Of a stretch of 38,957 bases of DNA, positions 1-38,957 are shown piece by piece. The stretch is taken from IMG/VR virus record IMGVR_UViG_3300045994_000190, positions 1 through 38,957 of that record, one strand, 5' to 3'. The position numbers were made by a program, and so were the translations under genes. This DNA comes from a virus. Numbering within the stretch: position 1 is the first letter of the stretch; each line of letters opens with the position of its first letter. The notes under the pieces were generated by a model. It did not search any database, was not told where the DNA came from, and saw only the letters and a program-made list of their open reading frames with translations.

Positions 1-1
1 C

Positions 2-301
2 CGTCTTTATGATTTTTATAATGCTGATTCAATCCATCTATCTATAATGAAGTTTAAAATAGTTAAGGAACCAAGTGTGGTCATTGGATTGAATCACCAG
101 ACGGTAAACTTAAGAATAAATTCAGTTAGTAGGTTTGCTTATCCTACACTTGAAAGAGCCTATGTTAACTATCATCATAGGAAAGTTAGACAAATTAGAA
201 TTTTAAGAGGCCAGCTCTATAAAGCTGAAATAGCTTCCAAATTAACATTGGAACAAAGATTACTTTCATTAAATAATAGTTTGCATTCGTTAAGTTTTTA
301 G
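2..301 (+). CDS. Unknown phage protein, 3' part (5' end off window)
   Basis: The frame is open from the left edge through to the stop at 299-301. An ATG at 47 exists but has no ribosome binding site before it, so the gene probably starts outside the window. The visible 99 residues are basic, with no recognisable motif. The last bases of the gene overlap a putative promoter for the next gene. No function can be assigned. Confidence 0.5.
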   Translation, partial: RLYDFYNADSIHLSIMKFKIVKEPSVVIGLNHQTVNLRINSVSRFAYPTLERAYVNYHHRKVRQIRILRGQLYKAEIASKLTLEQRLLSLNNSLHSLSF

Positions 302-309
302 GGTAGCAT
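281..309 (+). promoter_or_regulatory. Putative promoter P0
   Basis: A TTGCAT box (281-286) is followed after 17 bp by TAGCAT (304-309), then 6 nt and an ACTTAAATTTT tract leading into the GGAG of the next gene. The 20-mer CATACGTTAACTTAAATTTT (307-326) recurs with one mismatch at 1505-1524, in the same position relative to another putative promoter. The -10 box is weak, but the shared architecture supports it. Confidence 0.4.
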
Positions 310-336
310 ACGTTAACTTAAATTTTGGAGGTTAAA

Positions 337-597
337 ATGGACAATATAGAATTAGAAGAAGCAACAATAAAGAATGTTATTGAAGCTCTTTATAAACAAC
401 TTAAAGATTACGATGAAAATGAAGATGATTTAGAATTTGAAAATATTAATTGGAGTATTTTTAGACTTGAAAATGCTCTTAAAGGATCAAAATTAATTCA
501 TATTCATACCGAAAAACTTCCTGATAATTTTAAAATTGAAGATGGGTATTGGCTTATAAATAATAAGGCATATTATCTTTGCCAACCAAGGAGATAA
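337..597 (+). CDS. Small acidic hypothetical protein
   Basis: 86 residues. The ATG at 337 is chosen because GGAG lies 6 nt upstream; the in-frame TTG at 325 would overlap that site. The protein is acidic, with a D/E-rich helical N-terminal half and a more aromatic C-terminus. I recognise no domain. It is the first gene after the putative promoter at 281-309 and ends two bases before the next start codon. Confidence 0.6.
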   Translation: MDNIELEEATIKNVIEALYKQLKDYDENEDDLEFENINWSIFRLENALKGSKLIHIHTEKLPDNFKIEDGYWLINNKAYYLCQPRR

Positions 598-599
598 AA

Positions 600-980
600 A
601 TGAACTTATTTAATCAAATTTATACGGAAATTTTACATACTCCAGGAATAGTAAAATTTGAGCATGTTGGAAGTAGGGTGACTTGTTGTCCACCTCCAAT
701 GGATACTGATGATGATTGGTTATTATTAATAAACAATAAGTTCAGTCCACTTCAAGCAGAATTATGGGCTTTAGGTGGGAGTAATTTACCAAAAGATAAA
801 TTTACATCTTTTAGTGAAGTTTTAGGTGATAAAAATCTTATAATAACAAAAGACATTGAATTTTACGATAAATTTGTTAAAGCTACTATGCTATGCCGAA
901 ACCTAAATTTAATGCAGAAGCCTGACAGAATTTGCTTGTTTCAGGCTATTTTATACAACAACTATGGTGCGCCATTATGA
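600..980 (+). CDS. Putative nucleotidyltransferase-fold protein
   Basis: 126 residues. The ATG at 600 has AGGAGA just upstream. Around residues 23-38 there is GSR followed by an acidic DTDDDW run. This pattern is reminiscent of nucleotidyltransferase-fold proteins (GS motif plus paired aspartates), and a conserved phage family with GSR...DTD and a C-terminal helix ending near LFQAILY has this layout. The acceptor is unknown. The stop overlaps the next ATG (ATGA), so it is translationally coupled to two tiny membrane proteins. The fold assignment is from motif resemblance only. Confidence 0.45.
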   Translation: MNLFNQIYTEILHTPGIVKFEHVGSRVTCCPPPMDTDDDWLLLINNKFSPLQAELWALGGSNLPKDKFTSFSEVLGDKNLIITKDIEFYDKFVKATMLCRNLNLMQKPDRICLFQAILYNNYGAPL

Positions 981-1039
981 CTAAAAAGCAAGCTGTATTG
1001 ATAATAATCTTACTAAATTTAATAAGGACTAAGAAATGA
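977..1039 (+). CDS. Tiny membrane peptide (20 aa)
   Basis: 20 residues: a short basic N-terminus, a hydrophobic core (VLIIILLNLI) and a basic tail. It overlaps both neighbours by ATGA junctions, which favours real coupled translation. Function unknown; too short to be sure. Confidence 0.35.
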   Translation: MTKKQAVLIIILLNLIRTKK

Positions 1040-1176
1040 ACGAATATAGAAAAATGAGTTTGGCATTCATGGTTTTAGGTATAATTGCATTTACTCTTGG
1101 ATCTTCTAATGGCGGATGGGCTTGCTATGTTATATCTCAAATATATGGAGTAGAAGCCTATAAACAAGAAAAATAA
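1036..1176 (+). CDS. Small single-TM membrane protein (46 aa)
   Basis: 46 residues with one transmembrane segment at about residues 8-24, then a short loop with one cysteine and a charged tail. It starts by ATGA overlap with the preceding peptide and has AAGGACTAAG upstream. No family recognised. Confidence 0.45.
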   Translation: MNEYRKMSLAFMVLGIIAFTLGSSNGGWACYVISQIYGVEAYKQEK

Positions 1177-1207
1177 TCAATAATTCTATTAAAATAAAGG
1201 TAATTAG

Positions 1208-1474
1208 ATGTTATTAAAGAAAAGTAAAATTAAAACTCTTCACGATGCTCTGTCAGTTAATGTAACTCATATGTGGCGAACTTCTGCTAAATGTACGCTT
1301 GAAGATCAAATAAACGTAAGATGGTTTAGAATGAATAGAATTAAGGAGTTACCAGCCCCTTTCCCAATGCTTAATAATGAAATAAGATTATTAAATGGTT
1401 TAATTCGTAAATACAATAAAGAAAATCCTAATGTTAATCTTGAACAATATGATTTAGTTAAAGAATTAAAATAA
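1208..1474 (+). CDS. Hypothetical basic protein (88 aa)
   Basis: 88 residues, ATG at 1208 preceded by AAAGG. Basic, probably helical, rich in Asn and Lys. No motif recognised. It is the last gene before the putative promoter at 1479-1507. Confidence 0.55.
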   Translation: MLLKKSKIKTLHDALSVNVTHMWRTSAKCTLEDQINVRWFRMNRIKELPAPFPMLNNEIRLLNGLIRKYNKENPNVNLEQYDLVKELK

Positions 1475-1478
1475 ATGC

Positions 1479-1507
1479 TTGCGTATGTTAATAAAACAGG
1501 TTAACAT
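1479..1507 (+). promoter_or_regulatory. Putative promoter P1 overlapping an inverted repeat
   Basis: TTGCGT (1479-1484), a 17 bp spacer and TAACAT (1502-1507). The element overlaps a perfect 10-bp inverted repeat, CGTATGTTAA (1482-1491) and TTAACATACG (1501-1510). A protein bound there would block the promoter. Downstream, CATACGTAAACTTAAATTTT (1505-1524) matches 307-326 at 19 of 20 bases. Confidence 0.45.
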
Positions 1508-1510
1508 ACG
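1482..1510. repeat. Perfect inverted repeat, operator candidate
   Basis: Arms CGTATGTTAA and TTAACATACG (10 bp, no mismatch) with a 9-nt centre. No T-run follows, so a terminator is unlikely. Overlap with putative promoter P1 suggests an operator; a bare mRNA hairpin is the alternative. Confidence 0.5.
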
Positions 1511-1516
1511 TAAACT

Positions 1517-1623
1517 TAAATTTTAGCCTGAATCTCAAACGCAGTCAGAGTGGGCTTAATACTCTATAGAGCGTTCAAGTAGGTGCAAAGCCTACACCCC
1601 CTTTTAATCTACCGGAGACTGGT
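1517..1623 (+). other. Structured leader upstream of the RadC-like gene
   Basis: About 100 nt of relatively GC-rich non-coding sequence between putative promoter P1 and the RadC-like gene. It can form several small hairpins: AGAGT with ACTCT (about 1547-1565), the palindrome CTCTATAGAG, and GTAGG-TGCAAAG-CCTAC (about 1579-1595). It ends in a ribosome-binding GGAG. It matches no riboswitch or tRNA I can recognise. A regulatory leader or small RNA is possible. Confidence 0.3.
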
Positions 1624-2142
1624 ATGAATCAAATTAAGAATGAAACTGCGCCTGAATACACAATTCAAAACTTTCCTGAAAATCAGGATGCTAAAGTATT
1701 TAGAAAAGAAGAAGCTATTATCAAAAAAGCTATGGGTATTCTTGAAAAAAGATTAAAAACCTATGGTGCAGCTTTTACAAGGCCCGAGACAGTAAAGAGT
1801 CATTGTATAATGAAACTACGTGACTTGGAAATAGAGCATTTTAATGTAATGTTTTTAAATAGCCAACACCAATTAATTGAAGAAATTACAGTAGCTAAGG
1901 GAACTATTGATGGCGCAGCTGTATATCCAAGAGAAGTTAGTAAGTTGGCATTACAGCTTAATGCTAAAGCAGTAATTTTTTCCCATAATCATCCTTCTGG
2001 AACAGCTAACCCTAGTGAAGCTGATAGAGCTATAACAAAAAGGCTTAAAGATGGATTATCACTTTTTGACATATTAGTTCTTGACCACATTATAGTAGGT
2101 GGTGTAGATACTTATGCCTTTTCTGAAAACGGTTTAATTTAG
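1624..2142 (+). CDS. radC: RadC-like JAB/JAMM domain protein
   Basis: 172 residues. The C-terminal half carries the JAMM metalloprotease-fold signature: a Glu in the helical lead-in, then SHNHPSG at about residues 120-126, followed by Ser and Asp in NPSEAD, and DHIIVGG. This is the pattern of the RadC family (MPN+/JAB domain). The N-terminal helix-hairpin-helix region of cellular RadC is absent; instead there is about 60 residues of charged helix. RadC proteins are common on phages and mobile elements, but their biochemical role is unsettled. The start at 1624 has CGGAG at a good distance and follows the structured leader, so it likely heads its own transcript. Confidence 0.8.
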   Translation: MNQIKNETAPEYTIQNFPENQDAKVFRKEEAIIKKAMGILEKRLKTYGAAFTRPETVKSHCIMKLRDLEIEHFNVMFLNSQHQLIEEITVAKGTIDGAAVYPREVSKLALQLNAKAVIFSHNHPSGTANPSEADRAITKRLKDGLSLFDILVLDHIIVGGVDTYAFSENGLI

Positions 2143-2151
2143 TAGATTGAA

Positions 2152-2469
2152 ATGAGAGAAATAAACTTTGAAAAACTTATTAACCATACATCTCGTAAAG
2201 ACCAAATTTTGTTTTGTCTTAAGGATATAGGTAAAACTGACGATAATTTAAACTTAAGATATGAACTTAGGAAAGTAAAGAAGAGTATTTTACAAATAGA
2301 AATTACTTATAAAAGAGCTAAATTTGCTTCTGAGATGGGTTATTCTTTACATCCTGAAATTGTACCAACCCTTAAACCAATCATAACCGATTTGGAAGAT
2401 GAATTAAAGAAATTTAATTTTATATTGGAATTAATTGAAGAAGAACTATTGGAGAATGAAAATGAGTAA
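2152..2469 (+). CDS. Hypothetical helical protein (105 aa)
   Basis: 105 residues, charged and probably largely alpha-helical, with Leu/Glu/Lys-rich segments that could form a coiled coil in the last third. No motif recognised. It ends 8 nt inside the next gene, suggesting coupling. Confidence 0.5.
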   Translation: MREINFEKLINHTSRKDQILFCLKDIGKTDDNLNLRYELRKVKKSILQIEITYKRAKFASEMGYSLHPEIVPTLKPIITDLEDELKKFNFILELIEEELLENENE

Positions 2470-2647
2470 ATATTATGAAGAAAAATTTCTTGATTATATG
2501 AAAGGAATTGATGATGGTAAAACTGGTAAACCAGAGAACCAAAACCCTACGTATCCTCGTGATTATAGGCGTGGTTATGCTAAGGGTTCAAGCACTAGGG
2601 AACAGTCAAGAATACTGAATAGGGTTAGGGGATTTTTTAAGGTATAA
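2462..2647 (+). CDS. Small basic hypothetical protein (61 aa)
   Basis: 61 residues. The ATG at 2462 is chosen over an upstream in-frame ATG because GGAGAATG gives a ribosome binding site and the overlap is only 8 nt. The C-terminal half is Arg/Gly/Tyr-rich and basic, suggesting nucleic-acid contact. No family recognised. Confidence 0.5.
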   Translation: MSKYYEEKFLDYMKGIDDGKTGKPENQNPTYPRDYRRGYAKGSSTREQSRILNRVRGFFKV

Positions 2648-2654
2648 TTAACGC

Positions 2655-2683
2655 TTGTAAATTTTTTAATTATAACCTAAACT
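2655..2683 (+). promoter_or_regulatory. Putative promoter P2
   Basis: TTGTAA (2655-2660) in the context AACGCTTG, 17 bp, then TAAACT (2678-2683). The AACGCTTG context is shared with 5321-5328 and 11944-11951. It sits directly upstream of the HTH gene and primase operon. The -10 is weak; TATAAC at 2671 is an alternative. Confidence 0.35.
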
Positions 2684-2708
2684 AAAAGGTCACTAATAAG
2701 GAGCCATT

Positions 2709-2945
2709 ATGGACTTTCAAAATGAAGATACAAAAGTATTTAATGATACTTACATAACTAGTACAGAAATTTGTAAATTTTTAAAAATCCCAAGAGCTAC
2801 ATTAGTTAGCGGAAAACGTAGTGGAAAACTTCCTGATCCAATTGAAGTTCCTCACGTAGCTTTAACTATTTGGAATAGAGATAAAGTTTTTCCATTTATC
2901 GTAAGGTGGAAAGAATCATTGGATCAACGTAGAAGAATTGACTAA
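2709..2945 (+). CDS. AlpA/excisionase-like helix-turn-helix protein
   Basis: 78 residues. The segment from about residue 15 to 45 reads as a winged helix-turn-helix of the AlpA/MerR-like type: a threonine-rich entry (TSTEICKFL), a turn, then a recognition helix with Arg/Lys, a Gly-Lys-Leu-Pro wing, and a tryptophan-containing exit (IWNRDKV). Such small proteins act as transcription factors or DNA architectural factors. It is translated just ahead of the primase-helicase, which starts 10 nt after its stop, and may regulate this operon. The AGGAG at 2700 supports the start. Confidence 0.6.
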   Translation: MDFQNEDTKVFNDTYITSTEICKFLKIPRATLVSGKRSGKLPDPIEVPHVALTIWNRDKVFPFIVRWKESLDQRRRID

Positions 2946-2955
2946 CGGATTTGTT

Positions 2956-5322
2956 ATGGAAGGGCTATCTTTAAATAGAATACCGATAGAGTTAAAACAA
3001 AGAAAACAATGGTGTATATCTCTTGAAAACAAAGCTCCTTTATCATCAACTGATGGCAAAACCCTTTTTACTATATCCGTAACTGATCCTACATATTGGT
3101 TGGATTTTACATCTGCTGTTTATTTATCTAAAAAGTTTGACTGTAATTTTGGATATATTTTACACGCTGATGATCCATTTACTTGTATTGATTTGGATGT
3201 TATTGATGAAGAATCACAATCTCGTAAAGGTCAACCAATTGATTCTTCAAAATGGTCAACTCAAGATCATTTTGATAGGTATTGGAAGATAATAACACAA
3301 TGTAATTCATATACAGAAACTTCTAAAAATAAAAAGGGTTTTCATATATGGGTAAAAGGTAAGATTGGTAATGGGTTAAGACGTGATGGTGTTGAGATTT
3401 ATAGCCAAGAGCGATATATAATTTGTACTGGTAGCACAATTCTTAATCGTGGTCTTAATGATTGTCAGGATATTTTAAACTCTCTTGCATCTCAAATACG
3501 ACCTATTTCAACTAAAATAATTCTTGAAGAAGTTGAAGAAGAATTTACTGATGCTGAAATAGTAAGCAAGGCTTTAGCAGCTTCAAATTCTGAGAAATTT
3601 AATGATTTATGCAATGGTAATTTTTCATCCTACCCTTCACAATCAGAAGCTGATTTAGCATTAATGTCTATGTTTACTTTTTATTCTAAAAGTAATGAGC
3701 AATGCAAAAGATTATTTAGATATTCAGAATTAGGTAAGCGCGAGAAGGCAATACGGGATGATAAATATCTAAACAATAGCCTTAGAACTATAAGAAGTAG
3801 GGAAGCCAATGATAAGGTAGTTTCCGATTCTGCAACTGCTATTGCAATGAACTTAGTTTCTCAACTGCAAACACAAAGAAGAACAAGTGAGTTTCTTCAT
3901 AGTGACCACAATATAGTTGATGAAGAACAAGAACCTTCCTTAGTAACTGCATTCTCAGAAATTACAGTTAAATCTCCTCCTAAAACTAATGATGGTTTAG
4001 AGTGGCCTCCTGGTATTGCTGGTAAAATTGCTTACCACATTTACATGTCCTCGCCCAGACCAGTTAAAGAAGTTGCTATTGTGGCTACGCTTGGCCTATT
4101 GGCTGGCATTGTTGGCAAGTCATGGACAATAACTCAGTCTGGGCTTAATATGTACATGATTCTAATAGCTAGGTCAGGTGTAGGTAAGGAAGCTATGCAT
4201 AGTGGTATTTCTAACTTAGTTCACCACATTGCAAAGAATACTGTTCATATTGAAGATTTTATTAGCTTCTCTGATTTTGCTTCTGGTCAAGCACTAATCA
4301 ATAAAATATCAACCAATCCTTGTTTATTAACTATTTCAGGGGAATGGGGACGAAAGCTTCAAAGATTAGCTGCTGATGATGGTAGGGATGCAGCGATGCA
4401 ATCTTTAAGAACTGTAATGACAGATTTATATCAAAAGTCTGGCCCTACTTCTATAGTTGGAGGTATTGATTATGCTAAAAAAGATAATAATATTGCTTCT
4501 GTTTCAGGTGTTGCTTATTCAATGATAGGTGAAACAACGCCCGATACATTCCACGAATGTCTTACTAATTCAATGATGTCTGATGGTTTTCTTTCTCGGT
4601 TTAATATGGTTTCTTATGATGGTGAACGACCGCCATTAAATAAAGATAAAATAATGGAACCTGATGCTGTAATGGTTGACTTTCTTGTTGATCTTGTAAA
4701 TCAATCAAAAGAGCTAAGTGAGAAGAATAATGTAATTCATGTTGAACGAGATGAATTTGCAGCAAAAATAATTTCTGATTTTGAAATAGAATGCGATAAT
4801 AATATTAATGGTTCCCAAGTTGAAGCATGGCGACAAATGTGGAACCGAGCTGCTTTAAAGGTTCTTAAATTAGCAGCTATATTAGCTGTGGCTGATAATA
4901 GTGCATTTCCGACAATACGAGACTTTCATTTAAATTGGGCTTTAAGTTTAGTTAGAAAAGACATTAAGCTTATGATATGTAAAATGGAAAGTGGGGATAT
5001 TGGTGTTAATGATTTATCAAGAGAACTTAAAGTTATTGAGATTATTAAATATTATCTTTTAAATGATTTGCCTGATAGTCTAAAAACTTTCAAAAAAATG
5101 AAAGATGAGAATATAATAACTAGAAAGTATATTCAACAGAAGATAAGTAACATTAATAGCTTTACCAAGCATCCCCAAGGAGCTATTGCCGGTTTTAATT
5201 CCACGTTAAGGTCAATGATTGATAGTGGATACATAATAGAATTAAGTAAAGAAGAATTAGTAACGTCATTTGGATTCCATGGAAAAGCATATCGAGTTCT
5301 CGACTTAAAAAATACTATTTAA
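2956..5322 (+). CDS. Primase-polymerase fused to DUF3987-type helicase
   Basis: 788 residues. The N-terminal part resembles the archaeo-eukaryotic primase (AEP/PrimPol) domain of phage NrS-1-type enzymes: DxD in CIDLDV (D79, D81), a catalytic-type His in GFHIWVKG (H130), and a basic strand near R153. A helical-bundle linker follows at about 230-285. The C-terminal half (about 345-650) is a DUF3987-like P-loop ATPase with Walker A ARSGVGKE at 405-412, where Glu replaces the usual Ser/Thr. Together these would prime and unwind DNA at the replication fork. The ATG at 2956 is preferred to a TTG at 2938. It is co-directional with the ligase, nuclease and helicase genes downstream. Domain calls are from motifs and order. 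Confidence 0.8.
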   Translation: MEGLSLNRIPIELKQRKQWCISLENKAPLSSTDGKTLFTISVTDPTYWLDFTSAVYLSKKFDCNFGYILHADDPFTCIDLDVIDEESQSRKGQPIDSSKWSTQDHFDRYWKIITQCNSYTETSKNKKGFHIWVKGKIGNGLRRDGVEIYSQERYIICTGSTILNRGLNDCQDILNSLASQIRPISTKIILEEVEEEFTDAEIVSKALAASNSEKFNDLCNGNFSSYPSQSEADLALMSMFTFYSKSNEQCKRLFRYSELGKREKAIRDDKYLNNSLRTIRSREANDKVVSDSATAIAMNLVSQLQTQRRTSEFLHSDHNIVDEEQEPSLVTAFSEITVKSPPKTNDGLEWPPGIAGKIAYHIYMSSPRPVKEVAIVATLGLLAGIVGKSWTITQSGLNMYMILIARSGVGKEAMHSGISNLVHHIAKNTVHIEDFISFSDFASGQALINKISTNPCLLTISGEWGRKLQRLAADDGRDAAMQSLRTVMTDLYQKSGPTSIVGGIDYAKKDNNIASVSGVAYSMIGETTPDTFHECLTNSMMSDGFLSRFNMVSYDGERPPLNKDKIMEPDAVMVDFLVDLVNQSKELSEKNNVIHVERDEFAAKIISDFEIECDNNINGSQVEAWRQMWNRAALKVLKLAAILAVADNSAFPTIRDFHLNWALSLVRKDIKLMICKMESGDIGVNDLSRELKVIEIIKYYLLNDLPDSLKTFKKMKDENIITRKYIQQKISNINSFTKHPQGAIAGFNSTLRSMIDSGYIIELSKEELVTSFGFHGKAYRVLDLKNTI

Positions 5323-5325
5323 CGC

Positions 5326-5354
5326 TTGCTATTTTTTAACAGGCTTGCTATATT
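5326..5354 (+). promoter_or_regulatory. Putative promoter P3
   Basis: TTGCTA (5326-5331), exactly 17 bp, TATATT (5349-5354), then 6 nt and GTAGTTTAAATTTAATTAGG running into the AGGAG of the next gene. The best -10 match of the family. The GTAGTTTAA tract 6 nt after the -10 recurs after the putative promoter at 20532-20559. Confidence 0.5.
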
Positions 5355-5388
5355 AGCTATGTAGTTTAAATTTAATTAGGAGATTGAA

Positions 5389-5817
5389 ATGCCCATAACT
5401 CTAGAACAAAAGAAACCACACATTAACCAAGTTAAGCTCTCAAGATGGTATGAGCTTGCTAACCAAATGAAGGCTTTAAAAGATGAAGAAGCTACCCTCA
5501 GAAAAGAACTATTTTCTGAGTGTTTTCCTGTTTACAAAGAAGGTACTAATAAGCTTGATCTTACAGAAGGTTGGGTTTTAAAAGTTACGGTTCCAGTAAA
5601 TCGAAAAGTGGATGAAGCGGCCTTTGCAGCTTATAAAGAAGTTCTAATTGCAAACAATATTTCACCAGATAAACTGGTTAGATGGAAAGCTGAACTAGCG
5701 GTTAGTTTTTATAAAACTCTTGATGATGAAGAAAAAGAGTTGGTTGACCAATTTCTTACAATTTCAGACGGTTCACCACAAATGGAAATCGTTTTACCAG
5801 CTAAGAATAAGAAGTAG
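5389..5817 (+). CDS. Conserved-looking phage hypothetical protein (142 aa)
   Basis: 142 residues, AGGAG upstream of ATG 5389. The N-terminal half is a charged helix (LANQMKALKDEEATLRKEL) typical of a coiled coil, then a strand-rich part and a second helix. This layout is familiar from small proteins in phage replication operons with no known role. It opens the operon carrying the ligase and RecA-like ATPase. Confidence 0.55.
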   Translation: MPITLEQKKPHINQVKLSRWYELANQMKALKDEEATLRKELFSECFPVYKEGTNKLDLTEGWVLKVTVPVNRKVDEAAFAAYKEVLIANNISPDKLVRWKAELAVSFYKTLDDEEKELVDQFLTISDGSPQMEIVLPAKNKK

Positions 5818-5821
5818 TGTC

Positions 5822-5992
5822 ATGGCTAAATTACAGGTTAAAATAACAAGATCGTATAATCTTACGCTTGACGATACTGAACTTAAGTTTCTTAAGAACT
5901 ATCTTCAAAATCCACTTTATGATGATGAATCCGAGCAGGATTTATTAACTAGAAAAACCATTTGGGAAGCTTTGCCAAGGATTGAATCATGA
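5822..5992 (+). CDS. Small hypothetical protein (56 aa)
   Basis: 56 residues. The ATG at 5822 follows the previous stop by 4 nt; in-frame upstream codons lie inside the previous gene and are rejected as a start. The protein has a basic N-terminal strand and an acidic C-terminal half. Its stop overlaps the ligase ATG (ATGA). No family recognised. Confidence 0.5.
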   Translation: MAKLQVKITRSYNLTLDDTELKFLKNYLQNPLYDDESEQDLLTRKTIWEALPRIES

Positions 5993-6942
5993 AACCTTTA
6001 TTAGCCACAGATGCAATTGAAGATAAAATTAAGTTTCCTTGCTATGTGCAGCCTAAGATTGATGGTGTGCGTGCCATTAATATTGACGGTAAACTGGTAG
6101 GACGTAGCTTAAAAACCCACAAGAATAAGTATGTGACTGGCTTTTGGTCACATGAAATTTTTAATGGATTTGATGGTGAACTAATATTAGGATTTAATTG
6201 TACTGCCGAAAACCTTTGTTCTAATACAAGTAGTTTACTTTCTACAATAGTGCAAGCTGAATACACAAAATGGTATGTTTTTGATCTTATAAATGATGAA
6301 CTTAAAAATTTACCGTATTTTGATAGATTAAATTTACTTAGAAATCAAGTTGATTATGTAAAATCAAATTATTCCGCACTTGAATCTGTTATTGAAGTTA
6401 TACCAACTTTTACGTGTGAAAATCTTAAGCAACTTTTGGATTATGAACAAGAGTTTTTGGACGCTGGTTATGAAGGAATTATAATAAGGGATATTAATGG
6501 TAAGTATAAATTCGGTAGGAGTACAGTAAAAGAAGGTTTACTTCTTAGAATAAAAAGATTTATTGAAGAAGAGTGTATTGTTATTGGAATAACTGAGGGT
6601 GAAACTAATAACAATGAGAAGCAGACTAATGAATTAGGGAAGTCATTTAGATCGTCCCATGCAGAAAACAAAGTTTTAAATGGTATGATCGGAAACCTAA
6701 CATGTCAGGCAACCAAAGATATTTATAATTTAAAACCTAATGAAGATCAATTATTATTTCCCAAAGGGTTTGAATTTACAGTTAGTCCTGGCTCTTTAAA
6801 TCACCAACAAAGAAATTATTATTTTGAGAACCCTAATGAAATTCTCGGTAAGGTTATTAAGTTTAAATTCTTTCCTAAAGGTATAAAAGATAAACCAAGG
6901 TTTCCTAACTTCGTATCGTTTCGCTCAAAAGAGGATATGTGA
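5989..6942 (+). CDS. ATP-dependent DNA ligase
   Basis: 317 residues. The covalent nucleotidyltransferase motifs are in order: motif I KIDG with Lys23 as AMP acceptor, motif III DGELIL (about 62-67), motif IV EGIIIRD (162-168) and motif V LLLRIKRF with Lys189. A shorter OB-fold-like C-terminus follows. Size and motifs fit the small T7-like phage ligases that seal nicks after lagging-strand synthesis. It overlaps both neighbours (ATGA at the start, TGATG at the end), so it is part of a tightly coupled replication operon. Confidence 0.87.
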   Translation: MKPLLATDAIEDKIKFPCYVQPKIDGVRAINIDGKLVGRSLKTHKNKYVTGFWSHEIFNGFDGELILGFNCTAENLCSNTSSLLSTIVQAEYTKWYVFDLINDELKNLPYFDRLNLLRNQVDYVKSNYSALESVIEVIPTFTCENLKQLLDYEQEFLDAGYEGIIIRDINGKYKFGRSTVKEGLLLRIKRFIEEECIVIGITEGETNNNEKQTNELGKSFRSSHAENKVLNGMIGNLTCQATKDIYNLKPNEDQLLFPKGFEFTVSPGSLNHQQRNYYFENPNEILGKVIKFKFFPKGIKDKPRFPNFVSFRSKEDM

Positions 6943-7142
6943 TGGACATATTAAAACAAGAACTTGAGAAGTATGGTAAAATTACAATCTCATGCTTACC
7001 AAACGGTAAGTTTAAAGTTTCTGTTAGAAACAAGTATTACAACATAACGGCTTTTCCTGAATATGAACTAAGATTGGCATTAGCTAATTTAAAGTTAAAA
7101 ATTGAGAAAAATGCTGACGTCTTAAAACACTTTAGGAGCTGA
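6942..7142 (+). CDS. Small hypothetical protein (66 aa)
   Basis: 66 residues, starting with the ATG that overlaps the ligase stop (TGATG). It has a beta-strand-rich first half and a helical, lysine-rich second half. The stop lies 1 nt before the RecA-like ATPase gene. No family recognised. Confidence 0.55.
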   Translation: MDILKQELEKYGKITISCLPNGKFKVSVRNKYYNITAFPEYELRLALANLKLKIEKNADVLKHFRS

Positions 7143-7143
7143 A

Positions 7144-7986
7144 ATGAGTTTTCTACAAGGTATTACAGCGGGGCCATCTCAAAGCGGAATACGAATGGTC
7201 ATTGCTGGTCAAGAAAAAATGGGTAAGACTACAATTAGTTGTGGCGCACCCAATGTACTTCTTATTCCAATTGAAGTTGGATATAGTGGTGTAACTGTGG
7301 CTAAAACTCCCATGATTCAAAATTATGAGACTTTAGTTCAATGTTTGCAGGAAATAATGGGGTATGCTGTACAGGGAGCGTTTCCTTATAAATCTCTTGT
7401 TTTCGATAGTGCTACGGCTCTTGAACGGTTAATTGACGATTATGTTATTCGTTTAGACCCTGCCAGTAAGAATGGGGTTAATAAAACTGTAACTATGGAA
7501 TCTTGTCATGGTGGCTTTGGTAAAGGTTATAATATGGCTAACACATTGTTCAAAGACTTGTTAGCTCAGTTTGACCTCTTAGCCATTAATGCTGGCATTA
7601 ACATTGTGTTTACAGCTCATGTTTTTAGCTCGAAAGTAAATGATCCTACTGTAGGAGAATATGATAGTTGGGACTTATTATTACATAGTCCTAAGAATCA
7701 AAAAACTTACGGTAAACGAGAACTTTTAACGCAATGGGCTGATGTTATCGGTTTTCTTTATGAACCATTGATTCTAGTTGAGAACGCTAATACCAATACA
7801 AATAGAGGTATTAGTCAGAATAAAGGTAGGGTTCTTGCTGTAAATAGAACACCTGCTTATTTAGCTGGAAATCGTTTTGGAATATTAGGTGAGATATCAA
7901 TACCTGCTCCCCCTGAAAACGGTTGGAATCATTTTGCTGATAAACTTTTATTAGCATCTGGGATTGATTTAGTAAACAGAGTTTAA
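7144..7986 (+). CDS. RecA-like P-loop ATPase (Sak4/AAA_24-like)
   Basis: 280 residues. The Walker A GQEKMGKT at residues 22-29 and a Walker B-like hydrophobic strand (SLVFDSAT, near residue 95) mark a RecA-fold ATPase. The very short N-terminus before the P-loop and the overall size match the phage AAA_24 / Sak4 recombinase group, which promotes single-strand annealing together with a phage ssDNA-binding protein. The following gene looks like that partner. The start is supported by AGGAG upstream. Role in replication or recombination is inferred from family and neighbours. Confidence 0.75.
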   Translation: MSFLQGITAGPSQSGIRMVIAGQEKMGKTTISCGAPNVLLIPIEVGYSGVTVAKTPMIQNYETLVQCLQEIMGYAVQGAFPYKSLVFDSATALERLIDDYVIRLDPASKNGVNKTVTMESCHGGFGKGYNMANTLFKDLLAQFDLLAINAGINIVFTAHVFSSKVNDPTVGEYDSWDLLLHSPKNQKTYGKRELLTQWADVIGFLYEPLILVENANTNTNRGISQNKGRVLAVNRTPAYLAGNRFGILGEISIPAPPENGWNHFADKLLLASGIDLVNRV

Positions 7987-8053
7987 TACAGAATAATTAT
8001 TGCAAGGTACAGTAATTATTTCTTTCTTTTTATACCTATATGAGGATTTAAAA

Positions 8054-8851
8054 ATGGCTGCTATAAATTTTGATGCAACACAAGTAGAACCAGCGAGAGG
8101 CGAAGCGGAAGTAATTCCAGGCGGATGGTATCGCGGTTATATTTCAAAGACTGAAATTAAGGCGACTAAAGCTGGTGATGGAGCAAAACTGGTTATAGAC
8201 TTAATTGTCATTGACGGATACTATGCAAAGAGCCAAGTTGGAGTATCGTTAAATATTCGCAATAAGAGCAAAATTGCTCAGGATATTGGTAACGCGGAAC
8301 TTAGTGCTATTTGTCATTCAGTTAATGTTCTTAACTTACAAGACACTGTTCAACTCCATAACATTGCCTTTAAATTTAAACTTAAAATAAGTCCTGCAGA
8401 AGGTAACTACGGTCCAAGAAATGAAGTTACGGCTTATAAGCCAGATTCAACTGATGTTGAATTAGTTCTTGAAAAACAAGATAACTTTCTTCCTGAACCT
8501 GTTGCCGCTGTTGCTCCTGTTGGCTTTACAGCTCCTGCATTTGCTGCTCAACAACCAATTCCAGGTTTAGTTACTCCTGTTGCGGCACCTACATTTGCTC
8601 AACAACCAGCGGCAGTAGCGGCTCCTGTATTTACTCCACCAATTCAACAAACTGCGGCCCCTATTCCTGCTCCTATTGCTGATAATGCTCCACAACCTTG
8701 GGAACAACCAGTGGCCGCTGCATTAGTTGCTCCTGTTGCGGCACCAGTGGCCGCTGCATTAGTTGCTCCTGTTGCGGCACCAGTGGCCGCACCTACATTT
8801 GATCCTTCTGCTCCACCAGCTTGGTTAACTCAACCAGCAACACAAGCTTAA
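8054..8851 (+). CDS. DUF669-like ssDNA-binding protein with Pro/Ala-rich tail
   Basis: 265 residues. The ATG at 8054 has TGAGGA upstream; an in-frame TTG at 8000 adds a hydrophobic stretch and is rejected. Residues 1-145 read as an OB-like beta-rich domain (IPGGWYRGYISKTEIK, then LNIRNKSKIAQDIGNAEL), matching the DUF669 family that accompanies Sak4-type ATPases. Residues about 150-265 are low-complexity Pro/Ala/Val/Gln, ending in PPAWLTQPATQA. The tail contains a 36-bp tandem repeat. A flexible tail after an ssDNA-binding core is typical of SSB proteins, though the usual acidic tip is missing. A hairpin terminator follows. Confidence 0.65.
   Translation: MAAINFDATQVEPARGEAEVIPGGWYRGYISKTEIKATKAGDGAKLVIDLIVIDGYYAKSQVGVSLNIRNKSKIAQDIGNAELSAICHSVNVLNLQDTVQLHNIAFKFKLKISPAEGNYGPRNEVTAYKPDSTDVELVLEKQDNFLPEPVAAVAPVGFTAPAFAAQQPIPGLVTPVAAPTFAQQPAAVAAPVFTPPIQQTAAPIPAPIADNAPQPWEQPVAAALVAPVAAPVAAALVAPVAAPVAAPTFDPSAPPAWLTQPATQA
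8708..8790 (+). repeat. 36-bp in-frame tandem repeat in the SSB-like gene
   Basis: Two perfect 36-bp units (8708-8743 and 8744-8779) and the first 11 bp of a third (8780-8790). Each unit encodes 12 residues around PVAAALVA. Being in frame, copy-number change would only alter tail length. More GC-rich than its surroundings. Confidence 0.85.
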
Positions 8852-8858
8852 TTCTTGT

Positions 8859-8883
8859 CCCCTTGTTATGAGCAAGGGGTTTT
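8859..8883 (+). terminator. Rho-independent terminator after SSB-like gene
   Basis: CCCCTTG (8859-8865), loop TTATGAG, CAAGGGG (8873-8879), followed by TTTT. A 7-bp GC-rich stem with a short U-tract, placed 8 nt after the stop codon, closing the ligase/ATPase/SSB operon. Confidence 0.7.
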
Positions 8884-8922
8884 AGATTATAGTGCATTAA
8901 ACTTAGTGTATTATAATCTAAA
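8881..8922. repeat. 11-bp perfect inverted repeat before the nuclease gene
   Basis: TTTAGATTATA (8881-8891) and TATAATCTAAA (8912-8922) with a 20-nt centre. The right arm contains a TATAAT consensus at 8912-8917, 18 nt before the next ATG, but there is no good -35. It could be an operator over a -10 element, or an mRNA hairpin just upstream of the AAGGA ribosome site. Confidence 0.5.
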
Positions 8923-8934
8923 ATAAGGATACGT

Positions 8935-9858
8935 ATGTATTATACTCAAGATCCAATTACAACAAATCATATTTATCTAGCTACTAAAACAATGAATGCC
9001 ATTGAAGAAGCTATTAATAAAGATCAAGGTTCAAAATTCCGTGAACTAAGTGGGATTGTTTTACCACATATAGGCGATGCCTATAGTCCTGATAATACTC
9101 CTTTTAGAAGTCACATGGGAGCCTCTGTAATAGGAGGTCATTGTGCTAGAGAAATATGGTATAGTTTTAGATGGTTTACCCGTCCTAATCATACTGGACG
9201 TTTATTAAGGCTATTTAATCGTGGTCACTTAGAAGAAGGTAGATTTATAGCTGCATTACTTACTATAGGTTGCCAAGTTTTTCAGCAAGACTCAAATGGT
9301 AAACAATTTAAAATAAGTGCTTCCAATGGTCACTTTGGTGGTAGTGGTGACGGAATAGTTTACGGTATTCCTGATTGTCCTGAACAGTATATGCTATGTG
9401 AGTTTAAGACGCATGGTGAAAAATCTTTCACAGAATTAAAAAAGAAAGGTGTTGCAGTAGTAAAACCAGAACATGTAGTTCAGATGAATATTTATATGGA
9501 AAAAATGAAAATTCCATTATGCCTATATGGGGCTGTAAATAAAAATACAGATGAACTTTATTTTGAGATAATTATTGCTGACAAAGAACTTGCAATTGCT
9601 AAATTAGAATTAGCTGATACTTTAATTGCAATGCAAAAACCTCCAGACAAAATAAGTAAAACTTCTGCTTATTATAAATGCAGATTTTGTGACCATAGAC
9701 CAGTTTGTTTCTTTGGTGCAGAGCCTGACCACAATTGTAGAACTTGTGTCCATAGTCAACCTATAGAAAATGCAGAATGGATATGTGGTTTTACTGGTGA
9801 AATTCTTACTAAAGAAAAACAATTAGTAGGATGTGATGTTCATAATTCAATTAAATAG
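8935..9858 (+). CDS. PD-(D/E)XK nuclease, Cas4/RecB-like
   Basis: 307 residues. The core has GHLEEGRF (a helix with conserved Glu), GSGDGIVYG (metal-binding Asp), CEFKTH (ExK) and QMNIYM (Gln/Tyr of the RecB motif), the order seen in Cas4/RecB-type PD-(D/E)XK nucleases. The C-terminus holds several cysteines (CRFCDHRPVC, then CRTC and two more), which could bind Zn or an Fe-S cluster as in Cas4. In phage replication modules such enzymes resect DNA ends. The neighbours (RecA-like ATPase, SSB, SF2 helicase) fit a recombination or end-processing role. Metal type cannot be told from sequence. Confidence 0.75.
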   Translation: MYYTQDPITTNHIYLATKTMNAIEEAINKDQGSKFRELSGIVLPHIGDAYSPDNTPFRSHMGASVIGGHCAREIWYSFRWFTRPNHTGRLLRLFNRGHLEEGRFIAALLTIGCQVFQQDSNGKQFKISASNGHFGGSGDGIVYGIPDCPEQYMLCEFKTHGEKSFTELKKKGVAVVKPEHVVQMNIYMEKMKIPLCLYGAVNKNTDELYFEIIIADKELAIAKLELADTLIAMQKPPDKISKTSAYYKCRFCDHRPVCFFGAEPDHNCRTCVHSQPIENAEWICGFTGEILTKEKQLVGCDVHNSIK

Positions 9859-9867
9859 GAGAATAAG

Positions 9868-10005
9868 ATGACTTGTTGGCATACAGCAGAAACACCACAA
9901 AATATTAGGCCAAGTAAACCACTACAAGAACAATATGACGATCTTAGAAAAAAGATACATGAGATTGAAATATTGATTGAGAATGAAACTGATAAAAGCA
10001 ATTAA
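9868..10005 (+). CDS. Small hypothetical protein (45 aa)
   Basis: 45 residues, AGGAG at 9857-9861 just upstream of ATG 9868. The second half is a charged helix (LRKKIHEIEILIENE), possibly a coiled coil. It overlaps the next small gene by 23 nt. Function unknown. Confidence 0.45.
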   Translation: MTCWHTAETPQNIRPSKPLQEQYDDLRKKIHEIEILIENETDKSN

Positions 10006-10111
10006 ACGATTGGATAAAGCTGTAACGTTGCTTAAAGTTGGGGCTAAAATTATTAAGAAAGTTCTTAAATCTCAAGGTTATGAGAACTTAAAACCAGAAT
10101 TTAATATGTAA
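9983..10111 (+). CDS. Small basic amphipathic-helix protein (42 aa)
   Basis: 42 residues, very lysine-rich, with a continuous amphipathic helix (KLIKAIKRLDKAVTLLKVGA). It overlaps the preceding small gene by 23 nt in another frame, with only a weak GATTGAG upstream. Plausible but unproven. Confidence 0.35.
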   Translation: MKLIKAIKRLDKAVTLLKVGAKIIKKVLKSQGYENLKPEFNM

Positions 10112-10161
10112 ATGTGTTAAGAGAATATTTAAACTACAAACATAAAAATAGAGAACCCAAG

Positions 10162-11919
10162 ATGATAGAACCTAGATACTACCAAATTGATTGCTTAAAC
10201 GCCATTTTTAAATATTTTGAGAATGGTGGTAGAGGAAATCCTATTTGTGCAGTAGGTACAGGTTTAGGAAAATCTGTAATCATTTCAATGTTCTTAATGA
10301 AAGCTTTTTACCTTTACTCAAATCAGAAAGTTTTAGTTTTGACTCATGTAAAGGAATTGATAGACCAGAATGCTAAAGAACTTCTTGGTATGTGGCATAC
10401 TGCGCCTATTGGAATTAATTCATCATCTTTAAATCAGCGTGATATTGATAAGAAAATAATCTTTGCTGGTATTCAATCAATCTATAAAAATGCTGCTGCT
10501 TTTGGAAAAATAGATTTAATAATTATTGATGAATGTCATCTTATTTCAGATAATGATGAAACCATGTATAGAATGTTTATTGATTTTCTTTTAACAATTA
10601 ATCCTCGACTTAAAGTTATCGGGTTTACAGCTACTCCTTGGAGGCAGGGTTTAGGTTTACTAACAGAAGGAAATTTATTTACAGATTTCTGTTATGATAT
10701 AACCGATATGCAGTCTTTTAATAAAATGATTACGGAAGGTTATTTATGCCCTTTAATTCCAAAGAAAACAAATTATCAATTAGATTTAAGTGGAGTTAAA
10801 TTAGGTCAAGATGGTGATTTTGCTAAAGGACAGTTACAGTTAGCTGTTGATAAACATTCTATAACTCTGGCTGCTCTTAAAGAAACTTGTGAATTAGCTT
10901 ATGATAGGAATTGTTGGTTAATTTTTGCATCGGGAATTGAACATTGTGAACATATAGTAGAAATACTTGAAGAACTAGATGTAAGTGCTACTTGTATTCA
11001 TTCAAAGATTAAAATTCAAGAACGTGATGAACGATTTAGGTTATTTAAAACAGGTAAGATAAAAGCATTGGTTGGATTTAGAGTTATGACTACTGGGTTT
11101 AATCACCCTCCTATTGATACAATTATCGATTTATATCCTACAACATCATCCAGTATGCATGTTCAAAAATATGGACGGGGAACTAGACCTTATGATTGGT
11201 TAGATCCTCAACAATACAAAGCGGGATTTGATTACACAAAAGAAAATACTTTAGTGCTAGACTTTGCTGGTAATACCGCAAGGCTTGGCCCTATAAATGA
11301 CCCTGTTATCCCTAAGAAAAAGGGGCAAGGTAAGGCGGGAAGCGCACCAGTTAGGCTTTGCCAAGTATGTAACTGCTATAACCATGCTACAGCAAGAATT
11401 TGTATATATTGTGGTGCAGAATTTACTATGCAAGTTAAGATAAATGATAGTGCAGGGACATTAGAATTAATTAAACAGGATATACCTGAATTTCAAGAAT
11501 TCAAAATAGATCAAATGACTTATGCCAAACATACAAAACAGGGAGGCAAAACAAGTCTAAAAGTAACATATTATTGTGGCTTAAGACACTTCACTGAATA
11601 TGTGGGTATTGAACATACAGGTTATCCTAAGAATAAAGCTAACGACTGGTGGCAAGCAAGAACAGGTTTTTCATCCCCTGACAGTGTTTTAGCAGCTTTA
11701 TATTTAGTAGATTCATTACGAACTCCTAGTCATATTAGAGTTTGGATAAATAAAAAATACCCTGAGATAGTTGACCACATATTTACAAATACAGTAGTTC
11801 CTATAATAAAGGATATATCAAATGAAGATGAAATAGATTTTGTTCCTTACGATGATTCAATACCTTTTGATACCTTAAAAGTTTCTAATTATATTGATGA
11901 TCAAGAAGTCCCGTTTTAA
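10162..11919 (+). CDS. SF2 DNA/RNA helicase with zinc ribbon
   Basis: 585 residues from ATG 10162; a GTG at 10114 would add 16 basic residues. Superfamily 2 motifs in order: a Q-like YYQIDCL, Walker A in VGTGLGKS, DECH box (IIIDECH), motif III GFTATPW, and a C-terminal RecA lobe with TTGFNHPP and the arginine-finger motif YGRGTRP. A four-cysteine zinc ribbon (CQVC, 15 residues, CIYC) follows the helicase core, and then a strand-rich C-terminal domain of about 150 residues. This is the type III restriction/RecG-like DEAD/H layout common in phages for fork remodelling or replication restart. It is the last gene before putative promoter P4. Confidence 0.85.
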   Translation: MIEPRYYQIDCLNAIFKYFENGGRGNPICAVGTGLGKSVIISMFLMKAFYLYSNQKVLVLTHVKELIDQNAKELLGMWHTAPIGINSSSLNQRDIDKKIIFAGIQSIYKNAAAFGKIDLIIIDECHLISDNDETMYRMFIDFLLTINPRLKVIGFTATPWRQGLGLLTEGNLFTDFCYDITDMQSFNKMITEGYLCPLIPKKTNYQLDLSGVKLGQDGDFAKGQLQLAVDKHSITLAALKETCELAYDRNCWLIFASGIEHCEHIVEILEELDVSATCIHSKIKIQERDERFRLFKTGKIKALVGFRVMTTGFNHPPIDTIIDLYPTTSSSMHVQKYGRGTRPYDWLDPQQYKAGFDYTKENTLVLDFAGNTARLGPINDPVIPKKKGQGKAGSAPVRLCQVCNCYNHATARICIYCGAEFTMQVKINDSAGTLELIKQDIPEFQEFKIDQMTYAKHTKQGGKTSLKVTYYCGLRHFTEYVGIEHTGYPKNKANDWWQARTGFSSPDSVLAALYLVDSLRTPSHIRVWINKKYPEIVDHIFTNTVVPIIKDISNEDEIDFVPYDDSIPFDTLKVSNYIDDQEVPF

Positions 11920-11948
11920 AATTATTTTTAATTTACTGAAAATAACGC

Positions 11949-11979
11949 TTGCAAAGAAGTATAATAGTGTTAATATAAC
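11949..11979 (+). promoter_or_regulatory. Putative promoter P4
   Basis: The AACGCTTGC context contains TTGCAA (11949-11954). Possible -10 boxes are TAATAT (11971-11976, 16-bp spacer) or TATAAC (11974-11979, followed after 6 nt by GTTTAAATTTA as at 5361). It lies in the short gap upstream of the Lys/Ala-rich protein gene. Confidence 0.4.
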
Positions 11980-12024
11980 CATGCTGTTTAAATTTATTTT
12001 TTCTTACCCACTGAGGATATTACC

Positions 12025-12762
12025 ATGCCAGAACAAACACAATCTGAATCAGAATTAGCCAACCTTCAATCGTTGATGGACGGTGAAACTCAAGAACAAT
12101 CTAATATCGTAAGTTTGGAACCTGCGGTTATTGAATTGGAACCTGCTGTTAATACCGTTGTCGAAGATAAGAAAACCAAAGCTGCTGCGGCCAAAGAAGC
12201 TAAAGCGGCAGAAGCTATAGCTAAGGCAGAAGCCAAAGCTATAGCTAAAGCTACAAAAGATGCAGAAAAATTGGCTGCAAAAGAAGCCAAAGAAGCGGTT
12301 AAAGCGGCTAAGGTTGAGAAGCCTGTTAAAGAAGCTCGCATTATTCAAAATGGTATCTCAACACCAGCATCTGAAACTACTTGCGGGCAAATTTGGGCGT
12401 TCTGTACAAGTATCTCAAATAATAAGGGTGCTTTAGTAACTCGAAAAGAGTTAATTGAAAGTCCATTACTTGCAGAATTCAATCCAATTACAATTGGTGT
12501 TCAATATTACAAATGGAAAACCTTTCACGGTTTAAAAGACATTAAACCGACGGCTGAAGAACTTGCTGCAAAAAAGGCAGAAGCGGAAGCAGAAAAAGCT
12601 AAAGCTAAAGCTGAAAAGGATGCTAAGGCTGCGGAAGCTAAAGCTAAAAAGGCTGCTGATAAAGCTGCTAAAGATGCAGAGAAGGCAGAAAAAGCTGCTA
12701 AAGCTGCACAGGATAAAGCTGATAAAGAAGCTGAAAAGTTGGCTGCGGCATCTACTGAATAA
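12025..12762 (+). CDS. Lys/Ala-rich helical protein with central domain
   Basis: 245 residues in four parts. An acidic N-terminus (1-50) is followed by a long Ala/Lys/Glu helix (about 50-100), a compact domain (about 103-178; PASETTCGQIWAFCTSIS to YYKWKTFHGL) and a second Ala/Lys/Glu helix to the end. The helices resemble histone H1-like or single-alpha-helix tails. The central domain resembles a recurrent phage domain in which a QYxxWxxFHGL-type end is conserved; its function is not known to me. A DNA-binding or nucleoid-associated role is an inference from charge and repeats. GAGGA precedes the ATG, and a hairpin terminator follows the stop, so it may be a single-gene transcript. Confidence 0.6.
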   Translation: MPEQTQSESELANLQSLMDGETQEQSNIVSLEPAVIELEPAVNTVVEDKKTKAAAAKEAKAAEAIAKAEAKAIAKATKDAEKLAAKEAKEAVKAAKVEKPVKEARIIQNGISTPASETTCGQIWAFCTSISNNKGALVTRKELIESPLLAEFNPITIGVQYYKWKTFHGLKDIKPTAEELAAKKAEAEAEKAKAKAEKDAKAAEAKAKKAADKAAKDAEKAEKAAKAAQDKADKEAEKLAAASTE

Positions 12763-12778
12763 CTACTTTTCGGTTTAA

Positions 12779-12803
12779 TAAGGGGATAGCAATTATCCCC
12801 TTA
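12779..12803 (+). terminator. Hairpin terminator upstream of queE
   Basis: TAAGGGGATA (12779-12788), loop GCAAT, TATCCCCTTA (12794-12803): a perfect 10-bp stem. The downstream T-tract is poor (ACTTGTTCT), so it may be leaky, letting some transcription into the modification island. Confidence 0.6.
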
Positions 12804-12832
12804 ACTTGTTCTCTATGACACACAAGGTTAAT

Positions 12833-13525
12833 ATGAATACTCAATCCCCAGAAAAAATTATCAATGACGATACTATGTTATCGGTTCATTCTATATTCCC
12901 AACAATTCAAGGTGAAGGACCATTTTCTGGTCATGCTGCTGTTTTTATAAGATTAGCTGGTTGCAATCTTCAATGTCCATTATGTGATACTGACTATATA
13001 AAAGGTAGACGTAATTATACATCTTTGGAAATTCAAAAGGAAATTTCTAAAGTTACATTCGACTATCCTGAAATTAAATTGGCTATAATTACAGGAGGTG
13101 AACCATTTAGACAAAATATTCTTCCTTTAGTTAATAGATTATTAAATATTGGTTTTATAGTTCAAATCGAGACAAATGGAACAATATGGCGAGAGTTACC
13201 TTATTGGAATTCTAATCTACATATTATTTGTAGTCCTAAAACAACATTAATTAATAGTAGATTAGCTAAAGAAGTTTCTGCATTTAAATATGTAATTGAC
13301 CACAATAATTTGAATGATAATGGGTTTCCGCTAAAAGCTCTTGAGCATGTTAACTCTGGTCATTTATACCTAACTAATGATGATAGAATTCCAATTTACA
13401 TTCAACCTGCTGATGTTAAAAGCGTAGTTGAGAATGCAAAAAATATTAATGCTTGTAAAGAACTTGTTATGAAATACGGTTATATTCTTTGCTTGCAAAT
13501 TCATAAAATTATAGGAGTAGAGTAA
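12833..13525 (+). CDS. queE: 7-carboxy-7-deazaguanine synthase QueE (radical SAM)
   Basis: 230 residues. The start at 12833 is chosen because AAGG lies 5 nt upstream; ATG 12815 and TTG 12806 also read in frame. Residues 24-29 (TIQGEG) and the radical-SAM cysteines C44, C48, C51 (CNLQCPLC) bind the 4Fe-4S cluster, and ITGGEPF is the SAM-contacting GGE motif. QueE converts 6-carboxy-tetrahydropterin to 7-carboxy-7-deazaguanine. It is the third step from GTP to preQ0 and is here the first gene of the island. Its stop overlaps the next start (TAATG). Confidence 0.92.
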   Translation: MNTQSPEKIINDDTMLSVHSIFPTIQGEGPFSGHAAVFIRLAGCNLQCPLCDTDYIKGRRNYTSLEIQKEISKVTFDYPEIKLAIITGGEPFRQNILPLVNRLLNIGFIVQIETNGTIWRELPYWNSNLHIICSPKTTLINSRLAKEVSAFKYVIDHNNLNDNGFPLKALEHVNSGHLYLTNDDRIPIYIQPADVKSVVENAKNINACKELVMKYGYILCLQIHKIIGVE

Positions 13526-13701
13526 TGTCAAATCCTAATGAAACAATAATGAATAAGCTTGCTAGATTAAATCTTTATGATCTAGCAGCTAAAAAATTTA
13601 TCAAAAAGGTTGATAATAAAGAAGCAAGATCAATTGTTACCTATAATGATCTTAAAGAAGCATTAAACTTAAATAAGGATGGAAGTAATGAAAAAATCTA
13701 A
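13525..13701 (+). CDS. Small hypothetical protein (58 aa) between queE and queC
   Basis: 58 residues, starting in the TAATG overlap with queE and running 14 nt into queC. AGGAG at 13512-13516 serves as its ribosome site. It is helical and basic (NKLARLNLYDLAAKKFIKKV). No domain recognised. Its coupling to both queE and queC suggests co-expression, not necessarily a role in the pathway. Confidence 0.55.
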   Translation: MSNPNETIMNKLARLNLYDLAAKKFIKKVDNKEARSIVTYNDLKEALNLNKDGSNEKI

Positions 13702-14470
13702 AGCATTAGTAGTATTATCTGGCGGTCAAGATTCAACCACATGTTTATTCTTGGCTAAATTAAAGTATGATGAAATCCATGCAATAACTTTTGACTATGG
13801 ACAAAATCATTCAATTGAAATTGAATCGGCATTAAATGTTGGTTCCCTAGCTAAAGTTTCTTCTCACGAAGTAATAAATATTCCTTATATTTTAAAATCA
13901 GCATCCCCTTTAACAAACAACGGGGCTGATCTTGAACGTTATGAAGACGCAGACCAAATGGAAAAGGTTATAGGTTCTCGCATTGAAAATACATTTGTTC
14001 CAATGAGAAATACATTGTTCCTTACTATAGCAATGAATAGGGCTGTAGCATTAGGTTGTGATGTTGTGGTTATCGGGATTTGCCAGGAAGACAATGCAAA
14101 TTATCCCGACTGTACTGAAGATTTTAAAAACTTCTTTGAAACAATGGCTAATATATCATTAGGAACTTATACAAAGAATTTAAAAGAACTTTTGATTGAT
14201 GCTCCTTTACTGCACTTATCAAAAGCAGACACTGTTAAGATTGCACACAGTATGCCTGAGTGTTGGCACGCATTAGGCTTTAGCCATACAAGCTATGACG
14301 GCAAATATCCACCTATTGATATGAATCATGCAAATGTGTTAAGAGCTAAGGGTTTTGAAGATGCTGGTTTACCAGATCCTTTGGTTACACGGGCTATAAA
14401 TGAAGGGTTAATGGATATTCCAGAAACTTCAAACTATGATAGTTTACGTTTAGATTATCTTAAAGATTAA
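13688..14470 (+). CDS. queC: 7-cyano-7-deazaguanine (preQ0) synthase QueC
   Basis: 260 residues. The PP-loop ATP pyrophosphatase motif SGGQDS is at 11-16, with FDYGQNH at 35-41 and VPMRNTLFLTIA at 104-115, all typical of QueC. It makes preQ0 from 7-carboxy-7-deazaguanine and ammonia with ATP. The C-terminal region (residues 189-222; ECWHALGFSH, then H214) has only one Cys, C192, so the CxxC-type zinc cluster of the E. coli enzyme is not present. ATG 13688 has AAGGA at 8 nt; ATG 13679 would add three residues. It is followed by a displaced queD start and an HNH gene. Confidence 0.92.
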   Translation: MKKSKALVVLSGGQDSTTCLFLAKLKYDEIHAITFDYGQNHSIEIESALNVGSLAKVSSHEVINIPYILKSASPLTNNGADLERYEDADQMEKVIGSRIENTFVPMRNTLFLTIAMNRAVALGCDVVVIGICQEDNANYPDCTEDFKNFFETMANISLGTYTKNLKELLIDAPLLHLSKADTVKIAHSMPECWHALGFSHTSYDGKYPPIDMNHANVLRAKGFEDAGLPDPLVTRAINEGLMDIPETSNYDSLRLDYLKD

Positions 14471-14479
14471 GGACTAATA

Positions 14480-14533
14480 ATGCCTAAATATCAAGTTAAA
14501 AGATACCATGATATTAGTTGTAACTTGAGTTAA
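14480..14533 (+). pseudogene. Orphan 5' end of queD, displaced by HNH gene
   Basis: A 17-codon reading frame with AAGGA upstream, 9 nt after queC. Its middle, VKRYHDIS (14495-14518), matches residues 10-17 of intact queD (VKRYHDFS, 15129-15152) codon by codon, with silent differences. After the match it diverges and stops at 14531-14533. This looks like the original queD start, cut off when the HNH gene entered. Joining it directly to queD at TTAGTT would give a complete, canonical QueD N-terminus. It may still be translated as a leader peptide. Confidence 0.6.
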
Positions 14534-14587
14534 CCATAATAAGTGTTTATAGTTACATGGCAAACCATAACTTTATAGGCATTTAAA

Positions 14588-15121
14588 ATGGCAACATTAA
14601 ACGCAAGAAATATAGTTATAATTTCTAAACCACCAGAACGAGATTATATCTATAAAGATGTTAAAATAAAAAGTAATATTTTTAGAATTTTTGAAGATGG
14701 TGCGGTTTGGGATATGAATAATTCAAAATGGAGAAAACCTGATATTGATAAAAACGGTTATAGAATTTTAAGTCTTGGTAACTATACAACTAAACTTCAT
14801 AGACTTATTCTAACTGTATTTCAAAGATCACCTACTCGCTGTGAACAAGGACGACATTTAGATGGAGATCCGTCTAATAATGATAATTCAAATTTATGTT
14901 GGGGAACCAGTAAACAAAATTGGATTGATAGAAAACTTCACGGTAGGGAAGGCGCTGAATGGCGTAGACTTTTAAGTAGCGAGGATGCCTTAAAAGTCTT
15001 CAATGACCCTAGACCTGACAACGATATAGCAAAGGAATATAAAATACAACGAATTTGTGTAGCTTTAATTAAAGAAAAATTAACATACAAGGATATTCAT
15101 AATGAACCAATGCAAGTTTAG
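14588..15121 (+). CDS. HNH homing endonuclease
   Basis: 177 residues. The HNH_3-type core is at about residues 76-115: TTKLHRLILTVF (first His), RHLDGDPSNNDNSNLCWGT (second His with Asn-rich loop, then the structural Trp). A C-terminal helix-turn-helix-like part (about 135-175, ending near IQRICVALIKEKLT) would read the DNA target. It lies between queC and queD, overlaps the queD start by 20 nt in a different frame, and is flanked by a duplicated piece of queD. There is too little non-coding sequence (54 nt) for a group I intron core, so it reads as a free-standing mobile endonuclease. Confidence 0.8.
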   Translation: MATLNARNIVIISKPPERDYIYKDVKIKSNIFRIFEDGAVWDMNNSKWRKPDIDKNGYRILSLGNYTTKLHRLILTVFQRSPTRCEQGRHLDGDPSNNDNSNLCWGTSKQNWIDRKLHGREGAEWRRLLSSEDALKVFNDPRPDNDIAKEYKIQRICVALIKEKLTYKDIHNEPMQV

Positions 15122-15590
15122 ATTTATAGTAAAACGCTATCATGATTTTAGTTACGGCCATAGAGTGGTTGGTCATGAAGGGAAGTGCCGTCATTTGCAC
15201 GGACACAACGGGAGGGTTCACTTTCATTGTGTTGCAGATAATAATGAGTTAGATTCTATTGGCCGAGTTATTGATTTTGGAGAAGTTAAAAGCCGTTTAT
15301 GCATGTGGTTAGAAGATAATTGGGATCACAAGTTTTTGGCTTGGGAGAATGATAAAGTTATTAATGGCTTATTTATTTCAACTGAGGAATCTGAATCAGT
15401 ATTATGTACAGATTCATTTAATGAGTTACGAGAATCAATTGTTTTCGTACCATTTAATCCTACGGCTGAAAATATGTCAGAATACCTAGTTGATATAATT
15501 GGGCCACAACAATTACTTGGTACAGGAATTAAATTAGTTTCTGTTACTATTGATGAAACTAGAAAATGTTCGGTGACTTATGGCGAATGA
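15102..15590 (+). CDS. queD: 6-carboxy-tetrahydropterin synthase QueD
   Basis: 162 residues. Zinc ligands are H20, H33 and H35, with the catalytic C29 in the CxxxHGH signature (CRHLHGH). WDHKFL at 74-79 carries the Asp-His pair, and IDETRKC near the end is the conserved Thr/Glu region. It converts dihydroneopterin triphosphate, from FolE, into 6-carboxy-tetrahydropterin. Its first codons are unusual: residues 1-4 (MNQC) are read from the tail of the HNH gene in a shifted frame, so insertion apparently gave the gene a new start. It overlaps folE by 11 nt. Confidence 0.92.
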   Translation: MNQCKFRFIVKRYHDFSYGHRVVGHEGKCRHLHGHNGRVHFHCVADNNELDSIGRVIDFGEVKSRLCMWLEDNWDHKFLAWENDKVINGLFISTEESESVLCTDSFNELRESIVFVPFNPTAENMSEYLVDIIGPQQLLGTGIKLVSVTIDETRKCSVTYGE

Positions 15591-16191
15591 AAAAGACGGT
15601 GAAATTAAAGAACAACGATTAGCTAAAGGTACAAAGCAAGCTAATCTTGAAAGTGCAGCTAGTATAATTTTATCTTCAATTGGTGAGGATAGGTTTCGTA
15701 ACGGTTTATTAGAAACACCTGAACGTGTGGCTAAAGCTTGGATAGAAATGACAAGTGGTTATGCAAAGGATCCAAAAGAAATTCTTAAGTGTTTTGAGGA
15801 TGGAGCTGATGGTTGTGATGAAATGGTGATACGTAAAAATATACCGTTTTATTCAAGATGCGAGCATCATTTGGAATCCATAATTGGTAATTGTACGATT
15901 GCTTATATACCCAATGGAAAAATAGTAGGTCTATCCAAAATGGATAGACTTTGTGATATGTACGCAAAACGTCTTCAAGTGCAGGAACGTATGACTAATC
16001 AGATCGCAAATGCTATGTTTGAACACTTAAATCCATTAGGGGTTGGGGTTTGGATTAGTGCTAGGCATCTTTGTGTAGAAGCAAGAGGTATACGTAGTCA
16101 TAATTCGGAAACCGTAACACAAGCACTAAGAGGTAATTTTCTAACCGAGTCAGAAGTAAGGGCTGAATTTTTAGCATTAGCGAGATCATAA
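15580..16191 (+). CDS. folE: GTP cyclohydrolase I
   Basis: 203 residues. Zn-binding C94 and H97 in CEHHL, and C165 in ARHLCVEARG, give the three-ligand site of FolE type I. ETPERVAKAW (45-54) is the usual N-terminal helix. It opens GTP to dihydroneopterin triphosphate, the entry step of 7-deazaguanine synthesis. It begins inside queD, so the two are translationally coupled, and its stop at 16189-16191 is followed at once by the ATG of the AP2 protein. Confidence 0.93.
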   Translation: MANEKDGEIKEQRLAKGTKQANLESAASIILSSIGEDRFRNGLLETPERVAKAWIEMTSGYAKDPKEILKCFEDGADGCDEMVIRKNIPFYSRCEHHLESIIGNCTIAYIPNGKIVGLSKMDRLCDMYAKRLQVQERMTNQIANAMFEHLNPLGVGVWISARHLCVEARGIRSHNSETVTQALRGNFLTESEVRAEFLALARS

Positions 16192-16446
16192 ATGGATCAA
16201 ATTCTATTAAAAAGTCTACTTCACTATAACCCTGAAATAGGTTTATTTACAAGACTAACTAATTGTAAATATTCCAATTTATCAACTGGAGTTCTCGGTG
16301 TTTATCTAAGAAAAGATGGTTTTATTTATTTAAAAATTAAAATAAATAGAAAGCAACATCACTTAGGATATTTTAAAACCATAGAGGAAGCTAGTGCAGC
16401 TTACATAAAAGCTAAACGAGAACTGCATCTATTTGGAACTTTGTAA
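16192..16446 (+). CDS. AP2-domain protein, probable HNH endonuclease lacking its core
   Basis: 84 residues. Residues 4-20 (ILLKSLLHYNPEIGLFTRL) resemble the N-terminus of phage HNH-AP2 endonucleases. From residue 31, GVLGVYLRKDG then HHLGYFKTIEEASAAYIKA is an AP2/ERF DNA-binding domain. The HNH residues expected between them are absent, so cleavage activity is unlikely. It fits exactly between folE and dpdA with TAATG-style junctions. It may be a decayed homing endonuclease or an AP2 protein kept as a DNA-binding factor. Confidence 0.65.
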   Translation: MDQILLKSLLHYNPEIGLFTRLTNCKYSNLSTGVLGVYLRKDGFIYLKIKINRKQHHLGYFKTIEEASAAYIKAKRELHLFGTL

Positions 16447-17372
16447 TGAAGATATATTCCGCCGCAGTTTATACAAACCAGTATTGTCGTGGACAAAACA
16501 AGCATAAAGAACTTGAAGAACATGAGCAAGAAAAAGTTTATGACGCATCTAGGGGTCCAATTCTAGAATCATATCATTACGTTAGCAAACAAAAATTTGT
16601 TGATGAAATGAGGGCTGATGGCGCGAAGATATTTTTAGATTCTGGCGCATTTTCTGCAATGAATATTGGTGCAGAGATAAATATAGATAATTATTGTAAT
16701 TACATAAAAGAAAATAAAGATATTTTTTATGTAGATGATGATGTATTAATGGTTTCTATTCTCGATGGTATTGGTGATCCTTTAAAAACATGGAATAACC
16801 AACAGTATATGGAAAAACAAGGAATTAGACCACTTCCTTGTTTTCATTATGGTGAAGATCCAAAATACCTAGAGTGGTATATAAAATATTATCCTTACAT
16901 AACCATTGGAGGAATGGTAGGCAAGTCTAGAACCGATTTAACTAAATGGTTAGATAGAATCTGGTCAAACTATTTATTAGACTCTAGTGGGACACCTAGA
17001 TTAAAAGTTCATGCTTTTGGTGTAACATCAGATTCATTAATTGAAAGGTATCCTTGGTATTCAGTGGATTCATCATTATGGATTCAATCAGCATCTTTCG
17101 GGATGATTGTAACTAAAGAATTTAGAAATATCACAGTATCCACAAATTCACCAGCTCGACACGTTAAAGGATCTCATCTGGCTAATATGTCAAATGAAGA
17201 ACAAACTAAAATTCTAAAAATAATAACTGATGCTGGTTTTAATTACGAAAGATTAAGTACAATTTATCAAAGTCGTGTAGCGTACAATTTATGGTCAATG
17301 GGTGAAATTATGAAAGATCATAATCAAAAAGGATGTAACATGGATTTTAATAGAATTCAGGAATTATTTTAA
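16446..17372 (+). CDS. dpdA: DpdA-family 7-deazaguanine DNA transglycosylase
   Basis: 308 residues. It matches the tRNA-guanine transglycosylase fold as used by DpdA. LDSGAFSAM (64-72) corresponds to the DSGGFQ motif of TGT, with D65 as the general-acid-type Asp. IGGMVG (154-159) corresponds to IGGLAVG. HAFGVTS (189-195) and YSVDSSLW (205-212) supply the probable nucleophile D208. DpdA exchanges guanine in DNA for a 7-deazaguanine. No ArcS, QueF or Gat-QueC gene is seen in the window, so preQ0 is the expected base. It overlaps both neighbours by TAATG. Paralogous tRNA specificity is possible but less likely given the context. Confidence 0.85.
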   Translation: MKIYSAAVYTNQYCRGQNKHKELEEHEQEKVYDASRGPILESYHYVSKQKFVDEMRADGAKIFLDSGAFSAMNIGAEINIDNYCNYIKENKDIFYVDDDVLMVSILDGIGDPLKTWNNQQYMEKQGIRPLPCFHYGEDPKYLEWYIKYYPYITIGGMVGKSRTDLTKWLDRIWSNYLLDSSGTPRLKVHAFGVTSDSLIERYPWYSVDSSLWIQSASFGMIVTKEFRNITVSTNSPARHVKGSHLANMSNEEQTKILKIITDAGFNYERLSTIYQSRVAYNLWSMGEIMKDHNQKGCNMDFNRIQELF

Positions 17373-18319
17373 TGTTAAAAGAACTTAAATTTGTAGCTGG
17401 TGCCGTTGCTAAGAAAGACTTTGTAGCATTTCTAACCCACTTTGCAATTAAAGATGGAATAGTTACTGCCTACAATGGTCTTTTAGCTCTTAGTTCGCCA
17501 ATTGCATTTAATATAGATTGTAAGCCTAAAGCAGATTTATTAGTTAAAGCTATTCAGAACTGCGATGATACTGTGGTTCTTTCATTAACTGATACAGGTA
17601 GATTAAAAGTTCAAAGTGGAAAGTTTAAAGCATTTATTGAGTGCATTGAAGAAGAAACTCCGCTAATTGAACCCGAAGGAGAATTGTTTGATATTGACGG
17701 TGATTTACTTATTAAGGCATTGACTAGGGTTTATAACTTTATAGGTGATGATGCTAGCCGTCCTTGGGCTAACGGGGCATTATTAAGCAATGGTAGTATA
17801 TATGCCACCAATAACGTGTGCATTATTGAGCATTGGTTAGGATTTGCACCAGCAACACCAATAAATATTCCTAAACAAGCTATCCGTGAAATGATTAGAA
17901 TTGGTGATTCTCCTATTAAAATTCAAGTTTGTGAGAAGTCTATAACGTTACATTATGAGGATGGTAAATGGATAAAAAGTCAGTTGCTTGAAACAAATTG
18001 GCCTGATATGCTACGAATACTAAACGTTGAAAGTAATCCTATTAAATTTAATTCTGAATTATTTGAAGCTTTAGATGTGCTTAAACCTTTTGTAGATAAA
18101 CTAGGTTCTATTCATATTATAGATGGCATTATTAGTGCATCATCAGATTTAACAACAAGTGCAAATTATGAGATTTCTGATATGAACTTTCAAGCTATTT
18201 ATAATATAGATATGCTTAAACTTCTTAACGGTGTTGCCACATTAATTGACTGGAATCAACAACCAGCAAAATTCTTTGGTGATAAACTTCGCGGTGCAAT
18301 CATTGGAATGAGAAGATGA
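17372..18319 (+). CDS. Beta sliding clamp (DnaN-like)
   Basis: 315 residues, slightly shorter than bacterial DnaN (about 366). Three repeated clamp-like domains are suggested by the spacing of LFDIDGDLLIKALTRV, ALLSNGSIYATNNVCIIEHWL (DnaN-like Asn and hydrophobic strand) and SQLLETNWPDMLRIL, which parallels the EGRFPDYRRVLP signature of DnaN. A clamp would tether the phage polymerase encoded two genes downstream. It starts in the TAATG overlap with dpdA. Confidence 0.75.
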   Translation: MLKELKFVAGAVAKKDFVAFLTHFAIKDGIVTAYNGLLALSSPIAFNIDCKPKADLLVKAIQNCDDTVVLSLTDTGRLKVQSGKFKAFIECIEEETPLIEPEGELFDIDGDLLIKALTRVYNFIGDDASRPWANGALLSNGSIYATNNVCIIEHWLGFAPATPINIPKQAIREMIRIGDSPIKIQVCEKSITLHYEDGKWIKSQLLETNWPDMLRILNVESNPIKFNSELFEALDVLKPFVDKLGSIHIIDGIISASSDLTTSANYEISDMNFQAIYNIDMLKLLNGVATLIDWNQQPAKFFGDKLRGAIIGMRR

Positions 18320-18372
18320 AATTTATATTACTTATGTCGATAGTATCGGCAGTATGTTTTTCTAATCAGTGA
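18316..18372 (+). CDS. Tiny hydrophobic peptide (18 aa)
   Basis: 18 residues (MKFILLMSIVSAVCFSNQ), signal-peptide-like, starting by ATGA overlap with the clamp gene. Possibly translated by coupling; nothing else supports it. Confidence 0.25.
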   Translation: MKFILLMSIVSAVCFSNQ

Positions 18373-18395
18373 GTTTTATATTCAAGAGGTTATTA

Positions 18396-18452
18396 ATGAG
18401 AAATATATTAATTTTTATTCTTAGCCTATTATTTTATTTTGGATACAAATAG
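18396..18452 (+). CDS. Tiny hydrophobic peptide (18 aa)
   Basis: 18 residues (MRNILIFILSLLFYFGYK), one transmembrane stretch with basic ends. AAGAGG lies 6 nt upstream. The remaining gap to the polymerase (18453-18523) holds no gene I can support. Confidence 0.3.
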   Translation: MRNILIFILSLLFYFGYK

Positions 18453-18523
18453 AAATAGCGTAATTAAATCCATGCTCACAATGGGCAACTAATTCTTCTG
18501 ACTGCAATTCAGGATTTTAACTA

Positions 18524-20530
18524 ATGGCTCGTAACGACCAAACAGGGCTTTTTTGGGACGATTACGTTCCACCTAAAGTAAAGAAAGAAGTTATTAAAAA
18601 TACTCCACCAGAACCAGTGTGGTTAAGAGATGATTATTTACCGTATTTAAAAGAAGCATTAGAATTCAAAGTCGATTTAATGACTGAGAATGATTTGTAT
18701 GAAGCTTATCAAAATAAAGAAAGACTAGTTTTCGATATTGAGTCATACCAAAATTATTTCCTTATTGCTTTCATGTCTGTTATAACTAAGAAAGTTATAT
18801 TTTATGAAATACAGGAATACAATAAAATAGACCGAATGGCTATTTGTGCAATTATAGAGAATTTCACAATAGTCAGTTTTAATGGGATAAACTTTGATAT
18901 ACCTTTACTTTCATGTGCTATTGCTGGTTATGATACTTATAAATTAAAAGAAATAACCTATTCAATAATTCTTTATAATTTAAGGCCACATGAAGTTCTA
19001 AGACAATATAAAGCTAAACGCCCAATTCTGCATCACCACATAGATTTAATTGAAGTTGCTCCCCTAAGTGCTAATCTTAAAATTTATTCAGGTAGATTAC
19101 ATTGTGAAAAAATGCAGGATTTACCATTCCCTCCTGAGATAAGATTATCACAGGATCAAATTGCAATAGTTAGATATTATTGTATTAACGATCTAAGAAA
19201 TACTTTATTATTACATGACGCATTAATTACAGAAATTGATTTACGCATGGAGTTAAGTGCTGAATACAATGAGGAACTTTGTTCAAAATCTGATGCTCAA
19301 ATTGCAGAATCTGTAATAGGAAATGAATTAAAAAAGATGGGTTCGGGAAGGTTAAAAAGGCCAGAACCTGAAATTGGGGCTATTCATAAATATAAAACTC
19401 CTAAGTTTCTTAAATATCAATCGGCATTAATGCAATGGGTTCTTACTAATATTCAATATACAGATTTTATAGTTAATGAATCGGGAAAAATAAGCTTGCC
19501 TGAAAATGTTAAAACTCTTCCTATAACTATTGGTAAAATGAAGTACCAATTAGGCATAGGTGGATTACATAGCACAGAAAAATCAGTATGCTATAAATCT
19601 AATTCAGAATATATGTTAAAGGATGTTGACGTTGAATCATTTTATCCCAGAATAATATTAAATTTACAGTTATTTCCCAAGCAGCTCGGTAAACTATTCT
19701 TAACTATTTATAATAAAATTGTTATAAGACGTATTGACGCTAAAACTAAAGGACGAAAGAAAGAATCTGATTCATTAAAGATTGTTATTAACGGTTCATT
19801 CGGAAAATTTGGTTCTATATTTTCAATGTTGTATTCACCTTTTTTGGTGATTATGACCACATTAACCGGCCAATTAAGCCTATTGATGCTAATAGAACGG
19901 CTTGAATTAGCTGGTTTTCAGGTAGTCAGTGCTAATACTGACGGTGTTGTAACTTACCTTAGACGTGACCGAGAATTTGAGTTTAATGCAATTGTTAAGC
20001 AATGGGAACGTGATACTGAGTTTAAAATGGAAGAAACTTTATACTCAGCTCTTTATAGCCGTGATGTTAATAACTATATTGCAATAAAGACTGACGGTAA
20101 GGTTAAACATAAAGGAGCTTATTCAAATCATTGGAATGATAAAAATAGTACATTCAGACTTCATAAAAACCCGACCAATTTAATCTGCATTGATGCAGTA
20201 ACAGAATATTTAACTAAGGGCAAACGAATTGAAGATACTATTCTTGAATCTCGTGATATTACAAAGTTTGTTACTGTTCGGGATGTTAAAGGCGGAGGGG
20301 TTAAAGTATGGGGTGATAGAACTGAGTATCTTGGAAAATCAATACGCTGGTATTATGCAAATGATATTGAAGGAGCAATTGTCTATGCTAAATCAGGAAA
20401 TCGAGTTGCAAGAACTGAAAATGCTAAACCTCTAATGGAACTGCCAAAAGAATTTCCCACTGATATAAATTACCAGTGGTATATTCAAGAATGTGAAGAT
20501 ATTCTTATTGATATAGGCGCTAAAAATTAA
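18524..20530 (+). CDS. Family B DNA polymerase with proofreading domain
   Basis: 668 residues. The exonuclease domain has motif I VFDIES (D71, E73), motif II FNGINFDIPLL (D125) and motif III YCINDLRNT (Y219, D223). The polymerase domain has motif A KDVDVESFYPRIIL (D367/D369, Y374), motif B KIVINGSFGKFG (K419, N423, G428) and motif C SANTDGV (D473). Motif C reads NTD where DTD is usual, but the metal-binding second Asp is kept. The protein is shorter than T4/RB69 polymerase, with a compact palm/fingers. It works with the PrimPol/helicase, clamp and ligase found in this window. AGGA lies 9 nt before the ATG. Confidence 0.85.
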   Translation: MARNDQTGLFWDDYVPPKVKKEVIKNTPPEPVWLRDDYLPYLKEALEFKVDLMTENDLYEAYQNKERLVFDIESYQNYFLIAFMSVITKKVIFYEIQEYNKIDRMAICAIIENFTIVSFNGINFDIPLLSCAIAGYDTYKLKEITYSIILYNLRPHEVLRQYKAKRPILHHHIDLIEVAPLSANLKIYSGRLHCEKMQDLPFPPEIRLSQDQIAIVRYYCINDLRNTLLLHDALITEIDLRMELSAEYNEELCSKSDAQIAESVIGNELKKMGSGRLKRPEPEIGAIHKYKTPKFLKYQSALMQWVLTNIQYTDFIVNESGKISLPENVKTLPITIGKMKYQLGIGGLHSTEKSVCYKSNSEYMLKDVDVESFYPRIILNLQLFPKQLGKLFLTIYNKIVIRRIDAKTKGRKKESDSLKIVINGSFGKFGSIFSMLYSPFLVIMTTLTGQLSLLMLIERLELAGFQVVSANTDGVVTYLRRDREFEFNAIVKQWERDTEFKMEETLYSALYSRDVNNYIAIKTDGKVKHKGAYSNHWNDKNSTFRLHKNPTNLICIDAVTEYLTKGKRIEDTILESRDITKFVTVRDVKGGGVKVWGDRTEYLGKSIRWYYANDIEGAIVYAKSGNRVARTENAKPLMELPKEFPTDINYQWYIQECEDILIDIGAKN

Positions 20531-20531
20531 C

Positions 20532-20559
20532 TTGTGTTAAGTTTTAATTTTGGTATACT
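20532..20559 (+). promoter_or_regulatory. Putative promoter P5 (extended -10)
   Basis: TTGTGT (20532-20537), 16 bp, TATACT (20554-20559) preceded by TGG (extended -10). Six nt later GTAGTTTAAT follows, as after the putative promoter at 5326-5354. It directly follows the polymerase stop. Confidence 0.5.
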
Positions 20560-20589
20560 TTAACTGTAGTTTAATTATAAAGGATTCAA

Positions 20590-20784
20590 ATGTTATTTGG
20601 AAGTATAAAAAATAAAATACGACTATTTAAGCTTAAATTAGTTTATAAATGGTCTGCTGAATTTGGTTTAAACCCTGTAAGAATGAAACTAATAGGTAAA
20701 AATTAGTACATACTTAATAATGATGGTTCATTGCAAGTAATAGGTAGAAAACCTAGGGATAATTGGGAATTAAATGTCAAATAA
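20590..20784 (+). pseudogene. Small gene split by an in-frame TAG
   Basis: A good start (AAGGA, 6 nt, ATG) encodes 38 residues ending GLNPVRMKLIGKN, then TAG at 20704-20706. The same frame continues, protein-like, for 25 more codons (YILNNDGSLQVIGRKPRDNW, then a stop at 20782-20784) and overlaps the next start by 11 nt, as genuine neighbours do here. So either a single amber codon breaks a 64-codon gene, it is read through or suppressed, or it is a sequencing error. The 38-residue product alone (20590-20706) may also be made. Function unknown. Confidence 0.5.
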
Positions 20785-21037
20785 TAATGTGGTTACTTTA
20801 AAGTTAGTTAAGAAAATTAATGATGAAGGAAAAATTAATGAAGAAAAAATTCAACAAGATATATTATCTTGTGATTGTGTTTTACAAGCAGCTCAAGGAA
20901 ACCTTAGTATGGTTTTAATTATTGGTGAAATGCCCGATAGAAGTGTTTATTGTGCAGCTAGTACGGGTAACAAAGCCGATATTTTAATGGCTGTTGAGAA
21001 TTTTAAACGTAATTTATTGAACGGAGCTTATGACTAA
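20774..21037 (+). CDS. Hypothetical protein (87 aa)
   Basis: 87 residues, with a strand-rich core (VLQAAQGNLSMVLIIGEMPD) and a C-terminal helix. Overlaps the next gene by a TAATG junction. Looks like a small conserved phage protein; no function recognised. Confidence 0.5.
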   Translation: MSNNNVVTLKLVKKINDEGKINEEKIQQDILSCDCVLQAAQGNLSMVLIIGEMPDRSVYCAASTGNKADILMAVENFKRNLLNGAYD

Positions 21038-21216
21038 TGTCTGAAGAAAATAATCAAATTATATTGACTAAAGAAGAACAAATTGAATTATTAAAATTTG
21101 TAAAATTCTTTAAATCGTATAATCCTGAATACCGAATGGCTGATGGTATGAAAGCTAATTTTATTGAAGCTAGAAAGAAAGTTGAAAAAATATACGATAG
21201 ATTTTACGGAATTTAA
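21037..21216 (+). CDS. Small hypothetical protein (59 aa)
   Basis: 59 residues, charged and helical (IELLKFVKFFKSYNPEYRM). The start overlaps the preceding stop (TAATG) and its stop lies 1 nt before the nuclease ATG, so it is operon-linked. No motif recognised. Confidence 0.5.
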   Translation: MSEENNQIILTKEEQIELLKFVKFFKSYNPEYRMADGMKANFIEARKKVEKIYDRFYGI

Positions 21217-21217
21217 A

Positions 21218-21661
21218 ATGGCAATTAATATCAGAACAAAAGGTGCATCTGCTGAACGCGAGATTGCAACTACTTTAAACGGAATAATAATTAAGGTCTT
21301 AAAAGAAAAAGACCCTACTATTACTTTACAAAGTAACCACAATTATTTTGTGCAAAGAAACCAGCAACAAACCGCAGTTGGCGGAAATGACCTTATTAAT
21401 ACTTATGGCTTTGGAATAGAAGTTAAACGTCAAGAATTATTAAGTATTAATACGTGGTGGAAGCAATGCGTTGCCGCAGCTAACAAAAATGGAGAAACTC
21501 CTGTTTTGCTTTATAGGCAAACAAGAAAGCAATGGAAGTGCGTTATGGGAGCTTTTGTAGGCTTACCTAATAATCAATTTGGTGCATGTAGAGCTGAGAT
21601 TGATTTTGAGACGTTTTTACTTGTATTTGAGAAGCATGTACGACATAGGATAAATAGTTAA
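21218..21661 (+). CDS. Holliday-junction-resolvase-like PD-(D/E)XK nuclease
   Basis: 147 residues. The pattern AEREI (Glu), AVGGNDL (Asp), FGIEVKRQE (ExK) followed by SINTWWKQ matches the archaeal-type resolvase/VRR-like PD-(D/E)XK nucleases seen in phages. They cut branched DNA, for example before packaging. The ATG at 21218 follows the previous stop by 1 nt; an in-frame upstream ATG lies inside the previous gene. Substrate is inferred from the family. Confidence 0.7.
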   Translation: MAINIRTKGASAEREIATTLNGIIIKVLKEKDPTITLQSNHNYFVQRNQQQTAVGGNDLINTYGFGIEVKRQELLSINTWWKQCVAAANKNGETPVLLYRQTRKQWKCVMGAFVGLPNNQFGACRAEIDFETFLLVFEKHVRHRINS

Positions 21662-21745
21662 ATGGATAATAAAGAATTTTATTGTTTATTATTTATTATA
21701 ATATTCTTAACTATATGCAAACTTTATCTTAGGAACCCTTTATAA
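21662..21745 (+). CDS. Tiny single-TM peptide (27 aa)
   Basis: 27 residues with one hydrophobic helix (CLLFIIIFLTICKLYL) and a basic end. It starts directly after the nuclease stop and overlaps the next start (TAATG). Function unknown. Confidence 0.35.
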   Translation: MDNKEFYCLLFIIIFLTICKLYLRNPL

Positions 21746-21891
21746 TGAAAGAATTACCTGATAATTATAAAACTGCATCAACTGGTGATCTTGAACTTCT
21801 AGAAATTAATCATAGAATACAATCTAATGAGCATCAATCGTTAGCAGCTTTAATTAGGCGTGAACTTAAGAAAAGGAAGAAATTAAAATGA
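21745..21891 (+). CDS. Small basic hypothetical protein (48 aa)
   Basis: 48 residues; a strongly basic C-terminus (RRELKKRKKLK) suggests nucleic-acid binding. AGGA upstream. It overlaps the neighbours on both sides by TAATG/ATGA junctions. Confidence 0.45.
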   Translation: MKELPDNYKTASTGDLELLEINHRIQSNEHQSLAALIRRELKKRKKLK

Positions 21892-22007
21892 CATTTAAAG
21901 AATTTTTAAGTAAACCATTTTCAAATATACTAGGATTTATACTAGGTTTTTTACTTTTTATAGGAATATATGGTTATGATTGGTGCAAAATTAAACTCAA
22001 AAAATAA
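21888..22007 (+). CDS. Small single-TM protein (39 aa)
   Basis: 39 residues: amphipathic N-terminus, a transmembrane helix (ILGFILGFLLFIGIYGY) and a basic tail. ATGA overlap with the preceding gene and a 38-nt overlap with the next. Confidence 0.4.
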   Translation: MTFKEFLSKPFSNILGFILGFLLFIGIYGYDWCKIKLKK

Positions 22008-22311
22008 TGGAGGTAGTACTGATTATTATGCTTTACCTTTACCTTCTATAAGTGATATAGAATTAATTATCTGTAAAATTGAGGATGAAGGAATATCAGT
22101 TAATGATGCGGCACATTTAATTCAAGAATTATGCCCACAAACATTAAATGATCTTATTGAATATAAGGATATGAAACCTTGGCAACATGAAGTTTTTAAA
22201 GCGTGTTATGCAATAAAAGAACGGGCAGTTAAAAATGGTGGTAGTTTTATTCGTGAAATTAACAAAATAATTTATTATGCATTAAGAGGAAAGAAACTAA
22301 ATGAGAACTGA
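21970..22311 (+). CDS. Hypothetical protein (113 aa)
   Basis: 113 residues from ATG 21970 (AGGA 4 nt upstream); ATG 21976 is an alternative. Predominantly helical, containing PSISDIELIICKIEDEG and CYAIKERAVKNGG. No domain recognised. It overlaps the thyX start by 11 nt. Confidence 0.5.
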   Translation: MVMIGAKLNSKNNGGSTDYYALPLPSISDIELIICKIEDEGISVNDAAHLIQELCPQTLNDLIEYKDMKPWQHEVFKACYAIKERAVKNGGSFIREINKIIYYALRGKKLNEN

Positions 22312-23113
22312 AATACTTGATAAAGGTTATCTTGAAATAATAGAAATTTGGGGTTCTGATAAAATAATTATTGAAACTGCTAGAATGTCAACTGATAAAG
22401 GATTTCTAGGATGGTTGCCTGTTAGAGAATGTTCTGAGTGTGGTTGCCAGTGGAGAAATAATGGTGATGGAACTATGTCACTTAATTCTATGAATGATGA
22501 ATCATGTTCTATATGTGAGTCATTTCGTTGGGATAATCTTACTCCCTTACATGATGGTGATGAAAAATTACTTGCTTATCTTTGGAAAAATTGTCATTCA
22601 ACTCCTTTTGAATTTGCTGGAATGACCATAGAAGTAAAAGCACCTATTATGGTATTTAGGGAATGGCATCGACACAGAACACAATCCTATAGTGAAGTTT
22701 CAGCTCGTTATGTTCCTTTACCTGATGATAATTATATTCCTACTATTGAAAGGTGTATGACTGGATCTAATTCTATGACCACAAATAGGCAAGCACAATC
22801 TGCTAATGGAGTTGCACTAACGGTAGAAAATTCTATAGTTTGGCTTGAAGCATTACAACAAAGTTATGAAGCAGTACAAAAAACCTATGAACTAGGTTTA
22901 GAGATTGGAATCCCTAAAGAATTAGCCCGTTTACCTTTACCTGTAGGTCGTTATAGCCGTATGCGTGTTACGGCTAACCTACGTAATTGGCTTGCGTTCT
23001 TAGCACTAAGGGAAGATATAAAAGCTCAGTATGAGATTCGTGTTTATGCAAATGAAGTTTGCAGATTAATTGCTCAAAATTTTTCAAGAACTCATAAAGT
23101 ATTTAAAGGGTAA
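22301..23113 (+). CDS. thyX: Flavin-dependent thymidylate synthase ThyX
   Basis: 270 residues. The ThyX signature RHRTQSYSEVSARY (124-137) is complete, preceded by TPFEFAGMTIEVKAPIMVFR (101-120); the C-terminal YSRMRVTANLRNWLAFL carries the dUMP/FAD-binding Arg. It methylates dUMP using FAD, NADPH and methylene-tetrahydrofolate. Residues 44-72 hold an insertion with two CxxC pairs (C44/C47 and C69/C72), a probable zinc ribbon between the first strand region and the catalytic core. It supplies dTTP for an AT-rich genome. It overlaps the preceding gene by 11 nt. Confidence 0.9.
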   Translation: MRTEILDKGYLEIIEIWGSDKIIIETARMSTDKGFLGWLPVRECSECGCQWRNNGDGTMSLNSMNDESCSICESFRWDNLTPLHDGDEKLLAYLWKNCHSTPFEFAGMTIEVKAPIMVFREWHRHRTQSYSEVSARYVPLPDDNYIPTIERCMTGSNSMTTNRQAQSANGVALTVENSIVWLEALQQSYEAVQKTYELGLEIGIPKELARLPLPVGRYSRMRVTANLRNWLAFLALREDIKAQYEIRVYANEVCRLIAQNFSRTHKVFKG

Positions 23114-23128
23114 TTAACTATAACCTAA

Positions 23129-23149
23129 GCCAGTCGGGTAAGTGCTGGC
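23129..23149 (+). terminator. Possible weak terminator hairpin after thyX
   Basis: GCCAG (23129-23133), 11-nt loop, CTGGC (23145-23149), then AACCTTTTAAC. A short stem and an interrupted T-run make it uncertain; it may instead be a structure before the next gene. Confidence 0.3.
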
Positions 23150-23183
23150 AACCTTTTAACTTCTAAACTATTAAGGAACAAAA

Positions 23184-23510
23184 ATGAAAAAAATATTAAT
23201 TTTAGCTATTATTTTGTCACAACTCGTCTGCAATGCTTTTGCCGATGAATCTGAACCATTTAATCCTGATGATAATTATGGCGAGATTGTCACCTTATCA
23301 ACAAAGAATTTTATTAAAACAACAATACTTGAAAATTATGATTCTTATTTTCTTATAGATAAAGATACTAAAATCATTTATCACAGCAAAATAAAAAAAA
23401 TTATTGCTGGCAGCATCATTAAATATGACACGAGCTATCGTGATAGCTCTCCATACTTAACCGCTGATATAATTCATGTTTATGATTTTAATATTGATCT
23501 GTTAAATTAA
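23184..23510 (+). CDS. Secreted hypothetical protein (108 aa)
   Basis: 108 residues with an N-terminal signal peptide (LILAIILSQLVCNAFA, cleavage near residue 20) and an acidic mature part rich in strands. AAGGA precedes the ATG. It is the last plus-strand gene; its stop overlaps the stop of the convergent tail gene. No function recognised. Confidence 0.55.
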   Translation: MKKILILAIILSQLVCNAFADESEPFNPDDNYGEIVTLSTKNFIKTTILENYDSYFLIDKDTKIIYHSKIKKIIAGSIIKYDTSYRDSSPYLTADIIHVYDFNIDLLN

Positions 23511-24478
23511 ATACCAAAAACAGAAAAATCATTTGGTGTGTGATTTGTTGATTGGATAATAGTAAATCCTGTTGTTGTTTTATTTGATATGCTAACAGGC
23601 CATGAAGCATTATTATTAAAAACAACGGAATATCTATTATTAGCCATTGCTGTTGCAAATGTAATATTAGCAACTAATAATGATGTTTGAATTATTGTCC
23701 CACCTAACAATACATCAAATGATGATATTAAAGCAGGGCCGGTTGCATTTATTGCAGTAACTGGAAAGCTATAAGATACTCCAGAAACGATACTATTGAT
23801 TGTATAAAATCCTATGGGAATATCTGTTCCTGGTGCAAATGGCCCTGTTCCTGATCTGCTTACATAAATTTTATCTCCTACAATCCTATTATGCCCTGTG
23901 TGCGTTATAACGCACACATTCGAAGTAATTGTAAACGTATATGTAGTTGTATAAATATATGATTGAGAAAAGGCCATTTTTAATAAATTGGCTCCTGTAG
24001 CCAAACCACAACCACCCTGGGCAACACTTAACGGAGTTGTCAATCCTGTAAGCTGTGTAATATCATTATTAACCCCTGGAGCAGCCCCTTTAGGAGCACA
24101 TTGGCTAATCGTCCAAGCAGTAAGTGGACCACCTGACCCATTAATGTTCGATACCTGAACTGTTAGCGATCCAGTCCCGGTATTATAAGCCGTTATATCT
24201 CCAAGCATCCAGTTAGCACCATTAGCCGTTGATGCAATCTTAACCGACATACCGATTTGATAGCTTTTTGCTGTCTGCACTGTCAGTGTTTGGGTGCCGG
24301 TTGCAATGGTTAGGCTTGTTGTGCTAGTAGAGTTAGTGCTGTTAAGATTCATTGCCACAATAACAAGATTAATTTCAGCTACAAAAACTGAGAACCATGC
24401 AATTAAAGCATCCGCTAATGCAGCAAAAGTAGTAGGATTATTAGTTTGTGGTGCTTCTGGTGGTGGAGTAAGAGCCAT
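23507..24478 (-). CDS. Tail fibre/tip protein, N-terminal conserved type
   Basis: 323 residues. The first about 140 residues read as a widespread tail-fibre attachment region: helical start (PPPEAPQTNNPTTF), a SFVFVAEIN-like helix, then repeated TSLTIATGTQTLTVQTAKS-type strands. The rest is strand-rich Ser/Thr/Asn/Gly sequence with two more repeat-like blocks, probably a trimeric receptor-binding shaft or tip. It is the most distal minus-strand gene, and its start overlaps the stop of the preceding tail gene by one base (TAATG), as in tail operons. Receptor unknown. Confidence 0.7.
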   Translation of the reverse strand: MALTPPPEAPQTNNPTTFAALADALIAWFSVFVAEINLVIVAMNLNSTNSTSTTSLTIATGTQTLTVQTAKSYQIGMSVKIASTANGANWMLGDITAYNTGTGSLTVQVSNINGSGGPLTAWTISQCAPKGAAPGVNNDITQLTGLTTPLSVAQGGCGLATGANLLKMAFSQSYIYTTTYTFTITSNVCVITHTGHNRIVGDKIYVSRSGTGPFAPGTDIPIGFYTINSIVSGVSYSFPVTAINATGPALISSFDVLLGGTIIQTSLLVANITFATAMANNRYSVVFNNNASWPVSISNKTTTGFTIIQSTNHTPNDFSVFGI

Positions 24479-26163
24479 TATATTTCCTCTATTTCTAATG
24501 ATATGATTGCATCTTCGGGATGTGATGCATTAATACTAAATTTTTTATAATAGCCAAGAATTAAAAATGATTCAAAATATTCTGATAAATTATCATCTAG
24601 TCCTGACCAAACAGCAGGGCTTGCATTAAGTAAGTCCCTTGTATCTCTAATTCTATTAAGCCAAGCTTTAGGAGTTTGAATATTAGAAATTGTTTTTGGT
24701 ACATTTCTACGTTGTACAAGTAACGATGTACCACCAGCAAAATCGCGATTAACAGTAGAAAAATTTAATACGTCAGATACTGCATTATATTGTATACCAC
24801 CTAAGTCTTGCTGTAAACCAATTACTATTGCTCCACATTTAGCGTAGCCAGATGTGACCGTTAAAGTAATACTAATAATTGCATCAACATAGGGAGGTAA
24901 ATCAAAAAGAACAAACGATTTTTGTGTTGAGAAAGTATTAAAGAAATATTCATACCAGTTAGATACCTGTCTGGTATCCAAAGACTGAGAGTAGTTATAG
25001 ACTTCGATTCCATCATGCTCTACTGAGACGCTGACATGATTAGCTACCAAGCCTAGCAGGGCTAAAGAATCAACGCGTTCTCCTGGATTTAATGAGACAA
25101 TAAGGTTATCAATCCTAGAGGTTTGAGTATTGCGCAACAAATCAAACATCGCCCAGTTATTAGTAGGACCGATTTCTAACCACCATGCTGTATCAGTTAA
25201 AAGATGACCAATATTAGCAGCCTGTAAAGATTCATATATTTTATAAGTGTCATTATCCTGAACTCTAAAGCTGAGTGCATAGCTAGTGGAAGCGGAATAA
25301 GTAGCATAAGTATTACCAATATATTTCCAAAATAACGGGCTTGCTCCCGGAGTATTACCAAGATTACTATTTTGCAATGATTCAAAACATATCATATTGC
25401 CTAGAGTACCCGACACGCTGACAGTAGCTCCATCTGCATAGGTTGTGCCTGCATTGTAAACAGCCGGAGCAGCTCCAACCACATTCGAATTTACTTGCTT
25501 TGTGTAAATATCAGCGGCACGGGTAACAGGCGCTGCAAGCGTCTTGATATATGAGCTAGCAATTGATCCTAACTCTAACTGACAGCAACCTACAAAAATT
25601 GACCCAGATACCGCCGTATCATTCCGATCCGGATAGCATCTGACTTGTGTACATAATGCCGGTGTTGTAAACGTGACGGTGATGCGCGCTAAACCCGTGC
25701 TTCTAACCTCTGTGGCAATGGTAGAGACTACAATAAAGGCTAAATTGGTTTGGTCATAGATTGCATAGCTATTACTTGACTTAGTGCCAAGCTCGACAAG
25801 ATAAGAAAATGTATAAATGGTACTCGGTGAAACGTTAGAGACTTGATAGGTTTGTGCGTTAGCAGCAGAATAGCTGATTAAACTTGCCGGGAAAGCACCA
25901 CTCGGACTTGTAGCAGATATAATACTAGGGGCGTTAGTTATCCATGCGGAGTTAGTTAAATCCTCTGAATACAACAATATATTAGCGGCTACTGGTTCAA
26001 TTAATATCTTCGGTCCATTTAATAAATTGGCTGGATCATAACTGTACCTTAGCTCATCAACTGCAGCCGTCGCCAACTGGCCGGTACTATCAAAATAGGT
26101 AGCGGTTGATGCACGCGAAAAAGCGCCAGACTCGGTAATCGTAATAGGCGGAATTACTTTCAT
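24478..26163 (-). CDS. Tail tip protein with carbohydrate-binding-like region
   Basis: 561 residues. The N-terminal segment (about 10-85; ASTATYFDSTGQLATA, YDPANLL, GPKILIEPVAAN, LLYSEDLTNSAW) resembles the recurrent phage-tail module that precedes carbohydrate-binding-module-like sandwiches. Residues about 85-215 read as that beta-sandwich, and the C-terminal 250 residues are strand-rich with a helical end. It lies between the tape measure and fibre genes, so baseplate/tip location is likely. No catalytic motif seen. Confidence 0.65.
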   Translation of the reverse strand: MKVIPPITITESGAFSRASTATYFDSTGQLATAAVDELRYSYDPANLLNGPKILIEPVAANILLYSEDLTNSAWITNAPSIISATSPSGAFPASLISYSAANAQTYQVSNVSPSTIYTFSYLVELGTKSSNSYAIYDQTNLAFIVVSTIATEVRSTGLARITVTFTTPALCTQVRCYPDRNDTAVSGSIFVGCCQLELGSIASSYIKTLAAPVTRAADIYTKQVNSNVVGAAPAVYNAGTTYADGATVSVSGTLGNMICFESLQNSNLGNTPGASPLFWKYIGNTYATYSASTSYALSFRVQDNDTYKIYESLQAANIGHLLTDTAWWLEIGPTNNWAMFDLLRNTQTSRIDNLIVSLNPGERVDSLALLGLVANHVSVSVEHDGIEVYNYSQSLDTRQVSNWYEYFFNTFSTQKSFVLFDLPPYVDAIISITLTVTSGYAKCGAIVIGLQQDLGGIQYNAVSDVLNFSTVNRDFAGGTSLLVQRRNVPKTISNIQTPKAWLNRIRDTRDLLNASPAVWSGLDDNLSEYFESFLILGYYKKFSINASHPEDAIISLEIEEI

Positions 26164-26173
26164 ATTGTAACCT

Positions 26174-29100
26174 TTATGCGGGTGTAGTTATCAATGAGTC
26201 ACCATCACGGGTAACACGTTGCAGTAAATCTGCCATTTTCTTAGTATTATAACTTGTATCGTTACCGCTTGCTTGCATTTTAGCAATTTCCTGACGAAGA
26301 AACTTAATTTCTGCAATTAGTTCTCTATTATCCACTAAGCCATTTATTCCAAATGATGAATTAGGAGGCATAAAAGTTGTATTTGCATTAGGTGTCATTT
26401 TATCTGATGCACCGCTAATACCCGCAAGGTTTGCAAGTGAAACATAACGCTGATAATCTACAGCTGTTTTAAAGTTTTCCTCTCCCAATAACTTCATAGA
26501 ATTATTAAGTGTTTCAAGACTTTTATAATAAATATCAGCTGCATTAGCAAGTTCTAAGAGTTGAACATATTGTTCTCTTCCTTTTTGTGTTGATAAATCT
26601 TGAGCATCAACTAATTTTCTATATTCTAACCTAGTTTTAGGAACTGACATTCCCATATCAGTTAATGATTCTGTTAATTTTCTTGTAGTATTAGCTAATT
26701 GCTCTGCTTCGGTATAGAATGTACTATAATAGTCTTGAAATAAAGTTTGAAAATTAGTTATTCCTTTAGCAAGTGTGGCTATTCCATCCGCCATTGCAAT
26801 TGCATCACCAATAAAACTTCCTCTAGTCATTTTAAGTGCATCCATAACAACAGCTTTTTCTATTAATAATCTACCGGCTGTTTCCCACATGCCTTCACCT
26901 AGCTTTTGATATTGAGCAATCAAGCTACCAAATATCTTTGTGGTCATTCTATCCATTTGTGTAGATAAAATACCATCAAGCTTTTTAATCATTTGATCCG
27001 AAGTTAGTCCTCTTAAACTAATTTTTAATCTTGGAATAATATAACTATTTACTTTATCGGTCATGTCCTTACCAAATTCATTTGACATGCTTACCATGCT
27101 CTCGCCCATGCCTTTGAATATTTTGGTTAGTCCTGATTTAATATCTGCAGATATTGGTGTAAGAACTTCTCTAATACTTGTTGATTTACTAAACCAAGAT
27201 TTAGTTGTAGACGTAACTTCTGTATATTGTGCAGCAGATATATTTCCACCATTTAAAATCTTACTTAATTTATTTCCACCAGCATAAATACCGCCACCTG
27301 TTATACTTGTTTTAGTTTTTCCAAATAAGCCACCTAAAATCCAATCACCAATAGGATCACCTATTACTTTACTCATTCCAAAAGTCCACATTGTTCTAAG
27401 ACCATCAACAAACGCCCTTCCCATTCCAGCCATTCCACCTGGAAGTGAATTACCTAACCCTGATATAGACGGTGTATTCAAACCGCCGGCTTGAAATAAT
27501 TTAGTAACAAAACTGGTAATTCCTGTTTGTAAATTCTCAATTCCTTTATTAATACCTTTTAATTCTCTATATTCTTTAAAATGAACATCTTTAAGTATTC
27601 CAGCAACATTATTAATTGAATCGCTTGTTTTGGTTGAATCCCCTAACACTGTACCGGTACTTGGGCTTTCTGGTTGAATCGGTGCTTGTTTATCACCACC
27701 TCCCATCATTGATACCCCTAATCCGGCCATTACAGCAGCCATAGCAGCCACACCAGCAAACCCACCCCAACCGGACTGGGCGAACATTGTCGCCGCACCA
27801 GCAGCTAATTTCGGTATCATTCCAGCAATATAAACAGCAACTTTCTGAGCTTCCAAAGCCATTTCTTCAATAGCCAGCATTTTTGATATAGTATGGAATG
27901 CTTTACCAGCACTGGTCTTCTCACCAAACATTTTTGAAGCAGCTTGCGCCATTTGTCTAGTGCTATTTAATTCTTGCTGTAATTGGTCACTATCAGCTTT
28001 CTTTCTATCTTTAGCTAATTTAGCAGTTGCTTTTTCTTTGTTTTTAATATCATCAAGAAAAGTCTTTGAATTTTTATCAGGAGTAAATGAATCTAATTCA
28101 GTTTGTCTAGAATTTAGTATAGCCATTTCATTTGCAGAATCAGAAATAGCTTTACCCATTCTTTCAAAAATACCAACCATTTCATTTAGGCCACCAGCTT
28201 TAGAATCAAATAATGCACTAGAAATATCGCCAAATTTTTGAACACTATCAGAAGTTTTATCAACTTCATTAGCATAGGCTTTAATAGATGCACTTGTATC
28301 ATCATATTTTTTTGCTTGTTTTTCTAAATCATCATTAATTTTTACTTTAGTTACAATTTCATCAATTTTGTCTTGAGGAACAAGTTCTGTTTTAAGTTTA
28401 ACCCTTAAATAATTCTCAGCCGACATTGTTAACTGATTATATCTATCCAGTTCACGTTTAAGATATTGATCTGCTAATTGTTCACCTTTATTTTTAGCAT
28501 CTGCAATTTCAGCATTAATTTTTATTTCTTGATTTCTTTTTTCCTGTTCAATATCTTTTGTTTTATTTGCAATAGTAAGCTCTTTTTCTTTAACACCAGT
28601 TAACTTATCATATTGGTCAAAGAACTTAGATAAATATTTTTCACTTCCGTCACCATATTGTTGTAGAGCTTTAGTTAAGTTTCCTTTATTTTTTAGAATT
28701 AAACCTTTAAAATAGGTTTGTTGCCAAGCTTCTAATTCATCTTCATATTTAACAGTAAATTCTTTAAGCTTATCAAAGTTACCACGCATTGATTCAAGGT
28801 TTTCCTTAATAGCTGGCCCAAAAGGATTAACACCTTTAACGCCAGGATCCATTAATGTGGATATAAGTGCTTGACCTTTACCTAATGCAGATGAACTAGG
28901 GTTAACTTGACCACCTTGATTAGATGATTCAATATTTTTAATTACAGCCCAAGCTTTCTCAGCATCAACAACTCTTTGAGAACTTATTTGTTTTTCATAT
29001 TCTAAAATCTCAGTTTTACTTCTTATTGTTTCTTCTTTAATTTTATTTAAAATAGTTATTTCATTAGATAATCTTTCTTCATTATTTATTTTATTAGAAG

Positions 29101-31384
29101 AAAAGTTTTGTTCATTTCTTTTTAAATCTAAATCATAAGCTGCTAACCTTGCTTTACTAATTCTATCAACATCCTTTATTTTGCTTTCAACCACACTATT
29201 AGAATAACTGTTTTCAGCTTGTTGTAACTTTTGTTGCATTTCTAATTCTTGTAATGATTCCTTTTGTTTTTTATTTGCAGCCTTTGTTTCTAACTCAGCT
29301 TTTTTCTCATTAAATGCTAATGCTTCTTGGTCATTAGCTAGTGAAGATTCAGCTTTATTTTTAAGGTTATATTTAGCTTGTTCTTCTTCTGTAATAGCTT
29401 TAATTATTGAATCTTGGTATTCTTCAAGAACTTTCTTTTTATTTTTTAATTCCTGTACACTAGGCCCAAGGCTAAAATAACTTGGTGGAGCAGATTCAGC
29501 TTTAGTTATCTGGGCTTGAACTTCGGCTATATCTCTCCAACTTTTAATTAACCTTGAATTTTGATCTATTCTATTTGAAATCATTCCTGTTAACTTAAAC
29601 AAGAATGTTGACCAATTTTCTAACATTCCTCTTAATGCTGTTTCAGAATTATCTTCAAGCATTGCATCCTGCAATTGAGTCCATGCTGTGGTTACGTTTG
29701 ACAATGCACCAAATAGAGTTTTCATGTTCCGTTCAGCAGCATTAGGAGCTTTACTTTCCATTGTGGCGAACATTTTCATCATCACTTCCCTAGTGATAGT
29801 TCCCTTTTGTGACATATCAAGAACTTCTTGTGCTGTCTTATGCAATGTCTCAGATAGCAATGAAATGGCAGGAAGACCATTTTCAATCATAGGTCTTAAA
29901 TCCATCATTTGCAATTTATTCTTAGCCCATGCTTGACCAAACTGACGACTAATTCCTATTAAAGTATCCGTTCCTCCGCCTAATTTAGCCACAGTATCAG
30001 TTAAAGACTTCATTACAAAATCAGTAGGCTCTAATCCATAGTCTTTCAACATAATCATGGTCTTGGTTAAACCTTGAATATCAAATGGAGTTTTAACATC
30101 CAATGATAACATTCTTTCAAATTCTATTTTAGCATCCTTAGCATTACCCATTATTCCTTCTAGCTGTACTTTTAGTCGTTCCATTTGTACGTTAGTTTCA
30201 AGAATACCGGCTGGAACCGTAGCTAAGAATGAAATAGTTCTATATGCAGCCATAGCTATCATTATAGATAACCCCTTATCAAGAATCTTACTAAAATGAC
30301 TATGCGCGTTTGCAGCTTTATCAGCAGCCTGAGCGTGTTCTAAAGTTGCCCTATTGACATTTATCTGAGCTTCTGCTTGATTAGTAAGACCTTTAGTTAA
30401 GGAATTGGCTAGTTGTCTACTAGCAATAACTCCAGTAGATAACTGACTCTCAATTTGTAATATTTGAGTAGCCATATTTTTACGAATAGAAATCTCTTTT
30501 TGGGCTGTGATTACTTCAAGAGCTTGTACACTATTAGCACCATTCATACGAATTGCCTTCTCAAGCTCAAGACGTTGATTTAAGGCTGCTACAGCTTCGG
30601 ACGTTTGCTGTTTATACTGACTTGCCACATTGTTACGGTTAACTTGGGCTTGAGCTGACGCAGCGGCTACGGCTTTTTCTTTAGCTGCAATTTCATCGAA
30701 CATTTGAGCATACATAACCTTTTTAGAATTAGCGTATGACTTGTCATCATTTAATTCTTTATCAAGAACTTCTTTATGCTTACGTGCAGCCATTTCTTCT
30801 TGCACTTTAAGATTGGCGTAATATTCATCTTGAACCTTTTGAGATTTAACCATAGGGGAATCGGTTGAAGCACCAGTTCCATAGTTATATGTTTTTGCTG
30901 TATCTTGTTTAACAGCCTGAGTTATAGGTGCATTCCCGCCTAGTTTTAATCCATCACTATACTTAGTTTTTAATCCAAAAAGTTCATCATAATACTGTTG
31001 CCACACTTTTAATGTCCTAGCGGCTAATTCCTTAGTATCACGTTCTTCTTTTTGTAGTCTAAATGCAGTATCATTAGCTAACTTTAAGTTTCTTTCTCGG
31101 CTAACTTCTAAAGCGTTAGCGGTTATTCTTTGTTCATTTTCAATTAGCATATCAGTTAATTTTTTCTCAGCATTATACCTTTCCTTAATTTGACTTAAAG
31201 AATTAGTTAATGATTGAACTTTTGAGAATTTTTCAGCAGATAATGCTGATTGAAGTGTACTACTTAGAGCAAGAACTGAATTTTCAGTTACTTTAGCTTG
31301 AAGTCCAAAGTCTTTTAATTCATTTGTAGATTGCTGAACACCTTTGTTTTTAAATTCTATTCCTAAGGTTTCAAAGGTGTTCAT
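26174..31384 (-). CDS. Tail tape measure protein
   Basis: 1736 residues, the largest gene. N-terminal 370 residues are coiled coil. Residues about 385-545 match the tape-measure N-terminal domain (NVQMERLKVQLEGIMGNAKD, then GLPAISLLSETLHKTAQEV). Long Gln/Lys/Glu coiled coils follow to about 1150, then hydrophobic Gly/Ala/Met segments (about 1190-1235) that may insert into the membrane, and a helical C-terminus. At roughly 0.15 nm per residue it would set a tail of about 260 nm. It starts 3 nt after the frameshifted chaperone gene ends, the standard order in long-tailed phages. Confidence 0.9.
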   Translation of the reverse strand: MNTFETLGIEFKNKGVQQSTNELKDFGLQAKVTENSVLALSSTLQSALSAEKFSKVQSLTNSLSQIKERYNAEKKLTDMLIENEQRITANALEVSRERNLKLANDTAFRLQKEERDTKELAARTLKVWQQYYDELFGLKTKYSDGLKLGGNAPITQAVKQDTAKTYNYGTGASTDSPMVKSQKVQDEYYANLKVQEEMAARKHKEVLDKELNDDKSYANSKKVMYAQMFDEIAAKEKAVAAASAQAQVNRNNVASQYKQQTSEAVAALNQRLELEKAIRMNGANSVQALEVITAQKEISIRKNMATQILQIESQLSTGVIASRQLANSLTKGLTNQAEAQINVNRATLEHAQAADKAANAHSHFSKILDKGLSIMIAMAAYRTISFLATVPAGILETNVQMERLKVQLEGIMGNAKDAKIEFERMLSLDVKTPFDIQGLTKTMIMLKDYGLEPTDFVMKSLTDTVAKLGGGTDTLIGISRQFGQAWAKNKLQMMDLRPMIENGLPAISLLSETLHKTAQEVLDMSQKGTITREVMMKMFATMESKAPNAAERNMKTLFGALSNVTTAWTQLQDAMLEDNSETALRGMLENWSTFLFKLTGMISNRIDQNSRLIKSWRDIAEVQAQITKAESAPPSYFSLGPSVQELKNKKKVLEEYQDSIIKAITEEEQAKYNLKNKAESSLANDQEALAFNEKKAELETKAANKKQKESLQELEMQQKLQQAENSYSNSVVESKIKDVDRISKARLAAYDLDLKRNEQNFSSNKINNEERLSNEITILNKIKEETIRSKTEILEYEKQISSQRVVDAEKAWAVIKNIESSNQGGQVNPSSSALGKGQALISTLMDPGVKGVNPFGPAIKENLESMRGNFDKLKEFTVKYEDELEAWQQTYFKGLILKNKGNLTKALQQYGDGSEKYLSKFFDQYDKLTGVKEKELTIANKTKDIEQEKRNQEIKINAEIADAKNKGEQLADQYLKRELDRYNQLTMSAENYLRVKLKTELVPQDKIDEIVTKVKINDDLEKQAKKYDDTSASIKAYANEVDKTSDSVQKFGDISSALFDSKAGGLNEMVGIFERMGKAISDSANEMAILNSRQTELDSFTPDKNSKTFLDDIKNKEKATAKLAKDRKKADSDQLQQELNSTRQMAQAASKMFGEKTSAGKAFHTISKMLAIEEMALEAQKVAVYIAGMIPKLAAGAATMFAQSGWGGFAGVAAMAAVMAGLGVSMMGGGDKQAPIQPESPSTGTVLGDSTKTSDSINNVAGILKDVHFKEYRELKGINKGIENLQTGITSFVTKLFQAGGLNTPSISGLGNSLPGGMAGMGRAFVDGLRTMWTFGMSKVIGDPIGDWILGGLFGKTKTSITGGGIYAGGNKLSKILNGGNISAAQYTEVTSTTKSWFSKSTSIREVLTPISADIKSGLTKIFKGMGESMVSMSNEFGKDMTDKVNSYIIPRLKISLRGLTSDQMIKKLDGILSTQMDRMTTKIFGSLIAQYQKLGEGMWETAGRLLIEKAVVMDALKMTRGSFIGDAIAMADGIATLAKGITNFQTLFQDYYSTFYTEAEQLANTTRKLTESLTDMGMSVPKTRLEYRKLVDAQDLSTQKGREQYVQLLELANAADIYYKSLETLNNSMKLLGEENFKTAVDYQRYVSLANLAGISGASDKMTPNANTTFMPPNSSFGINGLVDNRELIAEIKFLRQEIAKMQASGNDTSYNTKKMADLLQRVTRDGDSLITTPA

Positions 31385-31387
31385 ATT

Positions 31388-32187
31388 TTAATCCTTTTGT
31401 TTATTTATAAAACTTCGATGAATATTATCCAATGATACTATAATCTTAACTTCATCAGGAGTTATTGCAGTTTGGGTTAGAAAACTCCAAGCTGCAATTT
31501 CCTGATATGATATAGGGTTAATTCCAAAACCTGTACACGATACACTTAAAGTAAGTTCTTTAAAATATTGCCAAGGTTTATATAAAACTTCTGGAAATTC
31601 AATTGGTTTTAAAAGATCAGGTGTAAAACCAGTTTGGCGTTCTAGATTTTGTAAATGATCCCTTAATGTTAATTTATCATCCTGAACTGCACTTAATTCA
31701 AATTCACGTTCAGCAAATAGAAGAAGTTGCTCTATTTGCTCTTGGTAAAATTTGCAAGATTCTCAGATGCTGCTTTAACTTGGTCAAAAATAAGTTTATT
31801 ATTTTCGCAGATAAAGATCGCATTTTCAATACTATAAGGCTCTTGAACACCTCTCCAACCAACGATGCAAGCCGCAACACCTTCAACATTTTCAGTTATT
31901 AAATCTTCAATTGGCTTAAAAGGTTCATCCTTGCCCCTCTTTTTAAGAACAGCAATTTGCATACGTTCTTTATTGATCTTTGAGCAAATAGCATTCTTTA
32001 CTGTTTTAGACTGATCGCCAATAACAGTAATGAAGAATCCAGTTTCTTCACCGTGTTCATTTAAATATTCAAATTCAAAGTTGTTTTCTGATGCCTTGGT
32101 AGCATTAAGATCGTTAAGTGATAGTAACTTAACCGCAGGTTGAACTTCAACAGGTATGGCTAATTCTTCGGTATTTGGTGTGGGCAT
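31388..32187 (-). CDS. Tail assembly chaperone, -1 frameshift product (gpGT-like)
   Basis: Reading the upstream chaperone frame to the slip site at 31747-31753, then -1, gives one 266-residue protein: 147 residues from the first frame and 119 from the second. The second part (starting YQEQIEQLLLFAEREF) has no start codon of its own near its beginning and carries the chaperone C-terminal pattern WQYFKELTL, then GFGINPISYQEIAAW. Long-tailed phages make both the short and fused forms to fold the tape measure and recruit tail tube subunits. Position just upstream of the tape measure gene is diagnostic. Stop at 31388-31390. Confidence 0.85.
31732..32187 (-). CDS. Tail assembly chaperone, short form (gpG-like)
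   Basis: 151 residues, made when no frameshift occurs; it ends only four codons after the slippery site. N-terminal part is Ala/Val/Pro-rich, then a mixed alpha/beta domain (FEFEYLNEHGEETGFFITVIG) and a C-terminal helix. It lies between the tail tube and tape measure genes, as gpG does in lambda. AGGAG precedes the ATG, just downstream of the hairpin terminator. Confidence 0.8.
   Translation of the reverse strand: MPTPNTEELAIPVEVQPAVKLLSLNDLNATKASENNFEFEYLNEHGEETGFFITVIGDQSKTVKNAICSKINKERMQIAVLKKRGKDEPFKPIEDLITENVEGVAACIVGWRGVQEPYSIENAIFICENNKLIFDQVKAASENLANFTKSK
31747..31753 (-). other. Programmed -1 frameshift site A AAT TTT
   Basis: On the minus strand the zero-frame codons GCA AAT TTT contain the heptamer A AAT TTT (form X XXY YYZ). 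Slipping by -1 leaves AAA and TTT anticodon pairing and continues at TAC CAA. The overlap of the two frames is short and the zero-frame stop TAG follows closely at 31732-31734. I could not evaluate a downstream pseudoknot. Confidence 0.85.
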
Positions 32188-32204
32188 TTTGAAACTCCTA
32201 AGTT

Positions 32205-32231
32205 AAAGAAAGCTCCGCTATTAACGGAGCT
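32205..32231 (-). terminator. Terminator between tail tube and chaperone genes
   Basis: On the minus strand AGCTCCG, a 7-nt loop and CGGAGCT form a perfect 7-bp stem, followed by TTCTTT. It starts 6 nt after the tail tube stop. It probably lowers expression of chaperone, tape measure and fibres relative to the abundant tail tube. Confidence 0.75.
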
Positions 32232-32236
32232 ATTAT

Positions 32237-33463
32237 TTACGCTAATGAATCTTGAATACTGATAATAGTTTTATCATCCGCAAGAGCAGCGCCACCTAAA
32301 CCATTTATTCTTGCGGTAAATGGATAAGTTCTTACAATGGCTTTATCGCCATCATCTTTATTATCACCATCCAATGTAACAGATGATAAAGTAAATCCAA
32401 TAAAGTCACTTGTATTTGTATTATTATTTGCAATAATTGAGATAATATTAATTCTTGCCGCAGCATCAAATAAAGCTGGTAATACACCATCTTGATAATA
32501 AGCTGTAAATTGACCAGTAACTTCAATAATTCCACGTTGAATATCAGGAGCAGTATTTGAACCAACCACAGCACCCATACCGGCAGCTTTTCCGTCTACC
32601 TTAAACGATAATCCGGTAATATTAGAAATAACTAAACCGTTTACAATAAGTAAACCGTTTACTGCCGCCATAACATCGGAAGTAGTTTCAGCTGTTGGGC
32701 TAGTTAATACTTGAGCCGAACCAGTTGTTCTATTTAAACCAGGACCACCAATTTGGAGTGTTGCATTACCAGTTGCAGGTAAATTAATATCCAAACTACC
32801 TAATAAAATATCAGTGAATACCTCTGATTGAGAAATATCTGATTGCCAATCTTCAACTGTGTAATAATCACGGGTATGCCCAGTAAGAGGAGGCATAGTT
32901 TTCTTTCCTTGGACTGTTACTGTACAACCGGAAATAGGACCTTCTGCGACCATTAAAGTAGCATTTAAAGTTCTTACAGTAAGAACTGTTCCTGTAACGG
33001 CAGTTACAATTAAATTCTTAGATAAATTAGCCGCATTTAATGCACCAGCAGAAAGGCGAATAATATCACCGACTTTAATTCCATCAGTTAAGAATGAACC
33101 AGCTGCTCTTGTTATGGTTGCTGCTTGGTTTAAGATAGCCACAGTTCCGGCAATAGTTAATGATGCAGCAGTTATAGGAGTTACGGCTGCAAAATCTCTA
33201 CGAAGAACAGAACCTATCATTGCTGCATAAGTTCCAGGGGATAATACACCGCTAAGACTTGAATCAACTGATCTCAAACCATGTGTTTTACCTGTCGATT
33301 GTTGATGGGAAACAATTTCATTGTTAGTATAGGTGTCTTTCTTTAATGTATTAGTTGTTGATTCACGTCTCATGATTTGACCGCCAGCTCCTGATGCTGG
33401 AACACCAAGACCTGTTTGTTTCTTTACAACCGTAATCTTATTAATACCTTGTGCAATAGCCAT
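32237..33463 (-). CDS. Major tail tube protein
   Basis: 408 residues. The N-terminus (KITVVKKQTGLGVPASGAGG then QIMRRESTTNTLKKDTYTNN) and the run of strand-rich Gly/Thr/Asn sequence match the large phage tail tube type (Phage_tube_2-like). An internal Ala/Thr/Val-rich insertion at about 95-180 may be an extra Ig-like surface domain. A strong terminator follows, consistent with high expression. Its position after the tail terminator and before the chaperone is the expected order. Confidence 0.8.
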   Translation of the reverse strand: MAIAQGINKITVVKKQTGLGVPASGAGGQIMRRESTTNTLKKDTYTNNEIVSHQQSTGKTHGLRSVDSSLSGVLSPGTYAAMIGSVLRRDFAAVTPITAASLTIAGTVAILNQAATITRAAGSFLTDGIKVGDIIRLSAGALNAANLSKNLIVTAVTGTVLTVRTLNATLMVAEGPISGCTVTVQGKKTMPPLTGHTRDYYTVEDWQSDISQSEVFTDILLGSLDINLPATGNATLQIGGPGLNRTTGSAQVLTSPTAETTSDVMAAVNGLLIVNGLVISNITGLSFKVDGKAAGMGAVVGSNTAPDIQRGIIEVTGQFTAYYQDGVLPALFDAAARINIISIIANNNTNTSDFIGFTLSSVTLDGDNKDDGDKAIVRTYPFTARINGLGGAALADDKTIISIQDSLA

Positions 33464-33478
33464 TTTAGAATTCCTTAA

Positions 33479-33883
33479 TTATGCGTTTATAAAAGAGTTA
33501 TAGTAAATTTTAACAGGTACTTTCCAAAAGGAACCTTCTGTAGAACCTGAACTTACTACTGCTGTTCGAATTATTGTTACTGTGATTCCACTATTAGCAA
33601 ACGTGAAACCTCTTTTAAAAAATGATTTAATAATATCTGCTTGAATTAAAGCGTCAGCAGTTCCGTTTTCAATTGGGTAATACAGATCTATTTGAACATA
33701 ACTTCTTACCTCATACATTGGGCCAATTTCTGCATTAACCGTAATGAACGGTAAAAATTGCACATATTGATAAGGAACTCCTGTTGTTGGTTTAAACTTA
33801 GTATTCTCCCACACTGTTTGAATAGTAGGAGTTATAGAAGCTATAGCTTGTTCTAAAGCTATTTTTATTGCTAAATTAGACAT
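33479..33883 (-). CDS. Tail terminator protein (DUF4128-like)
   Basis: 134 residues. Alternating helix and strand, with YQYVQFLPFITVNAEIGP and FWKVPVKIYYNSFI, as in the phage DUF4128 tail terminator family that caps the tail tube and joins it to the head. It overlaps the preceding gene by one base (TAATG), and lies directly upstream of the tube gene. Confidence 0.7.
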   Translation of the reverse strand: MSNLAIKIALEQAIASITPTIQTVWENTKFKPTTGVPYQYVQFLPFITVNAEIGPMYEVRSYVQIDLYYPIENGTADALIQADIIKSFFKRGFTFANSGITVTIIRTAVVSSGSTEGSFWKVPVKIYYNSFINA

Positions 33884-34287
33884 TATTTATAACTCGCAAG
33901 AACACGACGAATTATTTCAGGAGCCCTTAATGTGGTTAAACCAATCATGCCTAAAGGAGCTTGTGTTCTACTATGTCCTTCTTCTAAAGCCTTAGCATAA
34001 CTTGTATTATTAACAAGAGTATAAGTGTGGTTAGCTGCATCATTAGGAATTCTAGAAGTTACCCTCAACACATTATATTCTTTATCCTGGTTTTTAATAC
34101 CAGTAACACCCCAAGGTATATTATTATTAAGTCCCAATAACCAGTTACTTACAAAATTTCCAGTATCAACAGGGGATAATTCAATAGGATGAGCAACTAT
34201 CTCAGTTACTATATCTCGAACAATATTATGTTGTTTAGCTATAGTGGCGTCTATATGCTTTTCAATATTGCGTAAGAAAATACCCAT
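33883..34287 (-). CDS. Neck/tail-completion protein (HK97 gp10-like)
   Basis: 134 residues. The motif SPVDTGNFVSNW followed later by YAKALEEGHSRTQAPLGMIG is the signature of the HK97 gp10-like family of connector/tail completion proteins. N-terminal helix is charged. Order relative to the tail terminator supports the call. Confidence 0.75.
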   Translation of the reverse strand: MGIFLRNIEKHIDATIAKQHNIVRDIVTEIVAHPIELSPVDTGNFVSNWLLGLNNNIPWGVTGIKNQDKEYNVLRVTSRIPNDAANHTYTLVNNTSYAKALEEGHSRTQAPLGMIGLTTLRAPEIIRRVLASYK

Positions 34288-34288
34288 T

Positions 34289-34672
34289 TTAAGCCCTTAT
34301 GTTACATTGAACAATAATAGGAGTACCCGATGGTGATACTATCTTTATCGGATTAACGATAGTATATACCACCCCGCCAATAGTTGCAACATCTCCAAGC
34401 TTAGGTGGGGTTATTCCATTAACTGATAATAATAATTTTTTATCACCAACCTCTATTAAACTTGAATTAATATATCCTTCACCATTATTAGGATAATTAT
34501 CAGCACCCCATTCAAAAATACATCCAAATGAGGATTGTGATGTTGTAGTTAAAATAGCTCTACCTGTTGATGTATTATAACCAGTTTGACTACTAGAACT
34601 TATAACCACAGGTTGACCAAACTTCTTAATTAACTTTGATGCAGTAGCTAATGGTCTTGTATAAATTCCCAT
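34289..34672 (-). CDS. Head closure/stopper protein (putative)
   Basis: 127 residues, beta-rich, with PKLGDVATIGGVVYTIVNPI near the C-terminus, a pattern of head-closure/adaptor proteins. Assigned mainly from position between the DnaT-like adaptor and the gp10-like protein. One base separates it from each neighbour. Confidence 0.55.
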   Translation of the reverse strand: MGIYTRPLATASKLIKKFGQPVVISSSSQTGYNTSTGRAILTTTSQSSFGCIFEWGADNYPNNGEGYINSSLIEVGDKKLLLSVNGITPPKLGDVATIGGVVYTIVNPIKIVSPSGTPIIVQCNIRA

Positions 34673-34673
34673 A

Positions 34674-35180
34674 TTATCCTCTTATTACTTTAGAACCGCC
34701 ACTATTTAAATAAGGTTTAAGAATTAAACTTATAGCTGTAAATTGTTTCCTTGTTGGTGATGCTTCACTGTATTTTGTGGTAATAGGCCCAACAGTTTCC
34801 ATTATTACTTTTGATTCTAAATCAGGTACTAAATCTTCAGTTCTTGATTTAAGTGAAAGAATACATACTACTTTTTTTAAATCATCAGGAATTAAAGTAT
34901 TACTTAACTCTGTATTTTGATATTGTAATCTATTAAGATAAACTTTTGTTCTAGGCCAATCAAGAGATTGCGTATCGTTAACCCGAAAACCTTTCCAAAG
35001 AAAGCTATAAAGTTGAGTTACAGCTTCTGTTCCATTACGCAAGCTTTGTTCCTTTTGGTCATTACTTAATAAGGCCCAATCTGAATTTCCATGTAAAAGA
35101 TGATAAGTATCGGCATAGATAACGCTTACATACGATTCAGCACCCGGAATAATAGAACCATCTTCAACTAATAAACTCAT
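34674..35180 (-). CDS. Head-tail adaptor (DnaT-like domain)
   Basis: 168 residues. The segment VEDGSIIPGAESYVSVIYAD (4-23) and LRNGTEAVTQLYSFLWKGFRV (48-68) are characteristic of the phage DnaT-like/adaptor family (Ad1) found right after portal/capsid genes. It is helical throughout. It overlaps the preceding gene's stop by one base. Confidence 0.65.
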   Translation of the reverse strand: MSLLVEDGSIIPGAESYVSVIYADTYHLLHGNSDWALLSNDQKEQSLRNGTEAVTQLYSFLWKGFRVNDTQSLDWPRTKVYLNRLQYQNTELSNTLIPDDLKKVVCILSLKSRTEDLVPDLESKVIMETVGPITTKYSEASPTRKQFTAISLILKPYLNSGGSKVIRG

Positions 35181-35404
35181 TATAATTCCTTATTTTTAAT
35201 ACGGTTAAGCTGTAAATCAAACTCTACAGACTTCTTTAAAGCTCTATAACAATAACGTTCAGGGGATATATTGCGCTCCTTAGCTAGTATCGCTATAGTT
35301 TCCTTTAACTCCTTTTCAACACAAAAGAATATACCTGGATAACCTTCCCTATATTCTTTAGAAATATCTTGAAATATTATAGGTTGTTTTATGAATTTAT
35401 TCAT
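35180..35404 (-). CDS. Hypothetical protein (74 aa)
   Basis: 74 residues. The C-terminal half, ETIAILAKERNISPERYCYR, resembles the helix-helix part of small ribbon-helix-helix-like proteins, but I cannot confirm this. Ends in the start codon of the adaptor gene. Confidence 0.45.
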   Translation of the reverse strand: MNKFIKQPIIFQDISKEYREGYPGIFFCVEKELKETIAILAKERNISPERYCYRALKKSVEFDLQLNRIKNKEL

Positions 35405-35411
35405 AATTTAA

Positions 35412-35489
35412 TTAAATTTTTGGATTAATATAAGCAGTAAGTATAAATATAAGTAATAAACCAATATAGACTAAATGTACTAAGTCCAT
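35412..35489 (-). CDS. Tiny single-TM peptide (25 aa)
   Basis: 25 residues with one transmembrane helix (VYIGLLLIFILTAYI). Its start overlaps the end of the coiled-coil/TM gene by 10 nt in another frame. A small holin- or antiholin-like role is conceivable from the location; no direct evidence. Confidence 0.4.
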   Translation of the reverse strand: MDLVHLVYIGLLLIFILTAYINPKI

Positions 35490-35728
35490 AGCTTTACATC
35501 GGTTAGAAGATGAAGTAGGTATGTACCCAATGCCCCAATAGCAGTACCAAGAAATACTACCCCACCGAGAAAGCTTTTTGCCTTCATCCTATCATTCTCT
35601 AGGTCAAGAATTCTGGCATTAAGTTTCTCTAGCAGAGAATTTGTTTTCTTTAATTCGTCGATAAATTCGCGAGTCATCATGTCAACCCTCTGCTCGATCA
35701 ATGCTTGCTTAACTATTAAGTCTTCCAT
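35480..35728 (-). CDS. Coiled-coil protein with C-terminal TM (holin-accessory-like)
   Basis: 82 residues. Residues 1-48 are an amphipathic charged coil (VDMMTREFIDELKKTNSLLE), residues about 52-72 a hydrophobic helix (FLGGVVFLGTAIGALGTYLL), then a short tail. This layout resembles phage hemolysin XhlA/holin-associated proteins. It overlaps both neighbours (20 nt upstream, 10 nt downstream). Confidence 0.5.
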   Translation of the reverse strand: MEDLIVKQALIEQRVDMMTREFIDELKKTNSLLEKLNARILDLENDRMKAKSFLGGVVFLGTAIGALGTYLLHLLTDVKLWT

Positions 35729-35900
35729 CTCTACGCCTAATACTCTTTGGATTAAACATGCGCTGCTCTTGAAACAGCCCTAATTGTTTTAACTCTAACC
35801 ATACTTCAAGACGCATTACACAGTCTTTTTTTGCTATATCAATAATAGATTCACCAGCATTATACCGGCGTTCCCAATCATAGTTTTGTGGTAACTTCAC
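35709..35900 (-). CDS. Small hypothetical protein (63 aa)
   Basis: 63 residues from GTG 35900, which overlaps the stop of the preceding gene (GTGA). An upstream ATG is absent, so the GTG start is inferred from the overlap. Basic C-terminus. No family recognised. Confidence 0.45.
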   Translation of the reverse strand: MKLPQNYDWERRYNAGESIIDIAKKDCVMRLEVWLELKQLGLFQEQRMFNPKSIRRRDGRLNS

Positions 35901-36367
35901 GCTGGCCCTGTGACGCTAAAATTATAACCAGAGTATCCAAAGTAAGCCAATATGCCTAATCTTTGGCTTGCTGGGACTACGGCAACCCTGCTATGTACTG
36001 TGATTTTATGAGTACCTACGGATAGTGGCAATGCTACCATTATGCTTCCAGCTACTTTAGGAATTGGTAGTCTATTGTCATAGATCAGCGTTGCACCATC
36101 ATAGATAGTTGTCACATGGAACTCAGTATTAATATAGCAACTTGCCCCAATAATCCAAATATTTGCGCATGGAGAATTTACGCCTGGCAATTCAGAAACA
36201 TTAAGAGCATATGTTCCAGCAGTAGTTACCTTAGCCGTAAAGATAATAGGCTTATCTGTAGATACATCACCTGCGAGTATTAAATTAGATGCTGTAGGCG
36301 TAACGGTAACAGCACTAGCAGATAAACTAACTAGTAATAAACTAAGTATAATTAATAATTTTTTCAT
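35897..36367 (-). CDS. Secreted hypothetical protein (156 aa)
   Basis: 156 residues. ATG 36367 overlaps the preceding stop (ATGA) and begins a clear signal peptide (MKKLLIILSLLLVSLSASA); the in-frame ATG at 36391 lies in the preceding gene and is rejected. The mature part looks like a small Ig-like beta-sandwich (KPIIFTAKVTTAGTYALNVS, GTHKITVHSRVAV), with three cysteines. Possibly an exported adhesion or host-surface protein. Confidence 0.55.
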   Translation of the reverse strand: MKKLLIILSLLLVSLSASAVTVTPTASNLILAGDVSTDKPIIFTAKVTTAGTYALNVSELPGVNSPCANIWIIGASCYINTEFHVTTIYDGATLIYDNRLPIPKVAGSIMVALPLSVGTHKITVHSRVAVVPASQRLGILAYFGYSGYNFSVTGPA

Positions 36368-37224
36368 TGTGGAACTCCAGGAATAGTACAAGTAGAATTA
36401 AGGTGATCGGCAATCCATAGTCTATGTAGTGTAGCTTTAACAGACTCAAGATCACCGACTATAGTTTTACATTCGAAAGCATACGGTTTAGCCGTTATAT
36501 TATCTTCTCTAAATACACAATTTATTTTAGATAAAACATCGGTAGTCCACTGATATTTAAACTGTCCGTAGCCAACCTTCTGGCCGTCCGGCATAACCTG
36601 CGGCAAGTCCTTTGAATAATGCGCTATAGCATGTTTAGTATCGTCTGTATAGAATATTACGGGGAATTCTTGCTCACCTTTAAACGCCCAATTATCTGTA
36701 AAGGTCTGTGTTTCAGGATTAAACTGTATAGAGTAGCTAAATGCACTACTCATGTATGCGGTTAATGCTTCAAACACAGCACTGTTATAGGCTTTATCTG
36801 GAAAAAATATAACTTGGGTATTAAGTATATCTCCTGTTTCAACTGTAGTAGCCGAAGTTAACCAAGTATTAGAAATACTGGCTTTACCTACGGGTTCCCA
36901 ATAGGCTAGCTGGTTAGTTTGAAAAATCGTGCTAAAAGATTTTCCAAGGTACTTAGGAGGACTCTTTTTTAATGCTCTACTACCACCTTGTGTTGGGTTA
37001 TTAACCTCTGGTATTCCATTATAGTTAATAGCACTTTGTAAGCATTGTCCTGTATCTTTGCAAAAGATGTACTCAAAACCGTCTTTACCTTTAATGCTAT
37101 TAATTACATTAGAATACTTAGCTGATGTGGTTAAGGTTAGATCATGGTAAGCTAAACCTATAGCACTAGAGTTTAAACTTACAAGTAATAAGCTTATAGT
37201 AATAATTAATTTGGATAACGACAT
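36364..37224 (-). CDS. Secreted hypothetical protein (286 aa)
   Basis: 286 residues with a signal peptide (LIITISLLLVSLNSSA, cleavage near 22). The mature protein is strand-rich with five or six cysteines, including CKDTGQC, compatible with disulfides. Not recognisable as a phage structural protein. It overlaps the preceding TM gene by 19 nt. Function unknown; exported product predicted. Confidence 0.55.
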   Translation of the reverse strand: MSLSKLIITISLLLVSLNSSAIGLAYHDLTLTTSAKYSNVINSIKGKDGFEYIFCKDTGQCLQSAINYNGIPEVNNPTQGGSRALKKSPPKYLGKSFSTIFQTNQLAYWEPVGKASISNTWLTSATTVETGDILNTQVIFFPDKAYNSAVFEALTAYMSSAFSYSIQFNPETQTFTDNWAFKGEQEFPVIFYTDDTKHAIAHYSKDLPQVMPDGQKVGYGQFKYQWTTDVLSKINCVFREDNITAKPYAFECKTIVGDLESVKATLHRLWIADHLNSTCTIPGVPQ

Positions 37225-37337
37225 ATTGAATCCTTTGGATGTTCTAAACAGTTAATAGTAAGTAAAGTACCTGAAGTTATTCCTAGAATTACAAATGTAA
37301 TTAGAATACAAATTTTGTAGCATGGAAATTTAATCAT
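37206..37337 (-). CDS. Small single-TM protein (43 aa)
   Basis: 43 residues. ATG 37337 lies just after the preceding stop; a longer in-frame version would overlap the HNH gene in another frame and is rejected. One hydrophobic helix (ICILITFVILGITSGTLLTI) then a short Cys-containing tail. Confidence 0.45.
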   Translation of the reverse strand: MIKFPCYKICILITFVILGITSGTLLTINCLEHPKDSICRYPN

Positions 37338-37338
37338 A

Positions 37339-37674
37339 CTATTTACAATTAAAGACTTTACGGGTTGCTGTAGAGTTAGTAGAGTTACAAGTATAACCAC
37401 AACCTGCTTTACTACGTTCCCATTTATCTTTAGCTTTACCAGCATCTATAGTTTGATAAACCATATTTGATACTGAGTCTATTCCACCACATTCAAGCGC
37501 ACACCAATGATCTACAACATAACCGATACGCCCCTTAGGATAACCATTGAGTTTATCAAATTTATGTTTAATAGATATACTTCTACAAGTAGCATCAGAA
37601 GGTGCAGAAAGAGGTAATATGCCTGCACTAGCATTTGTACATGCAGCAATCAATATTAAATATAGAATTTTCAT
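37339..37674 (-). CDS. Secreted HNH-domain protein
   Basis: 111 residues. The first 17 residues form a signal peptide (MKILYLILIAACTNASA). The mature part has the compact HNH signature GYVVDHWCALECGGIDSVSN (D55, H56, then N70) and the AKAKDKWE tail of this family. Six cysteines (C30, C58, C62, C92, C96, C110) could form disulfides or bind metal outside the cytoplasm. An exported nuclease-like protein is unusual for a phage; it could act in the periplasm on incoming DNA. Catalysis is unproven. Confidence 0.65.
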   Translation of the reverse strand: MKILYLILIAACTNASAGILPLSAPSDATCRSISIKHKFDKLNGYPKGRIGYVVDHWCALECGGIDSVSNMVYQTIDAGKAKDKWERSKAGCGYTCNSTNSTATRKVFNCK

Positions 37675-37682
37675 AGTTTTCT

Positions 37683-37889
37683 TTAGTTACAGTTAATTTG
37701 AATTTCATTAGGAGCTACAATTCTCGCTACATTCATTCTATGTAGTCTACGTGCTGTTTCAGGAGCTTTACAGTATGCACTAACTAAAAATGCAGCTGAA
37801 TCTTCAACTACTTTTACTTCCGCACAACTTGTTAAAGCAATTGATAATAGCATAACTACAGCTAGTTTCACAAATGTATCTTTATTCAT
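37683..37889 (-). CDS. Small lipoprotein (68 aa)
   Basis: 68 residues from ATG 37889, which overlaps the lipase end by 8 nt. The N-terminus is a signal peptide with lipobox LTSC (Cys near residue 22), so it is probably lipid-anchored. The mature part is short with a conserved-looking CKAPETARRLHRMNVARIVA. An o-spanin-like role is conceivable but there is no proline-rich linker. Confidence 0.55.
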   Translation of the reverse strand: MNKDTFVKLAVVMLLSIALTSCAEVKVVEDSAAFLVSAYCKAPETARRLHRMNVARIVAPNEIQINCN

Positions 37890-38622
37890 AATCATAATTC
37901 TCTTGTAAGTTAAGTGTTTTAATTCCATCAATATATGTTTCCATAGCATGGTTTGGTTTAATATCTCCTTTAGGTAATGTAAACGCTAAAGGTATTCCTG
38001 CATGGGCATAATTTCTATGACCTAGTACAGCCAAAGGTAAAGTAGGAACTAAATCTTCTGTATTAAACACTCTATAGTTATTAGGTGCTAAATGGTTAAG
38101 TTTCTCAGCCCCTCTTATATCTAATAATCTAGGGCTTGCGAATGTGATAGCATTTGCAGGTAAGTTCGGGAATGAAATTCGTAAATTAAGCAAGCAATCT
38201 ATAGCAAGACCACCCCCTAAGGAATGCCCATATACATTAATCTTTTTAACTTTAGGTAAACTATTAACCACATGCTTTATAGCCGTATCCATTTGATTAT
38301 AGAGCTTATCGTACCCATGATGAACACTATAATCAGAATGCTTTAATTGAGCGTGGTCAGAGTTAGTAACCCAATCATCGAATGAATTAGTTCCTCTGAA
38401 TACAATAGTTACAGAATCATCTACAGTATAGTATTCTATATATCCGAAAGTTTCTAGTTCAGAACTGAATCCTGGAGGATTAGCTACTAAATTAGTTACT
38501 AGCTCATACGCATCAGGTCGCTTAAAAGATTTAGAAGACTCACTAAGTATATAAGCTGCATTTATAGCATAAGCTGCTGATAAAAGTTGCTGTGTACTAG
38601 GAAGTATAACTTTATTTTTCAT
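37882..38622 (-). CDS. Class 3 lipase / alpha-beta hydrolase
   Basis: 246 residues. The nucleophile elbow GHSLGG (132-137, S134), the oxyanion/FRGT motif (VTIVFRGTNS, 71-80), an acid in NTEDLVP (Asp190-191 region) and a C-terminal His (NHAMETY, H225) form the triad of the lipase_3 family (alpha/beta hydrolase). No signal peptide is seen with the ATG at 38622. Its presence among exported phage proteins suggests hydrolysis of host envelope or storage lipids; role in lysis or host range is inference. The alternative start at 38649 adds 9 residues and has no better ribosome site. Confidence 0.75.
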   Translation of the reverse strand: MKNKVILPSTQQLLSAAYAINAAYILSESSKSFKRPDAYELVTNLVANPPGFSSELETFGYIEYYTVDDSVTIVFRGTNSFDDWVTNSDHAQLKHSDYSVHHGYDKLYNQMDTAIKHVVNSLPKVKKINVYGHSLGGGLAIDCLLNLRISFPNLPANAITFASPRLLDIRGAEKLNHLAPNNYRVFNTEDLVPTLPLAVLGHRNYAHAGIPLAFTLPKGDIKPNHAMETYIDGIKTLNLQENYDYE

Positions 38623-38688
38623 GTGGTAAGCAATCCTTAGTTGCATCAATAATAAATTTGTTCATTGTTGTTTCAGGGTAATGACTAA

Positions 38689-38957
38689 TTACAGCTGCAC
38701 CCACATAGCATTGGCTTGACAGTAAGCAAACCTAACCAGTTGGTTAGCTGCTGCTGACACTGTCAAAGATGTAGCCGGTGTGCCACCAACAGTTGTAATA
38801 AGCTGCGAAGCGGGAACAGTGCCTACAGTGAAGGCAACATTCGCTTGAGCAGTAACAAATCTTACACTGACGATGTCACCATCGACTGGCACGTTGGGTA
38901 GGTTTACAGTTGTCAAAGTATTTGCAGTTCCCATCACCGTCACAAAGTTACAATAAG
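38689..38957 (-). CDS. 3' end of a fibre-like or appendage protein (5' end off window)
   Basis: The frame is open to the right edge, so the gene is partial; about 88 C-terminal residues are visible. Short beta repeats with Val/Thr/Ala/Gly (TLTTVNLPNVPVDGDIVSVR, then LTVSAAANQLVRF) ending in a Trp are typical of tail fibre or virion appendage C-termini. Function cannot be resolved further. Confidence 0.5.
   Translation of the reverse strand, partial: YCNFVTVMGTANTLTTVNLPNVPVDGDIVSVRFVTAQANVAFTVGTVPASQLITTVGGTPATSLTVSAAANQLVRFAYCQANAMWVQL

Follow-up and report, generated by a model that had tools for sequence, protein, structure and literature searches.

A second queD start beside an HNH endonuclease gene in an uncultured virus: a probable trace of homing

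The 38,957-base contig of an uncultured virus that was analysed here (the whole stretch is referred to as the window) raises the question of why the start of one gene, queD, occurs twice, on both sides of a gene for an HNH endonuclease. The genes queE, queC, queD, folE and a dpdA-like gene follow one another in the window, and the interval between queC and queD consists of a 17-codon ORF (14480-14533), 54 non-coding bases (14534-14587) and the HNH gene (14588-15121, plus strand), which codes for a protein of 177 aa with profile matches. The working queD (15102-15590, plus strand) codes for a 6-carboxytetrahydropterin synthase of 162 aa with a complete PTPS domain (E=5.7e-24), and its SD (AAGGA, 15089-15093) and start codon (15102-15104), on the same strand, fall within the final part of the HNH gene. 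The initial annotation had described the last HNH codons as overlapping a new queD start, and the two ORFs indeed have 20 nt in common.

It had also pointed out that the codons for VKRYHDIS recur as VKRYHDFS, and both copies were placed correctly to the base, copy 1 (GTTAAAAGATACCATGATATTAGT) at 14495-14518 and copy 2 (GTAAAACGCTATCATGATTTTAGT) at 15129-15152. The differences between the copies, said to be silent, are mostly so, with the exception of the I/F change. The copies are identical at 19/24 bases, a level that was reached at these two places only in the surrounding 4 kb and in none of 60 first-order Markov shuffles; chance does not yield such a repeat.

The resident queD start and relatives without the HNH gene

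Sequence comparison identifies the 17-codon ORF (14480-14533, plus strand; MPKYQVKRYHDISCNLS up to its stop codon), which has an SD-like AAGGA upstream of it (14469-14473), as the start of the resident queD, left as a stub that is of resident type through 14521, the end of a Cys codon. When the 42 bases of the stub were compared with the queD starts of the fetched loci, L002/L003 and L005/L006 were the best matches (36/42, the next being 30/42), and none of these carries an HNH gene at queD. The queD start of L005 (MSKYQVKRYHDISCGHRV) and the stub (MPKYQVKRYHDISC) show silent differences only from codon 3 onward. In blastn, positions 14479-14521 of the window aligned to L003 3985-4027 (88%), and the window from 15128 aligned to the same L003 gene from 4000, so that one queD sequence of L003 was aligned at both sites of the window. 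A comparison with relatives lacking the HNH gene had been proposed as a check, and these relatives (L002/L003, L005/L006 and L008) have one intact queD start matching the stub. The HNH gene at queD is present in the window and in two further viral contigs, L083 and L061, and absent in L002-L008 and most others. As for the suggestion that the first copy and queD could be joined at TTAGTT, such a join would be in frame, but the shared resident sequence extends one codon beyond that point, through the Cys codon TGT (14519-14521).

Other unrelated genes are located between queC and queD in relatives (L002 3274-3993; L005 about 3343-4000; L059 3338-4005), and the queC-queD junction is thus a common insertion place. 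A contig from another metagenome, L082, is 100% identical to the window at 9679-14046 (4368 bases) and ends within queC.

The HNH gene, its leader and related units

When a profile built from the three HNH sequences was searched against solved structures, I-HmuI (1u3e) was matched with E=1e-7. The protein of the window corresponds to the phrog_59 HNH endonuclease in PHROGs (4e-22), and its Pfam HNH_3 score of 23.1 bits is just below the cutoff of 24.8. The HNH motif is found around HLDGDPSNN..NL.W, and H90, N98 and N102 are invariant across the proteins of the window, L083 and L061. By motif and profile, the protein can be assigned to the I-HmuI-type HNH homing endonucleases. The structure model is moderate (pLDDT 62.6) with three confident C-terminal helices, and the C-terminal helical part is likely, as modelled, a helix-turn-helix.

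In L083 and L061 the HNH gene (66% and 61% identical, respectively) is also situated directly before queD, with the same HNH-queD overlap as in the window, and the sequence AAGGA[TG]AT[TA]CATAATG, in which queD has its SD and start codon, is conserved in all three. Upstream of the HNH gene, L061 has a stub candidate (ATGAGCTGGCAAGCGGAACGA) identical at 18/21 bases to the queD start of L036; it reads MSWQAER and then unrelated codons, while the working queD of L061 starts with MSWTAERYHDFSYGH. Judging from this match, L061 likely holds a second stub of a queD start. No stub was found upstream of the HNH gene in L083, of which the nearest relative without the HNH gene, L101, has the rare allele type described below. 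Scans of viral and genome contigs added no members of the family beyond L083, L061 and one distant HNH gene, in searches that rely on short exact peptide matches and could miss divergent members. Among isolated phages only HNH proteins about 27-35% identical were found, and the two loci inspected were not beside que genes. A query with the DpdA-like protein found no nearer relatives.

The HNH leader (14522-14587, plus strand) contains promoter-like boxes and a hairpin. The boxes, TTGAGT (14525-14530) and, after 17 nt, TATAGT (14548-14553), match at 9/12 positions, although they are weak and the count of such matches was not above that in shuffles. The hairpin (14534-14591; -17.9 kcal/mol) pairs with the HNH start codon, which is paired in all three leaders (z -4.1 in the window, -5.1 in L083 and -1.0 in L061). 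The promoter-like -10 boxes (TATAGT, TATACT and TATAAT) lie in the 5' arm of the hairpin, and a TTG-hexamer precedes each of them at a distance of 17 nt; that of L083 is weak and did not come up in the promoter scan. Leader hairpins that cover the start codon or RBS and carry a promoter in their 5' arm have been reported to control T4 homing endonucleases (PMC2988022). The SD region of queD is unstructured and unpaired in the window, and therefore queD could be read from an operon transcript with the HNH gene silent. The stop codon of the stub (14531-14533) abuts the hairpin, which begins at 14534, and the stub ORF of L061 runs into the hairpin arm, so that ribosomes reading the stub could open the HNH hairpin. 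I-TevI has a homing-site-like operator. By analogy, the stub might have been put to use, its translation opening the hairpin for the HNH gene and half of the target site acting as an HNH operator, but this appears quite improbable.

Further genes of this kind were observed elsewhere in the cassette. An 84-aa ORF between folE and the dpdA-like gene (16192-16446) resembles the C-terminal part of the phrog_99 HNH endonuclease without the HNH motif, and L008 5426-5579 has 85% DNA identity to part of it. L083 has an HNH-like ORF after folE (5846-6448), assigned by reading its sequence and without a Pfam HNH match, and L061 has a GIY-YIG/NUMOD3 gene after queE (1193-1996). The que cassette looks like a hot spot for endonuclease-like genes. 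In the window, a 58-aa ORF without family match is also present between queE and queC (13525-13701).

Allele types in the working queD

Two types of phage queD could be distinguished, a common one with ...[SC][CATV]GHRV...HGHNY and a rarer one with FSYGH...HGHNG. In the window the stub is of the common type, whereas the working queD is of the rare type at its start (FSYGH...HGHNG in place of ISCGH...HGHNY). Tyr before GH was found in 12/12 queD genes with HGHNG versus 0/66 others, in a set of 78 genes that is not a random sample, the rare type having been collected by exhaustive pattern scan and the others by similarity search. The queD genes beside the HNH gene in the window, L083 and L061 all belong to the rare type. 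The possibility that this allele is exclusive to HNH-bearing phages was rejected, as the exhaustive pattern scan found it in others, namely in some nine contigs that lack the HNH gene. In the 78 loci, the residue before GH, Tyr or a small one, and the residue after HGHN, Gly or Tyr (codons 18 and 37 in the numbering of the window), always covary, as though a Tyr had been shifted from one side of the zinc site to the other.

The body of the window queD, on the other hand, grouped with common-type genes, in the protein tree with L003/L008 (100/95) and in the DNA tree with L003/L008/L005 (97), while its 5' part, which is short, was nearest to rare-type alleles. The amino acid sites F16, Y18 and G37 are donor-type, and 9/9 informative sites from codon 53 on are resident-type. 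Judging from these site patterns, the imported part, which carries FSYGH and HGHNG, would extend approximately from 15102 to 15240 (plus strand); its right limit is uncertain, with moderate support for roughly 15213-15246. Codons 20-31 are resident-like at some sites (CAT AGA GTG GT), and therefore the imported part may be patchy. The site counts gave a Fisher p of about 0.02-0.03 for the switch from donor to resident type, but in AU tests of the short stretch of the first 33 codons, grouping with L003/L005/L008 (p 0.15) or with L003/L005 (p 0.24) was not rejected. For this reason the queD start is regarded as likely a replaced allele on a resident-type body, with an approximate right limit. 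No exact donor was found among the contigs searched.

Origin of the arrangement and comparison with known systems

The arrangement was quite probably produced by a free-standing HNH homing endonuclease that moved together with a substitute 5' end for its target queD, the left junction being repaired one-sidedly. An HNH gene of the I-HmuI type, together with its own leader and the 5' part of another queD allele, would have entered the start of queD. The enzyme is thought to nick or cut queD genes without the HNH gene near the codons for SCGH...HGHNY, and the cut or nick would fall near codons 14-15, near TTAGTTGTGGTCAT. Repair would then have transferred the HNH gene and the adjoining altered donor queD start to the recipient by copying. 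On the right side, repair through queD homology would have given a hybrid, complete queD with its SD and start codon within the HNH end. On the left side, the recipient end could have been joined one-sidedly near the break because no usable homology existed there, so that the first 14 resident codons remained as the stub. The stub ends where Cys in one allele stands against Tyr in the other, which is what a break at that codon would leave, and resection to some extent would be needed for the shorter stub of L061. It was reported that T4 intron homing with one-sided homology leads to illegitimate junctions and resection (PMC2988022). This origin is favoured because starts without the HNH gene match the stub, the HNH gene is linked to the allele, and I-HmuI matches and leader hairpins are found. 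The earlier suggestion of a homing event importing an allele from another phage thus gains support, as far as the sequences of L083 and L061 indicate, from their sharing both the HNH-queD overlap and the foreign allele.

Ordinary recombination between co-infecting phages, illegitimate and homologous, in which the HNH protein had no part, would agree with the occurrence of the rare allele without the HNH gene, and mosaicism is common in phages. However, it is unlikely to account for the recurrence of one HNH family at one site in three contigs, each time next to the rare allele, for a stub ending at the codon where the alleles differ, or for the match of the family to known homing endonucleases. 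The HNH protein would rather have cut queD, and the exchange would have taken place by homing. An assembly chimera that combines two queD alleles of a single metagenome might be suspected, since the contig is uncultured and the identical contig L082 ends in queC without spanning the site, yet it is very unlikely given that L083 and L061, which are separate contigs, show the same HNH-queD arrangement with continuous reading frames. Two tandem copies of one gene start could also result from duplication in place and later divergence, with the HNH gene entering between the copies, but the copies differ in allele type, both types have matches in other phages and one of them accompanies the HNH gene in other contigs, all of which makes duplication extremely unlikely. 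An unrecognised intron or bypass, in which the transcript would lose 14519-15155 or the ribosome would pass over this stretch and the stub would be joined to queD, would keep the frame at the shared codons. It can practically be dismissed, as nothing beyond chance matches, and no group I or II core or intron family, emerged when 14300-15400 was scanned with Rfam, the 54 nt of non-coding space are, as had been argued, too small for a group I core, and the working queD, like that of the stub-less L083, possesses an SD, an ATG and a complete N-terminus of its own.

If homing is accepted, neither an intron nor an intein is needed for a selfish endonuclease gene to settle within the coding sequence of a useful gene, since it brings along what it breaks. 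A stub left at the repair junction would also indicate where the cut probably fell, so that the model can be tested directly. The target belongs to the 7-deazaguanine DNA modification pathway, and therefore such elements would also reshuffle anti-restriction alleles.

Free-standing endonucleases of the T4 type (SegB, MobA, MobE and others) are likewise encoded by intergenic or embedded genes, and they show co-converted flanks and, among the HNH enzymes, nicking activity, for which the window has probable counterparts, but they usually cut at a distance and the neighbouring gene keeps its own start, whereas in the window the start of the neighbour is replaced and a stub remains (PMC2988022). 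I-HmuI of Bacillus phage SPO1 (1u3e) matches the window HNH by profile in the HNH domain and the preceding region, but is encoded in a group I intron, while no intron was found in the window. The insertion of mobE in Aeromonas phage Aeh1 split nrdA into two proteins; in contrast, the window keeps one complete QueD protein, because the element supplies the missing part. As in the window, mobE is described as an HNH gene embedded in a metabolic gene and having an RBS hairpin (PMC2988022). In the literature on queD with homing endonucleases, the passages on Vid5 do not describe an arrangement like that of the window. In the open-access papers searched, no replaced N-terminus and no phage case was found, only fungal C-termini. 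These are mobile ORFs of fungal mitochondria that make gene hybrids, as in atp6 of Allomyces and in atp6, atp9, cox2 and nad3 of Glomus (PMC3630166). In these cases, as in the window, an endonuclease ORF lies in a gene and a foreign terminal part takes the place of the resident one, which survives in displaced form and is closer to the sequences of near relatives than its substitute is. The fungal cases concern C-termini, mitochondria and LAGLIDADG or other endonucleases, whereas the window concerns an N-terminus, a phage and an HNH enzyme. As judged by these sequence features, the window belongs with the mobile-ORF gene hybrids of fungal mitochondria in its way of working, not by common descent.
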